From NCBI GenBank assembly GCA_913057775.1, contig CAJXOG010000002.1, positions 62,001 to 126,000 of the forward strand: a DNA stretch of 64,000 nt, written 5' to 3'. Positions 1 to 64,000 of this stretch are shown one piece after another (within the stretch, counting starts at the first letter, position 1; every line of letters begins with the position of its first letter). The position numbers and the translations under genes are program-made. Origin of the DNA: an uncultured Fodinibius sp. GTDB taxonomy: Bacteria > Bacteroidota > Rhodothermia > Balneolales > Balneolaceae. The notes below the pieces were generated by a model that made no database searches, was not told the DNA's origin, and was given only the letters and a program-made list of their open reading frames with translations.

Positions 1-112
1 AGCGGGCTTTTATTTCGATGTTGAGAATACTCATGGAGAAACTCTTTTTGTCGTTTTAATGATTCATGAGTACAACTCTTTGGCAACTAAAAAGTTTGGT
101 GATCAAAGTTTG

Positions 113-130
113 AAGGGAGTTATACTCCCG
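113..130. repeat. 18-bp palindromic element, copy 1
   Basis: The hairpin GGGAGT-TAT-ACTCCC lies just beyond the 3' end of the acyltransferase gene. Read on the minus strand, 113-130 is CGGGAGTATAACTCCCTT, an exact 18-base match to 48072-48089. The rest of bases 1-144 shows no gene I can support. The hairpin could end the minus-strand transcript but no T-run follows it. Confidence 0.55.
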
Positions 131-144
131 AAAACTATTTAAAA

Positions 145-912
145 TCATGAAATTGGCCTTACATCATCATCTTCGACACCTGCCCAATCTAAATATCGTT
201 GTCGAACTTCTTTAATATGGTCTGATAACGTATCAACGGTCCAGTCCGAAACATCAATAGCTTGGTGGATGTGGGCTGTAACTTTACCTGACTTAGTGAT
301 CATAGTGCCGCCCTTGCTGAGGTCACGATTCCCTTCAAAATAGATGGGCACAATGGGATAGTCCAAATCCATAGCCATCCGAAAGGGACCTTTTTTAAAT
401 GGACCGATGATGCCGGGATGTTTGCGCGATCCCTCAGGGGCCATCATAACTGAAAGCTGATCGCGTTTAATACGTTGATGTGTTTTTTTTAGTGTTTGAA
501 TAGCTTTATCAGATTTTTCGCGCTTGATAAAAATTTGTCCGGTAAGCCGACCCAGAATCAGGAAAATTGGGTTGTACTGAAATTCCCATTTAGCTACGAA
601 ACGTATTTTGGGCAATCCCAGCGCCAACAGGGTAAGGACATCCAGCGTAGAGCTGTGATTGATAATAAAAACGGCAGGACTGGTTAGTTCATCAGCATGC
701 ATTTTTACATCAAATGAGATGCCGCTGATCCACATGGTGGGACGCATCATGATTGGGGCAATCTTCTCTACGACTAGATTTGATGCTTTGCCAAAAGAGA
801 TGAGCAGTAGAAAAAGTATGATGGGAGTAAATATTAGGAAGACCAAGAAAAAAACAGCTATACCCAAAATGCTTCGGAAGTATTCCCGGAAACCAAAATC
901 AGAGTAGCCCAT
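145..912 (-). CDS. 1-acyl-sn-glycerol-3-phosphate acyltransferase family protein (PlsC-like)
   Basis: Predicted inner-membrane acyltransferase that adds an acyl chain to lysophosphatidic acid (or a related lysolipid) in phospholipid synthesis. The 255-aa protein has a hydrophobic N-terminal segment at about residues 14-40. It carries the family's HX4D catalytic motif as NHSSTLD (H86, D91) and the substrate-binding block APEGSRK around residues 159-164, where FPEGTRS is usual. Length fits the PlsC/LPLAT family. The ATG start gives the membrane anchor directly. It stands alone, divergent from the antiporter gene. The exact lyso-substrate cannot be told from sequence; other LPLAT paralogues acylate ornithine lipids. 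Confidence 0.85.
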   Translation of the reverse strand: MGYSDFGFREYFRSILGIAVFFLVFLIFTPIILFLLLISFGKASNLVVEKIAPIMMRPTMWISGISFDVKMHADELTSPAVFIINHSSTLDVLTLLALGLPKIRFVAKWEFQYNPIFLILGRLTGQIFIKREKSDKAIQTLKKTHQRIKRDQLSVMMAPEGSRKHPGIIGPFKKGPFRMAMDLDYPIVPIYFEGNRDLSKGGTMITKSGKVTAHIHQAIDVSDWTVDTLSDHIKEVRQRYLDWAGVEDDDVRPIS

Positions 913-1052
913 AATGTCTCTATGTTTTACCTGTCAGTTAGCACTTGGCTAATATAGTAAAATGAGGATTTAATGCTATGTTCAACAAATTTGATTTGAA
1001 GGACGCTTTTATACAGATTGCGGTGACCTTTTGAATAACAACCAAACAGAGG

Positions 1053-2603
1053 ATGACAGATACCAACAGCTCAATTCTTTCTCAATTGTCCAAAGGAAAT
1101 CGTATCAATATCATAATTGCCCTTATTGTGATGGCATTAGGGATCGTTTTTGCGGGTGAGCTTCCCCAATATGGAGACCATTACGGATTTTGGTCAGTGC
1201 TTCCGCCGCTTATTGCTATCGTGTTGGCGTTTTGGACACAAGAGGTGGTAAGCTCCCTGTTTGTAGGTATTGTGTTAGGGGGATTTATATCCGGTAATCT
1301 AAATGTTGTGGATGCCTACCTGATACCATCGATAGGTACCGAAAACTTTGCGCTTATCTTGCTGGTCTACTTATGGTCGCTGGGTGGACTTATCGGTATA
1401 TGGACGCGCACCGGCGGCGCTGAACGTTTTGCTGAGTGGGCCGGTAGTAAAATCGTCCGTGGACCTAAATCCGCCAAATTTTTTACCTGGATGATGGGCT
1501 TGGTTTTTCACCAGGGGGGCACGATCAGTACGGTATTAACTGGAGCAACTGTGCGACCCATTTCTGATGAACAGGGCGTTTCGCACGAAGAAAGTTCTTA
1601 TATGGTAGATTCTACCGCTTCACCGGCAGCTACGGTAATTCCCTTTAATGTATGGCCCATTTATATTGGTGGATTGGTGGTGGGCACAATCCCCCTTTTT
1701 GAAACTACGCAAGACGCTGTGGCATTCTTTTTCCAAGCTATTCCATTCAATTTTTACGGTATTTTTGCGCTCTTGATGACTTTGCTTTTTGCTTGGGAGT
1801 TGTTGCCATGGGTTCCCGGTAAAAAGATGCGTGAAGCCATAAAACGATCTCGTGAAACTGGTAAGCTGGACCGGGATGATTCTGAGCCAATGTCCTCAAA
1901 AGAATTAACAGAAATGGATATCCCGGAAGATTATAATTCGGGATTGATTGATTTCTTTGGTCCTATTGGTACGCTCTTGGGAGTAGCGATCATCCCCTAT
2001 ATAACCACCTTTTATATTATGGGTAATACCGAAGATCCCATGCTGTTGATTGCGGAGGCATTTGTGCTGGCGGTGTTGACCGGAATGTTTGTGGCTCTGG
2101 CTAAGGGCATGGAGCTTAAAACCGTAATGGATGGTTTTGTGGATGGTTGCAAGGGAGTAACGATTGGCGCTATTGTTCTGGCGTTGGCAGTGACATTGAA
2201 GGAGGTAGCGGAATCGGTGGGTACAGCTGAGTATGTGGTCGCTCTTGTTGGCGATTCCATTGCGCCGATGTTTTTACCTGCTATCTTAATGGGATTATGT
2301 ATGTTGATTGCTTTTGCAGCGGGCACCTCATTTGGAACCTATGCGGTGGTATTTCCGGTGGCGATGCCGCTGGCCTGGGCCATATTGCCTGATCCATTCT
2401 TTATTACGCTTTGCTTTGGAGCGGTCGTAGGCGGCAGTGTATTCGGAGATCAGTGTTCTCCCATCTCGGATACAACCATTCTTTCTTCGCTGGCAACCGG
2501 CAGTGATTTAATGGATCACGTTAAAACACAAATTCCGCTGGCTCTTGTGGCTGCCGGAATTGGTGCCGTACTATACACACTGATTGTGGCAGTATTTGTG
2601 TGA
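1053..2603 (+). CDS. nhaC: Na+/H+ antiporter, NhaC family
   Basis: Polytopic inner-membrane protein of 516 aa, predicted to exchange cytoplasmic Na+ for external H+. About 11-12 hydrophobic segments run through the sequence. A charged cytoplasmic loop lies at about residues 255-295. The NhaC-family signature GDQCSPISDTTILSS sits near the C-terminus (about 470-484), and HQGGTISTVLTGATVRPISD is another conserved intramembrane stretch. NhaC relatives also include malate/lactate antiporters, so the substrate is not certain. A Na+-exporting antiporter fits a marine or halotolerant host. Monocistronic: opposed genes lie on both sides. Confidence 0.85.
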   Translation: MTDTNSSILSQLSKGNRINIIIALIVMALGIVFAGELPQYGDHYGFWSVLPPLIAIVLAFWTQEVVSSLFVGIVLGGFISGNLNVVDAYLIPSIGTENFALILLVYLWSLGGLIGIWTRTGGAERFAEWAGSKIVRGPKSAKFFTWMMGLVFHQGGTISTVLTGATVRPISDEQGVSHEESSYMVDSTASPAATVIPFNVWPIYIGGLVVGTIPLFETTQDAVAFFFQAIPFNFYGIFALLMTLLFAWELLPWVPGKKMREAIKRSRETGKLDRDDSEPMSSKELTEMDIPEDYNSGLIDFFGPIGTLLGVAIIPYITTFYIMGNTEDPMLLIAEAFVLAVLTGMFVALAKGMELKTVMDGFVDGCKGVTIGAIVLALAVTLKEVAESVGTAEYVVALVGDSIAPMFLPAILMGLCMLIAFAAGTSFGTYAVVFPVAMPLAWAILPDPFFITLCFGAVVGGSVFGDQCSPISDTTILSSLATGSDLMDHVKTQIPLALVAAGIGAVLYTLIVAVFV

Positions 2604-2701
2604 AAGAATTGTACTTAATCTGATTTCGTTGCTCTGCTGCGTAACCAGATGTTATTAATTGCTACGTTGCTGAGAGTTTTAAAGCTGCAATTTTTAAGCG
2701 T

Positions 2702-3157
2702 CTATTCTTGCAGCTCCGAAGTGCAGTGTGGGCAACGTGTTGCCTTTACGGAGATATCAGAAAAGCAATAGTCACATTTTTTAATTGATGGTGCCACCGG
2801 TTCGGGGGTGTCTTCAGGTCGTTTCAGCTTGTTGATGTAGCGTATCAGAATAAAAACGGCAAAGGCTACGATTAAAAAGCTAATAGCAGTATTAATAAAC
2901 AGGCCGTAATTTAGGGTAACGGCTCCAACTTCTTGGGCAGTGGATATGGTGGCATATGGAGGGGGAATACTTCCTTCCTTGAGGACAATAAAAAATTCCG
3001 AAAAGTCCACTCCTCCCATCAGCAGTCCCAATGGTGGCATTAATACATCTTTAACAAGTGATTGAACAACCCCGGTAAAAGCTGCTCCAATGATAATACC
3101 CACAGCCATATCCACCACATTCCCTTTAATGGCAAACTCTTTAAATTCTTTTAGCAT
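2702..3157 (-). CDS. mscL: Large-conductance mechanosensitive channel MscL with C-terminal zinc ribbon
   Basis: Pentameric inner-membrane channel that opens under membrane tension to release solutes during hypo-osmotic shock. The N-terminus matches the family core: the amphipathic helix [20 protein letters not shown] and pore helix TM1 at residues 14-37, then TM2 at about 85-107. In place of the usual short cytoplasmic bundle, a Pro/Glu linker leads to a four-cysteine ribbon, C128-x2-C131-x10-C142-x2-C145, at the extreme C-terminus. Total length is 151 aa. The ribbon is seen directly; zinc binding is inferred. It stands alone and is convergent with nhaC. Confidence 0.93.
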
Positions 3158-3277
3158 AGTCCCTCCTTATATATTGATAATAGTTAAACACTTGATAAAA
3201 TTAACTTTACAAAAATGTAGGATAAAAACCTATAGAAAGGGCTTAATCATCCAGTTTCGAATAAAAATGAGGGATGT

Positions 3278-3454
3278 TTAAGATTGAGGGATTATAGCAG
3301 AAATATCCTCAAAGTTGAGATATAGTTCTTCCATTTCTTTGCCATCATCATCCTTAACCTCAACTTTATCTAGAACATCGTTTAACTCAATGCTGCCAGC
3401 TGTTATATCTACCGTTACTCCGCTCTCAAAGATGATTTTATAGTTTGTCATCAT
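3278..3454 (-). CDS. Small acidic protein of unknown function (58 aa)
   Basis: An intact frame reads from ATG at 3452-3454 (a second ATG follows at once) to TAA at 3278-3280. It encodes MMTNYKIIFESG... ending ISAIIPQS: 58 residues, rich in Asp/Glu, with alternating hydrophobic residues that suggest a small beta-rich cytoplasmic fold. It has no signal peptide or cysteines. I recognise no family. It fills an otherwise empty gap of about 410 bases between ftsH and mscL and lies 114 bases downstream of neither gene's control region in an obvious way. Coding status rests on the clean frame and protein-like composition. Confidence 0.5.
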   Translation of the reverse strand: MMTNYKIIFESGVTVDITAGSIELNDVLDKVEVKDDDGKEMEELYLNFEDISAIIPQS

Positions 3455-3568
3455 TTAAGTGCTTTTTGTTTAGAAAGTACCAAGATATTTGCAGCGTGTA
3501 ATTTCTATTCCATAAATGGAAACTGCGATACATTTACGCAAAATCCTAAAGCTTGAAGAATATATCAG

Positions 3569-5566
3569 TTATTCTTCTTCGTCAGCAGGCTCTTCGTTCT
3601 CTTTTAATTTAGTGTCATCCTCTGTTTTCTCCTGCTTCTCTTCTTCAGTTGCTTCCTCTTCTGCTGTTCCATTCAACCATTGCATGACTTTTTTGCCGGA
3701 TACCTCTTCGTGTTCAATAAGCTCATCAGCAAGTTTATCCAGGATATCTCTGTGTTCGCTAATGGCGGTCATGGCGCGGTCATAGGCCTCTTTGAGTATT
3801 CTAAGGACCTCCTCGTCTACTTCACGGGCTGTGTTTTCACTGTACTCCTTAGAGCTTCCCATCTGCTCGCCCAGGAATACCTGTTCGCGCTGACTACCGA
3901 AGGCAATATTGTTAAATTTATCGCTCATACCCCAGTCGAGCACCATCTTGCGGGCCAGTTTGCGGATCTGCTTAAGATCATTTTCGGCACCGCTGGTGGC
4001 CGTATCAAAAATGAGATTTTCTGCAGCGCGTCCGCCCATCATTACGGCCATACGGTCGAGCATATATTTCTTTTCGTATAAATATTTCTCTTTGTCAGGC
4101 ATCTGCATAGTTACGCCCATTGCTTTACCACGTGGAATTACGGTTACCTTGTGAATGGGATCGGTGTTAGATAATACCGCCGCAACAATAGCATGACCGG
4201 CTTCGTGGTAGGCTAAAAGCTTTTTCTCGTGGTCAGTAAGCCTGATGCCTTCACGTTTAAGTCCCATCATTACCTTGTCGCGGGCTTGGTCGATATCTTG
4301 CTGTTCAATAGCCTTTCGTTTGTATCGTGCAGCAATAAGAGCAGCCTCATTGAGCAGGTTTTCGAGATCGGCACCGCTAAATCCGGGGGTTGAACGGGCA
4401 ATTTCTTCGAGATCCACATCTTCTGAAACCTTCTTGTTTTGAGAGTGGATTTTCAGAATTTGCTCACGGTGTTCCTGCGTAGGCAGATGTACGGTGATCT
4501 GACGATCAAAGCGGCCGGGGCGCAGTAATGCTTTATCCAAAATATCGGGACGGTTGGTCGCTGCCATTACGACAACCCCTTCATTTTTCTCGAAACCGTC
4601 GAGTTCGGAGAGCAGTTGGTTGAGCGTCTGTTCCCGTTCGTCATGACCGCCACCGAGTCCGGCACCACGCTTACGTCCGATTGAGTCAATTTCGTCAATA
4701 AAAATGATTGCAGGTTCTTTTTCTTTGGCTTTCTCAAACATATCGCGCACGCGCTTGGCGCCAACGCCTACAAACATCTCCATAAAATCAGAACCGGTAA
4801 TCGTAAAAAATGGTACGCCTGCTTCACCGGCAACGGCGCGAGCAAGTAATGTTTTACCGGTACCCGGAGGGCCTACCATTAGCAGACCGCGGGGAAGTTC
4901 TCCACCTAACGAATCAAATTGATCGGGATCTTTAAGGAAACTAACAACCTCTTGGAGTTCTGTTTTGGCTCCTTCAAGACCGGCCACATCATCAAATGTG
5001 GTGTTGACTGTTTCGGCATCCTGCAGCTTGGCCTTACTTTCACCGATCTTGAACATGTTTTGTCCCTGCATGCGCATTTGTCGGAAGAATTGGAAGCCAA
5101 TCATGATGAGGAAAATAAGTGGTAGTCCCCAGAGCAAGACAGTCCACCAGTTAAAGTCACTTTTGGGACGTGTTTCTACTTGCACCTCGTTATCCTCGAG
5201 CATGCTCATCAGTTTATCATCCCCAAAAGAAGGAAGATAGGTGTTAAAGCTTTTATAGTGAGTGGTATCGTTTTCGGCTGCTTTAAGTCGGGTTGCTTCC
5301 TTGAGATCACCGGTGACTTGTTCACCTTGAATGAGAACCTTCTGAACATTGCCGGAGGTGATTTGATTACGAAATTCGCTGTAATCAATAGTGGGTGGGC
5401 CGCCAAAAATTCCGCCGCTTTGTGAGCTGAATAACCAAAAGCCAAAAAGGGCTGCTAAGACAATCCAGTAAAAGGTGTACTGATGTTTGCCTCCGGGACC
5501 CTTAAGTCCTTTATTCTTTTTCTGATCGTTTTTGTTCGGGTTTTGCTTCTTCTTATTCTCGGGCAT
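3569..5566 (-). CDS. ftsH: ATP-dependent zinc metalloprotease FtsH
   Basis: Membrane-anchored AAA+ protease that pulls out and degrades misfolded membrane proteins and some soluble regulators. In the 665-aa protein, TM1 is at about residues 31-48, a periplasmic FtsH_ext domain at 57-135, and TM2 at 141-161. The AAA module has Walker A GPPGTGKT (232-239), Walker B IIFIDEID (287-294) and the SRH with arginine fingers RPGRFDR. The M41 protease zinc site is HEAGH (454-458). The C-terminal tail of about 35 residues is extremely Glu-rich, as often seen in this bacterial group. It lies downstream of the tRNA-Lys gene on the same strand, separated from it by a terminator. Confidence 0.98.
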
Positions 5567-5677
5567 AGAAACGTATTAAGTGAAAACAACTAAAATTGGG
5601 ATAAATATGTGTCACATTCAACGAAAGTTAACGGTGTATAAATTCCAAAATTATTAACCGTTTACTCCGAATTATAC

Positions 5678-5713
5678 AAAAAAAGCCTCTGAGGCTATCA
5701 ACCAGCAGAGGCT
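5678..5713 (-). terminator. Rho-independent terminator after tRNA-Lys
   Basis: On the minus strand, stem AAGCCTCTG pairs with CAGAGGCTT (5683-5691 with 5705-5713). A run of seven T (5678-5684 as A on the plus strand) follows. It sits 25 bases past the 3' end of tRNA-Lys and before ftsH. Confidence 0.8.
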
Positions 5714-5737
5714 TAGAGAGAGTTTCTTTTCAAATTG

Positions 5738-5810
5738 TGAGTCGGGAGGGGATCGAACCCACGACCCACGCCTTAAAAGGGCGTTGCTCTACCAACTGAG
5801 CTACCGACTC
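5738..5810 (-). tRNA. tRNA-Lys (anticodon UUU)
   Basis: A cloverleaf of 73 nt can be folded by hand. The acceptor stem GAGTCGG pairs with CCGACTC. The D-arm contains AGCTCAGTTGGTAGAGC. The anticodon arm ACGCC-CTTTTAA-GGCGT has anticodon TTT. The T-arm contains GGTTCGATC and has one T-T mismatch in its stem. The discriminator is A, and no CCA is encoded at the 3' end, so CCA would be added after transcription. Confidence 0.97.
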
Positions 5811-5976
5811 TTGGGTCAAAAACAGATTCCAAATATACGGATTTCGACCAACTAATTTCAAGGAAAAATCAGGTAAAATTTTATTTTCCTAAAATGTAGA
5901 ATAAAGGGAGAGGAAATTGGTCGATTTCATTAAAAAAATGGTACCTTCAATGTATTTTAAAATTTAAAAAGAAAGT

Positions 5977-6936
5977 GTGTTGCGACCCGATATTTTAAAA
6001 GAGTATTCTATTTATCCTATTAAGATTCCCACCCCATTTGCTGTGGGAGATGTTTTTAGCTATCTAATTAAAGATGAGAAAAATGTACTGGTTGATACCG
6101 GGCAATATACCGATGACGCTTTTGAGTGTGTTCGTTATCATCTAAGTGAACAGGAATTAACGATCGAAGATATTGATGAGATTTGGCTTACTCATGGGCA
6201 TCCGGATCACTACGGACAGGCTGCCCAACTTGCCGATCGTGCGGGAGCAACGGTGTTCGGGCATCCCCTGGAGCGCTCAAACTTTGGAGGAAATGATGAT
6301 GCCGACTTATTTGAAGCGTTTTTTCAAAAACATGGTATTCCCAAAGGTGATATTCAGAATATGGTTAATCAGCTCGATTGGCTGCAGCAATTTCAGCTGG
6401 CGATTGAACCCGAATGGATCCAAGAGGGAGCGGTGCTTAACAGCGGTGAGCTTTCATTCAAGGTTGTGCATACTCCCGGCCATGCTCCCGGTCATGTATC
6501 ATACCAAAGTGACAGAGGTGTTATTTTTGGTGGGGATTTGTTGTTGGGGCATATCAGCACAAATGCTTTGATTAATTTTGATGCGGAAACGGATCAACGG
6601 AATAGGAGCTTATTGCAGTATCGAGAATCGCTGAAATGGATTAGCGAGCAGGGTGGGCTGGTGCTACCGGGTCATGGGGAAATAATACAACATGCGGCGT
6701 CGGTTGCTGATCATCACCTTAATGAACACAAAAAGCGATATCAGAAAATTAAACAGTTGTTGAGTAAGGAGTCGATGACGTTATTGGAGTTATCTCACCG
6801 TATTTTTGCTGATGCTATAGAAAAAGGAGCGTTATTTTTAGTTTTGTCGGAAGTGCTGGGCTATTTGGACTGGGGGATTGATGAAGGGGTTATCGCAGTT
6901 GATGATTCAGAAATGGAGTATCGAGCTATCAAATAG
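5977..6936 (+). CDS. Metallo-beta-lactamase-fold hydrolase
   Basis: Predicted cytoplasmic metal-dependent hydrolase of 319 aa. The MBL signature is THGHPDHYG at about residues 72-80, giving the HxHxDH metal site. Further metal ligands are the His in HTPGHAPGH, the Asp in FGGDLLLG and the His in VLPGHGE. A C-terminal helical domain after the MBL core resembles the winged-helix tail of LACTB2-type and lactonase-type members. The start is GTG at 5977, with another GTG overlapping it. Substrate is unknown; glyoxalase II-like, thioesterase and lactonase activities all occur in this subfamily. Confidence 0.8.
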   Translation: MLRPDILKEYSIYPIKIPTPFAVGDVFSYLIKDEKNVLVDTGQYTDDAFECVRYHLSEQELTIEDIDEIWLTHGHPDHYGQAAQLADRAGATVFGHPLERSNFGGNDDADLFEAFFQKHGIPKGDIQNMVNQLDWLQQFQLAIEPEWIQEGAVLNSGELSFKVVHTPGHAPGHVSYQSDRGVIFGGDLLLGHISTNALINFDAETDQRNRSLLQYRESLKWISEQGGLVLPGHGEIIQHAASVADHHLNEHKKRYQKIKQLLSKESMTLLELSHRIFADAIEKGALFLVLSEVLGYLDWGIDEGVIAVDDSEMEYRAIK

Positions 6937-7051
6937 TTCAGTGATGAAGAATACATTATGAATTAGGAATTAAAAATGAAAAATTATAACTGTTTTGTTG
7001 ATATTTATAATGTGCACTCAAAAATCCGATAATTGAAAATCAACAATTACC

Positions 7052-7450
7052 ATGTCTACGATATTTACGAAGATTATTGAAGGTGAGATTCCTTGTCATA
7101 AAGTAGCCGAAACCGAAGATCATATCGTTTTTTTAGATATCAATCCCATTGCTGAGGGACATACGTTGGTGGTTCCCAAGAAAGAGGTCGACTACTTTTT
7201 TGATCTGCCGGACGATTTGATGCAGAGCACCATGGCGGTATCCCGACATATTGCAAAAGCAATTGATGAGGCACTGAATCCGTTGCGGACCGGCGTTATC
7301 GTTCAGGGATTGGAAGTGCCACATGCTCACGTGCACCTGATTCCCCTCTATAAAACAAATCAAGTGATGGCACTGGGACATAACGTATCAGTCAGCGAGG
7401 AGAGGATGGTTGAGTTGAAGGAAAAGATTGCAGCTGAGGTATCTCTATGA
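7052..7450 (+). CDS. HIT family protein (histidine triad nucleotide hydrolase)
   Basis: Small cytoplasmic dimeric nucleotide-binding protein of 132 aa. The histidine-triad motif is HAHVHLIPL near residue 91, with the upstream HIT features CHKVAE, FLDINPIAEGHTLVVPK. Family members cleave AMP from phosphoramidates or aminoacyl-adenylates. The stop overlaps the aroQ start by 4 bases (ATGA), so the two genes are almost certainly co-transcribed and translationally coupled. The physiological substrate cannot be read from sequence. Confidence 0.92.
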   Translation: MSTIFTKIIEGEIPCHKVAETEDHIVFLDINPIAEGHTLVVPKKEVDYFFDLPDDLMQSTMAVSRHIAKAIDEALNPLRTGVIVQGLEVPHAHVHLIPLYKTNQVMALGHNVSVSEERMVELKEKIAAEVSL

Positions 7451-7881
7451 AAATATCAGTTTTGAATGGACCCAATTTAAATATGCTGGGTAAACGCGAT
7501 CCCGAGCAATATGGCGCCGATACACTTGAAGACATCGAACAGTTGCTTATCGATTCATTTCCCGATCATGAAATGACTTTCTTCCAAAGTAATTTAGAGG
7601 GAGAACTGGTCGAAGCTATTCAGTCGTTGATGGATAGTAATTTTGACGGAGTCATTGTTAACTTTGGAGGGTTCTCGCATACCTCGGTGGCGATCCGTGA
7701 TGCTCTTGAGTTAATTGATATTCCCATTGTGGAAGTACATCTGTCCAATATTCATGCGCGCGAAGAATTCCGCGAACGTACGCTAACAGGAGCTGTAGCA
7801 GATGGCATTATCACGGGTTTTGGGAAACAAAGTTATCTGCTTGGAGTACATGCACTTGAAAAGTTAATAGCAAGCAAATAA
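7447..7881 (+). CDS. aroQ: 3-dehydroquinate dehydratase, type II
   Basis: Cytoplasmic dodecameric enzyme of the shikimate pathway; it dehydrates 3-dehydroquinate to 3-dehydroshikimate. At 144 aa it has the usual length. Family blocks are all present: LNGPNLNMLGKRDPEQYG (catalytic Tyr at its end), NFGGFSHTSVAIRDAL and VEVHLSNIHAREEFR (catalytic His). It overlaps the upstream HIT gene by 4 bases. No other shikimate gene is nearby. Confidence 0.97.
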   Translation: MKISVLNGPNLNMLGKRDPEQYGADTLEDIEQLLIDSFPDHEMTFFQSNLEGELVEAIQSLMDSNFDGVIVNFGGFSHTSVAIRDALELIDIPIVEVHLSNIHAREEFRERTLTGAVADGIITGFGKQSYLLGVHALEKLIASK

Positions 7882-7889
7882 CCTTTGAC

Positions 7890-7920
7890 TTGTCATCTCG
7901 GCCACAGGGAAAGATCTTTG
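7890..7920. repeat. Partial intergenic repeat of the TGTCAT family
   Basis: TTGTCATCTCGGCC followed by GGGAAAGATCTTTG resembles the left part of the elements at 34305-34384 and 37259-37308, which also begin TGTCAT and run into a GA-rich or GAAAT-like core. It lies between aroQ and the flippase gene. Only one arm is clear, so this may be a decayed copy. Confidence 0.35.
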
Positions 7921-7952
7921 TTTACTTACATAGCACAATCTAATTCTTCCTT

Positions 7953-9425
7953 TTGAAAAAGTTACGAGAACTACTTTCTGATACGCTTATTTATGGGATC
8001 AGCAGTGTGTTGGCTCGTTTTATCGGTTACCTGCTGGTTCCATTGCACACCGATGTATTTCCAACATCGGAGTATGGCGTAGTAAGTTTAGTTTATGCCG
8101 GACTCGCTTTCCTGAACGTGATCTTCACATTTGGGATGGAGTCGGCCTACCTGCGCTATGCCAAAGATCGTGATCAGGCAAAAAACGTGTTCAAAACGTT
8201 GCAGACAGGGTTGGGTGCTCTTTCCACCGTCTTGGTGGTTGCTCTTGTTTTTCTTGCTCCCGTTTTGATGCCGGCCATGAGCCTGGAATCGACCGGTAGC
8301 CAAAACCTGTACTGGATGATGCTCGGCATCCTCTGGTTCGATACCATGGTGCTGGTACCCTTTGCCGAACTGCGGTTAGTCCGTCGACAATGGCTGTTTG
8401 CTATATTCAAAACGGGTAATATTTTGGTGAATGTGGGCCTGCAGTTTTATCTGATCCTCGGTCTGGGATGGGGCATCGAAGCGGTATTTTTTGCGAGTCT
8501 TATTGCCTCAGGGTTAACAGCCATTGCTCTCTGGATTGCCACCGCGCCCATGCTTTCGGGGAATTGGGATACCCCCGTATTTCGTAAAGCACTTAGATTT
8601 GGATTACCCTTTGTGCCCGCGGGACTTGGCTATGCCATCAATGAAACACTGGATCGCTTTTTCTTGGGCAATTATCTATCGCAGTCTACGGTGACTGAGC
8701 TCTACAGTCCTGATATGACGCCCGACGATGTTGTTGGGATCTACAGTGCCTGCTATAAACTGTCAGTATTTATGCTGCTGCTGGTACAGATGTTTCGGAT
8801 GGCATGGCAGCCTTTCTTTTTGCGTGAATCCGACGATCCCGATGCGCCCGAACTTTATCGCGATGTGTTTAGGTACTTCAACGTCGTTGCCGGAATATGC
8901 TTTTTGGTAGTGGCTTTATTTGCCCAACATATCGTCCAGATAAAAGTACCGGTACTTGATGTCTATTTGGTAGGGGAACAGTATTGGTCGGGACTTAGCA
9001 TTGTGCCCGTGTTACTTGGAGCCTATTGGTTTCAGGGCTGGTACATGAACTTTTCGGCCGGCATTTTTATCGAGGAGGAAACCAAAATCCTGCCCGTTAT
9101 TACACTTATAGGGGCGGGAATAACGGTGATAGCCAATCTTTTGCTGATTCCCCATTTTGGGATGATGGGGTCAGCATATGCCACCTTTCTAAGTTATGCC
9201 TCTATGGCGATGATGTTATACTATAAAAGTGTTCGGGTGTATCCGGTCAATTATCAAATTATGCGCACATTTCTGATGATGTTGATCGCTGCCGGTTCAT
9301 TGTATGCCTTGCCGCGGGTAATAGGGTGGATGGGATCGGAATGGACAAGTCGCTTTACAGTGTTATTAGTAGGCGGAGCAGGAATGGTCTTGCTGGCAAT
9401 TCCAAATTATTTACTGAAGAAATAA
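7953..9425 (+). CDS. Polysaccharide/lipid flippase of the MOP superfamily (Wzx-like)
   Basis: Integral membrane protein of 490 aa with about 14 hydrophobic segments spread over its length, as in oligosaccharide flippases that move undecaprenyl-linked glycans across the inner membrane. The N-terminus KLRELLSDTLIYGISSVLARFIGYLLVPL is typical of Polysacc_synt_3-type proteins. It starts at TTG (7953). No glycosyltransferases or polymerase are nearby, so the transported glycan is unknown; MurJ-like lipid II transport cannot be excluded but the sequence looks more like O-antigen transporters. Confidence 0.85.
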   Translation: MKKLRELLSDTLIYGISSVLARFIGYLLVPLHTDVFPTSEYGVVSLVYAGLAFLNVIFTFGMESAYLRYAKDRDQAKNVFKTLQTGLGALSTVLVVALVFLAPVLMPAMSLESTGSQNLYWMMLGILWFDTMVLVPFAELRLVRRQWLFAIFKTGNILVNVGLQFYLILGLGWGIEAVFFASLIASGLTAIALWIATAPMLSGNWDTPVFRKALRFGLPFVPAGLGYAINETLDRFFLGNYLSQSTVTELYSPDMTPDDVVGIYSACYKLSVFMLLLVQMFRMAWQPFFLRESDDPDAPELYRDVFRYFNVVAGICFLVVALFAQHIVQIKVPVLDVYLVGEQYWSGLSIVPVLLGAYWFQGWYMNFSAGIFIEEETKILPVITLIGAGITVIANLLLIPHFGMMGSAYATFLSYASMAMMLYYKSVRVYPVNYQIMRTFLMMLIAAGSLYALPRVIGWMGSEWTSRFTVLLVGGAGMVLLAIPNYLLKK

Positions 9426-9520
9426 GACCATTTTTCCCGGTTTTAAATTACTGATTTTGGGAAATCCTGCCCCCATGAAACTATTAGATCAAATATTTAA
9501 AACTATTTGGTGATATTATT

Positions 9521-10330
9521 ATGAAGGGCAAAGTTGGTATTTATGTTGACGCGGTAAATGTAACCATGAACGGTGGATTTGGCCTTCGATATGACGTTTT
9601 GCGCAAGTTTGCCTGTCGCGACGGCATGACGCCCTCCCGAATGAATGTATACCTGGCTTTTGATGAGCAGCGAGCCGAAGAAGATCCGGATTATAAAAAT
9701 AAAACGACACGTTTTAGCGAAGTGCTGCGTGACTTTGAGTACAAGGTGATAAAAGAGCCCGTTCAATATTATAGGGATCAAGAAACCGAGGAGATTATCA
9801 CGAAGTCAACTGTCGATATGGATATGGCTGTGGATATAGTTACGCAGGCCGATGACATGGACAAGTTGGTATTGCTGACCAACAATGGGAGTTATGTTAG
9901 TGTAGTGGATACTGTTCAACGCAAGGGTACGCGCGTTGAGCTTGTCGGCTTTGATGATATGTCAAGTAATCTAAAAAAAGAATCGGATGTCTATATTTCG
10001 GGATATCTTATTCCGGGTCTGTTACCGATAGAATCTCCCTATAGCTGGGGCGAACCTGGCTCCAAGGTGCGGGGAGTTTGCTACGATTTCTCTCACGAGG
10101 ATGGGTATGGTTTTCTTCGTTTTCTTACAGATATAGGAGAAAATCTCTGGATCACCGATTCCCGTTTTGAGGAATCTCCCTACAGCACAGTATTTGCCCA
10201 TATCTCTCAATTCGAGAATAATTTTGATACCGACTTTTTACCCAGCCGGGATCTTATTTTTGAGTTCGATCTGGTCGAAAATGAGAAAGGATTGGTTGCC
10301 GAAGACATCGTATTGATATCAGCACCATAG
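9521..10330 (+). CDS. NYN/LabA-like domain protein fused to a cold-shock-like domain
   Basis: Two modules are visible in 269 aa. Residues 3-160 look like a NYN (PIN-like nuclease, LabA/DUF88) domain: an IYVDAVNV start with D10 and N13, the TVDMDMAVDI block around 98-107, and a strand-turn-helix at 117-136. Residues 181-266 look like an OB-fold cold-shock or S1-like domain, with DGYGFLRF and VFAHIS resembling RNP1 and RNP2. The usual NYN SGDxDF metal block is replaced by TNNGSY (120-125), which may weaken catalysis. The natural reading is an RNA-binding protein or RNase. It lies 95 bases past the flippase with a short gap and may be monocistronic. Confidence 0.7.
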   Translation: MKGKVGIYVDAVNVTMNGGFGLRYDVLRKFACRDGMTPSRMNVYLAFDEQRAEEDPDYKNKTTRFSEVLRDFEYKVIKEPVQYYRDQETEEIITKSTVDMDMAVDIVTQADDMDKLVLLTNNGSYVSVVDTVQRKGTRVELVGFDDMSSNLKKESDVYISGYLIPGLLPIESPYSWGEPGSKVRGVCYDFSHEDGYGFLRFLTDIGENLWITDSRFEESPYSTVFAHISQFENNFDTDFLPSRDLIFEFDLVENEKGLVAEDIVLISAP

Positions 10331-10566
10331 TCGGACTAAATTATTTATAACCGTATTTCGCGATGATCGGCCAACAAAAGCAGTGAGAGAGGAATAACAA
10401 GCTCTGAGAATCCCCCAATACCAATTAAATATTGCGCTTTATTGCAATTATTCTTAGGCTCATTTCTAAAAGTAATAAAAGACTCTTTTATCCAATATTA
10501 GCTTTGTCAGCAAAGGTTGATATTAGCTGAATAAGATTTATATACCGGGAGTCTCAATTAACGGAT

Positions 10567-12252
10567 ATGATTATGAAAGAAAGTATTGAAATTGCCCAGG
10601 ATGCTCCCCTCAATCACATGCGTCAATTTATGGCGGATCTTGAGCTGGATGAAGAGAATTTTGAGTTTTATGGAAAGTATACCGGAAAAATTCGACTGAA
10701 TGTTTTAGAGAAATTCAAAGATCGTCCGGATGGTAAACTTATTCTCGTTACGGCAATGACTCCAACGCCCGCCGGGGAAGGCAAGACGCTTACGTCAATC
10801 GGATTAAGTCAGGGCTTACAGAAGATCGGTAAGAAGCCCCTTGTGGCTCTTCGGGAACCTTCGCTGGGACCGGTATTCGGTATCAAGGGAGGAGCGGCCG
10901 GCGGTGGCTACTCGCAGGTAATACCGATGGAGCGAATTAATCTACATTTTAATGGGGATATTCATGCCCTCTCAACAGCGCATAATCTTTTAGCTGCCAT
11001 GTTGGATAATCATATCTACAAAGGCAATGAGCTGGATATAGATGTGACCAATACGCTCTGGGATCGCGCCATGGATATGAATGACCGCGCCCTGCGCAAT
11101 ACGGTCGTGGGATTGGGTGGAAGGGTAAATGGGGTGCCTCGTGAATCCAGTTTTTTGATTACAGCGGCTTCAGAGATCATGGCTATATTGGCGCTGGCCA
11201 CTTCGCGCGAAGATTTGAAGGAACGGCTCGGAAAAATTGTGGTTGGATACAACCGATCCGGTAAAGCCGTTCGGGCTCGTGATCTTGATGCACACAAGGC
11301 GATGGCGGTTGTATTGAACGAGGCGATTATGCCTAACCTGGTACAGACGCTCGAGCACGTGCCGGCCCTTATTCATGCCGGTCCGTTTGCTAATATCGCT
11401 CACGGCACAAGCAGTATTTTGGGCAATAAAATTGGGCTCAAACTTGCTGATTATGTGGTGACAGAAGCCGGTTTCGGTGCCGATCTGGGTGCAGAAAAGT
11501 TCTTCGATATCGTATGCCGTACATCTGATATATGGCCGTCGGCAGTAGTACTTGTAGCGACTTGTCGCGCCATAAAGTATCACGGAGGATTATCGTTAGA
11601 ACAGGCACAAAATGGATATGACGATCCGGAGGTTTTTGAAAAAGGATTGGAGAACCTTCGATCTCATATCGAGAATATGAAGAAGTTTAAGACACCGATT
11701 GTAGTGGCAATCAATAAGTTTGAGGGTGACCGTCAATATGAAATTGAACGCATTTATGAATTCTGCAAGGAGATGGGGGTAGAATGTGCAGCCCACGAAG
11801 GATTTGCCAAAGGTGGTGATGGCGTGACGGAACTGGCAGAAAAGACCGTTAAACTTGTTGATTCCAATCCGGATCCCGAAAAGGTGACGTTGTACGATCT
11901 GGATGAATCGGTGGAGGAAAAGACTCATACCATTGCCACCGAAATCTATGGTGCTGAAGATATCTATTTAGAGAAAAAGGCACTGAAGAATCTGGCAAAA
12001 TACAAACGGCTTGGATACGGTGAGCTTCCTATTTGCATTGCGAAAACGCAGTCGTCGCTTTCAGATAATCCGACACTGAAAGGTGCCCCTAAGGAGTTTA
12101 CGCTTACGGTAACGGATGTGCAATTATCAGCCGGAGCAGGATTCTTGGTTATTATCTGTGGTAATATGATGTTGATGCCGGGTTTGCCCAAAAGACCGGC
12201 AGCAGTAGATATGGATGTAGATGATGACGGTGTTATTACCGGTTTGTTTTAA
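10567..12252 (+). CDS. fhs: Formate--tetrahydrofolate ligase
   Basis: Cytoplasmic tetrameric enzyme; it makes 10-formyl-THF from formate, THF and ATP and feeds one-carbon units to purine and fMet synthesis. The 561-aa length is normal. Signatures include the P-loop TPTPAGEGKT (about residues 66-75), EPSLGPVFGIKGGAAGGGYSQV, and TSREDLKERL. The start could be either ATG 10567 or ATG 10573. The 236-base gap upstream shows a weak CTTTG-tcag-CAAAG hairpin but no riboswitch I recognise. Confidence 0.97.
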   Translation: MIMKESIEIAQDAPLNHMRQFMADLELDEENFEFYGKYTGKIRLNVLEKFKDRPDGKLILVTAMTPTPAGEGKTLTSIGLSQGLQKIGKKPLVALREPSLGPVFGIKGGAAGGGYSQVIPMERINLHFNGDIHALSTAHNLLAAMLDNHIYKGNELDIDVTNTLWDRAMDMNDRALRNTVVGLGGRVNGVPRESSFLITAASEIMAILALATSREDLKERLGKIVVGYNRSGKAVRARDLDAHKAMAVVLNEAIMPNLVQTLEHVPALIHAGPFANIAHGTSSILGNKIGLKLADYVVTEAGFGADLGAEKFFDIVCRTSDIWPSAVVLVATCRAIKYHGGLSLEQAQNGYDDPEVFEKGLENLRSHIENMKKFKTPIVVAINKFEGDRQYEIERIYEFCKEMGVECAAHEGFAKGGDGVTELAEKTVKLVDSNPDPEKVTLYDLDESVEEKTHTIATEIYGAEDIYLEKKALKNLAKYKRLGYGELPICIAKTQSSLSDNPTLKGAPKEFTLTVTDVQLSAGAGFLVIICGNMMLMPGLPKRPAAVDMDVDDDGVITGLF

Positions 12253-12280
12253 TACTCTTTGGCTAGATGGGGTGAAATGA

Positions 12281-12316
12281 AAAAGGGACTTCGCTCTGGT
12301 CGGCGAAGTCCCTTTT
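12281..12316. terminator. Bidirectional terminator between fhs and mdh
   Basis: AAAAGGGACTTCGC (12281-12294) pairs perfectly with GCGAAGTCCCTTTT (12303-12316) around an 8-base loop. A-runs and T-runs flank both sides, so it can end both convergent transcripts. Confidence 0.9.
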
Positions 12317-12362
12317 TGTAAATGCAAGTAGTGAGGGCCTTACGTCCTCAATTTATTGCGAT

Positions 12363-13319
12363 TTATTTGTCCATCAGCTGACGGAATTCCTTAAGTACGG
12401 AATGTACGTGATCAGCCGATTCATCTAAAAGTTGTTGTTCTTCGTCGTTTAAGTCAACCTCTATTATTTCTTTAATACCGCCTTTGCCCAGCTTGACGGG
12501 AACACCAAGGAACAGATCCTTCTGACCATATTCGCCGTTTAGGTGAGCAGCACAAGGGAACACACGATTTTGATCGAGCATAATCGCTTCTACCATTTGT
12601 GCGGCAGCAGCGCCCGGCGCGTACCATGCCGAAGTGCCCATCAGGTTAACGAGTTCACCGCCGCCCCCTTTGGTACGTTCAACAATTTCTTCGAGTTTAT
12701 CTTCATCAATAAACTGGGTCACTGGCATACCGCAAACGGTAGTAAAGCGGGGCAGTGGAACCATGGTATCTCCGTGACCACCGAGTAGCAGCGCCTGTAT
12801 ATCCTTTGGTGAAACACCAATTTCTTCAGCAAGGAACGAGCGATAGCGAGCCGTATCCAAAATGCCGGCCATACCCATAACGCGGCTTGAATCGAAGCCG
12901 CTGGTTTCGAGGGCAACTTGTGCCATCACATCAAGCGGGTTGGATACCACAATAATAATTGTGTTGGGAGAATGTTCAACGAGTTTTTCGGTAACATCCT
13001 GAACGATATTCGCATTGATTTCGAGCAGATCGTCGCGACTCATTCCTGGTTTACGAGGCACACCCGCTGTAATAACGCAAACGTCCGATCCGGCTGTATC
13101 TTCATAATCAACCGTTCCGGTTAGCTTGGTATCAAACTGATGGATGGGCGATGATTCCCACTGGTCAAGTGCACGTCCTTTGGATGGATAAAGTTTATCT
13201 CCGTCTTTCTCTTGTACGATATCAACCATAACAACTTCTTTGGCGAAATCGCGTTGAGCTACGGCCATAGATACCGTTGAGCCGACATTACCGCCGGCAC
13301 CGACTACTGTTACTTTCAT
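12363..13319 (-). CDS. mdh: Malate dehydrogenase (LDH-like type)
   Basis: TCA-cycle enzyme interconverting malate and oxaloacetate with NAD. The protein has 318 aa. The Rossmann start VGAGGNVGST (6-15), the acidic NAD-selecting residue in VVMVDI, the substrate-loop sequence TAGVPRKPGMSRDDLLEIN with its arginines, and the catalytic GGHGDTMVPL are all present. An Arg in the loop and the overall pattern favour malate over lactate. It is monocistronic, bounded by the bidirectional terminator downstream. Confidence 0.96.
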   Translation of the reverse strand: MKVTVVGAGGNVGSTVSMAVAQRDFAKEVVMVDIVQEKDGDKLYPSKGRALDQWESSPIHQFDTKLTGTVDYEDTAGSDVCVITAGVPRKPGMSRDDLLEINANIVQDVTEKLVEHSPNTIIIVVSNPLDVMAQVALETSGFDSSRVMGMAGILDTARYRSFLAEEIGVSPKDIQALLLGGHGDTMVPLPRFTTVCGMPVTQFIDEDKLEEIVERTKGGGGELVNLMGTSAWYAPGAAAAQMVEAIMLDQNRVFPCAAHLNGEYGQKDLFLGVPVKLGKGGIKEIIEVDLNDEEQQLLDESADHVHSVLKEFRQLMDK

Positions 13320-13465
13320 GAGACTAATTAATTTTTGGGGATTAAAAATTTCAGGTTTAAGATACTATTTTATCTCCTGAATATCAGGGATAGAAAGGTT
13401 GAAAGTGTAAATGTTAAAGGTTGAATGTTATAACTTCAGGACTTTAAAATTTTCAACCTTCAACA

Positions 13466-14338
13466 CTAAGATCGCTGCCGTGAATCCATGCCCCACATTA
13501 GCTTATTTCGGAGGGTATCAAAATAGCTTTGGTTGGGCAACTCGATAAGATCAATGGTAAAATTTGAGCGTTTAATATTAACCTCGTAAGGATAGTCGGA
13601 GATCTCTTTGATTTGTCCGTCGTATGAAAATAACACCTCGTGATCTTGCTTCTGTACGGTAACTTTGAGGTGTTTATCCGAAGGTAGAACCAGTGGTCGA
13701 GTTGTAAGGGTATGAGGATTAATAGGTGTTACCACCATTACATCGGTATTCGGCATCACGATGGGTCCTCCGGAGGATAGATTATAGGCCGTAGAGCCCG
13801 TAGGAGAGGCGACTATTAACCCATCTGCCCAATAGTTATTGATAAACATCTCATTGTATTCAGCGCTCACATTCACCATCGAAGTGGAATCCTTTTTTGA
13901 GAACAGGAATTCATTCAGCGCATGATAAATATGGCCCTGATTATCTTTGGCTTCCAGCAGGTAGCGCTTTTCGATGCGATACTTATCTTTGACGAGGTAA
14001 TTGAGCGCCTGATGTAAATTCTCTTTTTGAGTATAGGCCATGAATCCCAGGCGTCCGCTGTTAACCCCAAGAATGGGTTTTTGGATGCTTTTCATAAGCC
14101 GTGCGGTATATAGCATTGTGCCGTCGCCGCCGAGAGCGATAATAATATCTGCCTGGTCGATAGCAGATTCCTCATCTTCCACTACTACTGCAGAGGGATG
14201 GTCTTTGCCATCATACAACTCTTTTAAATCCGAACAGAAGTACACCTTTACCTCGTGATCATCCGACCACGTTAACAGATCGATGAAAGGTTCTTTAACG
14301 GAATATTTTTGGGGGTTTGCTATAACCGCAAATTTCAT
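13466..14338 (-). CDS. nadK: NAD kinase
   Basis: Cytoplasmic enzyme that phosphorylates NAD to NADP with ATP or polyphosphate. The 290-aa protein has the diagnostic GGDGTMLYTAR (about residues 70-80), VNSGRLGFMA, ASPTGSTAYNLSSGGP and the NPHTLTTRPLVLP block. It starts 9 bases after the binding-lipoprotein gene ends and is the last gene of a ddl - lipoprotein - nadK group. Confidence 0.97.
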   Translation of the reverse strand: MKFAVIANPQKYSVKEPFIDLLTWSDDHEVKVYFCSDLKELYDGKDHPSAVVVEDEESAIDQADIIIALGGDGTMLYTARLMKSIQKPILGVNSGRLGFMAYTQKENLHQALNYLVKDKYRIEKRYLLEAKDNQGHIYHALNEFLFSKKDSTSMVNVSAEYNEMFINNYWADGLIVASPTGSTAYNLSSGGPIVMPNTDVMVVTPINPHTLTTRPLVLPSDKHLKVTVQKQDHEVLFSYDGQIKEISDYPYEVNIKRSNFTIDLIELPNQSYFDTLRNKLMWGMDSRQRS

Positions 14339-14347
14339 GATGCTAAT

Positions 14348-15847
14348 TTAATTTGTCGAAGTCGGAAGAGAAACACCGCGCAGGTCCAGCCACCATCCGT
14401 ATTGATTGAAATTGAGTCCCGTTATCTCACTATGCTGTAATGCCGTTGGATAAACCCGAAAGCGGAAGAGTTCGGGGTAGTTATTGTTTAATTTATCCTT
14501 AGTCTCATTTATGAGCGGGGCGTGCTGTGTGACCCATAGCTCAGTATTCCTCGTGGGGATATTGAGCTGGGTCATATTCAGTTCCACGTCTTGATGTCCC
14601 AATGTTTTAGCAAGATTCGCCAGGTAGGTTCGCGCAAATGGGTCTTCAGAAAAAACCGCATACAAATTTTGTTCAGTAATAGTTGTATCTGATGGTTGCT
14701 GATTTACAGTAGAATCAACAGTGACAATAGAGCCTGGCAGCTGTTTAAAGTAGGATGAGGTGTTGGCGTAGGCCAAGCTTGAGATGCGACTGGCATCTTC
14801 ATCAGAAATACCTGCATTCGGATTGAATCGGACTGTGGTTTCGTTAGGTTTGTTCCGTTTCGTCAATGTATATCGATCATTGAATCCTGTTTTAAGTGTC
14901 CCTGCATCTGTAGCTACATTTTGCAATATATTTGGGCCGACTTCAGGAAGTAATTGGATATCGCCGGTTCCCATTTTTCGCATTAGTCTGGATTCGGAAC
15001 TGCTTGTAAGAACATCAACTCTGTTTAGGCGAATGGTTTTGTAGTCATGGTATTTTTGGGATTTGGCAAAGATATAGGCCGAATCTGCTCTTTGTGATGA
15101 AAGCGTAAATGGACCTGTGCCGACGGGTGCGAAAGAATTTTGTGTGGTGTTGACAGCCTCACGGGGATATATAAGTGCATAGGGCGTAGCCAGCTTCTCT
15201 AAAAATTGCGGGTCTTCCTCATGGAGTTCAAAAACAACGGTACTATCGTTTGGAGTTTGGATACCAGACACATCAGAGAGTGTCCGTTTCTCCGGTTTAT
15301 ACACGTTATGCTGTTCCTGATAAAAAGGCTCAAAACCTTTAATATCCCAAAATAGCTTTGCAGCCGTAGAGGGATTCCCGGTTTTGGCCATTCGCTCAAA
15401 TACAAACTTTACATCTCTGGCTCTGACTCGGCGCCCGGTACCGGTGCTAAAAACTTCACTGTCTTGGTAGTAAATATTTTGGTTGAGGGTGAACGTATAG
15501 GTAAGTGAGTCGTTGCTTACTTCCCAACTTTTTGCTACTGCAGGGACGGTATTTCCATTGGCATCCAAGCGGACCAGACCTTCATAAATAAGCTGTAGGG
15601 CCCGCATGGTAGCCCCATTTTCGGCCAATAGAGGATCAAAACTTGTAATGGATTGATATTCTCCGATAACCAGTTTTCTAAAATCTGATTCATCATCGCC
15701 GGGGGTATATTCCTCAGTGGTATCGGCAGGTGCCGATGCGGTAGGCGCGTCCTCTATAACGACTGTTTCCGGCTGTTTACATCCCCACAGCAACACCAAC
15801 GATAAAATGAGTACAGGTAAATAATTCTGTGACTTAAGTAATTTCAT
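14348..15847 (-). CDS. ABC transporter substrate-binding lipoprotein, family 5 (peptide type)
   Basis: Exported lipoprotein of 499 aa with signal peptide and lipobox LLWGC (Cys 23). The mature part matches SBP_bac_5/OppA-DppA: ITSFDPLLAENGATMRALQLIYEGLVRLD, WEVSNDSLTYTFTL, and VGTGPFTL are typical. The first 25 mature residues are Thr/Glu/Asp-rich linker. No permease or ATPase is adjacent, so it either uses a transporter encoded elsewhere or has a non-transport role. It sits between ddl and nadK with 9-26 base gaps, so the three are probably one transcript. Confidence 0.88.
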   Translation of the reverse strand: MKLLKSQNYLPVLILSLVLLWGCKQPETVVIEDAPTASAPADTTEEYTPGDDESDFRKLVIGEYQSITSFDPLLAENGATMRALQLIYEGLVRLDANGNTVPAVAKSWEVSNDSLTYTFTLNQNIYYQDSEVFSTGTGRRVRARDVKFVFERMAKTGNPSTAAKLFWDIKGFEPFYQEQHNVYKPEKRTLSDVSGIQTPNDSTVVFELHEEDPQFLEKLATPYALIYPREAVNTTQNSFAPVGTGPFTLSSQRADSAYIFAKSQKYHDYKTIRLNRVDVLTSSSESRLMRKMGTGDIQLLPEVGPNILQNVATDAGTLKTGFNDRYTLTKRNKPNETTVRFNPNAGISDEDASRISSLAYANTSSYFKQLPGSIVTVDSTVNQQPSDTTITEQNLYAVFSEDPFARTYLANLAKTLGHQDVELNMTQLNIPTRNTELWVTQHAPLINETKDKLNNNYPELFRFRVYPTALQHSEITGLNFNQYGWWLDLRGVSLPTSTN

Positions 15848-15873
15848 GATCCGAAAATTATGGTTGATAACGA

Positions 15874-17082
15874 TTATTTATCCGACGATTCTTGTTGAGC
15901 TCCCTTTAAACCCTTAATGCCTTTTACAGCTTTTTCATTCAGGAGATTCGTATCATAAGAACGGATACGACCAACTTTCTTCTGATGCTGTTTGGTAGCT
16001 ATGTCGATTAATTTTAGCATTAATTCGCGCATATTCATTCCGCTTTCCTCCCAAAGATAAAACGAGAATGAGCCCGGAATGGTGTTAATCTCATTAAAAT
16101 AGAGCTCTTCGGTATCTCCATTGACCAAAAAGTCGAGACGAGCAATACCCGAAGCTCTAAATAATTTAAATATCCTTTCTGACAGTGACTGAATTTTGTG
16201 GGTAAGATCATCCGAAATATCCGCAGGAATTTCACGATCCGCAGAAGCCATTCCTTTTTGGGACCCATTGTCGGACTGATATTTATCCTCAAATGAAAGC
16301 GTTTCTTCTTGTCCCAGCGGACGTTCGCAAACACTTGTTTGCAGGTTATGGGCAGTACCTAACACCGAGCAGTTGATCTCAATGAGGGGCGATATGGCTT
16401 TTTCTACCATCAGGTTTTCATCGTATCGAAAAGCAGTTTCAACGGCCTCAATAAGTTCATCTTCGTGTTCTGCTCTGGAAACGCCAATACTGCTGCCTAA
16501 ATTTACCGGTTTTAAGATGACGGGATAACCAAGTTGCTCGGCAAATTTTAAAATCGATTGCTGGTCTTTAACCCATTCTGATTCGAAGAAATCGTATCCT
16601 TCCACAACAGGTATGTCATGAGCCCTGCAAATATCTTTTGCTTTTATTTTATCCATCCCCAAGCTTGATGCAAAAACGCCACTGCCTGCATATGGAACGT
16701 TATACATTTCGCACGTCCCTTGGAAAGAACCGTTTTCTCCCTCCGAGCCGTGAAAAGCCGGGATGAGAGTATAAATTGGATAGCTTTCGGCTGAATTGAA
16801 GAATCCTTTTTTTTCTGTTTCCAACAGTACCGGCTTTCCTAAATCATCATGAGAGAAAGTACAGTGGGTAGCCTGTTTTTTGAGCTCGTCAAGATCCTGG
16901 TAATTTTCCATTTCCAGAAGTTTATCACCTGTCAGCCATCGTCCCGATTTTGAAATATAAAGCGGAATGATGTTGTAATTGGTTTCTTTAAGGGAAGCGA
17001 TAACCTGCATAGCGGTAAGCACTGATACTTCATGCTCTGGTGAAACACCACCAAATGCCACAACGAGATTGCGAGAACTCAT
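15874..17082 (-). CDS. ddl: D-alanine--D-alanine ligase
   Basis: Cytoplasmic ATP-grasp enzyme that makes D-Ala-D-Ala for peptidoglycan. The 402-aa protein is somewhat longer than typical (about 310-370). It contains GGVSPEHEVSV near the N-terminus, HGSEGENGSFQG, the ATP-grasp stretch PVILKPVNLGSSIGVS, and the C-terminal metal-site block YFNEINTIPGSFSFYLWEESG. A 25-residue Lys-rich tail follows the catalytic domain. Peptidoglycan role is firm from the family; D-Ala-D-Lac variants exist, but the host group gives no reason to expect one. Confidence 0.96.
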   Translation of the reverse strand: MSSRNLVVAFGGVSPEHEVSVLTAMQVIASLKETNYNIIPLYISKSGRWLTGDKLLEMENYQDLDELKKQATHCTFSHDDLGKPVLLETEKKGFFNSAESYPIYTLIPAFHGSEGENGSFQGTCEMYNVPYAGSGVFASSLGMDKIKAKDICRAHDIPVVEGYDFFESEWVKDQQSILKFAEQLGYPVILKPVNLGSSIGVSRAEHEDELIEAVETAFRYDENLMVEKAISPLIEINCSVLGTAHNLQTSVCERPLGQEETLSFEDKYQSDNGSQKGMASADREIPADISDDLTHKIQSLSERIFKLFRASGIARLDFLVNGDTEELYFNEINTIPGSFSFYLWEESGMNMRELMLKLIDIATKQHQKKVGRIRSYDTNLLNEKAVKGIKGLKGAQQESSDK

Positions 17083-17254
17083 GTATCGTTTTTGTATTTA
17101 GATTAATATACCTCGAATGATAAGAAAAGATCGCCTCAGATGTGATATAAATACAAAAAAGCAGAAGTGGTTTTGTTCAATAAATACATGAAAAACAGTG
17201 CCGTTATTATTTTCAAATACAAAGAATTGGGAAGTAGGAGCACTGACGTTTTAA

Positions 17255-19435
17255 TTATTTGTTGTTTTTGGCCATATAATATAGCTGAATAATACGAAGC
17301 TCGCTGTAGCTTACAGATTTGTCGAGCTCGGTATATACCTTACGCAGCATATGCGTGGGTACTTCATCCATAACTTCCAGCACCTCATCGCGCTTCCGAG
17401 TTGAAAGCGAAGAAGCTTTCACAATACCTTCCGGGCGTATACTATTACCTGCCTTGAGATAGTTCTTCAGATGCTTAATGATAGTGACATCCTTAACGCC
17501 AAACTGTTCGGCCAGGTGATCGATAGATTTGCCGGCATTATACTCTTTGCCAATTCGCTCATATGGTTCACCGTGCTCCTGTTGTTTCTCTTTTTTCTCT
17601 TGCAGCGATTCTGTGTTTTCTTCGATATCGTTAGCGCGGCAGTATTTATTAATGATTTTCAGAAAATCAGTCCCATACTTTTTTAGCTTTACAGATCCTA
17701 CTCCATAAATAGGTATTAAATTATCTTTGGACTGTGGAAAATAATAGGCCATTTCCATAAGCGTAGTATCCGGGAAGATAGCATGCGGAGGGACCGACTG
17801 TTGATCGGCCAGCTCTTTGCGTTTCTTTTTCAACTGCTCAAATAGGTCCTTGTCGTAATTGTTTTCAACATCAGCCGTAGTACGATCTATTGCTTCATCA
17901 TCCACTACGGTGTCTTTTCGGTCGAGTACGCCAAACACATTTTCCTTACCATCCAATACAGCTTTTCCCTGGTTAGTAATATGAAGAGCTCCATGCTGTT
18001 CTTCTCGGCTCAGATATCCCTGTTTAACTAAAAGGCGAGCCAGCAGAATCCAGTGTTCTTTGGCCCACTCATTGCCAATATCATAAGTGGAAAGTTCATC
18101 ATGACCGTTTTCTAACACTTTTTCTTTGGTTGATCCGCGCAAAACATCCGCAATGTAATAGGCATCAAACTCTTCGTTTGTGCGTACGATGCAGGAAAGC
18201 ATTTTTTGTCCTTGGACAGTCAAATCTTCCACTTCAGCATCCACCGACAAGCAGTTATCACACATGCCGCATTCATCTTTTTCATAGGTTTCGCCAAAGT
18301 ATTGCATCAAGGGAGCGCGGCGACATTCATCACTTTCTAAAAACTTCATCAGGTCTTTGAGGTGCTTTTCGGCCACCTCTTTTTCTTTACCTTCTTTTTG
18401 GTTAATGAAGTACTGAATTTTCTGTTTGTCGGATCGGCTGTAAAGCAAGAGGCAATCCGAACGAAGTCCGTCACGCCCGGCCCGACCGATCTGTTGATAG
18501 TAAGATTCAATATTCTTGGGCATATCGTAGTGCATTACAAACCGTACATTCGGTTTGTCGATGCCCATTCCAAAAGCAATAGTAGCTACGATAATAGAAA
18601 TATCGTCGCGGATAAATAACTCTTGGTTTCGGTTGCGCAGCTTTTTTGATAATCCCGCATGATATGGTTTGACGGAATGCCCCTCTTTTTTCAGTTCTAC
18701 AAAAAGTTCTTCTACTTGTTTGCGAGAGAAACAGTAAATGATACCGGACTGTTTCTTACGGGTGTAGAGAAAGTCGAGCGTTTGTTCTACCGGATCTTCT
18801 TTGTCGGCTACTTTCAGAAATAGGTTTTTGCGATCAAAGCTGGCTAAAAACGTATCAGATTCTTCAAACTCCAACACTTCCTTGATATCTTGACGTACGC
18901 GCGGTGTGGCTGTGGCCGTTAGTGCCAGGCACGTTGCATTGGGAAAATCGTCCCGAACTTTGGTGAGTTCGCGATAGTCGGGACGGAAGTCGTGTCCCCA
19001 TTCCGAGATACAGTGAGCCTCATCGATTGTAAAAAGGTCAACATTTTGATTGGAAAGCAGGTTGCGTGTTCGTTCCATCAACAGTGTTTCTGGCGCCAGA
19101 TACAGTAACTTTATCTCCTTGTTTTTGAGTCGCTGCACGTTGTGCTCGTATTCCTGCTCGGTAAGGGAGCTGTTTAGGTAAATCGCAGGAATATCATACT
19201 GTTGAAGCTGTTCAACCTGATCTTTCATCAGCGAAATGAGTGGTGATACAACGATGGTCAATCCATCAAAAAGGAGAGCCGGGATTTGATAGCAAAGCGA
19301 TTTTCCTCCTCCGGTGGGCATGATGACGAGCGTATCTTTCTCGTCCATCACGTTTGAAATAATATCTTCCTGAAGAGGACGAAAATCTTCAAAGCCAAAA
19401 ACGTTATTAAGTTTGCTGCGTGCTTCTTTAATCAT
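17255..19435 (-). CDS. recQ: ATP-dependent DNA helicase RecQ
   Basis: 3'-5' helicase acting in recombination and replication-fork repair. In 726 aa the order is: DEAD/DEAH helicase core with Walker [12 protein letters not shown] (about 40-50) and DEAH box [14 protein letters not shown]; helicase C with GRAGRDG; RecQ zinc-binding region with four Cys (ECRRAP...ECGMCDNC) and winged-helix RQC; an HRDC domain (about 555-620); and a C-terminal RecQ-type helix-turn-helix extension. It stands upstream of the ddl group with a 172-base gap that shows no further gene. Confidence 0.98.
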
Positions 19436-19485
19436 GTATCGCTGATAAAATCTGATTTATCTGATTGTACAGATAAAGTGAATTG

Positions 19486-19866
19486 TTAATTACTATTTAT
19501 AAGTCGTTTAAAGTTAAGGCTGTTTTCTCCGAAATTTAAGAGAAGGGCGACTTCTAAGTTAAAGGCCGTTAAGTAATTGAGTACCTGATTATAATGTGTT
19601 TTATTGATTTCTGAAAGCGCTTTTAGTTCTACCAGTACCTTTTCTTCAACCATAAAATCAGCTCTTCGTTTACCGATAGATTTCCCCTTGTAAAACAAAG
19701 GCATAGATTCTTCTCGTTTATAACTGATATTTTGGTTCTGGAATTCGATTGGCAAACTACGTTGGTAAATCACTTCCGGAAAGCCATTACCCAACTCTGA
19801 ATGTACCTGCATCGCAGCGCCAATAATAGCCCCTGTGATTTCACTATATTTATATTGCTTACTCAT
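19486..19866 (-). CDS. GxxExxY protein (PDDEXK_3 family)
   Basis: A 126-aa protein with the family signature GNGFPEVIYQRSL (about residues 26-38) and a PDDEXK-like core RADFMVEEKVLVELKA, where D and the E-x-K pair would be the nuclease-fold residues. Function of this family is unknown; it is common in Bacteroidota and is often found in gaps rich in short palindromes. Here it lies between recQ and carB and its start touches a 14-bp inverted repeat (19869-19882 and 19954-19967). Confidence 0.88.
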   Translation of the reverse strand: MSKQYKYSEITGAIIGAAMQVHSELGNGFPEVIYQRSLPIEFQNQNISYKREESMPLFYKGKSIGKRRADFMVEEKVLVELKALSEINKTHYNQVLNYLTAFNLEVALLLNFGENSLNFKRLINSN

Positions 19867-19868
19867 GA

Positions 19869-19967
19869 GACCACAGATTAATTATTAGATCATACGTTAA
19901 TATGTAAGACACCCCGAAATGGAAATACTTACAATAAAAATCAACGAAATCTGATTAATCTGTGGTC
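19869..19967. repeat. Inverted repeat, CAGATTAAT family
   Basis: GACCACAGATTAAT (19869-19882) is perfectly inverted as ATTAATCTGTGGTC (19954-19967), with 71 bases between. It lies between carB and the GxxExxY gene. The same CCACAGATTAA / ATCTGTGG words recur at 35129-35179 and 36234-36283. Confidence 0.75.
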
Positions 19968-19980
19968 GATCCGCGATATA

Positions 19981-22818
19981 TTACTTGCTCAGATAAAGAT
20001 TTTTAAACTCGAATGGTTTTTTAAAGTGTTCGTCGTTGAAATCTTTCATAAAGTAGATGGTTTCTCCGGTGGATTTCATCTCGGGTCCGAGTTCTTTTTT
20101 AACTTCTGGAAACTTATCAAAGGGGAATACCGGTTCTTTTATGGCCCAGTTCTTAAGCTTGGAGGTTAAGTCTTCTTTATCAAAGTCTTTGAGTTTGGCG
20201 CCCAACATAACCTTGACGGCAATTTGTGCTTCAGGCCGTTCTGTTGCTTTGGCAAGGAAGGGAATAGTCCGTGTTGACCGTGGATTCGCTTCCAGCACAA
20301 ATACCTCATCACCTTTAACAGCATATTGCACGTTCAGGAAGCCTACAATATTCATGTTTGAGGCTATCTTTTCATGATATTGCTTGATCTTCTCGATCGC
20401 GGTATCACTCAGCGAATAAGTCGGTATTACGGCCGTGGAGTCCCCGGAGTGAACACCGGCCGGTTCAATATGCTGCATGATGCCTGCGATATGCATATCG
20501 TCTCCATCATAAACGGCATCCACATCTACCTCAACGGCATCTTCCAAAAATTTATCGATGAGGAAAGCATTTTCGGGATGTGTGTCGAGGACGCGTTCGG
20601 TATAGAATTCGAGCTCTTCCTGCTTAACCGCAATGCGCATTCCCTGTCCGCCAAGAACGTAACTGGGACGAATAAGCACCGGATAGCCGATACGATCAGC
20701 AATTTTGAGTGCCCCTTCCACATCTTCGGCTGTTCCATAAGAGGGAAATGGAATATCGAGATCTCGGAGAAACTCTGAGAACGATCCGCGGTCTTCGGCA
20801 AAGTTGATCATCTCGAAGTCAGTCCCGAAAATTTTGATTCCTTCTTCCACAAACTTTTTGCCCAACTTCAGGGCTGTTTGTCCGCCAACTTGCAGGATGA
20901 CGCCTTCGGGCTGTTCGTGCTCATAAATATCCATTACACGTTCCCAGAATACCGGTTCAAAGTACAGCTTATCCGCAGTGTCGAAATCAGTAGACACTGT
21001 TTCGGGATTACAGTTGATCATGATGGCCTCGTAGCCCATCTCTTGGGCAGCCTGCACAGCATGTACGCAGGAGTAATCAAACTCAATGCCCTGACCTATG
21101 CGGTTGGGACCACTTCCAAGGATGAGTACTTTCTTGTTGTCGGATACTTCACTTTCATTTTCGCCTTCGTAGGCTGAGTAGAAATAGGGCGTTTCTGCAG
21201 GGAATTCTGCCGCGCAGGTATCCACAACTTTGAAAGAGGGTTTTAGATTTAATTCATGACGTTTTTTACGTACTTCCTTTTGTGTGACTTTACCATTGCT
21301 TTGGCTCAGCAGCCAAGCAATCTGTTTATCACCAAAGCCGGCTTGCTTTAATTCAAAAAGATCGTCTTTGCTGATGGTATCGAGTGACTGTCCCTCGGTT
21401 CGATTTTCGAGGGATACCATATAGCGAATTTGCTGCAGGAACCACGGATCTACTTTGGTGATATCGGCAATTTCTTCGACGGATGCACCAAACTTAAAGG
21501 CGTTGCGGATATTCAGCATGCGATCCCAGTAAGGCTTTTTGAGTCGTTCACGGACCTCCTTGCGATCAATCTCGTTATACCCGTCAGCGCCCAAACCAGC
21601 GCGGCCGATTTCAAGCGACTGGTACGCTTTGTTCAGCGCTTCGGGAAAATTTCGCCCGATTGACATCACTTCGCCCACCGCCTTCATCTGGGTCGTCAGT
21701 TCTTCATCCACATTGGGAAATTTCTCGAAGTTGAAACGAGGGGCTTTTACAATGACGTAATCGATGGATGGCTCAAAGCAGGCTGAAGTATTTCCGGTAA
21801 TGGGATTGGACAACTCGTCGAGGTTGTATCCCACGGCAAGCTTTGTAGCAATTTTGGCGATGGGGTATCCCGTTGCTTTGGACGCGAGAGCGGACGACCG
21901 GCTCACGCGCGGATTAATCTCAATGGCTACAAAACGGTCGCTGCCCGGCTCAACGGCAAACTGCACGTTGCATCCGCCCGCAAAGGTACCAATCGAGCGC
22001 ATCATTTTAATAGCCGCATCGCGCAGCATCTGGAATTGCTTGTCGGTAAGCGTTTGCGAGGGAGCTACCGTCACTGAATCGCCAGTGTGTACACCCATCG
22101 GATCAATGTTTTCAACGGTACAAATGATAACCACATTATCATTTGGGTCGCGGAGAAGTTCGAGTTCGTATTCTTTCCATCCAAAAATAGATTCTTCAAT
22201 AAGCACGCGGTGTACAGGACTCATTTCGAGTCCACGCAGTACTTTTTTCTCAAACTCATCCTCAGACCAAACGATGCCACCGCCGGCACCGCCCATGGTA
22301 AAAGATGGACGAATGACAATAGGTAATCCGCCCAGATCTTCGGCAATTTCTTTGGCTTCAAGTACCGATTCGGCGGCGCGACTACGGCACTGTGGAATAT
22401 CAATATCATCCATCAAGTCGCGAAATTGCTGGCGATCTTCGGTGATATCAACGGCGTCGATATCTACACCGATGACTTGAATTCCATGTTCTGTCCAATA
22501 ATCTTCTTGTTGCAGATTTCGGGTCAGGTTTAAGCCCGTTTGTCCGCCCATGGTGGGCAGAACGGCATCCGGATTTTCTATTTCTACAATTTCTTTAATG
22601 GATTCTTCGGTAAGTGGCTTAAGGTAGATCTCATCAGCCATCATCGGGTCAGTCATAATAGTGGCCGGATTGGAATTGATGAGTACAACCTCATACCCAT
22701 CTTCACGAAGTGATTTGCAGGCCTGTGATCCCGAGTAGTCAAATTCGCAGGCTTGGCCGATTACGATTGGTCCTGATCCAATGATAAGAATTTTGTTGAT
22801 GTCGTCGCGTCGTGGCAT
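19981..22818 (-). CDS. carB: Carbamoyl-phosphate synthase large subunit, lacking the C-terminal allosteric domain
   Basis: Makes carbamoyl phosphate from bicarbonate, ATP and ammonia delivered by CarA, for arginine and pyrimidine synthesis. Two ATP-grasp halves are clear: LIIGSGPIVIGQACEFDYSG opens the first and LGSGPNRIGQGIEFDYSC the second (about residue 565). The protein ends at 945 aa, just after GPEMKSTGETIYFMKDFNDEHFKKPFEF. E. coli CarB is about 1,070 aa, so the last about 120 residues, the MGS-like domain that binds UMP, IMP and ornithine, are missing. The stop is clean. An 87-base gap follows carA, consistent with a carAB operon. Confidence 0.96.
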   Translation of the reverse strand: MPRRDDINKILIIGSGPIVIGQACEFDYSGSQACKSLREDGYEVVLINSNPATIMTDPMMADEIYLKPLTEESIKEIVEIENPDAVLPTMGGQTGLNLTRNLQQEDYWTEHGIQVIGVDIDAVDITEDRQQFRDLMDDIDIPQCRSRAAESVLEAKEIAEDLGGLPIVIRPSFTMGGAGGGIVWSEDEFEKKVLRGLEMSPVHRVLIEESIFGWKEYELELLRDPNDNVVIICTVENIDPMGVHTGDSVTVAPSQTLTDKQFQMLRDAAIKMMRSIGTFAGGCNVQFAVEPGSDRFVAIEINPRVSRSSALASKATGYPIAKIATKLAVGYNLDELSNPITGNTSACFEPSIDYVIVKAPRFNFEKFPNVDEELTTQMKAVGEVMSIGRNFPEALNKAYQSLEIGRAGLGADGYNEIDRKEVRERLKKPYWDRMLNIRNAFKFGASVEEIADITKVDPWFLQQIRYMVSLENRTEGQSLDTISKDDLFELKQAGFGDKQIAWLLSQSNGKVTQKEVRKKRHELNLKPSFKVVDTCAAEFPAETPYFYSAYEGENESEVSDNKKVLILGSGPNRIGQGIEFDYSCVHAVQAAQEMGYEAIMINCNPETVSTDFDTADKLYFEPVFWERVMDIYEHEQPEGVILQVGGQTALKLGKKFVEEGIKIFGTDFEMINFAEDRGSFSEFLRDLDIPFPSYGTAEDVEGALKIADRIGYPVLIRPSYVLGGQGMRIAVKQEELEFYTERVLDTHPENAFLIDKFLEDAVEVDVDAVYDGDDMHIAGIMQHIEPAGVHSGDSTAVIPTYSLSDTAIEKIKQYHEKIASNMNIVGFLNVQYAVKGDEVFVLEANPRSTRTIPFLAKATERPEAQIAVKVMLGAKLKDFDKEDLTSKLKNWAIKEPVFPFDKFPEVKKELGPEMKSTGETIYFMKDFNDEHFKKPFEFKNLYLSK

Positions 22819-22905
22819 TTGGTTAGTGAGTTTCTGTTTTACAGATTAAAGATTTTTTGAATTTCTGCTGGGAGACGGTGAACTGTATCTATACTGCTGG
22901 TGGTT

Positions 22906-24027
22906 TTAATTAACCAACTCTCCTTTTCCTTCTTTGATCATATCCAGGAACTGATCGAATAGATATCTAGAGTCATGCGGGCCGGGTGATGCTTCTGGGT
23001 GATATTGTACCGACATACCGGGAAAGTCCTTGAATCGCAGCCCTTCAATAGTACCGTCGTTTAGGTTTTTATGCGTCACTTCCACTTTTGATTCGTCAAG
23101 GGCTTCTTCATCCACAGCAAAACCGTGGTTTTGAGTGGTGATTTCGACTAATCCGGTGTCTAAATTTTTTACCGGATGATTGGCACCGCGGTGTCCCACG
23201 AACATTTTGGTAGTTGTGATACCTTCGGATAGTGCCATGAGCTGATGGCCGAGGCAAATTCCGAATATGGGTTTTCCGGTATCTTTGGCGTAGTTTACGG
23301 CATCTAAGGCATATTTAGCTGTGGCATCCGGGTCGCCTGGACCATTACTGAAAAAGAATCCGTCAGGATTCCATTGGTCGAGCTCTTCTTTGAAGTCACC
23401 CTTCGCAGGAAAAACGCGTAGTGTGCATCCTCGTTCTACCAGATTATCAATGATGCTTTGTTTTATCCCGTAGTCGAAAGCTGCCACTTTAAAAGGGCCA
23501 TCGCTGTGTACAGTTTGTGGTTCTTGGCGTGTAACTTCGGTAGCAAGTTCAAGACCGACCATATCATCCCAATTTTTGGCCTTTTCCACCAATTTATCCT
23601 CATCGAGTTCAGTAGATGAAATTACGGCGTTCATTACTCCTTTTCTTCGGATGTGTCGGACGAGCTTTCGGGTATCAATGCCGCTGATGCCGACCACTTC
23701 GTTGCGTTCTAAATATTCTTGGAGATTGCTGTCGGCTTGAGAATTGCTGTGCTCCCACGAAAATGATCGGACGATAAGTCCGGCAATCATAACTTTGCGA
23801 GCTTCATTGTCGCGGCTCATGGTACCATAATTCCCGATATGAGGATAGGTCATCATCATTAGCTGACCGTAATAGCTGGGATCGGTAAAGATTTCTTGGT
23901 AGCCGACCATGCTGGTATTGAAACAGAGTTCCCCACCGGTGGTACCTTTTTTGCCGATAGCAAAGCCGTGTTCGACGGTACCGTCGGATAGAGCAATGAT
24001 AGCTTTATCTTTGGGATAGAGTGACAT
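22906..24027 (-). CDS. carA: Carbamoyl-phosphate synthase small subunit (glutaminase)
   Basis: Glutamine amidotransferase subunit of 373 aa; it hydrolyses glutamine and channels ammonia to CarB. The N-terminal CPSase domain has GELCFNTSMVGYQEIFTDPSYYGQ. The C-terminal class I GATase domain carries the nucleophile in GICLGHQL, and the His/Glu pair in VQYHPEASPGPHDS. It precedes carB in the same direction. Its leader carries a strong terminator-like hairpin about 45 bases before the start codon. Confidence 0.97.
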   Translation of the reverse strand: MSLYPKDKAIIALSDGTVEHGFAIGKKGTTGGELCFNTSMVGYQEIFTDPSYYGQLMMMTYPHIGNYGTMSRDNEARKVMIAGLIVRSFSWEHSNSQADSNLQEYLERNEVVGISGIDTRKLVRHIRRKGVMNAVISSTELDEDKLVEKAKNWDDMVGLELATEVTRQEPQTVHSDGPFKVAAFDYGIKQSIIDNLVERGCTLRVFPAKGDFKEELDQWNPDGFFFSNGPGDPDATAKYALDAVNYAKDTGKPIFGICLGHQLMALSEGITTTKMFVGHRGANHPVKNLDTGLVEITTQNHGFAVDEEALDESKVEVTHKNLNDGTIEGLRFKDFPGMSVQYHPEASPGPHDSRYLFDQFLDMIKEGKGELVN

Positions 24028-24068
24028 AGTAAGGATATGTTGGTTTTGAGGTATTAAAGTTTAGACAT

Positions 24069-24101
24069 AAAAAAAATCCGACTAACAAAGAGTCGGATTT
24101 T
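24069..24101 (-). terminator. Intrinsic terminator hairpin in front of carA
   Basis: On the minus strand, AAAATCCGACT pairs with AGTCGGATTTT (24091-24101 with 24073-24083) around a 7-base loop and is followed by eight T (24069-24076). It ends about 42 bases before the carA start. It either ends the upstream CPXCG transcript or is the terminator of a carAB attenuator. Confidence 0.8.
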
Positions 24102-24205
24102 AAAAAAGGGAATGGAATGTGAGATTTCCGAATCGAGGGGCTGTTCGGAAATTTTTTGAGGCAGTTGAGCCTGCCATCTACTTCAAATTTAGTAGACTTG
24201 TAGAT
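24102..24205 (-). promoter_or_regulatory. Structured leader upstream of carAB
   Basis: Three further inverted repeats stand in series before the terminator: ATTTCCGAA/TTCGGAAAT (24124-24132, 24144-24152), GGCAG/CTGCC (24160-24164, 24171-24175) and ATCTAC/GTAGAT (24176-24181, 24200-24205). On the minus-strand transcript, the 3' arm of the ATTTCCGAA hairpin (TCGGA) can also pair with TCCGA in the 5' arm of the terminator, so an antiterminator fold is possible. No PyrR consensus is visible. Confidence 0.4.
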
Positions 24206-24331
24206 CAAAAGAATGCTGTTAGAACATCAAGATTTCAAAAATTATGCGCTTTATTTGACTCCAACGCAAAACTGTGAAAATATACGAATCCAAGGCTCTA
24301 TTTTCAACGTATATTTTTGGCATGTTGTAAC

Positions 24332-24538
24332 CTATTGGGACTGACGACTTTGGATAATAAATTCCTTATTCCATTGATCGTAGGAAACAGAAAGTTTATT
24401 CGGGCGACAGCAAACCTGACAGTCTTCGATATATTTTTGCGTATTGCCCTGGGAGGGGTCCACGAAAGTGTGATTAACTTCTCCGCAATAGGCACAACGA
24501 TACTCAGTTCCTTGGGATTCAGGTGGATACTTCATCAA
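24332..24538 (-). CDS. CPXCG-motif cysteine-rich protein
   Basis: A 68-aa protein matching a small, widely conserved family named for its CPXCG motif. Here the knuckles are C15-x2-C18 (CAYCGE) and C40-x2-C43-C44 (CQVCC), with the family's acidic/aromatic segment DPSQGNTQKYIEDC between. The residue before the second Cys is Ala rather than Pro. Zinc binding is inferred; the cellular role is unknown. It precedes carAB on the same strand, but a 304-base gap with a terminator separates them. Confidence 0.78.
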   Translation of the reverse strand: MMKYPPESQGTEYRCAYCGEVNHTFVDPSQGNTQKYIEDCQVCCRPNKLSVSYDQWNKEFIIQSRQSQ

Positions 24539-24640
24539 GTTCGAGGTTTGTGAGTGTTGGAGTGTTGAAGTTTGATCCCACTGTAAGGATTTAGCTTTAG
24601 GGTGATCTTACTTCTATACAACGAAAAAAACTTTTGGAAA

Positions 24641-25009
24641 ATGCCAATTGTGAAAAATTTTGAAGAGTTAGATTGTTGGAAAGAATCACGAAAATTAGTC
24701 TGCCAAGTTTATGAATTGACTAAAAGACCAAAGTTTCGGAAAGATTTTGGACTAAGAGATCAGATTCAAAGAGCATCAGTTTCAGCTATGACGAACATTT
24801 CTGAAGGCTTTGCTCGATATTCATCAAAAGAGGTTATAAGATTTTTGGATTATACCCAAAGTTCATGTGAAGAAGTGAAGAGCTTGCTTTATGTAGCTTA
24901 TGATCAGAAATACATCAAGAAAAGTGATTTGCAAGAAGTGTATAGCAAAGCAAGTGACGTCAGGAATTTAACTCTGGCTCTGATCAAATATTTGAGGAAT
25001 AATTCATGA
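24641..25009 (+). CDS. Four-helix-bundle protein (23S rRNA intervening-sequence / Avd-like family)
   Basis: A 122-aa all-helical protein starting at ATG 24641 (MPIVKNFEEL). Family marks are FEELDCWKESRKLVCQVYELT, FGLRDQIQRASVSAMTNISEGFAR and the C-terminal EEVKSLLYVAYDQKYI. Relatives are encoded in 23S rRNA intervening sequences or act as the Avd accessory protein of retroelements, but here there is neither an rRNA nor a reverse transcriptase. An upstream GTG at 24602 would add an unlikely N-terminus. Function unknown; the fold suggests nucleic-acid binding. Confidence 0.85.
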   Translation: MPIVKNFEELDCWKESRKLVCQVYELTKRPKFRKDFGLRDQIQRASVSAMTNISEGFARYSSKEVIRFLDYTQSSCEEVKSLLYVAYDQKYIKKSDLQEVYSKASDVRNLTLALIKYLRNNS

Positions 25010-25050
25010 GGTAAACTTCGAAACTACAGAACTTTGAACTCCAACACTTA

Positions 25051-25947
25051 TTACCAAAGCAACATCTTCATACAAAAGACACTACCGCCACTTTTGAGAT
25101 ATTCGTAAGTGCTTACCTCATGAACAGAGAATCCGTTATCGCGCAGATTCTTATTGACGTCGGTACAGCCCTGTTGAATAATCACATTGCGCCCGTCGGG
25201 ACAGGAGGCATTGCAGGCAAAAAGTTCCTCGGCCTCGTATTTGGAAGCTTGGATGATGGTATCAAACATTTTGTTAATCATCTCGAGTCCCTCATCTGTA
25301 AAGGCCTCGGGATAAATTAGAGCGGTATGTTCATCCAGTACGCACAGACAGGTATCCAGATGATAGAATGATTCGTCCACGAGTTCGAGCGCCAAGATGG
25401 GTACGTCAAAAGTGTCGGAAATAGTTTCGTATGCCTCTAATGACGAGCGATAGCCGTATCCTCCCCAAAGCAAACGTTTGCCTGTATGCCAGATGGCGTC
25501 GCCGCATCCTTCAAAGTCGCTTATTTTATCCTCATCCAGATAATGAATTTCATAGCCGTTTTGGCGGTACCACTGCTCAATATAAGGGACTTCATCTTTT
25601 CGCTCATCGGCATGCATGATGCTCATAAATGCATGCTCATTGCCGTCTTCGTCGATATAGGGCAGGCTCTGGTTGGCACAAAAAACCATATCCGGCAGTC
25701 CTTCCTGATCTTCGATAACATTGATATTCATCCCAATTTGATCAAAAAGCGATCGCACGAGGTTCCATTCATTATTAGCTTCAATTTTATCGACTTTCCC
25801 CACTTGATCAGCCATGTGGGGATTGATAACATATTCTACAGAATAGTGTAGTGGTCGTACCATCAGCACCTCGGTGGGTAGCGGCATGGATGGACGTTCA
25901 TCAACGGTAAAATCAATTTGATCTGCGGATGTAATTACTTGCGCCAT
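25051..25947 (-). CDS. Amidinotransferase-superfamily hydrolase (DDAH/arginine deiminase-like)
   Basis: Predicted cytoplasmic hydrolase of 298 aa acting on a guanidino or ureido substrate such as methylarginine, arginine or citrulline. The pentein-fold motifs are visible: PDMVFCAN (about 105-112), FEGCGDAIW, the catalytic His in SFYHLDTCLCVL and the nucleophile C292 in GGSVFCMKML at the extreme C-terminus. Substrate cannot be decided from sequence. It stands alone between the four-helix-bundle gene (convergent) and the DUF58 gene (divergent). Confidence 0.82.
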   Translation of the reverse strand: MAQVITSADQIDFTVDERPSMPLPTEVLMVRPLHYSVEYVINPHMADQVGKVDKIEANNEWNLVRSLFDQIGMNINVIEDQEGLPDMVFCANQSLPYIDEDGNEHAFMSIMHADERKDEVPYIEQWYRQNGYEIHYLDEDKISDFEGCGDAIWHTGKRLLWGGYGYRSSLEAYETISDTFDVPILALELVDESFYHLDTCLCVLDEHTALIYPEAFTDEGLEMINKMFDTIIQASKYEAEELFACNASCPDGRNVIIQQGCTDVNKNLRDNGFSVHEVSTYEYLKSGGSVFCMKMLLW

Positions 25948-26123
25948 AAATATGAAACTTAGTTACAGTATTTCAGAAAGGTTCTTCCATAAATCGGGTT
26001 CCCAAGATAACCATTTGTATAAAAGAATAAACTTTAAACCCGTTTTTATCTCCTCTTATTATTGAATACGGGATTAGGGAAAGATTCGTTAGTTTAAAGC
26101 TTCAACTTAAAAGAAACAATGAT

Positions 26124-27044
26124 ATGCTGCTGGATCACGAATTACTTTCGCAATTAGCTCCGCTGGAGCTGCGTGCCCGAAAAATTGTGGAGGGATTTAT
26201 CTCGGGCTTGCATAAAAGTCCGCACCACGGATTCAGCGTCGAGTTTGCCGAGCATCGACCGTATAATCCCGGCGATGAGATCAAGCATATCGACTGGAAA
26301 GTATATGCTAAAACCGAACGGCTTTATGTGAAAAAGTATGAGGAGGAGACGAACCTCCGTTGCTATGTCTTGCTGGATACCAGCAGCTCGATGTTTTACA
26401 AATACTTTAGTCCGTGGAGCAAGCTGAGGTATGCTATCCATTTTGGATCTTCGCTCATGTACCTGATGAATCGACAACGCGATGCCTGTGGGTTGATTAC
26501 CTTTGATGAAGGGATTAATAATTTCATTCCGGCCAAGTCCTCCTATTCGCATCTACGAATGTTATTTGGGGAGTTTGAAAACTTGCTGGAGCAGGAAGAG
26601 AATGCGGATAAAAACAAACGCCAAACCGCTACGGCAAAAGCGATGCACGAGGTGGCGGAGCGACTTAACCATCGAAGTTTGGTTGTAGTACTTACTGATC
26701 TTTTTGAAAATGTAGATAAACATGATCAGCTTATCTCAGCATTAAAGCACTTGCGTCACTCTAAGCATGAGGTATTACTTTTTAACGTATTGGAAGAAAA
26801 AAGCGAACGGAAGCTTGATTTTCCCGATCGAAGACTGGTGATGCAGGATATGGAGACGGGATCACAAATGGAGGTAGTGCCAAGCCAGATTCGTGAAGAT
26901 TATCAGAAAAAAGTTGAGGAGCTGACGCACAAATTTAAAATGGCTTGCAGTGAGTTTCAGATTGATTTTGAACAACTGGATACGCAAAGTGAATTTGATA
27001 TGGCATTGCTGGCGTATCTAAATAAGCGTAAACGATTGGGATAA
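26124..27044 (+). CDS. DUF58 domain protein (vWA-like)
   Basis: A 306-aa soluble protein with the DUF58 hallmark GFSVEFAEHRPYNPGDEIKHIDWKVYAKTERLYVKKYEEETN, seen here around residues 32-75. It continues as a vWA-like fold: LLDTSSSMFYK supplies the DxSxS metal-site motif. DUF58 genes normally sit next to a MoxR AAA ATPase and vWA/BatA-type membrane proteins; none is in this neighbourhood. Role is probably chaperone-like with a MoxR encoded elsewhere. Confidence 0.88.
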   Translation: MLLDHELLSQLAPLELRARKIVEGFISGLHKSPHHGFSVEFAEHRPYNPGDEIKHIDWKVYAKTERLYVKKYEEETNLRCYVLLDTSSSMFYKYFSPWSKLRYAIHFGSSLMYLMNRQRDACGLITFDEGINNFIPAKSSYSHLRMLFGEFENLLEQEENADKNKRQTATAKAMHEVAERLNHRSLVVVLTDLFENVDKHDQLISALKHLRHSKHEVLLFNVLEEKSERKLDFPDRRLVMQDMETGSQMEVVPSQIREDYQKKVEELTHKFKMACSEFQIDFEQLDTQSEFDMALLAYLNKRKRLG

Positions 27045-27151
27045 AGTAATTTAGCGTTAGTATAGAATATTCCAAAGATTTGAGTGTTTGTAATATCTCA
27101 AAATAGGAGTGAACAGCTCTGTAATAATTTTAAATCAAATTATTTTACTCT

Positions 27152-27598
27152 ATGAGATATAACATAAAAAGACTCGTTTCGGCTTCGCTTGCACTAATGT
27201 TGGTATTTGCAGTTGGTGCTAATATCGCTGTTTCACAAAATACTGGTCAACAAGGTCAGGTGGATGGAGAAACCGTTGTTGATAAGATGAATAGCAACGA
27301 AAAGCTATCAGATTTCACTGCCCTTGTTGAGGCGTCTGGTTTTGGACAAGTGTTAACTCAGCAGGGAACGTATACTGTACTTGCTCCGACCAATAAAGCT
27401 CTTGAGAATGAAGGCGTAGATATAGAAGCAGCTAAAGAAAACAGAGATCAGGCTCAGAAAGTAGTCCAAAGTCATCTGTATCAGGGCGATATTTCTACAG
27501 AGAAAGTAGAATCTTCAATGGGAGTCAAAATTGAAGATAAAGATGAGTCTGCTGCCAACGGCACTGTATATATTGTTAATAGCGTCGTAAAACGGTAG
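27152..27598 (+). CDS. Secreted fasciclin (FAS1) domain protein
   Basis: A 148-aa exported protein. Residues 1-29 form a signal peptide (ending near IAVSQ). One FAS1 domain follows, with the H1-like TYTVLAPTNKALEN and H2-like VVQSHLYQGDIS and TVYIVNSVV motifs. FAS1 domains mediate adhesion or surface interactions. It has no lipobox or anchor, so it should be periplasmic or secreted. A terminator follows 24 bases later, so the gene is monocistronic. Confidence 0.88.
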   Translation: MRYNIKRLVSASLALMLVFAVGANIAVSQNTGQQGQVDGETVVDKMNSNEKLSDFTALVEASGFGQVLTQQGTYTVLAPTNKALENEGVDIEAAKENRDQAQKVVQSHLYQGDISTEKVESSMGVKIEDKDESAANGTVYIVNSVVKR

Positions 27599-27621
27599 TA
27601 TATCCGCATTATTAATATTTT

Positions 27622-27652
27622 AAAGGTCCTTCGCTCAGAAGGGCCTTTTTTT
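27622..27652 (+). terminator. Terminator after the FAS1 gene
   Basis: AAAGGTCCTTC (27622-27632) pairs with GAAGGGCCTTT (27638-27648), with one G-U pair and a 5-base loop. A T-run continues to 27652 and reaches the stop codon of the convergent SDR gene. Confidence 0.85.
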
Positions 27653-28442
27653 ATGTTACCTCAGCATTGCGCAGCATCTTATTTAGCAGACGAGGGAAAA
27701 ACCGTTTTAGATAAATGCCCCATATTTCTTTTCCTCCGATATAAATTTCTTCCTTCTCTTTTAGAATTTTTGGGATGAGCTTCTTTGTAAACTCATCGAC
27801 GGGCATGCCGTTTTCTTGTCCCTTGCCCATTTTGTTGTGTTTGCTGCCGTCGCCTTCGAGCGCATTTTTTGTGACATTTGTTTTAATAAATCCCGGGCAG
27901 ACGAGCGAAATGTTGATGTTATCATCATAAACCTCTTGGCGAAGAGCATCGAAATAACCGTGCAGGGCATGTTTGGAAGCCGCATAACTCGATCGCAATC
28001 GCGTACTAAACTTTCCCATTACACTGCTGGTGACGACAATATGACCCGATTGACGTTCTATCATCGAGGGTAGTACCGCCTTTGTTAATGCTACTGATCC
28101 AAAGAAATTGATTTCCATCACTCTGCGAATAACTTCGATATTTGTGTCAATAGCTTCCGATCGTTGACTAATACCACCATTATTAAAGAGATAGTCAATA
28201 TGTCCGAAGATGCTGAGAGCCTCTTTTGCTTTGGTCTCAAGTTGATCCGTTTTGGAAAGATCAAGTGTGAGAATGTGAACATCGGATGGATTTTTGCAGT
28301 TATTTTTAACTTCCGTCAATGCTCCTTTTCGTCGCGATGAGAGAATGAGTTTTGTGCCGCGGTTGCTGAGTTCATAAGCAAGTGCTTCTCCGATACCTGA
28401 GGATGCACCGGTAATCCAGGCAATTTTATTTTGAAATGACAT
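27651..28442 (-). CDS. Short-chain dehydrogenase/reductase
   Basis: NAD(P)-dependent oxidoreductase of 263 aa. Nucleotide-binding TGASSGIGEA (about 11-20), the NNGG-type motif LFNNGG, catalytic Ser in VVTSSVMG and YxxxK as YAASK (about 155-159) are all present. The C-terminal portion RFFPRLLNKMLRNAEVT resembles the DHRS7B/YqjQ-like SDR subgroup that is often membrane-associated. Substrate unknown. Confidence 0.9.
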   Translation of the reverse strand: MSFQNKIAWITGASSGIGEALAYELSNRGTKLILSSRRKGALTEVKNNCKNPSDVHILTLDLSKTDQLETKAKEALSIFGHIDYLFNNGGISQRSEAIDTNIEVIRRVMEINFFGSVALTKAVLPSMIERQSGHIVVTSSVMGKFSTRLRSSYAASKHALHGYFDALRQEVYDDNINISLVCPGFIKTNVTKNALEGDGSKHNKMGKGQENGMPVDEFTKKLIPKILKEKEEIYIGGKEIWGIYLKRFFPRLLNKMLRNAEVT

Positions 28443-28644
28443 TGGTAAGAGCTAATTAGAAATCAATAAAACGAAGGTTAATACCGCTCAAAATGCAGAA
28501 ACGAGCTAAGTTTGACAAGTAGAATACGAAGCACTTCAAAAAAGGTCTGTTCAGATACTCTGTAAAGTTTGCTATTTTATTGTAACCAACGATTTGTGAG
28601 TAAAAGCTGTTTTTGACTCATTATTATAAGTAAAAATAATTATT

Positions 28645-29346
28645 GTGAGACCAAAGCATAGCATATTATTAGTTGAAGATGAAGAGGAACCGGCAGAGAT
28701 GCTGGCAAATTTCCTGGAGATGAATGATTATGAGGTGCTTGTTGCCCATGAAGGGAATCGAGCGCTGGAGCTTATTGAGGAATATGCCGGAGAAATACAC
28801 TTGGCGATTCTCGATATTATGGTTCCTAATGTCGACGGCAAGGAAATTTGTAAGCACATTCGCAGCCATCCTGTGTTAAATGATATTCCTGTAATATTTT
28901 TAACGGCCAAAGATGAAGAACAGGATGAGATTGAAGGACTAGAGCTTGGTGCCGATGATTACATCCCCAAACCGGCCAGCCTTCCGTTGGTAAAGGCGCA
29001 TGTGGAGTCATTGCTTCGTCGCCAAAATCCCCAAAAAGCCAACTGGCTGCAGTACGGCGATACTTATCTGGATACGGATGCCAAGGAGTTGTATGTAGAT
29101 GATGAGAAAATTGAACTAACGTCAACGGAGTATACGCTGATTGAGCTCTTTTACCAGAATCCCAAGCGTGTTTATACGCGGCAGGAAATTTTGGAGCATA
29201 TCACAGAAGATGATCGATATGTCTTTGACCGCACGGTGGATGTACACGTTAAGAATCTGCGCCTGAAGATGGGAGATGCCGGAGAGGTGATAAAAACTTA
29301 TCGCGGTATCGGTTACGGCCTGAACCGCGAAGTTGTAAAGGTATAA
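28645..29346 (+). CDS. OmpR-family response regulator
   Basis: A 233-aa DNA-binding regulator. The receiver domain (1-120) has acidic pocket residues E11/D12, phospho-acceptor D57 in LAILDIMVPN and the conserved Lys in PKPAS. The C-terminal winged helix (about 135-230) carries TSTEYTLIELFYQNPKRVYTR and RTVDVHVKNLRLK. The start is GTG at 28645. It is followed 80 bases later by its cognate-looking histidine kinase. Target genes are unknown; the heme operon begins 175 bases after the kinase. Confidence 0.93.
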   Translation: MRPKHSILLVEDEEEPAEMLANFLEMNDYEVLVAHEGNRALELIEEYAGEIHLAILDIMVPNVDGKEICKHIRSHPVLNDIPVIFLTAKDEEQDEIEGLELGADDYIPKPASLPLVKAHVESLLRRQNPQKANWLQYGDTYLDTDAKELYVDDEKIELTSTEYTLIELFYQNPKRVYTRQEILEHITEDDRYVFDRTVDVHVKNLRLKMGDAGEVIKTYRGIGYGLNREVVKV

Positions 29347-29426
29347 TCATTGATGAATCTGATGGTACAGGTTTGCAAAAATGATTTTATAATGAGGCTA
29401 ATCAAAAAATCGGTTTCATCTGTGAT

Positions 29427-30824
29427 ATGAAGATCCGTTCGAAACTTGCATGGACTTTTATTCTATTATTGATTTTTGGGATTACCTCCATCAGCAGCTA
29501 TTCTATTTTATTTATTCGTGACTATCTGCTTGAAGAAGGGCGGGCAGAAATGGAGCGTGATACTCGGTGGCTGGCCGTAACGGCGGCAAATTTATCAGAT
29601 GATGAAAATTTTGATGACCGATTGTTCAATACCGCACGCACATCGAGATATCAGCTGGCTGTGTACGATTCTACTGGGAGGTTAATCAGCAGTTATCAAA
29701 GCAGTGATACTACCATTACTCCGCCACAGAAATTGGATGCGGGTATTATAGAAAGTTTGAAGGCACGTGATAACCTGCCGTTGCTTCCCCGCGATTCCGA
29801 TTCAGAAGTTCTTACAAGCTATATTATGCTTCCTGACTCTACAGCCGGCGCCTTGTTTTTGCAGGCTTCCCAGTTTAAGGATCAGATCTATGAGCCCATC
29901 AAGACCATCCGCTGGATTATCTATTACGGGATGTTTATTTCCATTGGATTGGTGGTAGTCGTAAGTATATGGATTGCCCGTTATGTGACGAAGCCGATTA
30001 CACAAATTAAAGATGCTGCCCAGGATATTGCCGATGGTGATGTGGATCGGGAAATTGATATTAGTCGCAGCGATGAATTTGGAACACTGGCCACCTCGCT
30101 TAATCAAATGGCTTTTAAACTGCGGGCCGATACTGAGCAAATAAAGCAGTTTGCCGAGAAGCAGCGCCAGTTTTTTGCGGATATAACCCACGAGATTCGC
30201 AACCCGCTGCACACCATTTCCGGCGCGCTTGATATGCTGGAGCTGGATAAGTTATCAGAAGAGAAAAAGGATAAATATATCACTACAGCAAAGAAACAGA
30301 CCGAGCGGATTTCACATCTGTTCAAGGATTTAAAAATCCTTCAGCGATACGATTCTGATGAGTATTTTGTGGAGAGGCAGGAATTCGATTTGGCTGATAT
30401 TGCACGACATATGGAGGATTGGTACAGCGAAAAAGCCAAAGAAAAAGGATTGGAATTAAATATAGATCAGCATTCCTGTAAAGCTATTGGGGATCCCGGA
30501 AAAATTGAACAGGTGATGGATAACCTGATCTCAAATGCGTTGAAATACACGAATAAAGGATCAGTGGATGTGACCTACAGAGCCGAAGATTCTGAAGTTA
30601 CGGTTGCAGTAGAAGATACCGGCATCGGAATATCGGATGAACACTTGGATCGTTTGTTCGATCGATTTTACCGCACGGATAAAGCACGCTCACGGGATAA
30701 GGGAGGTACTGGACTTGGATTGGCGGTCGTAAAAAGCATTATAAAAGGCCACGGTTCTGATATACGGGTGGAAAGTGAGGTCGGTGAAGGAACGCGTTTT
30801 TGGTTTACATTACCCATAGGGTAA
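29427..30824 (+). CDS. Membrane sensor histidine kinase (HAMP, HisKA, HATPase)
   Basis: Inner-membrane sensor of 465 aa. TM1 is at about residues 8-30, a periplasmic sensor region of about 130 residues follows, and TM2 is at 161-183. Next come HAMP (184-237), the H-box ADITHEIRNP with H255, and the ATPase N-box DNLISNALKYTNKG and G-boxes DTGIGIS, GGTGLGLAVV. It partners the response regulator just upstream. The periplasmic part has no recognised ligand-binding fold, so the signal is unknown. Confidence 0.94.
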   Translation: MKIRSKLAWTFILLLIFGITSISSYSILFIRDYLLEEGRAEMERDTRWLAVTAANLSDDENFDDRLFNTARTSRYQLAVYDSTGRLISSYQSSDTTITPPQKLDAGIIESLKARDNLPLLPRDSDSEVLTSYIMLPDSTAGALFLQASQFKDQIYEPIKTIRWIIYYGMFISIGLVVVVSIWIARYVTKPITQIKDAAQDIADGDVDREIDISRSDEFGTLATSLNQMAFKLRADTEQIKQFAEKQRQFFADITHEIRNPLHTISGALDMLELDKLSEEKKDKYITTAKKQTERISHLFKDLKILQRYDSDEYFVERQEFDLADIARHMEDWYSEKAKEKGLELNIDQHSCKAIGDPGKIEQVMDNLISNALKYTNKGSVDVTYRAEDSEVTVAVEDTGIGISDEHLDRLFDRFYRTDKARSRDKGGTGLGLAVVKSIIKGHGSDIRVESEVGEGTRFWFTLPIG

Positions 30825-30848
30825 GTGTATTATGTTCCATTCTTTCAA

Positions 30849-30863
30849 TTAGACTCATTCTAA
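30849..30863. promoter_or_regulatory. Candidate iron/heme operator upstream of hemH
   Basis: TTAGACTCATTCTAA is a 7-1-7 inverted repeat of the TTAGA-N5-TCTAA type, 137 bases before the hemH start. The 17-base word TAGACTcATTCTAAATA here recurs with a single mismatch at 54425-54441 in front of the iron-uptake operon. Its geometry resembles Fur-superfamily boxes. Confidence 0.5.
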
Positions 30864-30999
30864 ATAGAATTCGCCAGCTCTTCTTCAAATTTCCTTCACA
30901 AAGAATGACTTTCTTCACTATGATAAATGAGGACTGTATTTAGTTGAATTTTGAAATGAAAAGTCAGTCTCTATAGGCTTGAAATAAGCAATTTATTCT

Positions 31000-32118
31000 A
31001 TGGCAGAAGAAGAGAAACGTATTGGTGTTGTATTGATGAATCTCGGTGGCCCCACTGCCGATTATGCGGTTCGACCATTTTTGTATAATCTTTTTAGAGA
31101 TGAAGACATTATTAAGTTAGGCGGCGGAAAATTTCAGGACTTTTTTGCGAAGATAATTTCAAAGTTTCGGGCGCCCAATGTTCAAGAAGATTACGAAGAA
31201 ATAAATGGTTGTCCGAATGGATGTATGGGCAATAAACACTGTCTGAATCGCAAAAAAAGTATTGTTTCAACATGCTGCTCGCCTATTAACAGTCTTACCG
31301 AAAAACAGCGGCGCGGACTTGAGAAACATCTTACGAAAGTAATTCCTGGTCACACAGTAAAGGTTTATACCTGCATGAGGTACTGGTTGCCATTTGCTGA
31401 AACTACGCTCGAAGACATGGAAGACGATGGTATCACGCATGCAGTTATGGTGCCACTCTATCCTCAATTTTCTTGGACAACGACCGGGAGCAGTTATCGC
31501 GACTGGGAAACCAAGCGCGATGAGAAGTTTGGTGATGATACGCCTTGGAAAGAGTTTCATGTTAAGAATTATCACCTCGATGAAAAGTACCTCACTGCGA
31601 TGAATGACCGCATTGATGAGGCGCTGGCTGAGATGGATGAGGAAACGCGCAACAAAACACACTTTATATTTAGTGCACACGGCACACCCAAGCTCGAAGT
31701 GCGAAGCGGTGATCCCTATACTACGGAGATCAATCAGACGATGGAAGCCATCATGGAGATGCGTGGTTACGACTACGATTATTGGCTGGGATATCAATCG
31801 AAAGTGGGTCCACAAAAATGGACGCAGCCCAATACCGCTGAACTTGTGGAGCGACATATTGAGTACGGTATCAAAAACTTTTTGATGATTCCGATTGCTT
31901 TTGTGACCGATCACGTTGAAACTCTTTTTGAGTTGGGCGTTGAGCTGGTCGAGGACCTCGAAGAGGAAGGTTACGAATTTGAAAACCTGAAGGTAATGAA
32001 AGGCATCAACGATCATCCCAAGTTTATTGAAGCTCTGGGCGATCAGGTTTTGGATAAGCTGGATCACGAAGTCGATGTTGAACAGGAAAAGCAAACATCT
32101 AACAAAGTTTCTGCCTAA
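31000..32118 (+). CDS. hemH: Ferrochelatase with internal cysteine-rich insertion
   Basis: Final enzyme of heme synthesis; it inserts Fe2+ into protoporphyrin IX. The 372-aa protein has the N-terminal VLMNLGGP, catalytic His in IFSAHGTP (H227) and Glu in DHVETLFEL (E307). Between YEEI (64-68) and SPINSLTEKQ (94-103), where family members usually have a short loop, there is an insertion with C71, C75, C81, C92 and C93. It could hold a metal or Fe-S cluster. hemH opens the heme operon; hemA follows after 4 bases. Confidence 0.95.
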   Translation: MAEEEKRIGVVLMNLGGPTADYAVRPFLYNLFRDEDIIKLGGGKFQDFFAKIISKFRAPNVQEDYEEINGCPNGCMGNKHCLNRKKSIVSTCCSPINSLTEKQRRGLEKHLTKVIPGHTVKVYTCMRYWLPFAETTLEDMEDDGITHAVMVPLYPQFSWTTTGSSYRDWETKRDEKFGDDTPWKEFHVKNYHLDEKYLTAMNDRIDEALAEMDEETRNKTHFIFSAHGTPKLEVRSGDPYTTEINQTMEAIMEMRGYDYDYWLGYQSKVGPQKWTQPNTAELVERHIEYGIKNFLMIPIAFVTDHVETLFELGVELVEDLEEEGYEFENLKVMKGINDHPKFIEALGDQVLDKLDHEVDVEQEKQTSNKVSA

Positions 32119-32122
32119 ATAG

Positions 32123-33385
32123 ATGTCAGAGCAACCACAAATAACTGATTTTTGTGCTGTTGGCGTTAATCACTGGGAGGCTTCCATTGATGTACGCGAA
32201 CGTTTTAGCTTGAAACAGGCTCAGAAGAAAGAGCTTATAGAAGGTGCTAAACGCGAAGGTATCAACAGCCTGTTTGTTGTTTCGACCTGTAATCGGACTG
32301 AGATTTTTGCGCAGGATGTGACGCCCCAAGAGCTGATTCGTCTTCTGGTGACTTACTCCAATGCTTCGCTGGATGAGTTTCATAATTACGGATTTGAAAA
32401 AGAAGGCCAGCAGGCGGTTGAACATCTGTTTCAGGTTACAGTGGGACTTGACTCCCAGATCCTCGGAGATCTGCAGGTTGTAAAACAGGTTAAAGAAGGA
32501 TACGAGCTGGCCAGTGAAATGGATGCCGTGGATGGGGAGCTCCACCGACTGATGCAGCATGTTTTTCGGGCACACAAACGTTCGCGTAACGAAACGTCGC
32601 TCGGAGAAGGAGCAGCTACTACTGCTTATGCGGCGGTGAAGTTTGCGGTGAAGACGTTCGACAATCTGAAGGACAAAAATATTCTGCTGGTAGGGACCGG
32701 CAAGATTGGAAAGGTTACTTGTAAGAACTTGATCAATCTCGGTGCCCAGAAACTCACGCTTATCAACCGGACGCGAGAACGGGCCGAATTTGTGGCGGAT
32801 AAGTTTGATCTACAGGTAGCAGATATGGAGCATATGCCTGAGGAAATTGCTGAGGCCGATCTGATTATTGTAGCAACAGGAGCTAAGGAGCCGGTTATTA
32901 CGCTGGATGATATGAAGCCTTCACTGCTTGATCCTCAATTTAAAGTGATGGTAGACTTATCCGTACCCCGCAATATTGATCCGGAAATCGGTGAAATGGA
33001 CTTTGTGGATCTGGCTAATATGGACTTTCTGACGGATGTGACCGATGAAGCCTATCGCAAGCGAGAAGAGAATATTCCGCTGGTCAAAAAGATTATCGAA
33101 GATGAACTAACTGATTATAAAAACTGGCTCAGCAAACAGAAGGTGGTACCTACCATTAAGGCGTTAACGAACAAGTTTGATTCCATCCGTGAAGACGAGT
33201 ATGATTTCTTTAAGAATAAAATTTCTGATACGGATAAAGAAAAGGTTGAAAATCTGACCCGCCGCATAGTGAATAAAATTGCGGCTTATTCCATTGAACA
33301 TCTGCGTGATCATCACGAATCGGAGCAGGTGACGAAAGTAGTGAATGATATGTTTAAGCTTGAAACCAAGACCGGCGATGAGTAA
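32123..33385 (+). CDS. hemA: Glutamyl-tRNA reductase
   Basis: First committed enzyme of the C5 route; it reduces glutamyl-tRNA(Glu) to glutamate-1-semialdehyde with NADPH. In 420 aa, the catalytic Cys is in VVSTCNRTEIF (C56), GLDSQILGDLQVVKQVKEGY is the family signature, and LLVGTGKIGKVTCKNL opens the NADPH domain. The C-terminal dimerisation helix is present. Its end overlaps the hemC start by 8 bases. Confidence 0.97.
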   Translation: MSEQPQITDFCAVGVNHWEASIDVRERFSLKQAQKKELIEGAKREGINSLFVVSTCNRTEIFAQDVTPQELIRLLVTYSNASLDEFHNYGFEKEGQQAVEHLFQVTVGLDSQILGDLQVVKQVKEGYELASEMDAVDGELHRLMQHVFRAHKRSRNETSLGEGAATTAYAAVKFAVKTFDNLKDKNILLVGTGKIGKVTCKNLINLGAQKLTLINRTRERAEFVADKFDLQVADMEHMPEEIAEADLIIVATGAKEPVITLDDMKPSLLDPQFKVMVDLSVPRNIDPEIGEMDFVDLANMDFLTDVTDEAYRKREENIPLVKKIIEDELTDYKNWLSKQKVVPTIKALTNKFDSIREDEYDFFKNKISDTDKEKVENLTRRIVNKIAAYSIEHLRDHHESEQVTKVVNDMFKLETKTGDE

Positions 33386-34298
33386 GAAAACGATTCGCAT
33401 TGGGACGCGTGACAGTCAGTTAGCAACGTGGCAGGCCGAAAAGGTTGCCCGCGAATTGCAAAGGCTTGGCCATGACACCGAGCTTATTTTTGTTAAGTCA
33501 GAAGGTGATCTGGATCTGACAACACCACTGACAGAAATGGGGGGCAAAGGGGTATTTACGAAAGCACTCGATAATGCACAGCTCAATGACGAAATTGATA
33601 TTGCCGTTCATTCTTTTAAAGATCTCCCTACCGAAAATCCCCTTCCTTTAAAAGTTGCCGCTATTATGGAGCGTGCCGATGCCCGTGATTCGCTGGTTGC
33701 TCCCGACGGTACTGATTTTTTGAAAGATCCTGACTATAAAGCGACGATTGCAACAAGCAGTAATCGTCGTCGTGCCCAGTGGTTGTATCGTTATCCCAAT
33801 CATGAGATTGTAAACATCCGTGGAAACGTGAATACACGTCTCGAAAAAGTAGAGAAAAAGGAATGGGACGGAGCTATTTTTGCAGCGGCTGGATTGGAAC
33901 GTATCAATCTCGGTCATCATATAAGTGAATACTTGGATTGGATGGTTTCGGCAGCAGCGCAGGGTGCGATGGCTGTCATGATCCGTGAGGATGACAATAC
34001 GATGGAAGAGATTGTGTCGCAGCTAAATCATGATGAAACGGCGCTTTGTACCACCATTGAACGTGATTTTCTGCACGACATGGAGGCGGGTTGCAGCGCG
34101 CCCGTTGGAGCTTATGCTTTTATTGAAGATGAGAAGGTTCATTTTAAGGCTGTTGCCCTAATGCTCGATGGAAGTGAGCGATATGATTTTGAGGAAAAAG
34201 TATCAGTTGGTGAAGCTGGAGAGCTTGGCCATACCGCCGCTCAAGCACTGCTCAGCAAAGGAGCGATCAAAGTTATTGATGAGATGAAATCAGAATAG
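33378..34298 (+). CDS. hemC: Hydroxymethylbilane synthase (porphobilinogen deaminase)
   Basis: Condenses four porphobilinogens into hydroxymethylbilane. With ATG at 33378 the protein is 306 aa and starts MSKKTIRIGTRDSQLA, the normal family start. MGGKGVFTKAL and HSFKDLPT are conserved active-site blocks, and the dipyrromethane cofactor is carried by C239 in EAGCSAPVGA. An upstream in-frame start would extend back into hemA and is unlikely. It overlaps hemA by 8 bases. Confidence 0.97.
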   Translation: MSKKTIRIGTRDSQLATWQAEKVARELQRLGHDTELIFVKSEGDLDLTTPLTEMGGKGVFTKALDNAQLNDEIDIAVHSFKDLPTENPLPLKVAAIMERADARDSLVAPDGTDFLKDPDYKATIATSSNRRRAQWLYRYPNHEIVNIRGNVNTRLEKVEKKEWDGAIFAAAGLERINLGHHISEYLDWMVSAAAQGAMAVMIREDDNTMEEIVSQLNHDETALCTTIERDFLHDMEAGCSAPVGAYAFIEDEKVHFKAVALMLDGSERYDFEEKVSVGEAGELGHTAAQALLSKGAIKVIDEMKSE

Positions 34299-34304
34299 CT
34301 TCAA

Positions 34305-34384
34305 TGTCATCCTGAACTTGTTTCAGGATCTGTTGCAAAAGATTGATTTAATGCTTCAGATACTGAAATAAATTTAGCATGACA
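34305..34384. repeat. Intergenic repeat with TGTCAT/ATGACA ends
   Basis: The gap between hemC and hemD begins TGTCATCCTGAACTTG and ends with ATGACA, forming terminal inverted repeats (34305-34310, 34379-34384). An internal CCTGAA-CTTG-TTTCAGG hairpin lies at the left. The wording resembles dispersed repeats common in Bacteroidota genomes; a related element is at 37259-37308. Confidence 0.6.
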
Positions 34385-34400
34385 CAATAATTAGGGATCA

Positions 34401-35129
34401 ATGCGACAAAACAAACGAAATATTTTAGTAACGCGACCTTTATCTGCACAGCAGTTTGAATACGCTCGTATTCTGGGACTGGAGCCCATTATTGAGCCGG
34501 CTCTGCAGTTTAACTTTCCCGAATATTGGGACAGCGTGCTCAAGGTGATTAACGAAAATCCCAAATCCGACTGGATTTTCACGAGCACAAATGGAGTTAA
34601 GGCTTTGAAAGAATTGATGGCGGCCGGACTTCATCCCCGCCCCGAAACCCAGCTTTTTGCGGTTGGATCAAAAACACAGAAAGCCCTTCAGGAGTTGGGG
34701 CTCGATGCCAAAATTCCTCGTACCGAAGACAGCAAGCATTTGGCTGAGTTAATTATCAAAGAAGGAAAAATAAATTCGGTCATCTACTTCCATGGGAATT
34801 TGAGTCGCGGTGAGATGACGGAGCGGCTGAAAGATGACGATATTGAAGTGATTGAGCTGGAGGTTTATGAAACTATTATTAATCCGGTGGAAATGCCTAA
34901 TAAGTCGGTGAGTGGAATCCTGTTTTACAGCCCCAGTGCGGTAGAAGGATTTGCTCGAGGCACGGGATTTGATGAAGAGTTGCCCCCACTTTTCGCCATT
35001 GGTCCCACGACGGCCGGTGTGCTCAAAGATCATACCGATCAACATGTAGAAATTGCCAAGCAGCCTGATACCGAAGTGCTACTCCGAACTACTGCTGACT
35101 ATATTTTTAATAAAGCTGAAAGTATATAG
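34401..35129 (+). CDS. hemD: Uroporphyrinogen-III synthase
   Basis: Cyclises hydroxymethylbilane with inversion of ring D. HemD is poorly conserved, but the 242-aa protein shows the usual landmarks: ILVTRPLS at the start, WIFTSTNGVKAL, AVGSKTQKALQELGL, GILFYSPSAVEGF and AIGPTTAGVL. The operon position between hemC and hemE supports the call. The stop codon lies at the left edge of a palindromic repeat. A more divergent second HemD-like gene is at 57771-58511. Confidence 0.93.
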   Translation: MRQNKRNILVTRPLSAQQFEYARILGLEPIIEPALQFNFPEYWDSVLKVINENPKSDWIFTSTNGVKALKELMAAGLHPRPETQLFAVGSKTQKALQELGLDAKIPRTEDSKHLAELIIKEGKINSVIYFHGNLSRGEMTERLKDDDIEVIELEVYETIINPVEMPNKSVSGILFYSPSAVEGFARGTGFDEELPPLFAIGPTTAGVLKDHTDQHVEIAKQPDTEVLLRTTADYIFNKAESI

Positions 35130-35179
35130 CCGCAGATTTTCGCAGATAAAATCCGTTTCAATCTGTGTGAATCAGTGGC
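35129..35179. repeat. Palindromic repeat between hemD and hemE
   Basis: GCCGCAGATTTTCGCAGAT (35129-35147) is imperfectly inverted as ATCTGTGTGAATCAGTGGC (35161-35179), 14 of 19 positions pairing. It fills almost the whole hemD-hemE gap and is closely like the element at 36234-36283. Confidence 0.75.
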
Positions 35180-35195
35180 CAGAAAAAAAGTATTT

Positions 35196-36245
35196 ATGAG
35201 CAATAATTTTCCAGAACTTAAAAATGATTTATTATTACGAACCCTCCGTGGCGAAGAAGTAGAACGTCCGCCGGTATGGATGATGCGTCAGGCTGGACGC
35301 TACCTTCCACAGTATATGAAACTCCGAAAGAAATATACCTTTTTCGAGCGCGTGGAAACGCCCGAACTGGCCTGCGAAATTACTATCCAGCCCATTGATG
35401 AATTAGAACCCGATGCCGCAATAATATTCTCAGACATCTTAACAATTCCACAGGCATTGGGAATTGATGTGGATCTGGTGAAAGGCAAAGGTCCGGTGAT
35501 GGAAAACCCCATCCGCAGTGTGGACGATGCTTTTTCAATTTTGGCTGAGGATATTCCCGGGAAACTTAATCACGTGGTGGAGGCGATAACACTTACGCGC
35601 AAAGAACTCAACGGACGTGTTCCGCTAATTGGTTTTGCCGGGGCACCGTGGACCTTATTCTGTTACATGGTTCAGGGCGAAGGGTCTAAGAATTTTGCCA
35701 AGGCCAAGGCGTTTATGTACCAGCACCCAGATGCGGCCAAGCACGTAATGAAAGAGTTAACCAAAGCAACAATTGACTATTTGAAAGCCCAGGTCAAAGC
35801 GGGTGCTCAGGTGGTGCAGCTGTTCGACTCATGGTCGGGATTGTTAAGTCCCGAAGATTTCAACGAGTGGGCAATGCCGTATTTAATGGAAATTTGTGAT
35901 GCTATTGATGAGGTACCGGTGATATTATTTGCCAAAGGAAGCTGGTATGCGCTGGAAAGACTCAGTTTTAAAAGTAATGCATCGGCATTGGGACTTGATT
36001 GGACGATCACGCCGGAATACGGTCGCGACGCTACCCGAGGAAATATTGTACTACAGGGTAATTTTGATCCCTCAAAGCTGATGATGCCGAGAGATGAAAT
36101 TACGCGTCAGACACGGCGCATGATCGACCGGTTTGGTACGCAGAAGTATATTGCGAATTTGGGGCACGGTATTTTGCCCAACATCCCCGTGGATAACGCA
36201 CGTGCCTTCGTAGATACAGTTAAGGAATATAGAGCCACAGATTAA
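35196..36245 (+). CDS. hemE: Uroporphyrinogen decarboxylase
   Basis: Removes four acetate carboxyls of uroporphyrinogen III to give coproporphyrinogen III. Starting at ATG 35196 (MSNNFPELKND) gives 349 aa and lines up with known HemE starts; the upstream GTG at 35175 lies inside the palindromic repeat and is rejected. Active-site blocks RPPVWMMRQAGRYLP and FSDILTIPQALG are present, as is GFAGAPWTLFCYMV. The last residues and stop codon are encoded by the left arm of the next repeat. Confidence 0.97.
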   Translation: MSNNFPELKNDLLLRTLRGEEVERPPVWMMRQAGRYLPQYMKLRKKYTFFERVETPELACEITIQPIDELEPDAAIIFSDILTIPQALGIDVDLVKGKGPVMENPIRSVDDAFSILAEDIPGKLNHVVEAITLTRKELNGRVPLIGFAGAPWTLFCYMVQGEGSKNFAKAKAFMYQHPDAAKHVMKELTKATIDYLKAQVKAGAQVVQLFDSWSGLLSPEDFNEWAMPYLMEICDAIDEVPVILFAKGSWYALERLSFKSNASALGLDWTITPEYGRDATRGNIVLQGNFDPSKLMMPRDEITRQTRRMIDRFGTQKYIANLGHGILPNIPVDNARAFVDTVKEYRATD

Positions 36246-36283
36246 CATAGATTTATCCATGCGTATCTGTGTAGATCTGCGGC
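36234..36283. repeat. Palindromic repeat overlapping the hemE 3' end
   Basis: GCCACAGATTAACATAGAT (36234-36252) is imperfectly inverted as ATCTGTGTAGATCTGCGGC (36265-36283), 15 of 19 positions. The left arm supplies the last codons and TAA stop of hemE. It matches the 35129-35179 element in both sequence and position. Confidence 0.75.
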
Positions 36284-36298
36284 CAAATAAAATAGTGT

Positions 36299-37252
36299 AT
36301 GAAAAAAGAAAGTATCAAAACCCGTTTTGAAGCTTACATCCGCAATCTCCAGGATGAGATCTGCGATAGGTTAGAGCGGATCGACGGAAAGGCGCGATTT
36401 CGTCATGACGACTGGGAACGCGATGGCGGAGGAGGCGGACATACGCGAGTAATTGAAAAAGGTGATATTTTTGAAAAAGGAGGCGTCAATATATCCAGTG
36501 TACATGGAGAATTGCCCGAACTTATTCGCAAGCGCTTTGAAGTTGAACAGGGTTGGTTCTGGGCCGGGGGGCTCTCACTTGTCATTCATCCAAAAAGTCC
36601 GATGGTTCCGACTGTGCATGCGAATTACCGTTATTTTGAACTCTATGACGATGTAAAAATGAGGGAGGTGCGCGATCAGTGGTTTGGCGGCGGCGCGGAT
36701 TTAACGCCTTATTATTTATGGGATGAAGATGCCGTCCATTTTCATAAGGTGCTGAAAGCTGCCTGTGATAAACATAGCAAGGATTTATATCCCCGGTTTA
36801 AAAAAGAGTGTGACGAATACTTTTATAACGATCATCGCTCGGAAGGACGCGGAATCGGCGGACTGTTTTTTGACTACCTGCGTCCCAATGAAGAGCGTTC
36901 GGCTGAGGATTGGTATGATTTTACTACTGAAGCAGGCGATGCGTTTTTGAATAGCTATGTACCGATTGTTGAGCGACGAAAAGATGAAACTTATACTGAC
37001 CGCCAGCGATATTTTCAGGAGATTAGGCGTGGCCGCTACGTCGAGTTTAACTTGATTCATGATCGCGGTACATTGTTCGGCCTGAAAACTGAAGGGCGGA
37101 CGGAGTCAATTTTGATGAGTTTACCGCCCCAGGTTCGATGGGATTACGATTTTGATATCGAGGAAGGAAGCCGTGAGGCCTATCTCATTAATCGACTCAA
37201 AAATCCCATTGACTGGATTGAATATGGTGAGGAAGAAGGAATTCTGAATTAA
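36299..37252 (+). CDS. hemF: Oxygen-dependent coproporphyrinogen-III oxidase
   Basis: Uses O2 to convert coproporphyrinogen III to protoporphyrinogen IX. In 317 aa the family blocks are clear: GGGGGHTRV, VHANYRYFEL, WFGGGADLTPYYL and the C-terminal RGRYVEFNLIHDRGTLFGLKT and SLPPQVRW. This is the aerobic enzyme; no anaerobic HemN is in the window. It follows hemE directly after the repeat. Confidence 0.97.
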   Translation: MKKESIKTRFEAYIRNLQDEICDRLERIDGKARFRHDDWERDGGGGGHTRVIEKGDIFEKGGVNISSVHGELPELIRKRFEVEQGWFWAGGLSLVIHPKSPMVPTVHANYRYFELYDDVKMREVRDQWFGGGADLTPYYLWDEDAVHFHKVLKAACDKHSKDLYPRFKKECDEYFYNDHRSEGRGIGGLFFDYLRPNEERSAEDWYDFTTEAGDAFLNSYVPIVERRKDETYTDRQRYFQEIRRGRYVEFNLIHDRGTLFGLKTEGRTESILMSLPPQVRWDYDFDIEEGSREAYLINRLKNPIDWIEYGEEEGILN

Positions 37253-37258
37253 GGTCTT

Positions 37259-37308
37259 TGTCATTTGTAATAAATGAACAAGGATTTCTCGCTTCGCTCG
37301 AAATGACA
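37259..37308. repeat. Intergenic repeat with TGTCATTT/AAATGACA ends
   Basis: TGTCATTT (37259-37266) is inverted as AAATGACA (37301-37308). The interior ends GGATTTCTCGCTTCGCTCG, a hairpin-prone core. It sits between hemF and hemB and is a relative of the hemC-hemD repeat. Confidence 0.6.
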
Positions 37309-37353
37309 GGTTAATAATTATAAAGAGCTTGTATAATTTAAATTTTATTTAGG

Positions 37354-38346
37354 ATGACACACGGACAATTTCCTTATATACGCGGACGACGATTGCGAAC
37401 TTCGGCAGCCATGCGTGATATGGTGGCTGAGCATAACCTAAAACCGGCTGATTTTATTGCACCGGTTTTTGTGATGGAGGGCGAAAACGAGAAGGTCGAA
37501 ATTCCATCCATGCCGGATTACTATCGCTACACGCTGGACTTATTGATGGATGAACTCCAAGAGTTAAAAGACGTCGGTATTCGATCGGTATTGGTGTTTG
37601 CCAAGGTGCCTGACGAGCTCAAAGATAATAAGGGCACGGAAGCGCTTAATCCCGAGGGGCTGATGCAGCGAGCTGTCCGAGCTATTAAAGAGGAATTTCC
37701 CCAAATGCTGGTGATGACCGATATCGCGATGGATCCCTATTCGAGTTATGGTCATGATGGCATTGTCGAGGATGGCAAAATACTGAATGATGAATCTGTG
37801 CAAGTGCTTTCAAAAATGGCGGTAAGTCATGCCGAGGCCGGTGTTGATATGGTGGCTCCATCAGACATGATGGATGGTCGTATTGGCGCGATGCGCGAAG
37901 CATTGGACGAGGAAGGATTTGAGCACACAGGCATCATGGCGTACAGTGCGAAATATGCCTCCAGTTACTACGGCCCGTTTCGGGATGCACTGGATTCGGC
38001 GCCCGGATTTGGAGACAAGAAAACCTATCAGATGGATCCGGCCAATGTGCAAGAGGCTATTAAGGAGGCAAAACTCGACGAACAGGAAGGAGCTGATATC
38101 GTGATGGTAAAGCCCGGATTGCCATATATGGATGTCATTAGAGCTGTCAAAGAGAGCGTCTCGGTGCCGGTTTCGGTGTATAATGTTTCCGGAGAATACG
38201 CTATGTTAAAGGCGGCTGCCGAGAAGGGATGGCTGAATGAAGAAGAAGCCATGATGGAGGCACTGGTTGGATTCAAGCGAGCCGGTGCGGACTTGATTGC
38301 CACCTACTTTGCCAAGGCAGCATCGAAAATATTATTAGAACAATAG
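37354..38346 (+). CDS. hemB: Delta-aminolevulinic acid dehydratase (porphobilinogen synthase)
   Basis: Condenses two 5-aminolevulinates to porphobilinogen. The 330-aa protein has the Schiff-base lysines in YSAKYASSYYGPFRDA and VMVKPGLPYMD. The metal-site region reads TDIAMDPYSSYGHDG, with Asp where zinc-dependent enzymes have three Cys, so it is the zinc-independent (Mg/K-type) class. It lies between two repeats in the operon. The start MTHGQFPYIRGRRLRTSAAMRDM is typical. Confidence 0.97.
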   Translation: MTHGQFPYIRGRRLRTSAAMRDMVAEHNLKPADFIAPVFVMEGENEKVEIPSMPDYYRYTLDLLMDELQELKDVGIRSVLVFAKVPDELKDNKGTEALNPEGLMQRAVRAIKEEFPQMLVMTDIAMDPYSSYGHDGIVEDGKILNDESVQVLSKMAVSHAEAGVDMVAPSDMMDGRIGAMREALDEEGFEHTGIMAYSAKYASSYYGPFRDALDSAPGFGDKKTYQMDPANVQEAIKEAKLDEQEGADIVMVKPGLPYMDVIRAVKESVSVPVSVYNVSGEYAMLKAAAEKGWLNEEEAMMEALVGFKRAGADLIATYFAKAASKILLEQ

Positions 38347-38376
38347 AGCGCGAATTGCACTGATCGGGCAAATTTC

Positions 38377-38395
38377 CACAGAAATATAATCTGTG
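38377..38395. repeat. Short degenerate CACAGA/TCTGTG palindrome
   Basis: CACAGA-aatataa-TCTGTG in the hemB-hemL gap, followed at about 38413 by GCGTTATCTGCGTTCC, looks like a decayed copy of the CAGATTAA repeats earlier in the operon. Confidence 0.45.
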
Positions 38396-38443
38396 AAGAC
38401 CTGCCTTTTCAGCGTTATCTGCGTTCCAATCATAAACGATTTT

Positions 38444-39742
38444 ATGTTAGAAAAGAGTAAAAAACTATTTGAGCGAGCACAGCAATTTATTCCCGGAGGC
38501 GTAAATTCTCCCGCCCGGGCCTTTAAATCGGTAGGTGGAACACCTGTATTCTTGGAAAAAGCCAAGGGATCTATTCTAACCGATGTAGATGGCAAGGAAT
38601 ACATTGACTATGTAGGATCATGGGGACCGATGATTTTGGGTCATGCCTATGAGCCGGTGATCAAAGCTGTTAAAGAAACAGCGGCTAAATCTACCTCTTT
38701 TGGGGCTCCTACTGAGATCGAAGTTAAGATGGCAGAGTTAGTTAAACAGATGGTGCCGGGAGTGGATAAAATCCGAATGGTGAATTCCGGAACTGAAGCG
38801 TGCATGAGTGCAATCCGTGTGGCGCGGGGCTATACCGGAAGAGATAAGGTTATAAAATTTGAAGGTAATTATCACGGTCACGGAGATTCTTTTCTGATTA
38901 ACGCTGGCAGCGGTGCCCTAACGCTTGGTCAACCGAGTAGTCCGGGAGTTACAGAGGGAACAGCTAAAGATACATTGACAGCTAATTTCAATGATCTGAA
39001 TTCCGTTAAGAAGCTGCTCAATGAATATGAGGGAGAAGTTGCGGCCATTATTTTAGAACCTGTTGCAGGCAACATGGGGTGTATCCCACCGAAAAAGGGA
39101 TTTTTGGCTGGGCTTCGCGAGTTGTGTGATGCCCATAATGTCGTTCTTATTTTTGACGAAGTGATGACCGGATTTCGCGTGGCAATGGGTGGAGCACAAG
39201 AGCGTTATGGTGTTACTGCTGATCTTGTGACTTATGGAAAGATCATCGGTGCAGGACTGCCGGTAGGGGCTTTTGGTGGCAAACAGGAGATTATGGATGT
39301 TGTTTCTCCGGTGGGTAATGTCTATCAGGCGGGAACACTTTCAGGTAATCCGCTGGCAATGGCGGCCGGATATGCACTGCTTTCGGAGTTGCATGAGAAG
39401 CCACTGCATTATGATGAGCTGGAAGAAAAAACCGTCAAGCTGGCCACGGGGTTAAAAGATGTGTTCGAAGATCATGGGATTCCTTTTGTACTCAACCAGG
39501 TCGGTTCCATGTTGAGTATCTTTTTTACAGAACAAGAAGAAGTTGTTGATTTTAAAACGGCTAATACGACTGATCAGGCATTTTTTAAAGCTTATTTCCA
39601 TCAGATGTTAGAGCATGGAATTTATTTACCGCCATCACCTTTTGAATCGCTGTTTCTTGCAAATTCATTAACAGATGATCATCTGGAACAGACTATTGAA
39701 GCTGCTGATAAATCCATCGAAAAAGCCCTGAAGCAGAGCTAA
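38444..39742 (+). CDS. hemL: Glutamate-1-semialdehyde 2,1-aminomutase
   Basis: PLP enzyme that moves the amino group of glutamate-1-semialdehyde to give 5-aminolevulinate. Starting at ATG 38444 ([12 protein letters not shown]) gives 432 aa, the normal length; the frame is open further upstream but that part is repeat-like. [24 protein letters not shown], and the PLP lysine in [17 protein letters not shown] are present. It completes the C5 entry with hemA. Confidence 0.97.
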
Positions 39743-39743
39743 A

Positions 39744-40070
39744 ATGAGGATAATTGTGGGCGAATTTATTGAAAAAATGAAAAAAAGGTGGGGTGTTGAA
39801 AGCTTTGGCGGTTTACTTCTTATCCTTTTTATTTTTGCCATAACCGGGATAACGACGCTGTATGTACGTGAGCTGGTTTTTGGCTGGATCGGAATTGGAT
39901 CGGCAACACCGCTTTGGTTAGAGCTTATAGCCTGGATTATAATAGTATTCCCGTCCTATCAGCTTTTATTTCTGTTCTTTGGCTTTGTGATGGGACAGTT
40001 TGAATTTGTATGGGAATTTGAAAAGAAAAGCCTTAACAGGATTAAAAACCTTTTTACAAGCAATAAGTGA
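39744..40070 (+). CDS. Small membrane protein (DUF6787-like)
   Basis: A 108-aa protein starting one base after the hemL stop, so it is very likely the last gene of the heme operon. Two hydrophobic helices are clear, at about residues 22-44 and 55-85, followed by a basic C-terminus. KKRWGV near the start and GQFEFVWEFEKK near the end match a small Bacteroidota membrane family I recall as DUF6787. Function unknown; its place suggests a link with heme or the membrane, but this is only context. Confidence 0.7.
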   Translation: MRIIVGEFIEKMKKRWGVESFGGLLLILFIFAITGITTLYVRELVFGWIGIGSATPLWLELIAWIIIVFPSYQLLFLFFGFVMGQFEFVWEFEKKSLNRIKNLFTSNK

Positions 40071-40078
40071 AAAGACTC

Positions 40079-40441
40079 TTAATCCTCCATCTTTTCAAGC
40101 TTCTTCTGTTTTTTGCGGGATAAGCCTTCTACCACTAAGTTGTACGAATCTTTAATCCATTCTTTAATAATCTCATCATCGAGTTTACCCTGTGGATTAA
40201 CAGTATTCCAGTGCTTTTTATTCATGTGATAGCCAGGCTTTACATCTTGGTAAAGGTCTCGAAGCATGGCGGCTTTAACCGGATCGCATTTTAGATTTAT
40301 ACCGTCGAACTCCTCAACATCGGTGATAGCAAAAATTTTGTCCATCACTTTAAAGGCAAGGGTTTTCTCATCATCAAAAGGAAAATCCTCGGTTACACCG
40401 TTAAATGACAGGCAAAATTCTCTAAAGTCTTCTAAATTCAT
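40079..40441 (-). CDS. MmcQ/YjbR family DNA-binding-fold protein
   Basis: A 120-aa soluble protein of the double-wing CyaY-like YjbR fold. Typical are LSFNGVTEDFPFDDEKTLAFKVMDKIFA near the N-terminus, LKCDP, PGYHMNKKHWNTV and WIKDSYNLVVEGL near the C-terminus. A nucleic-acid-binding role has been suggested for the family but is not proven. It is convergent with the heme operon and has a Lys/Glu-rich tail. Confidence 0.88.
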   Translation of the reverse strand: MNLEDFREFCLSFNGVTEDFPFDDEKTLAFKVMDKIFAITDVEEFDGINLKCDPVKAAMLRDLYQDVKPGYHMNKKHWNTVNPQGKLDDEIIKEWIKDSYNLVVEGLSRKKQKKLEKMED

Positions 40442-40570
40442 GTGAAATGATTGCTTGGTAACGAATTGGTTTATAAAAAACGCCTACAGTTTATATGGTA
40501 CTGAATATAGAGCCAAAAATTATTGTCGGTTAATCTGGTATAACTGTGCGTATATTGGTGACAGATGATA

Positions 40571-40596
40571 GTCTCAAGAAAAATGAGACGTTTTTT
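40571..40596 (+). terminator. Terminator-like hairpin with no gene in front
   Basis: GTCTCA-agaaaaa-TGAGAC is followed by six T (40591-40596) on the plus strand, in the gap between two minus-strand genes. No plus-strand gene precedes it within 500 bases. It may end a small RNA made from 40442-40596, or be chance. Confidence 0.4.
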
Positions 40597-40674
40597 AATA
40601 ATTAGTCTTAAAATATAATAATGATCGGGAACTGCAAGTGCTTTTTGAGAGTGTGTGAAGTGGGTTTCGAATTA

Positions 40675-41049
40675 TTAAAGGTTTTGCCAGCTTGCAAGGG
40701 CCAGCAGTATCCAGGCTACAATAAAACATAGACCGCCAATTGGAGTTATAGCTCCCATCCAGCGAATACCGCTTATCGAAAGAATATAGAGGCTACCCGA
40801 AAATATAATAATCCCGGCAAGCATCAACCAGCCGGACCATTGCAGAAGGGAGGAGTTGGGTATAAGCTGTGCTACAAGACCGATAACTAATAATCCAATA
40901 GCGTGATAAAAGTGATACTTGACGCCGGTCTCAAAGATATCCAGCATTTCATCCGTAAGCATTTCTTTTAAACCATGTGCGCCAAAGGCACCTAATCCCA
41001 CAGCAAGAGCCGTAGCAATTGAACCGATGATCAAAAATAGTTTCTGCAT
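40675..41049 (-). CDS. DUF423 membrane protein
   Basis: A 124-aa protein with four hydrophobic helices. The N-terminus GSIATALAVGLGAFGAHGLK and internal GVKYHFYHAIGLL are the family's conserved motifs. DUF423 (YgdD-like) proteins are widespread inner-membrane proteins of unknown function. It stands alone. Confidence 0.9.
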   Translation of the reverse strand: MQKLFLIIGSIATALAVGLGAFGAHGLKEMLTDEMLDIFETGVKYHFYHAIGLLVIGLVAQLIPNSSLLQWSGWLMLAGIIIFSGSLYILSISGIRWMGAITPIGGLCFIVAWILLALASWQNL

Positions 41050-41283
41050 AGGTAGTCTTTCTTATCTTTTTGTATAAAAACGATCAATATTTGGCAGATG
41101 GAATTTTTGGGCTGGCACTATATAAAAATGGCAAATGAAGCTATTGTGAAGCTTCTTGATTCTAACTTATAGATAGGAGCGGCAAAGATGGAGAAATCAT
41201 CAAAAATATCTTTCTCCCTAAAATTGGGGAGCGGACAAAATTGATTTACGAAGCCTTCCAGTAAATCGAAGGCTATAAAAATG

Positions 41284-41304
41284 GGGTAAAAATAACCTTA
41301 CCCC
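41284..41304 (-). terminator. Possible terminator of the CDGSH gene
   Basis: GGGGTAA pairs with TTACCCC across the stop codon of the CDGSH gene, followed on the minus strand by ATTTTTAT. A second overlapping hairpin, GCCTTC/GAAGGC (41253-41273), stands just beyond. Confidence 0.5.
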
Positions 41305-41948
41305 TCAAAACCTACGTCCTTATGCGTACCATCGCAAAACGGTTTGCCGGATGATTGACCGCAGCGGCAAAGGGCTACATTTTTAGAGCTGTTGACAGCT
41401 TCGTTTGCAATAGAGTGTATCCGATAAGTACCCTCAAGCAAAATTGGTCCGTCATCCATTAATTTTACAATCAGTTTACTTTGGGATGGATCACCGTCTT
41501 TGGTGGGATGCAGTTTAGCCTTATCGAATGAGGCCGGTGCTTTAAAATCAACATTCTTGTGCGTATCGTCACAAAGGGGTTTGTTTTCAGATGCGCCACA
41601 GCGGCAAACAGCGACTCGCGTATCTTCAAGTAACGTTTCTCCCTCTGCATTCTGAATCTCAATATCACCTCTTAGATACAGTGGCCCGTCGGGGACAATG
41701 GTAATAGTATTCTCGCGCGCTGGAAGCTCGTCCTCATCGCCCTTATAGTGCAGGGCACCGGTAGGACAATGGTGCACAACCTCTTTTATTTTTTCGGCAG
41801 AAGCTTCTTCGGGAGTAACCCAGGGCTTGTTATCCGGATTAAAAACCGAAGGCAAATTATTGACGCATTCCGCAGAATGAATGCATCGTTTGCTGTCAAA
41901 TTCTACAGTAATATCGTCCGATTCGTAACTGTGTATCTTGTTTTCCAT
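41298..41948 (-). CDS. Fe-S protein: divergent ferredoxin-like domain plus two CDGSH domains
   Basis: Three predicted cluster sites are joined in 216 aa. Residues 10-70 match the divergent 4Fe-4S (Fer4_19/YjdI) family, with C22, C28 and C61-P in RCIHSAEC and HHCPTGAL. Then come two CDGSH zinc-finger-like 2Fe-2S motifs: CRC...CDDTH (C115, C117, C126, H130) and CRC...CDGTH (C194, C196, C205, H209). CDGSH proteins handle 2Fe-2S clusters and redox chemistry. It is likely soluble and monocistronic. The partner is unknown. Confidence 0.85.
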   Translation of the reverse strand: MENKIHSYESDDITVEFDSKRCIHSAECVNNLPSVFNPDNKPWVTPEEASAEKIKEVVHHCPTGALHYKGDEDELPARENTITIVPDGPLYLRGDIEIQNAEGETLLEDTRVAVCRCGASENKPLCDDTHKNVDFKAPASFDKAKLHPTKDGDPSQSKLIVKLMDDGPILLEGTYRIHSIANEAVNSSKNVALCRCGQSSGKPFCDGTHKDVGFEG

Positions 41949-42073
41949 GGCACTTAAATCCTTAAGTTATTTTATACGTAAGATATATGATTTGAGTAGA
42001 TCGTCAAGCGGACTAAAGATTTATATATCACAACGCTATAAAAAGTCCAATCCGAAAATAATTGTACCTGGAT

Positions 42074-42895
42074 CTAAATAGAAAAATCCATAGGATTTGG
42101 GTGGATGAATTTGTATTTCAGCATCATTTTTAGTTTTCTGTTCGAGACAATTTTGTACTCTTTGCTTTCATCGTTTTTGAAAGTAGGGGCCTTGAGTTCC
42201 ATCGCTTTGGCCACCGCTGGATAGTACATCTTTTTAGGTGGATGTCCGTCAGATACGCCATTGAATATTTGATCAGTAATATTCTCTTTGATTACCTTTT
42301 GAATGATATTAATGCAATCTTTCTGGTGGATGAGATTTACCGGGGCATTACCGTTGGATATATTTTTTCGTCCGGCCAAGTATTTAACGGGATGGCGGTC
42401 ATAACCGTATAATCCCCCAAATCGAATAATTGTAGTTTCAAAGCCTGACTCTTTTCGAAGCATCTTTTCTGCTTCCAAAAGGGCATTCCCGGAAGCACGA
42501 GAAGCCTTTCCTGTTTTGGTATCCTCTTCGCTTACAATGCCTCCCTTTTGCGGGTACACAGATGTTGAACTAATAAATACTACAAAATTTATGGGTGAGT
42601 CGGTAAGTCGATTAATAACTGCTTGTATCTGCTGCTGATGAAATTCTTTGACATCATTTTTGCCTCGGCCGGGTGGAATATTGAGAACAAGCACATCAGC
42701 ATCCCAAAAATCGTCGCAATTTTCGCAGTGTAAATCGGGTGTTAATTCAAGTAGAAATGGCTGTATTTTTTTCCCCTTGAGGAGTTGCAGTTTTTCTTCG
42801 CTTGTTGTTGATCCTTTGATCTGATGTCCTTCATCGCGGAGACGTTCGGCTAAAGGCAGGCCAAGCCATCCGCAGCCCAAAATACTAATTTTCAT
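42074..42895 (-). CDS. NAD(P)-binding epimerase-like oxidoreductase (YeeZ-like)
   Basis: A 273-aa protein of the extended SDR/epimerase superfamily. It begins ISILGCGWLGLPLAERL, giving the Rossmann glycine motif, and has VFISSTSVYPQKGG and a Tyr-less catalytic area typical of the atypical YeeZ group. LIHQKDCINIIQKV is a further family block. The reaction is unknown. It stands alone. Confidence 0.8.
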   Translation of the reverse strand: MKISILGCGWLGLPLAERLRDEGHQIKGSTTSEEKLQLLKGKKIQPFLLELTPDLHCENCDDFWDADVLVLNIPPGRGKNDVKEFHQQQIQAVINRLTDSPINFVVFISSTSVYPQKGGIVSEEDTKTGKASRASGNALLEAEKMLRKESGFETTIIRFGGLYGYDRHPVKYLAGRKNISNGNAPVNLIHQKDCINIIQKVIKENITDQIFNGVSDGHPPKKMYYPAVAKAMELKAPTFKNDESKEYKIVSNRKLKMMLKYKFIHPNPMDFSI

Positions 42896-43037
42896 AGTTA
42901 GTTAATTACCTAAAAATAAATTCGGTTTAATATCTAAAAAGCCAAACCCAATATCATTGTTGGAACAAAATGTGGTTTTTGGGATAAAATGATAGGTGTT
43001 AAGTTATTTAACGAAATGCTAAATTAACTATTCTGTC

Positions 43038-43472
43038 ATGAAAAGATTATCAATATATTTGGTAACAATTTTATTTGGTCTGGGATTAGTTGCTTGCACC
43101 GAAAAGTCGGAACGTAATACACAGCAGGCAAAGGAAGAGGTTGAAGAAACCATACAGTCAGCTCAAAACGAAGTTGAAGTCAAGAAGCAGGAGTTTCTCA
43201 ATAATGTTGAGGAGCAACTTGCCGAGATGGAGAGTGAAATGGAGAAGTTGAAACAAGAAATTGATGGAGCCTCAGAAAAAAGTGAATCTGAGTTACAAAA
43301 ACAATGGGAGAGTCTTAATGATAAAAAGGATAAGCTTGAAAATGACTTGGAGAAGTTAAGAGCCAAAGCTGATGAAAACTGGTATGACCTCAGGGAAAGC
43401 ATTGATGATCAGCTTGATAGCGTCAAGGATTCGTTTAATGGCCTGAAAGAGGATTTGGGTATAGAATCCTAA
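43038..43472 (+). CDS. Coiled-coil lipoprotein
   Basis: A 144-aa lipoprotein with lipobox GLGLVAC (Cys 20). After the lipid anchor nearly all residues (25-135) form heptad-like Glu/Lys/Gln-rich coiled coil. It resembles other small stress-type envelope lipoproteins but I recognise no family. A bidirectional terminator follows. Confidence 0.7.
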   Translation: MKRLSIYLVTILFGLGLVACTEKSERNTQQAKEEVEETIQSAQNEVEVKKQEFLNNVEEQLAEMESEMEKLKQEIDGASEKSESELQKQWESLNDKKDKLENDLEKLRAKADENWYDLRESIDDQLDSVKDSFNGLKEDLGIES

Positions 43473-43480
43473 GCAAATAA

Positions 43481-43516
43481 AAAAAGGCTCCCGATCAAAA
43501 GTCAGGAGCCTTTTTT
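43481..43516. terminator. Bidirectional terminator between the lipoprotein gene and pruA
   Basis: GGCTCC (43487-43492) pairs with GGAGCC (43505-43510), extended by flanking A-run and T-run pairs; it can end transcripts from both sides. Confidence 0.88.
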
Positions 43517-43570
43517 ATAAAGGAGATCAATCACATAATTGACTCGTTCCGTACATCTCGTGCGGAACTG

Positions 43571-45202
43571 TTACTCTTCTTCCATATACGGATAGGTCCA
43601 GTCTTTGGCCGGAACGGTTGTTTCTTTGATGGAACGGACTGACATCCAGCGCATTAAGTTGGCAGCACTTCCGGCTTTGTCGTTGGTTCCGGATTTGCGC
43701 GCTCCGCCAAAGGGCTGTTGGTTGACGATAGCAGCAGTCGGCTTATCGTTGATGTAGAAGTTACCGGCTGCCTGACGCAGGTAATCCGCCATCTTGTTGA
43801 GAGCGTAACGTTCTTGGGCAAAAATAGCGCCTGTCAATGCGTACGGGGAGGTGTTGTCACAGAGCTCGAGTGTTTCGTCGAACTTGCCATCCTCATAAAC
43901 ATATACTGTCAGCACCGGACCAAAGATCTCTTCCTCCATGGTCTTAAACTTAGGGTCGTGTGCCTGAACCAGTGTCGGTTCGATAAAGTATCCCTCTGAA
44001 TCGTCATAATTGCCGCCGTAAATAATTTCAGCGTCGTCAGCTTCTTTGACGTAGTCGATATAGGAAGAAATATTATCGAACGCTTTCTGGTCGATGACAG
44101 CGCCCATGAAGTTGGTGAAGTCTTCGACGTCGCCATACTTCACATCTTTGACTTTATCGAGGAATTTGTCGCGAAACTCAGGCCAAATTGATTTCGGCAG
44201 ATACATGCGTGAAGCCGCGGAGCATTTTTGTCCCTGGTATTCATAAGCAGCCCGAATCGCCGCAATGACAACAGCATCGACATCAGCAGATTCGTGAGCA
44301 AAAATGAAATCTTTACCACCTGTTTCGCCTACAATGCGTGGGTAGGTATTATAGTGCTCAATATTTTCGGCAATGCTTTTCCACAGGTGTTGGAAGGTTC
44401 CTGTTGATCCAGTGAAGTGGAGTCCCGAAAGGTGCTCGCTTTCCAGAACCGGATCACCAACATCGGGACCGTGGCCCGGCAGAAAGTTAATCACGCCATC
44501 AGGCATACCGGCCTCTTTCAATATTTTCATAATAAAGTAGCTGGAATAGATGGAGGATAATGCCGGTTTCCAGAGCGATACATTTCCACAAAGCGCAGGA
44601 GCAAGTGGAAGGTTCCCTGCAATAGCAGTAAAATTGAAGGGCGTTACGGCAAAGACGAATCCTTCAAGCGGACGATATTCCATGCGGTTCCACATGCCGT
44701 CCGGAGAGTAGGGCTGCTTTTCATATATTTCTTGCAGGTAGTAAGCATTAAAACGCAAGAAGTCAGCGAATTCGCCAACAGCCTCAATTTCTGATTGATG
44801 AGGCGTTTTAGATTGTCCCAACATGGTCGAAGCATTCATTGTGTAGCGATAGGGACCGGTAATAAGATCAGCAGCTTTTAGATAGATCGCCGCACGGTCT
44901 TGCCATGGCATATCGGCCCATTGTTTGCGAGCCTCAAGAGCGGTTTCAATAGCCATCTCCACTTCTTGCTGACCACAAAGATGAACAGTTCCCAGCTTGT
45001 GGCTGTGATTGTGGGGCATGACCACATCTTTCTGGCGATCGGTCGTTACTTCTTTACCGCCAATAATCGCCGGAATTTCAATCTCCAGATTTTTTAGTCG
45101 ATCCAGTTCTTCTCGGAGTTCTTCGCGTTCGGGCGTGCCGGGAGCGTATGAGTTATAGGACTCATTTTCCGGTTCCCGAATTTCAAAAAATGCATTAGCC
45201 AT
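43571..45202 (-). CDS. pruA: L-glutamate gamma-semialdehyde dehydrogenase
   Basis: Second step of proline catabolism; oxidises glutamate semialdehyde (P5C) to glutamate with NAD. The 543-aa aldehyde dehydrogenase has the Glu in VGETGGKDF, the catalytic Cys in GQKCSAASRMY and the typical EEIFGPVLTVYVY. Length fits the stand-alone PruA (not the PutA fusion). No proline dehydrogenase lies nearby. Confidence 0.95.
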   Translation of the reverse strand: MANAFFEIREPENESYNSYAPGTPEREELREELDRLKNLEIEIPAIIGGKEVTTDRQKDVVMPHNHSHKLGTVHLCGQQEVEMAIETALEARKQWADMPWQDRAAIYLKAADLITGPYRYTMNASTMLGQSKTPHQSEIEAVGEFADFLRFNAYYLQEIYEKQPYSPDGMWNRMEYRPLEGFVFAVTPFNFTAIAGNLPLAPALCGNVSLWKPALSSIYSSYFIMKILKEAGMPDGVINFLPGHGPDVGDPVLESEHLSGLHFTGSTGTFQHLWKSIAENIEHYNTYPRIVGETGGKDFIFAHESADVDAVVIAAIRAAYEYQGQKCSAASRMYLPKSIWPEFRDKFLDKVKDVKYGDVEDFTNFMGAVIDQKAFDNISSYIDYVKEADDAEIIYGGNYDDSEGYFIEPTLVQAHDPKFKTMEEEIFGPVLTVYVYEDGKFDETLELCDNTSPYALTGAIFAQERYALNKMADYLRQAAGNFYINDKPTAAIVNQQPFGGARKSGTNDKAGSAANLMRWMSVRSIKETTVPAKDWTYPYMEEE

Positions 45203-45313
45203 AATAATTGGTTGCTTTTATTTCAGATTTTCTTAGAAAATAATACTTGCTGATTTTGTGTTTGAAGGTACTAAATTTTTAACAGAATTGGAGTTCCCAG
45301 ACTCTGAAGAAAT

Positions 45314-46672
45314 TTACTTTCCACTTAAAAACGTTTGTACTTTTTTAGCCGTTTCAAATCCGGATAAAATACAGTCGGGTACGGATACGCCGTCCCGAAA
45401 ATTCCCTTCAACAAATAGACCTTTTTTCTGTTTTTCAATTTGAGCTATTTGGTTGAGAAATTGATCATAACCAATCTCATATTGGGGGATGGTCTTCGGC
45501 CAAAACTTATGATGCGAAAAGACCGGTTCCCCTGATATATCAAGCATGTCACTGATTTCAGATAATACGATATCTTGCAATTCTTCCTTTGATTTTTCCG
45601 CAAGTTCCGGGTTGCGCGCGCCGCCGATAAAACAAGTTAGCAACTGGTGATTTCCAGGAGCACGACCGGGAAATAGTGACGACGAGAATAGCACTCCCAG
45701 GGTTTTTCGTTTTTCGGCTTCGGGAATGAGCATTCCAAAACCATCAAGCGGGTGACCAACTTGCTCATCAGAGAAGCCTAATGCTACCACACTGAGTGGA
45801 GCATACGGAAGATTATCGAGCGGCTTGAAAATAGAATCATCAAAAATAGTCGAGAGTAAATGCGCGGGCAGCGTTGATATAATGATATCGTGCTCATCAC
45901 TAAAAGTGTGGTTGTTTCGTTGGCCTTTGACCATCCATTTTTCATCATCCTTAGCAACAGACTGTATCTCGGTTTCGGTTTGTATCCCTTTGTCCAGAGC
46001 GTCAGCTATTGCTATTGGTAATTGCTGATTTCCACCTTCAAAAGAGAGTAATGCCCTTCGTGGGGAATTGCTATTGCGATCACGTTTGAGCATCCCCATT
46101 AGCAAACTACCGTGTTGCTGTTCCATGCCCCATAGCGATTCAAAGGTGTGTTTCATCGATAAATTTTTGGGATCACCGGCATAAATCCCGGATACAAAAG
46201 GATTCACCGCGTAGTCCAGTGGCTCCCTGCCGAGGCGACGTGTAATAAAATCAGCAATGGATTCATCCTCTTTATTTGATCGCGAAATAAAGGGCTCTTT
46301 CAGCAGTCGAAATTTAGCTCTGAGAGAGAAGAGATTAGTAGTCAAAAAGCTTCCCAGCGACATTGGCAAGGAAGTAGGTTGGCCATTTTTAACAATGAAC
46401 CTCTTTTTTGCTGTTTTTCCCGCTTCGATACTCCTGTTTTTTAGGTTTAATTCTTCAAGTAGATCCCAAACCTCCTTTGAATTAACCATTAGCGTGTTGG
46501 GACCTTCTTCGACCAGCCACCCATTTTCGTTATGTGTTTTAATAGCTCCGCCTACTTGCTGGTTTTTCTCATAGACCGTTGCGTCAATATTGTTTTGGGA
46601 TAATTTATAGGCTACTGATAACCCCGAAATTCCTGCCCCAAGTATGCCAACCGATTGTTTTATATTGGTCAT
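45314..46672 (-). CDS. hemG: Oxygen-dependent protoporphyrinogen oxidase (HemY type)
   Basis: FAD enzyme that oxidises protoporphyrinogen IX to protoporphyrin IX, the substrate of HemH (also called HemY; NCBI often names it HemG). The 452-aa protein opens VGILGAGISGLSVAYKL, the FAD dinucleotide motif, followed by EKNQQVGGAIKT and EEGPNTLM. A coproporphyrinogen-oxidising variant (CgoX) cannot be ruled out by motif alone, but hemF in the operon favours the classical role. It lies 5 kb from the main hem operon, divergent from the iron-binding lipoprotein gene. Confidence 0.92.
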   Translation of the reverse strand: MTNIKQSVGILGAGISGLSVAYKLSQNNIDATVYEKNQQVGGAIKTHNENGWLVEEGPNTLMVNSKEVWDLLEELNLKNRSIEAGKTAKKRFIVKNGQPTSLPMSLGSFLTTNLFSLRAKFRLLKEPFISRSNKEDESIADFITRRLGREPLDYAVNPFVSGIYAGDPKNLSMKHTFESLWGMEQQHGSLLMGMLKRDRNSNSPRRALLSFEGGNQQLPIAIADALDKGIQTETEIQSVAKDDEKWMVKGQRNNHTFSDEHDIIISTLPAHLLSTIFDDSIFKPLDNLPYAPLSVVALGFSDEQVGHPLDGFGMLIPEAEKRKTLGVLFSSSLFPGRAPGNHQLLTCFIGGARNPELAEKSKEELQDIVLSEISDMLDISGEPVFSHHKFWPKTIPQYEIGYDQFLNQIAQIEKQKKGLFVEGNFRDGVSVPDCILSGFETAKKVQTFLSGK

Positions 46673-46701
46673 TGTACCATAAATTCAATACATTCTGTGC
46701 C

Positions 46702-46726
46702 TTAATTAGAATTAATCTAATTAAGC
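46702..46726. promoter_or_regulatory. Palindromic operator between hemG and the iron-binding lipoprotein
   Basis: Arms CTTAATTAGA and TCTAATTAAG (46702-46711, 46717-46726) are perfectly inverted around 5 bases. The inner 15 bases, TTAGAATTAATCTAA at 46707-46721, match the TTAGA-N5-TCTAA pattern seen upstream of hemH and (in variant form) the iron operon. It is 30 bases before hemG and 75 before the lipoprotein gene, so it could control both. Confidence 0.65.
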
Positions 46727-46800
46727 TTATTGTGGTTGCTCACATTAAAAATGATAGTAATAAAATATTAATGACAAGTGAAGACTGAGGATTTATAATT

Positions 46801-47883
46801 ATGAAAAATGTATTAAAAATATTGGCAGTAGGAATCGCTGCTTTTTTCTTGAGTTCATGCGGAGATACAGCCGAAGATGAGTTGGTTGTATATTCAGGAC
46901 GAAGTCAAGGATTGGTTGATCCGCTGGTAGAAGATTTTAAAGAACAAACCGGCATCAATATTGAAGTTCGTTACGGTAATGATGCTGAGCTACTGGCTGT
47001 AATGAGCGAAGAAGGCGATCAAAGTCCGGCCGATATTTACTGGGCCAATACGACCGGCGCGTTAGCTAATGCATCACAGGAAGGCAAGCTGGTTGCGCTT
47101 CCCGACTCGTTGACCACCAAGCCGGCCTCCTATACTTCTTCATCAGGGGAATGGATTCCGGTGACCGTGCGATTTCGAACATTGGCGTACAATTCCAATG
47201 AAGTTGATCCCAGTACCCTTCCTGAATCGGTGATGGATCTTACCGGAATGGAGGAATTTGATGGACGTATAGGATGGACGCCAACCTATTCCAGTTTCTA
47301 TGATTTTATGACAAGCATGCGACTGATCGAAGGTGAGGACACAGCTAAAGAATGGCTGGAAGGGATGCAGGCACTAAATCCTAAATCCTACAGTTCAAAT
47401 ACCCCGATGTTGCAGGCCCTTGCCGGTGGTGAAATTGATATCGCACTGACCAACCATTATTACATTTTGCGGATGAAGCATGGAAGTAAAGGGGGACAAT
47501 CTGCAGATACGGATACCGATACGGACTCTGATTCGGATACTTCTATGGATTCTGGAGGGCTTGATGCTGGTGCAGCTGTAGAAACCTATCATTTCACTGA
47601 AGGCGACGTAGGTAATTTGGCTATGGTAACCGGGGCAGCACAGCTTGCTACTGCTGAGGATCCTGAAAAAGCTCAGCGATTTTTAAGCTTCTTGTTATCG
47701 CAGCATGCACAAAGGTTTGCAGCAGAATCAGTACATGAATATCCGGTAATTCGAGATATTGAACTGCCTGATTATATGCTTGATGCGGAGGAGGCTTTTG
47801 AGCTAAGTCCCGACTATGACTACGAGCAGCTAAAACAGTTAGAAGGAACACTGAATCTGCTTCGCGAAGTCGGACTTATTTAA
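46801..47883 (+). CDS. Iron(III) ABC-transporter substrate-binding lipoprotein with Asp-rich insert
   Basis: A 360-aa lipoprotein (lipobox FLSSC, Cys 20) of the FbpA/FutA iron-binding group. VYSGRSQGLVDPLVEDFKEQTGI is the family start, and the paired tyrosines that bind Fe3+ are Y220-Y221 in LTNHYYILR. A Gly/Asp/Ser/Thr-rich stretch occupies 231-257, with about 16 residues of alternating Asp with Thr or Ser. The family usually has only a short loop there. No permease or ATPase gene is adjacent. Confidence 0.88.
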   Translation: MKNVLKILAVGIAAFFLSSCGDTAEDELVVYSGRSQGLVDPLVEDFKEQTGINIEVRYGNDAELLAVMSEEGDQSPADIYWANTTGALANASQEGKLVALPDSLTTKPASYTSSSGEWIPVTVRFRTLAYNSNEVDPSTLPESVMDLTGMEEFDGRIGWTPTYSSFYDFMTSMRLIEGEDTAKEWLEGMQALNPKSYSSNTPMLQALAGGEIDIALTNHYYILRMKHGSKGGQSADTDTDTDSDSDTSMDSGGLDAGAAVETYHFTEGDVGNLAMVTGAAQLATAEDPEKAQRFLSFLLSQHAQRFAAESVHEYPVIRDIELPDYMLDAEEAFELSPDYDYEQLKQLEGTLNLLREVGLI

Positions 47884-47908
47884 GAGTTCCCTTTGTATTG
47901 AATATTCT

Positions 47909-47939
47909 AAAGCCCTGTCACTTTTGGCAGGGCTTTTTT
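47909..47939 (+). terminator. Terminator after the iron-binding lipoprotein gene
   Basis: AAAGCCCTG pairs with CAGGGCTTT around a 10-base loop, followed by a T-run, 27 bases past the stop codon. Confidence 0.9.
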
Positions 47940-47992
47940 AATTGTGCATAGATCTGTACTTATCTCGATCAGATACTTAGAAAAACGATCAT

Positions 47993-48089
47993 CCGAGAGC
48001 GGGAATTAATTCCCGCGATATTTATCTTATGTCAGGAGCAGAGTAGAAAGACCTCTCGGAAATTGTTCAAGCGGGAGTATAACTCCCTT
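47993..48089. repeat. Cluster of palindromic elements
   Basis: Within this gap there is a perfect 18-bp palindrome GCGGGAATTAATTCCCGC (47999-48016), an outer inverted pair CCGAGAG/CTCTCGG (47993-47999, 48053-48059) and the hairpin GGGAGT-ATA-ACTCCC (48073-48087). CGGGAGTATAACTCCCTT at 48072-48089 is an exact copy of 113-130 on the other strand. No gene is visible in the remaining bases 47940-48151. Confidence 0.6.
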
Positions 48090-48151
48090 AAAGCCATGCA
48101 TAATTTTTTCAGGTAAATAGCTATAAATTGACAATGGTTTTTCAAAGATCT

Positions 48152-50635
48152 CTAAATTTCTATCCCTACAGAAAAATAGAAGTTGCGAATTTTAGCAGGA
48201 ATGATACCCGGTCCCGGATAGCCGGTAGCCCGTCTCGTAAAATACTTTTCATTCATCAAATTATTGACGCCTCCTTCCAGCGTAAAACGGCTAAAACTGT
48301 ATTTGGCGGATAAATCCATTACCTGATAAGAAGGTATGATGCCTTCGATAGCGGTGGGTGTACGTCGAGCGTTGGAAGCATCAGAGAAGTGTTCGGCGAC
48401 ATAGGAAAATTGATAGGATGCTTCAAAACCGCTTTTGGAAAAAGTGAGTCCCGCTTTAAAATTCAGAGGGGGGACGAGCTCTACGTCATTACCCTCAATC
48501 CCGGGCTCATGAGACTCAGTATACGTGGCGTGAATAAGTGCCAGGTTTGTAAAAACGGATAGACGGCTTTCTGTATCGAGGTCAAAAAGTTTTAGCAGGT
48601 CAACTTCGGCAAATGATTCGATGCCGTAGATTTTGGCATCGGCAATGTTTGTGCGATACCGAAAGGTACGGTCGATTAAGTCATTAAATTTGGGATTTGG
48701 CTCGGTGCGCAGTACCGTCCCGATTCGATCTTCATACGAGAGGTGAAACACAGTTGCATCATATTGAAAGAGGTCATCAACCTGCCCTCGAATACCCAAA
48801 TCAATATTATAGCCGCGCTCATCTTGTATATTGGGATCCACCTCAAGGTTGCCAACATCCACTCGGATGTCATTAAAATTCATGGCGCGATAGTTCTGGG
48901 AAAAGTTCCCGTAAATTTCAATGCCACTGCTTGGTCGGTAACTCGATCCGATGCCAAAGAGCACAAGGGAGCGTTCTCGACTGCGGTCTTCGGTGATGCG
49001 TTCATCGACCAGAATATTGCCGGCCAGATCTCTTACAATATTGCGATAATAACCTTCGGCTTCGGTTTTGATGTATTCAAAACGAAAGCCGGGTGTAATA
49101 CTGAATTTAGGTGTTATGTTGAAAATATTTTCTACAAAGACGGATCGGTTTTGGCTGGGGAGATCAAAATCAGATCCTTCGAGATTTGCGGGATTAAGGT
49201 ATCGAAATCGGGGTTCGCTGCCATCAGGCCCATTACCTTGACGACGATGAGTATAGCCGTTATAAAAACGGGTGCCGGCTAAGAAGACGGAGATCCCATC
49301 GAGGAAGTCATAGCGATGAATAAGGCGCGTTTCGTTACCCCAGTTTTGGAAGTCATCTTTAAGTAGGTCGCGCTCTCCTCCGAAGTCAAGTCGATCTATG
49401 CGTTGCAGGTTCCCAAGGGCATCACGACCGGCAAGCAAGCCAAAAAAGCGGCTGTTAATTCTGGTTTTACTGTTAAAGATATAGTCCGTATCAAGGGCAA
49501 GAATATTCCAGTTCACTTTAAACCAGTTCCGTTCCCGGTTCGATTGGCTGGGATTATCATAAAATTGGGCATCGGTCAGTCCACCGGGCTGCTGCGCCAG
49601 ATAATACATGTGGGTATATTCCGGTGTTAAGGTAAGTTTTTCGGTCAGGTTAATGTCAAAAGAAACATATGCGGTATGCTGATCGAGCTGAGAATTGGGC
49701 CGCCATCCATCGCTCGTTTTATACTGGTAGAAGCCGTAATAACTGATATCACCTTTAGTACCACCCACACTGTTAAAAGAATTAAATAATCCGAATGAAC
49801 CAACCGATTGATTGGTATTTAGCTCGAAGGGGGTATCTTCGGGGCCGTCCTTAAATTCGAAATTAAGCATGCCGCCAAACTGCGTCCCGTACTGTAGGGA
49901 AGCCGCGCCCCGAATAATCTCGATGCGTTCCAAGGCTTGCACAGGAGGCGTATAATAGCTTTCAGGATATCCGAGGGCATCAGCGGCGATATCATATCCG
50001 TTCTGCCTAGTATTGAAATTAGAATTACGTTTGGGACTTAATCCGCGTCCGCCCACACTGGTTTGTATGCCGGCATCTCCGCTTTGCCATATATTAAGTC
50101 CGGGCACTTTGGAATAGACTTGCCGGTTGTTATTTGTTGCCTTGTTAACAACCATGTCATCAAGGACAAGTACTTCATTTTTTTTGCTCTCGTTGATGGT
50201 CACTCCTTCGACGGCTTGCAGACGGGTGATTCCATTCGTTTGTTGCTGTTGTTTCCCATCAACAACGACTTCTTCCATTTCACTCTCAAACCCCCTGAGT
50301 TGAAAATTCTTTTCTGTGTCACCGTTAGTGATACTTACTGATTTGCTTTGTGTTTGCTTACCGGGATAATATGCGATAACAATATAATTGCCGGGAGATA
50401 TACCACGAATAACATATTCTCCTTTTTTATTGGTAAGTGTTTTGGATTGATATTGAACAGGCACAGCCTCTCCGGTTTTTGAACTATCTTCAGATACATA
50501 GATGCGAACCTCCTCTATAGGAGTCCCACTCTTATCAGTAGCGGTACCTGATAAAGTAAAACTCTGAGCAAACGCTAGATCAAAAGAAAAAAGGATCAAA
50601 CAAATTAAAAAGGGTACTACACGAAGCTTCATCAT
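48152..50635 (-). CDS. TonB-dependent outer-membrane receptor, iron/siderophore (FecA-like)
   Basis: An 827-aa outer-membrane receptor. Signal peptide at 1-23, carboxypeptidase-regulatory-like (CarboxypepD_reg) domain at about 27-112, TonB plug at about 145-270 (VYSKVPGLNIWQSGDAGIQT...) and a 22-strand barrel for the rest. It matches the FecA-like group. It starts inside the HTTM gene's stop (4-base ATGA overlap), as last gene of the iron operon. Ligand is likely a ferric siderophore or citrate, not proven. Confidence 0.9.
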   Translation of the reverse strand: MMKLRVVPFLICLILFSFDLAFAQSFTLSGTATDKSGTPIEEVRIYVSEDSSKTGEAVPVQYQSKTLTNKKGEYVIRGISPGNYIVIAYYPGKQTQSKSVSITNGDTEKNFQLRGFESEMEEVVVDGKQQQQTNGITRLQAVEGVTINESKKNEVLVLDDMVVNKATNNNRQVYSKVPGLNIWQSGDAGIQTSVGGRGLSPKRNSNFNTRQNGYDIAADALGYPESYYTPPVQALERIEIIRGAASLQYGTQFGGMLNFEFKDGPEDTPFELNTNQSVGSFGLFNSFNSVGGTKGDISYYGFYQYKTSDGWRPNSQLDQHTAYVSFDINLTEKLTLTPEYTHMYYLAQQPGGLTDAQFYDNPSQSNRERNWFKVNWNILALDTDYIFNSKTRINSRFFGLLAGRDALGNLQRIDRLDFGGERDLLKDDFQNWGNETRLIHRYDFLDGISVFLAGTRFYNGYTHRRQGNGPDGSEPRFRYLNPANLEGSDFDLPSQNRSVFVENIFNITPKFSITPGFRFEYIKTEAEGYYRNIVRDLAGNILVDERITEDRSRERSLVLFGIGSSYRPSSGIEIYGNFSQNYRAMNFNDIRVDVGNLEVDPNIQDERGYNIDLGIRGQVDDLFQYDATVFHLSYEDRIGTVLRTEPNPKFNDLIDRTFRYRTNIADAKIYGIESFAEVDLLKLFDLDTESRLSVFTNLALIHATYTESHEPGIEGNDVELVPPLNFKAGLTFSKSGFEASYQFSYVAEHFSDASNARRTPTAIEGIIPSYQVMDLSAKYSFSRFTLEGGVNNLMNEKYFTRRATGYPGPGIIPAKIRNFYFSVGIEI

Positions 50636-52032
50636 TGCAGATTCTTAAACCAATTTTGTTGTTTTTCATTAAAAGGAAGAATCCAGTCTTTGTGAGCAAA
50701 TCCGCGTTCTTGCACGGTTAGATCTACATTGGGATCAATCAATAGTTGGCTGCGTCGTCCGTTGAGTGTTACGTTGGATGTTACCGTAACTTCTACATCC
50801 CCGCCAAAGTTCTTCTGGTATTCGTCTTCAAGGTGATGGGCAAATTGCAGGATCATGTCCGGTCGTGTGGACATCTCCTTTTCTTGATTTGGTGTGAGGT
50901 AGTCCCAGTTTCTAACCTGCCATTCATTTCCTGTTTCGGGATTTCGTATGTGAAAGGTAGCATGTCCCGCTTTTTCCATAAGCATAACCCGCCACGAAAA
51001 GCGAAATCCTTGCTCAGTCCAGAAAATATTGCCGGGATAGAGCATAAAACGAAGCGGCACTAAAAACTGAAGAATAAAATGGATGATAAGGATACTGCTT
51101 ATTATTGATTTTTTACTACCATTTATCTGAAAAGCTTTCTTATCAGTAGCTTTTGACTCCGGCTGGGAAAATGGGAGAAAGTTTGTAAAGCTGGATATAA
51201 ACCGAATAACTTTTTGATGGAAATCCGATGAAAAGAAAATGAGGGTACACAAAATCATAATGAATGGAAACATGCCGATCTGAAACAGGAACCAGGTGAA
51301 CATATGAAAAACGATCACGGCCAGGTATGCCGGAATTCGGGTTCGTTTCCAGAGAAGAAAAAAGGTGATGGTGAGATCGTAAAAGGCTCCTGCCCAGCTG
51401 AAAATATAGGCGCTTGCCGTATATTCAAGCAGGGGACCGACGATTGGGAGGTCGGCATTGGCGGGCAGCCAGATTTGAAGCGGCATGGCATTGAGCAGCC
51501 AGTCGGGATTGAGTTTGGCTACGCCGGCAAAAAAGTATACGAGTCCCAGTTGCAGTTTAAACATGTTGATGGTCCATGCGGGCACGTAGTTGCGACGAAG
51601 CGAAGGTTTGCGTAGGATGTCAAGGGAAAAGCTGCGATGAGCTGGAACGAACATCAGCAGAAAACTGACGATGCTGACAAAGTAGTAGTGGTTTAGGTAG
51701 TTGGTTTTGTCGATGAGCTCGACGTAGGTGAAAGTCAGGAAAAAGATGACGATACCGAAGCGATAAAAATAGCCCAGCATAATAGATAGGGCCGCGATTC
51801 CCATCCCCAAAAATAGCAAGTACATGCCGGTTTCTCCCAGCGGCGTTACCCAGTCGAAGCCGTAAAAAGTGAAAAAATAATCGGGTTTAATGTACAGCCC
51901 ATAGATCCATCCTTTGGCGGCAAATCGTATAATGCTCACCAACATGATGAATCCAAAAAGGAAACGGAATACCGCCAGCGGCGCAATGGAAATGCGCCCT
52001 GTAATATGTTTTTTAATCGCTTCGGGAATCAT
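50632..52032 (-). CDS. HTTM-domain membrane protein
   Basis: A 466-aa polytopic protein of the HTTM family (vitamin K-dependent gamma-carboxylase-like). Several hydrophobic helices fill residues 15-300, with LVYFFAGVAKLNPDWLLNAMPLQIWL as the recognisable core. A soluble C-terminal part of about 120 residues follows. HTTM genes often sit with imelysin and TonB receptors. It lies 6 bases after the imelysin gene and overlaps the TonB gene by 4. Confidence 0.88.
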   Translation of the reverse strand: MIPEAIKKHITGRISIAPLAVFRFLFGFIMLVSIIRFAAKGWIYGLYIKPDYFFTFYGFDWVTPLGETGMYLLFLGMGIAALSIMLGYFYRFGIVIFFLTFTYVELIDKTNYLNHYYFVSIVSFLLMFVPAHRSFSLDILRKPSLRRNYVPAWTINMFKLQLGLVYFFAGVAKLNPDWLLNAMPLQIWLPANADLPIVGPLLEYTASAYIFSWAGAFYDLTITFFLLWKRTRIPAYLAVIVFHMFTWFLFQIGMFPFIMILCTLIFFSSDFHQKVIRFISSFTNFLPFSQPESKATDKKAFQINGSKKSIISSILIIHFILQFLVPLRFMLYPGNIFWTEQGFRFSWRVMLMEKAGHATFHIRNPETGNEWQVRNWDYLTPNQEKEMSTRPDMILQFAHHLEDEYQKNFGGDVEVTVTSNVTLNGRRSQLLIDPNVDLTVQERGFAHKDWILPFNEKQQNWFKNLQ

Positions 52033-52038
52033 GCGTCG

Positions 52039-53139
52039 TTAATCACCATCGTTATCTTGATAGGTAATGGTGATGCCGAGAATCGAGGTCATATCGGCCT
52101 TGAGAAGCGTTACAACCTGCTGCATTTCTTCGAAGGTAGTTAAGACAGGATCATTGTTTTCTTCAATCCGCTGCGAAAGCGGATCACTGAGTCCATCGAG
52201 TGCAGACTGCGCCTCATCAATTTGAGTTTGTATTTCACTGGACAGATCTCCAGCTCCGAGTGCTTCGAGATTATCGTCCAGTCCTCTGCTATCACCGCCG
52301 GTGAAGATCCTTTCTACCTGCTGTAAATTTGCCGAGGCCAGCTCGACAGAATATCCGCCGTAGTAGGCCTCCACAGCTAAGGGACGAGGAGTTCCCGCAC
52401 TTCGTACTCCGGCAGGAATACCGATTTTGCCGTCGCGCAGAAAACGTTCATAATGCTTAACATAACTGTTGATAAGCATGCCCAAAGAGCTTCCTACATC
52501 AGTACCGGCATTTTCCTCGCTCAAAAACATGCCGATATAATCTCCACCGGAAGCCTGCCAGTCTTCTGTGGCCGTATCTACTTTTTCTTTCACGAATGAG
52601 ATATTGCCAAGTAGGTAATCAAGGCGGTTGTCGGCGTCAGTGTCGGTGGTATACATCGATAGTATTTCTTCATTGGTGTCTCCGACCCCGTGCAACAGAT
52701 AGCCAAGAGCAGGGAGACCAGCCGCATCGCGGCTGTCTATGGTACCGAACGAGTCCTCGCCGCTGGATACCCTGTCAGAAATTTTTCCGGTATCAACCGG
52801 ATAGGTGTTTAGCGAGGCTCGCAGTAAAACTGATTCAGAAGGTCCAAATTGAAATGGACTTGCATCCTGCCATGCCAACCGGGCACTTTTAAGAGCTTCT
52901 TGAAGTGTTTCTAAGTTTTCAAGTGTGCGTTCTGTTTCAAAATCCTCCGCTGCAACCTGTAAATCATCAACAGATGTTTGCAGCGATTCAAATGCTGGTA
53001 CGATAATATTATTACCATAGTTTTCGAGCATGGCCGCTCGATCAAAATTTGACTGATCATCAGATGAAGTGTTACTGCTGCATGCTCCGGTGAGGAGCAG
53101 AAGTAACGTAATAAGAAGAGTAGTTCGAAAGTGTAACAT
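52039..53139 (-). CDS. Imelysin family lipoprotein
   Basis: A 366-aa exported lipoprotein (lipobox LTGAC, Cys 20) of the imelysin/peptidase M75 family. LPALGYLLHG and the region around ASPFQFGPSE match the domain core. Imelysin-type proteins are iron-regulated and linked with iron uptake; peptidase activity is doubtful. It is second in the operon, 62 bases after the DUF4856 gene. Confidence 0.9.
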   Translation of the reverse strand: MLHFRTTLLITLLLLLTGACSSNTSSDDQSNFDRAAMLENYGNNIIVPAFESLQTSVDDLQVAAEDFETERTLENLETLQEALKSARLAWQDASPFQFGPSESVLLRASLNTYPVDTGKISDRVSSGEDSFGTIDSRDAAGLPALGYLLHGVGDTNEEILSMYTTDTDADNRLDYLLGNISFVKEKVDTATEDWQASGGDYIGMFLSEENAGTDVGSSLGMLINSYVKHYERFLRDGKIGIPAGVRSAGTPRPLAVEAYYGGYSVELASANLQQVERIFTGGDSRGLDDNLEALGAGDLSSEIQTQIDEAQSALDGLSDPLSQRIEENNDPVLTTFEEMQQVVTLLKADMTSILGITITYQDNDGD

Positions 53140-53201
53140 AGGATTGTTGAATTAAAGGAGAACCGAATCCTAAGAAGGATCCGGTTCTATGATTGAAATT
53201 C

Positions 53202-54368
53202 TTACAGCTGATCTTGAACGGATTCGAGATCGGGATACGTTTCAACAAGCGTAGCTTTGGCATTGTTCAATCCCTCGGGAGTAACTTGCCAGAAGTTACC
53301 GTTTTCGCCGAAATCAGTGTTTAAGATTTGATTGACCTGATCGTTGGTAATCTTTCTATTGGGGCTATACTTGAGTGCATTCACAAATGCCCATGCTTCT
53401 GAGAGTGCATGAAATGCTTCGCCAGTGTTACCATTATTAAGTTGGCTAATAGTACTGTTGATGTAGTGGACTGCAGTAGCAGCTGAAATGAGTTCGAGCT
53501 CCTCATACAGAATGTCTACTTGTTCATCAAGTACTTCTTGATTGTCGTTGACGATAGCCGTACGCCCGAGAATAAATGCTTCCATCACTTTATCGTTGAA
53601 TCCAAGCTGCTCGTCGGATCCATTCGAATAGTCGCTCCAGAACCGAAGCTCATCGTTACGCGATTCAGGCCAATCTGATTCGAAATCTACCGGTGCGTTA
53701 AAATAGCCATAGGCTTCGTCGAAGTGATGTTCTTTTGAAGTGTAATTAGCTCCTTCTTCTGTTTCACTGTTTTCAACATCGGGACCGATACGGTCATCTG
53801 TCAGATACACGTTGAAAATCTGATTGTAAAAAACGGCCCCCATCAATCCTTTTTCGACGAGTTGAGTAAATTCACGTCCTTTCTCATCGACCAGAATATC
53901 GTTGCCACTTTCTTCGCGTTCAAGGAGACCTGCAACGCCATCTTGGGCTCGAATACCGTTACTGCCGTTTTCGCTGGCTGCTTCTGCATCAGCAAAAATA
54001 TCGGTAAACAAATTGTTGTCAAGATCGGGAGCGAAGGTTTTGCTTTTTAAATCACGATCGGAAGTAAACGAAAAGTTACCGCCTCCGTCACCGTTTGTAT
54101 TTTCAAACATGTCGTTAAGGGCTTGCTCGGAGATCACTTCGCCTTCGTGTGCTGTAGCAATGTATGCTTTCATTTCTTCAACCATGTCGAGCCGATCGTT
54201 TTGGCCGGGATATGCGACGGTTGATTCACCATCGCGGGTAAATTCATAGTTATCGGGAGGTTGAATGCTTGAGTCGTCATCATCGCTGCCTATGATATCA
54301 CAAGAGGAGATGACTAGTGATATTGCGAGAACTGGTAACACGAGTTTGGATAGTGCGGTCCGTAACAT
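53202..54368 (-). CDS. DUF4856 imelysin-like lipoprotein
   Basis: A 388-aa lipoprotein (lipobox LVISSC, Cys 23) followed by an acidic linker GSDDDDSS. The mature protein matches DUF4856, an imelysin-related family that precedes imelysin genes in Bacteroidota iron loci; GLMGAVFYNQIFNVYL is its typical core. It opens the operon. Two candidate operator sites lie 17-70 bases before its start. Confidence 0.88.
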   Translation of the reverse strand: MLRTALSKLVLPVLAISLVISSCDIIGSDDDDSSIQPPDNYEFTRDGESTVAYPGQNDRLDMVEEMKAYIATAHEGEVISEQALNDMFENTNGDGGGNFSFTSDRDLKSKTFAPDLDNNLFTDIFADAEAASENGSNGIRAQDGVAGLLEREESGNDILVDEKGREFTQLVEKGLMGAVFYNQIFNVYLTDDRIGPDVENSETEEGANYTSKEHHFDEAYGYFNAPVDFESDWPESRNDELRFWSDYSNGSDEQLGFNDKVMEAFILGRTAIVNDNQEVLDEQVDILYEELELISAATAVHYINSTISQLNNGNTGEAFHALSEAWAFVNALKYSPNRKITNDQVNQILNTDFGENGNFWQVTPEGLNNAKATLVETYPDLESVQDQL

Positions 54369-54384
54369 TTTTGGATATATTTAT

Positions 54385-54438
54385 TTATATTAATTCTAAT
54401 TAGCGAGAGAAAATAATAACTATGTAGACTAATTCTAA
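54385..54438. promoter_or_regulatory. Two candidate iron operators upstream of the DUF4856 operon
   Basis: TTATATTAATTCTAA (54385-54399) and GTAGACTAATTCTAA (54424-54438) are each close to TTAGA-N5-TCTAA, share TAATTCTAA and are 39 bases apart. The second shares a 17-base word, with one mismatch, with the hemH upstream region. They lie 17-31 and 56-70 bases before the first gene, where a repressor would block transcription. Confidence 0.55.
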
Positions 54439-54524
54439 ATAATAATTCCAATTTTAGTGGCTTTTTGATGTAGTCAGAAAAGTCAAAGAGGTTTTAGTAA
54501 AGAAGAGAGTACAGGGAAGAAACC

Positions 54525-56024
54525 TCAATCTCGATCCGAAAAAATATCCATCAATTCATTAAGTAAGCTATTTCCAACAACCGAAAGCTTTTCTTGTCGA
54601 CCCATTGAGAGAAAGCGCAGGAATTTTCTAAGCTCTACCAATACGTAGGGAGGACTTGTTACCAGTGAATCACTTTTTATGATATGATCCCAGTCCAGGG
54701 GACGTTGAAATTCCACGCCGTGTTTCTCCATTGTTTCTTTGTATAGATGTGCGATAAGTCCGTAGCCGATGGTTGTAGGATGAATGCCATCGAGGCTGAA
54801 AATGCCTCCCTTGTAGACTTTTCCTGATTCACGGTCAATCCTTAAATAATCGGTACTCAATTTGGGATTATCGGGGTTCTCTAAGAGATGTTTGGTATCG
54901 GGATTGCGTTTTATGGCCTGGCAGAATTCTTGGGGATAGGGCAACCGCATTTTGTTTCCTAGCCTGCGCCGGGCAATACCGCTCACATATCGATTGAGCG
55001 GAACGGTAATCCAGCCGTATTCGTCTGCAACATCTCGAATAATGGTGTTGTACTCATCAACATGTTGATCAAGTGATATAGCCTGTTCCTTGGTGAGGTG
55101 GGGATGTTTATCAGGATTAAAATCTGCATCCCAAATCCAGAAGCGCGTATAGTAGTCGAAGTATCCGGTATGACCTTCGCGGGACTTATCTGCATTGACT
55201 CCGCGTGTAACAGGGGGAATCGTGACGTAGGGAATGGTTTGGGTAATAACCCGTTCAGCCCCAATCTTACTTACCCTTTCAGCCAGTTTGCGGTACTCTT
55301 GCTCAAAATGCTCGGGACGATAGACCGTGTATTTACGTTTGGAAGGGAACTTGTCCAAATCCTCTTCTTCGGAAAGTTCATACTTTAAGTCAGATGCCGC
55401 ACCAATAACATTATTGTGTCCCGCTGAAACGATGAGGTTTTCAATACCCCCATGCTTTTGCAGGTATTCTGCGTTGTCGAGTTGCGTGAACTTACTGAAC
55501 TTTTCGTCGAATGAAGGATTGAGTACCAATCGGGCGGTAACGTACATAGCGTGATCGGGAAGCATATCAAAGATTGAATACGTCTCAGGCTGGGTTTCAA
55601 CATGTTGCCGGCTGTTCTGTTCGGTAATCATCCAGGTATCGTTCATGGCAAATCCCCAAATCGATTGGTTGTGGTAGGGCATGTCCCGATCCTGTTTGAG
55701 GGGCTTTATCTTTCCCTCCCAATAGTGTTTTACGCGCCGCAGGGTTGAGTACAGATGAGTGATGGCGGGCAGATATTCGTTCCATTCAATTGATTCGCCA
55801 AATTCATCCGAGAGTCCCCGGGCCAATACTTCGAGATTAAGGGGGATGCCTGCCTGGGCGGTAAACCGTGGCTGATCAAAATCCGGTTCAGGTTCCCAAC
55901 ACTGACGCAAAAAATTGGGAAAGTTGAGATCAGTGCGATATACCCCTCCGTTTTGAAATCCCTGGCTGACACTGTCACCCAGCACTACAAGCTTATGTTT
56001 AGGATCTGTTTTATTGCTGATCAC
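54525..56024 (-). CDS. SGNH/GDSL hydrolase-like protein
   Basis: A 499-aa protein without signal peptide. GDSVSQGF (about 16-23) is block I, VSAGHNNVIG the block III equivalent and LDGIHPTTIGYG block V with the catalytic Asp/His pair. It is longer than most SGNH hydrolases, with helical inserts and a C-terminal extension of about 60 residues. Substrate unknown; esterase or lipase activity is the family expectation. Confidence 0.8.
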   Translation of the reverse strand: MISNKTDPKHKLVVLGDSVSQGFQNGGVYRTDLNFPNFLRQCWEPEPDFDQPRFTAQAGIPLNLEVLARGLSDEFGESIEWNEYLPAITHLYSTLRRVKHYWEGKIKPLKQDRDMPYHNQSIWGFAMNDTWMITEQNSRQHVETQPETYSIFDMLPDHAMYVTARLVLNPSFDEKFSKFTQLDNAEYLQKHGGIENLIVSAGHNNVIGAASDLKYELSEEEDLDKFPSKRKYTVYRPEHFEQEYRKLAERVSKIGAERVITQTIPYVTIPPVTRGVNADKSREGHTGYFDYYTRFWIWDADFNPDKHPHLTKEQAISLDQHVDEYNTIIRDVADEYGWITVPLNRYVSGIARRRLGNKMRLPYPQEFCQAIKRNPDTKHLLENPDNPKLSTDYLRIDRESGKVYKGGIFSLDGIHPTTIGYGLIAHLYKETMEKHGVEFQRPLDWDHIIKSDSLVTSPPYVLVELRKFLRFLSMGRQEKLSVVGNSLLNELMDIFSDRD

Positions 56025-56129
56025 AGGTAAAATGGAATCTTAGCCATCCGGCTTAGAATTATGATTAAACTTCCTGAGAATAAGTCGTATCTTAATAGGT
56101 CTTTTTTTCAAACAGAATGTACTAAAAGG

Positions 56130-56501
56130 ATGAGCAAAATAGAAAGCAATCGACTGGAAGAATTTCGCAAAGAACGCGAGGAAGCAAACGAAAAGGTGTT
56201 TGATCTCGACCATTTAGGTATTAAGCGCTTTTTTAATCTGGATAACAATACGTACAAAGATGGTGCACTTCCGGCCCAAACCAAAGAGCTACTTGGATTA
56301 GTGGCTTCAACAGTGCTGCGCTGTAATGATTGCATTGATTATCATCTGGAACAAAGTGCTAAAAGCGGATTTACCAAAGATGAAATTGTTGATGCCTTAA
56401 ATGTTGCATTGGTGGTGGGAGGAAGTATCGTAATTCCACATTTGCGCCATGCCGTGGATACACTTGAAATATTGGAAAAAGAAGGTCATCTCGATTCATA
56501 A
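56130..56501 (+). CDS. Carboxymuconolactone decarboxylase-like (AhpD-type) protein
   Basis: A 123-aa helical protein starting at ATG 56130 (MSKIESNRLEEF), the normal family start; the open frame upstream to 56061 looks non-coding. The redox pair is RCNDCIDYHLEQSAKSG (CxxC followed by His), as in AhpD-like peroxidase partners. A role in peroxide or acyl-carrier chemistry is inferred from the fold. It ends 12 bases before the barrel gene, so they may be co-transcribed. Confidence 0.85.
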   Translation: MSKIESNRLEEFRKEREEANEKVFDLDHLGIKRFFNLDNNTYKDGALPAQTKELLGLVASTVLRCNDCIDYHLEQSAKSGFTKDEIVDALNVALVVGGSIVIPHLRHAVDTLEILEKEGHLDS

Positions 56502-56513
56502 AATATTGCCGTT

Positions 56514-57656
56514 TTGATTCGCTACACATCGCTATTATTCCTGATATTATTCTTGATAGGTTCTCCGAGCAAAGCCCAGATGATGGCTTCCCAAGTAGGA
56601 CCGGATTCCGTATCAACAGCATTGGTTCCGGCGTTGGGGTACAGTTCTAATGAAGGGTTGTTAGGTGGGCTGATTTTTAGCCGGTACGATTACCGCGGAA
56701 ACCAACAGCCGTTTAATAATTTGTTAGAAACGTCGGCTATAGCTACTACCAAAGGATTTGTTGAGGTGAATGCGAGATACGAGCAGACCCGGACCTTTGG
56801 TCGAGATATAAGATCGATAGCAGATATTTATTTTTATCGCTACACCCAGGATCAGTTTTTTGGTATCGGAAATGAAACAACGTTTACCGATGACCGATGG
56901 GATAATGAATACTATTTTTTCAGATCGATAGGATTTAGCCTGGATTACCGAATTCGAAAACCAATATATGAGCAGGGACGTAAGCAGCTTGATCTTCAGA
57001 TTGGAGCTGCCACCGAATATCATATTCCCTATATAAGTGAAGCACAATCATCTTTTGCTTTGCAAACGCCCAATGGGAGTGATGGCGGATGGGTCAACAA
57101 TCTAAATGCAGGATTTATTTGGGAGAATCGCGATAGCGAGTTTGATCCTCATCGTGGAAACAGGGCCCAGCTGGAACTTCGGGCAGCACCAAAATGGATT
57201 GGCAGTTACGGTTTGGCTACGGCGCGGTTGGAACTACGACAATATTTTTATCTGTTTGATTGGCTGACAGTGGCCAATCGATTGGAAGCACGTCATGCAT
57301 CGGGCGATACTCCGTATTGGGAATTTTCTACCTTGGGGGATAAAAATACGCTTCGCGGCTATCCGCTGAATCGCTTCAAGGGGAATACTTCATTGGCCTA
57401 CACGCTGGAATTACGAACGTGGTTGCTTAAGTTTCCAAGATTTTATGGTCTTAAATTTGGCGGACAGCTTTTTACCGATGCGGGTCGTGTGTTTACGGAA
57501 ACAGATGATGTGAATGATTTGTTTGAAGGGTACCATCAAACTGTTGGATTCGGGGGTGCGATGTCAATTTTTAATCCCGATTTTATTCTCCGCGGTGAGA
57601 TTGGCTTTTCCGAAGATGTGAGCCGAATTTATATCGGCGTAGGATATATGTTTTAG
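56514..57656 (+). CDS. Outer-membrane beta-barrel protein (BamA/surface antigen-type)
   Basis: A 380-aa protein starting at TTG 56514, with a signal peptide cut near residue 21. The rest is a 16-strand-type barrel of the Omp85/bacterial surface antigen kind, ending in the aromatic YIGVGYMF. There are no POTRA repeats before the barrel. LGDKNTLRGYPLNRFKGN, with RGYP, is the typical inner loop of the family. Function unknown; it may help secrete or insert a partner. Confidence 0.8.
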   Translation: MIRYTSLLFLILFLIGSPSKAQMMASQVGPDSVSTALVPALGYSSNEGLLGGLIFSRYDYRGNQQPFNNLLETSAIATTKGFVEVNARYEQTRTFGRDIRSIADIYFYRYTQDQFFGIGNETTFTDDRWDNEYYFFRSIGFSLDYRIRKPIYEQGRKQLDLQIGAATEYHIPYISEAQSSFALQTPNGSDGGWVNNLNAGFIWENRDSEFDPHRGNRAQLELRAAPKWIGSYGLATARLELRQYFYLFDWLTVANRLEARHASGDTPYWEFSTLGDKNTLRGYPLNRFKGNTSLAYTLELRTWLLKFPRFYGLKFGGQLFTDAGRVFTETDDVNDLFEGYHQTVGFGGAMSIFNPDFILRGEIGFSEDVSRIYIGVGYMF

Positions 57657-57770
57657 AATTATTGGTAAATGGAATTATGCCATTCTAAACTTATATTAAG
57701 ATGCTTTGATGTTCCAGTACTCGTTTCAGGATGTTTTAAAAGCTAAACTGAGGTTTAATTATTTGATAAA

Positions 57771-58511
57771 ATGAGTCGATCAGTTCTACTAACAGCAGCA
57801 CAAGAAGACACCGAAGTTTTTCGATCAAAAATGGAAGAAGAACACGTGTCCATCTTACATTATCCCCTGGAGCGTTACGAAGCGTTGGAAGATAATGCGG
57901 ATATTCTGGATGCCTTGGAGAACCTTGAAGAATATGAGAATATTGTCCATGGCAGTAAACGTAACGCCCAGTTTTGGGTTGACTGGCTGCAGGAGTTCGA
58001 TAAGATTGAAGAAGCCCGTAATCAGTTAAATTTGGCGCTTAATCAACATACAGCAGATTATCTCGAAGAGCAGGGTATCCCGGCGGTGCATCCCCATTCC
58101 CAGGGGAAAGCTATTAACCTGCTGGAATTTATGTTACGAATTAAGCGCATTGGAAAAACGCTTTATCCCTGCGGGGATAAAACGGCGGAAGATCTGCCTG
58201 CCTTGTTGCGTGAGTTAGATATGGAGGTCAATGAATTAGTGTTGTTCACGCTCGAGGGGCCAGAAGAAAATAAATTGGAAGAGTATCGAAAAGATTTTGC
58301 AGCACACCAACCGGAGTTTGTGATCTTTCACTCACGTCGTTCTGTAACCCGTACCTTAGCCGCTTTCCCAAATGCTAATTTTAGCGATCCCTACATTATT
58401 TCCGCTGATCAGGCGGTGACCGATAAGCTGGAGAAAGAAGACATTGCGGTTGATGAGCAAGCCGAGGGAAACTGGAGTTCTATTTTTGGGATCATCAGGG
58501 AAGAATTATAG
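57771..58511 (+). CDS. Divergent HemD-like protein (uroporphyrinogen-III synthase fold)
   Basis: A 246-aa protein whose layout resembles HemD: an LLTAAQED opening and then a two-lobed fold with IGKTLYPCGDKTAEDLPALLRELDMEV and VIFHSRRSVTRTLAAFP, similar to the PRG.....L and FTSP-type motifs. It is much more divergent than the hemD in the operon. It has no signal peptide. Its product could be a second HemD, or a paralogue with another role. Neighbours do not decide. Confidence 0.55.
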   Translation: MSRSVLLTAAQEDTEVFRSKMEEEHVSILHYPLERYEALEDNADILDALENLEEYENIVHGSKRNAQFWVDWLQEFDKIEEARNQLNLALNQHTADYLEEQGIPAVHPHSQGKAINLLEFMLRIKRIGKTLYPCGDKTAEDLPALLRELDMEVNELVLFTLEGPEENKLEEYRKDFAAHQPEFVIFHSRRSVTRTLAAFPNANFSDPYIISADQAVTDKLEKEDIAVDEQAEGNWSSIFGIIREEL

Positions 58512-58789
58512 AGAAATATTATTTTTATAAGATATTTAAAATCTTTTCAGATGTTTTGAGATTGATTAGTTTTTGTGTTCAAATCTCATTGGTTTTATTA
58601 CAAAACCCGATGTAAAAAAATATAAATAAGGGCCAAAAGTTGTATTAATATTTATTCAATGATGATTAATCCAACCTTGTTTATTACCATCAGTCTATCT
58701 TTAATTTAATAGATGTTAGATTAAGTATTAACAGCCAGCTATAAGAATAGTTTTTCGGGACAACTGGCGTAGATTTCAGGACTATTGTA

Positions 58790-60124
58790 GTGAGCAAAAG
58801 AAACTTTAAAAAATACTATAACGTTTTTTACGAACTTTTCAGCTCTATTATTCTATTTAGTAATAGCGAAAAATTTTGGATAGGCTTGTTGCTTGTTTTA
58901 CTTGGTGTTTCTCCGGTAATCCAAGCACAAGGAACAGGAAATGCCCCTGAATCCTCTGAGCTTAGTGTTTATATAGATTGCCAATCTTGCGACTATGATC
59001 ATATACGTCGCGAAATTACATTCATTAATTATGTAAGGGATCCGAAACCGGCAGATATTCACCTTTTTATAACGTTTGAAAATACAGGCGGTGGTGGGAG
59101 GCAGTACAAACTATCTTTTATTGGGCGCCGAGATTTTAAAGATTTAGAATATACACTAAATTATGTTGTGGATCGAGAAGCTTCTGCTGATGAAAGGAGA
59201 GAAGGATTAATCGAAGTAATAAGGACGGGACTCGTTGGATATGTTATACAAGTTTCGGACCCTTCAATGTATCGACTTGAATATCTCGGTGGTGAATCTA
59301 ATCAACGTTCAGATAAAAAAGTTGAAGATCCCTGGAACTATTGGGTATTCGAAATTTATGCTGGAAGTTTGCAATTGGATTTAGAATCGAGTCAAAAAGA
59401 GTTTGATTCGAGATGGGGATTTTATGCTGATCATGTTACCAATGAATGGAAGATCCGTTTCCGACCGTATTTCAACTATGAATTTGTTGAGATTGATCGT
59501 GAAGGAGAAGACGAGCCGGTAACAAGCAGGCGTCATAGGCATGGAATTAACAGTTATGTAATCAAGAGTCTTAATGACCACTGGTCTTTAGGGATCTTTG
59601 GGGATTATTTAACAAGAAATGATCGTAACTATAAACACCGATTCCGATTAACGCCGGGTATTGAATACAATATATTTCCTTACCAGAAAGCCACCCGAAA
59701 ATCATTTACTATTAACTATAGGTTGGGATATGCATATGCTGATTATTATGAGAAAACCATATTTCAAAAAAATAGCGAAAACTTAGTTAATCAGCAGTTA
59801 TCTGCTTCAGTACGGATCAAGCAACCATGGGGAGAAATACAGGGGGGAGTAGAAGCTTCACATTATTTACATGATTTTGCTCAGCGACGAGCAGAAATGT
59901 TTGGAGATATTTCAATTCGATTAACGGAAGGACTTTCACTTAGTTTTTATACCCGTCTTGAGATGATTCAAGATCAGCTTTCCCTACCCATAGGGGAAAC
60001 ATCTATAGAAGATGTTTTGCTACAACAAAAAGAATTAGCTACTGATTTTTCAATTTATGGGTCCATTTCACTTTCATATACATTTGGTTCTGATTTTGCT
60101 AATGTAGTGAATACAAGATTTTAA
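58790..60124 (+). CDS. Outer-membrane/periplasmic protein of unknown function
   Basis: A 444-aa protein from a GTG start at 58790. A hydrophobic segment at about 28-47 ending VIQAQ looks like a late signal peptide. Next comes a conserved region around YIDCQSCDYDHIRREITFIN (C64, C67) and DIHLFITFENTGGGG; the last 280 residues form a likely beta barrel ending in NVVNTRF. I recall similar proteins in other Bacteroidota-like and related phyla but no named family. The next gene starts 3 bases later. Confidence 0.65.
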   Translation: MSKRNFKKYYNVFYELFSSIILFSNSEKFWIGLLLVLLGVSPVIQAQGTGNAPESSELSVYIDCQSCDYDHIRREITFINYVRDPKPADIHLFITFENTGGGGRQYKLSFIGRRDFKDLEYTLNYVVDREASADERREGLIEVIRTGLVGYVIQVSDPSMYRLEYLGGESNQRSDKKVEDPWNYWVFEIYAGSLQLDLESSQKEFDSRWGFYADHVTNEWKIRFRPYFNYEFVEIDREGEDEPVTSRRHRHGINSYVIKSLNDHWSLGIFGDYLTRNDRNYKHRFRLTPGIEYNIFPYQKATRKSFTINYRLGYAYADYYEKTIFQKNSENLVNQQLSASVRIKQPWGEIQGGVEASHYLHDFAQRRAEMFGDISIRLTEGLSLSFYTRLEMIQDQLSLPIGETSIEDVLLQQKELATDFSIYGSISLSYTFGSDFANVVNTRF

Positions 60125-60127
60125 GAT

Positions 60128-60682
60128 ATGGTAGACCAAGCCAGTAAAAATATTAATGCGAGGTTACAATTACTTATTCTTTTGTGGTTAGTACTCCTGT
60201 TGTTTGTAAGCTTTTCGAAAAGTTATGGGCAGGAAGTAAAAACGAAAAATTCGGATATTAGTTACTGGATTTATGGAGGACCCTCAGTTACTACACTGGG
60301 AATAGGATTACAAGCGGAATTGGCGGTAGATTATAATAACCATCTTTTTTTAATAAGCACTACCAGAACAGATTTAGATTTTGGGGATGAGACTTGGGAT
60401 GTGGCCTTGATTTATGGACAGAGCATGAACTATCGTTCTTTCTACCTCTCGGCTGGAACTGGAGTGGCAGTAATAGGAGGAGAGGGATATTCGGACTTAT
60501 TTGGGAGAGGAACAAAAACTTCAATAGAAACGACTATTGGATTTCCATTGAGAGGGCAAATTTCGTGGCAACCGGTACGGTTCTTGGGGTTAGGTATTAA
60601 TAGTTTTTTTAATGTTAATACTGAACAGCCTTTTGGTGGAATTGGAGTTTCTGTGAAGGTGGGTAAGTTACATAAATTATAA
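60128..60682 (+). CDS. Small outer-membrane beta-barrel-like protein
   Basis: A 184-aa protein with an N-terminal hydrophobic segment (about residues 13-35, ending KSYGQ) and then alternating hydrophobic strands with Gly/Tyr/Phe, such as FYLSAGTGVAVIGGEGYSD and FLGLGINSFFNV, as in small barrels. It follows the previous gene after 3 bases, so the two are likely one operon. I recognise no family. Confidence 0.6.
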   Translation: MVDQASKNINARLQLLILLWLVLLLFVSFSKSYGQEVKTKNSDISYWIYGGPSVTTLGIGLQAELAVDYNNHLFLISTTRTDLDFGDETWDVALIYGQSMNYRSFYLSAGTGVAVIGGEGYSDLFGRGTKTSIETTIGFPLRGQISWQPVRFLGLGINSFFNVNTEQPFGGIGVSVKVGKLHKL

Positions 60683-63085
60683 TTATCGGAATTTCACAAC
60701 GGTACAACCCGCGCCGCCCTGTGAAATAGGGGCGATCTCATATCCTTCAACTTCCTTGCGCTTGTCGAGGTATTCATGGACCAGTTTTTTGAGGATACCC
60801 TCGCCTTTGCCGTGAATGATCTGAACTTCACTTCTACCAGCGGCTACAGCATCATCAATATAACGCTGAATTTCCTTCATAGCTTCATCACCGCGCATGC
60901 CCCGAATACTGAGCTGTGGCTTAACCATCTTAAAACGGCTGCCGTCCTCAAAATTAACTTTCACTTTCTGCTTTTTGGGTTTGCGATCCGAAGCATCCTC
61001 TACTTTTACCAGCTTTTTATATTTCGTTTTAACTCGGAGCCCGCCGGCTGAAATAACGGCTTTATTTCCATTGATCTCTTTCAGTTCACCGGTCGTGTTG
61101 GCATCTTGTAACCGTACCAAATCCCCCACTTCTGGCTTTTCGGATGAGTCTTGATATTGCTCCTGCTCTTCTTCCAGTTCCTGTAGCTCGGAAGATACTT
61201 TCTTGCGATGGGACTCTACTTCTTTCCGAGCCTTTTTAATGGTTTCATTGTCTTTTTCTCCCTGCTCGACGATCCGTTGCACCGCCTCCTCAATTTTCTG
61301 GTTGGCGGAATCCATAATTTCTTTGGCTTCCTTGAGCGCTTTCTCCCGAATTTGTTCTTTCTCTTTTTCAATCGCCGTGCGCTTTTCTTCGTAACGATTC
61401 CGCTCTTTTTGCGTTTTTGATTGTAGCTGATCGTATTTCTTTTTGAGCTCCTCGGCTTCCTGCGTTTTGGATTCGAGCTCGGTAATAAGTGTTTCCATAT
61501 CGCTTTTGGCTTCACCCAGAAGCGTGCGAGATCGATAGAGAAGTTCGTCCTGAAGCTTCATGCGTTCCGCAATTTCAAAGGCATAGCTGCTGCCCGGCAC
61601 GCCCTTTTTAAACCGATACGTGGGAGAGAGCGTACCCTGATCAAATTCCATTGAGCCATTGACGGCATGCTCATGATCGTGGGCAAAAACTTTGAGCGAT
61701 CCGTGATGAGTCGTGACCAGCGTTTTAGCTTTACGTTCCATCAGGATTTCGATAAGGGATTGAAACAGCGCGCCGCCTTCTTCGGGATCTGTTCCTGCGG
61801 CAGCCTCATCAATCAAAACTAAGCTTTGGTCATCGGCATTATCCAGGGTATGCTTCATCCATTCCAGGCGCGATGAAAAGGTACTCAAATCATTTTCGAT
61901 GGACTGATCGTCGCCCATATCCACAAAAATGCTGTCGAAGATGGGAATTTCTGAGCTGTCTCGAGCTGGAATGGCAAACCCGGATTGAACCATCATGCTG
62001 CATAAACCCAGTGTTTTGAGCGCGACTGATTTCCCGCCGGCATTGGGACCTGTAATCACGAGACAGTGCTCATCTTCGGTAAGCTCCATATTCAGCGGAA
62101 CTACTTTCTCCTTTTTTTCTTCGGGAAGTTGAAGGTTTTTAAGGAGCAAAAGTGGATTGTACGCTTCTTTCAGATACAGGTGATCGGATTCTGAAATGAC
62201 AGGCACAAATCCATCCAGATCGATACTGAGTTGTGCTTTGGCCGAAATAATATCAAAGGTAGTAAGGGTTTCCAGGTTTTGGCGGATGGAATCTCGCTGA
62301 TGACGTACGTGCGTGGTTAGCTCACGGAGTATGCGTTCGATCTCCTGCTTTTCCTCGGATTCGAGCTGACGAATTTCATTATTGATTTCCAGTGCTTCCA
62401 CCGGTTCCAGGTAAACCGTTTGTCCCGATGAAGAAACGTCATGCACAAAACCCTGCACTTTACGCTTGTATTCGACTTGAACGGGAATCACCATACGACC
62501 ATTGCGGATGGTAGCGCCTTCATCAGAGGTCATCCCCTTCTTGGAGAGATTGCCCATCACCCGGTTGATCGTTGTGCGGAGATCATTTTTTCGCTTATTA
62601 ATATTGTTTCTTATGGATTGCAGCTTGGGACTGGCATCGTTTCGAAGTTCGCCATTTTCGGTAAGTACATCCTGAAGAGTTTCTTCCAAATCTTTCAGTG
62701 GAATAAGACCTACTGAAATGTCTTTGAGAGCTGAATAGTGCTCCTTTCTCTGATCGATGTATGATTTGACGACGCGCGCGGTAATACTGAGTTCTAGAAT
62801 TTCCACAAAAGCATTTAAGGGAATAATGCTATTTTCGGGTCGGGCTTTATCAAGATAGTCGCGAACATCATGTAAATTGCGAAGCGGAAAGGCCGAGTCG
62901 TTGAGCAGTAAATCCGTCATTTCTTTGACTTGGGCCAGCCTGCGTTCAATAACCTGTCGGTCGGAAAAAGGCATTAGGGATTTGAGCTGCTCTCGGGCCA
63001 TACCTGACTGTGCTTTTTTGACTGTGGCCTCACGAATCGACTCAAATCCAATTTTATCGCTCAGATGTTCCGGGTGTAAATGCAT
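60683..63085 (-). CDS. mutS2: Endonuclease MutS2
   Basis: An 800-aa MutS-like ATPase. The ATPase module carries Walker A GPNAGGKSVALKT (about 353-365) and the conserved EEGGALFQSLIE. The coiled-coil region (about 515-650) is strongly Lys/Glu-rich. The C-terminal Smr domain has the DLRG-like IRGMRGDEAM and HGKGEGILKK. In bacteria MutS2 acts on ribosome collisions or recombination intermediates rather than mismatch repair. It ends base-to-base against the convergent gene. Confidence 0.95.
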   Translation of the reverse strand: MHLHPEHLSDKIGFESIREATVKKAQSGMAREQLKSLMPFSDRQVIERRLAQVKEMTDLLLNDSAFPLRNLHDVRDYLDKARPENSIIPLNAFVEILELSITARVVKSYIDQRKEHYSALKDISVGLIPLKDLEETLQDVLTENGELRNDASPKLQSIRNNINKRKNDLRTTINRVMGNLSKKGMTSDEGATIRNGRMVIPVQVEYKRKVQGFVHDVSSSGQTVYLEPVEALEINNEIRQLESEEKQEIERILRELTTHVRHQRDSIRQNLETLTTFDIISAKAQLSIDLDGFVPVISESDHLYLKEAYNPLLLLKNLQLPEEKKEKVVPLNMELTEDEHCLVITGPNAGGKSVALKTLGLCSMMVQSGFAIPARDSSEIPIFDSIFVDMGDDQSIENDLSTFSSRLEWMKHTLDNADDQSLVLIDEAAAGTDPEEGGALFQSLIEILMERKAKTLVTTHHGSLKVFAHDHEHAVNGSMEFDQGTLSPTYRFKKGVPGSSYAFEIAERMKLQDELLYRSRTLLGEAKSDMETLITELESKTQEAEELKKKYDQLQSKTQKERNRYEEKRTAIEKEKEQIREKALKEAKEIMDSANQKIEEAVQRIVEQGEKDNETIKKARKEVESHRKKVSSELQELEEEQEQYQDSSEKPEVGDLVRLQDANTTGELKEINGNKAVISAGGLRVKTKYKKLVKVEDASDRKPKKQKVKVNFEDGSRFKMVKPQLSIRGMRGDEAMKEIQRYIDDAVAAGRSEVQIIHGKGEGILKKLVHEYLDKRKEVEGYEIAPISQGGAGCTVVKFR

Positions 63086-63275
63086 ATTTTATTTGTTTCG
63101 TATCATCCTGATTGGAAAGATTCCGGAATCAGGATCTGTAAATGTATAAGTAGATTGATAGTTTCAGATTGTCCATAATATAAGCTTCTTGCCGCGGAAA
63201 TGATGAATTTGAAAAGAGTAAAATAATTGTTAATTCCACGGGGAGATTCAGTTAATAATAATTATCGAAATTGAT

Positions 63276-64000
63276 ATGAAATTACCGATTTACCAGGTTG
63301 ATTCCTTTGCTTCAGAACCTTTTGAGGGAAACCCCGCTGCCGTATGTCCATTGAATGATTGGCTGCCTGATGGGTTGATGCAACAGATAGCCATGGAAAA
63401 TAATCTCTCTGAAACGGCTTTTTTTGTCGAGCAGGATGAGGACTATCGGCTGAGATGGTTTACTCCTACCACCGAAGTGGACCTGTGCGGACACGCGACA
63501 CTGGCTTCGGCACATGTACTTTTTGAGCATCTCAATTATGATCAGCTAATCATTCGGTTTGATTCCAACAGTGGTGAGCTGAAGGTCCGAAAAGAAGAAG
63601 GGCGGTTGGTGATGAACTTTCCGGTCGCGGCATTAAATAGGACAGAGGTTCCCGATTTTTTAGAGGAGGGTGTAGGTGTTTCCGCTAAAGAGCTCTATCG
63701 CGATACTGATTATTTGTATGTGATAGAATCTGAAGAGCAAGTCCGCAATTTAGCTCCGGATATACGAGCGATGGCCAAGGCCGATGTGCGCGGAATTATT
63801 GTTACGGCGGCTGCTGATGGCCATGGTTATGACTTTGTATCGCGATTTTTTGCTCCTAATGCCGGTGTTGATGAAGATCCGGTGACAGGCTCGGCCCATA
63901 CCATGTTGACGCCATATTGGAGTAGGCGGTTAGGGAAAAAGAAGTTGGTTGGCAGGCAAGTATCACAGCGCGGGGGCACGGTGTATTGTCATCATAAAGG
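63276..64000 (+). CDS. PhzF family protein (partial, runs off the window)
   Basis: A frame open from ATG 63276 to the window end encodes 241 residues and more. It begins MKLPIYQVDSFASEPFEGNP, the PhzF opening, then LSETAFFV with the conserved catalytic Glu, DLCGHATLASAHVL, and FVSRFFAPNAGVDEDPVTGSAH, all family signatures. PhzF-type isomerases act on small metabolites; the phenazine role is not implied here. The C-terminal end is missing, about 20-50 residues. Confidence 0.92.
   Translation, partial: MKLPIYQVDSFASEPFEGNPAAVCPLNDWLPDGLMQQIAMENNLSETAFFVEQDEDYRLRWFTPTTEVDLCGHATLASAHVLFEHLNYDQLIIRFDSNSGELKVRKEEGRLVMNFPVAALNRTEVPDFLEEGVGVSAKELYRDTDYLYVIESEEQVRNLAPDIRAMAKADVRGIIVTAAADGHGYDFVSRFFAPNAGVDEDPVTGSAHTMLTPYWSRRLGKKKLVGRQVSQRGGTVYCHHK

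Follow-up and report, generated by a model that had tools for sequence, protein, structure and literature searches.

A candidate third iron-sulfur site in the porphyrin-gate hinge of the ferrochelatase of Balneolales

The window, by which we mean the whole stretch of 64,000 nucleotides analysed here from an uncultured Fodinibius sp., contains a heme biosynthesis operon in the order hemH-A-C-D-E-F-B-L between positions 31000 and 39742. Its first gene, hemH (31000..32118, + strand), encodes a protoporphyrin-type ferrochelatase of 372 aa, identified from the open reading frame list and from profile matches that exceed the cut-offs of PF00762 and TIGR00109 (hemH in NCBIfam, 273.8 bits). The closest named relative among the matches listed is from Fodinibius halophilus (Balneolaceae, Balneolota), with 91% identity. 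The genes that follow on the + strand were likewise assigned by profile matches: hemA for glutamyl-tRNA reductase (32123..33385), hemC (33345..34298, whose listed start overlaps hemA), hemD for uroporphyrinogen-III synthase (34401..35129, with matches under the curated cut-offs), hemE (35175..36245), hemF for the oxygen-dependent coproporphyrinogen oxidase (36299..37252), hemB (37354..38346) and a class-III aminotransferase gene (38393..39742), which matches at the level of class III only and which we call hemL from its operon position. A hemY-type protoporphyrinogen oxidase, also recognised by a profile match, is encoded outside the operon on the - strand (45314..46672), and a protein with Fer4_19 and CDGSH (mitoNEET-like) matches (41298-41948, - strand) sits between the operon and hemY. 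The genome of the window gave zero matches to the coproheme decarboxylase family ChdC. The presence of hemF and of a HemY-type oxidase, the absence of ChdC and a lip segment in HemH that aligns with human ferrochelatase together indicate that heme is made here by the aerobic protoporphyrin route and not by the coproporphyrin route. We also observed a weak HemJ-like match (PF03653) below the cut-off at locus L169 (G000:C4:274070-274366), despite the HemY-type oxidase in that genome.

HemH has six cysteines in total, at residues 71, 75, 81, 92, 93 and 125, and the first five are spaced as C71-x3-C75-x5-C81-x10-C92-C93. Their codons lie at 31210..31212 (Cys71), 31222..31224 (Cys75), 31240..31242 (Cys81) and 31273..31278 (Cys92-Cys93), all on the + strand. 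The alignment places them in a stretch of 25 residues (residues 69-93; 31204..31278, + strand) which replaces a three-residue turn, GGK or GGG, between the conserved Ile68 and Ser94, a net gain of 22 residues. Relatives that lack the insertion read YxxIGGKSPI, YxxIGGGSPI or near variants at the same place, and the PF00762 match to HemH is split in two (profile positions 2-63 and 64-315) with the insertion as the joint. When six cysteines are placed at random over 372 residues, a span of 23 holds five of them in only 38 of 200,000 draws. Conservation is a stronger test than such odds.

A search of 128 Balneolales genomes gave matches in 101, made up of 79 full-length relatives, two fragments that end at the contig edge ahead of the loop (G183 and G249) and 20 weak matches of another kind. 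The five-cysteine pattern, with its spacing taken from the window and the remaining fixed letters from the aligned set, is found in 79/79 full-length relatives (loci L081-L159). For a wider comparison we used an alignment of 122 rows (A2), from which repeats of identical proteins were excluded, as were those enzymes with a cysteine-rich insertion after the catalytic histidine (here called post-His) that have 300 aa or fewer (3/17). All five cysteines are present in each of the 79 loop-bearing rows, and columns 71-92 are empty in all 43 others. The sequence-only reading had marked 31192-31281, which are HemH codons 65-94, as holding five cysteines at 71-93 in a loop that is free of them in most ferrochelatases, and this is true for the rows read; the alignment that it proposed rules out that the cysteines are not conserved in close relatives. 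G74, G77, N83 and S90 are likewise invariant in the 79 rows. Position 125 varies among them (Cys in 51, Ala in 28). Each of the five positions uses both TGT and TGC with zero replacements, which means that the codons drift while the residue is kept. A lone cysteine in the short turn at the place of the loop was seen at two loci, L190 (outside A2) and L168 (inside A2). No genome with both a loop-type and a post-His enzyme was found in the order search of 128 genomes.

The loop type appears to be limited to Balneolales among the Bacteroidota matches listed and read. Across 244 genomes of the class, it occurs only in this order among the matches listed. In 394 genomes of the phylum, 106 matched at 1e-40 or better, and the 27 that are of loop type all belong to Balneolales. 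Of the other 79 genomes with a match, 26 were read as rows of A2 and are without the loop, including three whose matches span the loop place (G313, G073 and G320; loci L163, L014 and L162). The matches in the remaining 53 either start no earlier than model position 92 or extend across the loop place but are too short for a reading (G361). A pattern scan of genome contigs returned at least 18 loci, all from named Balneolota members. A tblastn search of plasmids gave 155 records, each under 60% identity, and a search of viral contigs for the loop found none.

The insertion is bordered by residues that are expected to hold the porphyrin. We obtained the human equivalents by counting along the alignment to the human chain, which starts at residue 65. 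Tyr65 (31192..31194), the left border, corresponds to human Y123, and Ser94 (31279..31281), the right border, to S130; Arg57 (31168..31170) corresponds to R115 and His227 (31678..31680) to the catalytic H263, all on the + strand. These four residues are invariant in 122/122 rows, and the same holds for E307, the equivalent of human E343, so that the catalytic histidine and the acidic residue of a ferrochelatase are both in place. According to a review, propionate 6 of the porphyrin is hydrogen-bonded by S130 and Y123, and propionate 7 has R115 as its partner (PMC9133952); the upper lip, human residues 90-130, is described elsewhere as mobile when porphyrin binds (PMC11203519). The insertion stands for human residues 127-129, that is, at the end of this gate segment and between both propionate-6 ligands. 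The fold matches human ferrochelatase with Z 41.5-41.6 over 327 residues and an rmsd of 1.9; the same fold comparison also returned SirB, CbiK and FetB, which share only the wider chelatase fold. An AlphaFold2 (AF2) model with the 122 rows has a mean pLDDT of 89.9 and predicts an ordered loop, with only moderate confidence there (block means of 72 for residues 71-80, 80 for 81-90 and 86 for 91-100). With 8 rows the loop is poorly predicted (pLDDT 40-46).

An internal-insertion [2Fe-2S] ferrochelatase, of the Myxococcus xanthus type, was reportedly described by Shepherd et al. in 2006. The survey by Weerth, Medlock and Dailey (2021, PMC8529089) describes two cluster placements, one C-terminal and one in an internal insertion of 22-34 residues, and reports the latter in 43/46 Bacteroidetes sequences, as the usual type there. 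It gives the ferrochelatase [2Fe-2S] motif as CX(1,11)CX(1,11)C, states that an adjacent CC pair ligates the cluster in internal-insertion enzymes, and sets aside 18 sequences with the motif elsewhere, with clusters confirmed in the two places only (PMC8529089). The window enzyme fits the motif twice, with C71-x3-C75-x5-C81 and with C75-x5-C81-x10-C92, in both cases outside the two places accepted in that survey. It has no cysteine past residue 125 and carries Trp159 at the place of human C196, which sets it apart from the C-terminal type of human and Caulobacter; it has the fold in common with these enzymes, and the cofactor by proposal only. The earlier suggestion that a site in the N-terminal half is distinct from the C-terminal one is thus borne out. 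What the sequence-only reading also said, that known bacterial clusters lie near the C-terminus, is incomplete, as it omitted the internal-insertion [2Fe-2S] class that is usual in Bacteroidetes (PMC8529089).

Membership of the M. xanthus class was considered for the window HemH, and was dropped once the Bacteroidota insertions were read in sequence. Of 15 genes from other Bacteroidota, two have no readable motif (L191 and L192), and the remaining 13 are all rich in cysteine after the catalytic histidine motif, 10 of them with an adjacent CC pair and none with the N-terminal loop insertion. The Balneolaceae genes of the other type have the post-His insertion in 20/20 cases. This insertion lies about 12 residues past the catalytic histidine, near window residue 239; we equate it with the internal class of the survey from the phylum and the cysteine arrangement, and its place is defined from Bacteroidota examples and not from M. 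xanthus. No cysteine is found in columns 228-260 of the 79 loop rows, the window included. What the window enzyme has in common with the internal-insertion enzymes of M. xanthus type is a cysteine-rich insertion of 20-30 residues within the ferrochelatase fold, often with CC. Compared with the post-His enzymes of Bacteroidota, its insertion at 71-93 comes some 150 residues earlier, and the identity to the window is just 26-28% (14 rows).

The core of the window enzyme is closer to two other groups. Split-site enzymes from other families of the same class are 40-47% identical to it (13 rows) and differ in having their cysteines at two other places. This split set, found in 13/14 cysteine-tailed rows (loci L013, L016, L023, L025, L026, L028 and L162-L168), consists of a CC pair immediately following a DPY that comes after the catalytic histidine, and of CxxC in a long tail. 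It may represent a cluster with ligands from both described places instead of a purely C-terminal one; the survey assigns Rhodothermus and Salinibacter to the C-terminal type (PMC8529089). The ferrochelatases of family f15, from the same phylum, are 43-47% identical to the window (12 rows), but they lack the insertion and have 0-3 cysteines in the matched part, with no cysteine set. The ferrochelatases that we read tend to have either a dense set of cysteines (in this loop, post-His or split) or few (0-3 in the matched part of the 15 rows labelled 'none'). As the window HemH has neither the C-terminal nor the post-His cysteines, its cysteine site at 71-93 is, on the sequences compared, a third placement apart from the two described positions, and not simply an alternative to the C-terminus. 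We found no publication in the open-licence literature on a ferrochelatase with cysteines in this loop.

The investigation of the history of the gene places the loop-bearing rows in one clade of the loop-free tree (100, starred) and the post-His rows in another. The four labels take four changes on this tree, where the minimum possible is three; it was built by a quick method with 40/79 loop rows and has long branches flagged, and we draw no conclusion from the order in which the groups branch. A common origin of the window loop and the post-His insertion was considered and is not supported: the local alignment score against nine insertions is 33, which is reached or exceeded by 131/500 shuffles of the window loop with the cysteines fixed and by 262/500 full shuffles. 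For a consensus-like loop, shuffles were equal or better in 211/500 (cysteines fixed) and 342/500 (full) cases. By this comparison there is no detectable kinship between the two insertions beyond chance.

In three post-His Balneolaceae (L178, L179 and L180) the gene order is hemH-hemY-A-C-D-E-F-B-L, which is the order of the window plus hemY. The hemA of these genomes is 38-39% identical to that of the window, and the corresponding figures for two loop-bearing genomes are 51% and 68%. Their hemB and hemL are 72-76% and 65-66% identical to the window, and the values for the more distant loop-bearing genome are 70% and 69%, so that these two genes are about as close; in the other loop-bearing genome, the 16 kb examined contained neither hemB nor hemL. 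These identities suggest that part of the operon was likely replaced in the post-His Balneolaceae. We find hemA adjoining hemH in 78/79 loop loci, in 0/17 post-His loci, in 0/15 'none' loci and in 0/14 cysteine-tailed loci, a contrast that is at least partly a flank effect because hemY lies between the two genes in the three post-His genomes. Nine further Balneolaceae genomes, 91-99% complete, have no ferrochelatase match (G065, G149, G046, G123, G139, G077, G135, G172 and G170). None of the nine has a hemA above the family cut-off (0/9) or a ChdC match, and heme synthesis has probably been lost in these nine members of the family.

The best explanation for the insertion, to which we give a probability of about 0.6, is a candidate [2Fe-2S] cluster where the porphyrin-gating lip hinges. 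That the insertion holds a metal cluster of some kind is the firmest part of this reading and seems quite likely; the assignment to the [2Fe-2S] type is probable to a lesser degree. The explanation as a whole is favoured by the retention of all five cysteines in 79/79 relatives with synonymous variation only, by the fit of the loop to the published motif and its adjacent CC pair, by the tendency of the ferrochelatases read here towards either a dense cysteine set or few cysteines, by the ordered loop in the model with 122 rows, and by the location of the insertion between Y65 and S94, where the upper lip ends. Four of the five cysteines would hold the cluster, which would stiffen the hinge of the lip; without it, Y65 and S94 would be disturbed, to the detriment of porphyrin binding. 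Tentatively, cluster occupancy or redox state might determine how Y65 and S94 are arranged, in which case less porphyrin would be bound and less heme made under Fe-S shortage or oxidative or nitrosative stress. We regard it as an equally speculative idea that Fe-S binding in ferrochelatase evolved independently for a third time, here in the lip hinge with both propionate-6 ligands at its flanks, and that loss of the cluster would directly block porphyrin binding, forming a built-in iron and redox gate.

The aerobic protoporphyrin route deduced above agrees with a link in print between the cluster and aerobic life, which counts in favour of a cluster. Several observations count against it. The loop is modelled with moderate confidence at best. 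The f15 relatives do without any cysteine set at 43-47% identity. Five invariant cysteines arranged as C-x3-C-x5-C-x10-CC match no [2Fe-2S] signature that we know of. Many cysteines need not mean a cluster, as is seen from the Plasmodium ferrochelatase, for which a published account reports 14 cysteines and no evidence of a cluster, and from the Ruegeria enzyme, whose CXC is accompanied by 1-10% metal and by a bound pigment (PMC8529089). When the described clusters are lost through Cys-to-Ser exchange, bacterial enzymes are reported as still active with a similar Km (PMC8529089), which argues against an essential gating role, although those clusters sit elsewhere.

Other explanations for the loop seem less probable. 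Four of the cysteines could bind zinc in a structural site that does no more than staple the long loop where the lip hinges. The invariant cysteines together with G74, G77, N83 and S90 do resemble a compact metal-bound loop, and a single-metal thiolate site requires no redox role, but no zinc-binding Pfam family matched HemH at E up to 1, and the eight characterised ferrochelatases with the motif hold [2Fe-2S], none being described as a zinc protein in the survey's account of them (PMC8529089); we consider zinc unlikely. A metal-free redox switch, with loop disulfides that close or loosen the lip upon oxidation, is slightly more doubtful still. Adjacent cysteines have been named as possible redox switches (PMC8529089), and a set of five at the gate leaves one unpaired or exchangeable. 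Five invariant cysteines exceed what such a switch needs, however, the loop fits the Fe-S motif, and the enzyme is one which we assume to be cytosolic.

It is improbable that the cysteines act as a relay that delivers the substrate iron, handing Fe(II) to the active site. They are near the mouth of the pocket in sequence, but thiolates prefer softer metals, and the loop-free relatives keep R57, Y65, S94, H227 and E307 (122/122 rows) and need no relay. Least probable of all, and very much so, is a lineage-specific loop without effect on heme synthesis in which the cysteines serve folding alone. In its favour, some genera of the family have a loop-free enzyme and the f15 enzymes have no cysteine set, but the loop-free Balneolaceae genera with a ferrochelatase have the other cysteine insertion (20/20 read).

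The ferrochelatase cluster was discovered in 1994, and its purpose is described as an unanswered question ever since (PMC8529089). Here, the cluster-like site adjoins substrate-binding residues in sequence, and a gating role is therefore directly testable. Balneolaceae hold two placements of the cysteine-cluster type, the loop and the post-His insertion, each heading a hem operon of like order. If cysteine clusters were indeed gained independently at different places of one fold, it would be the cofactor, and not its position, that is selected.
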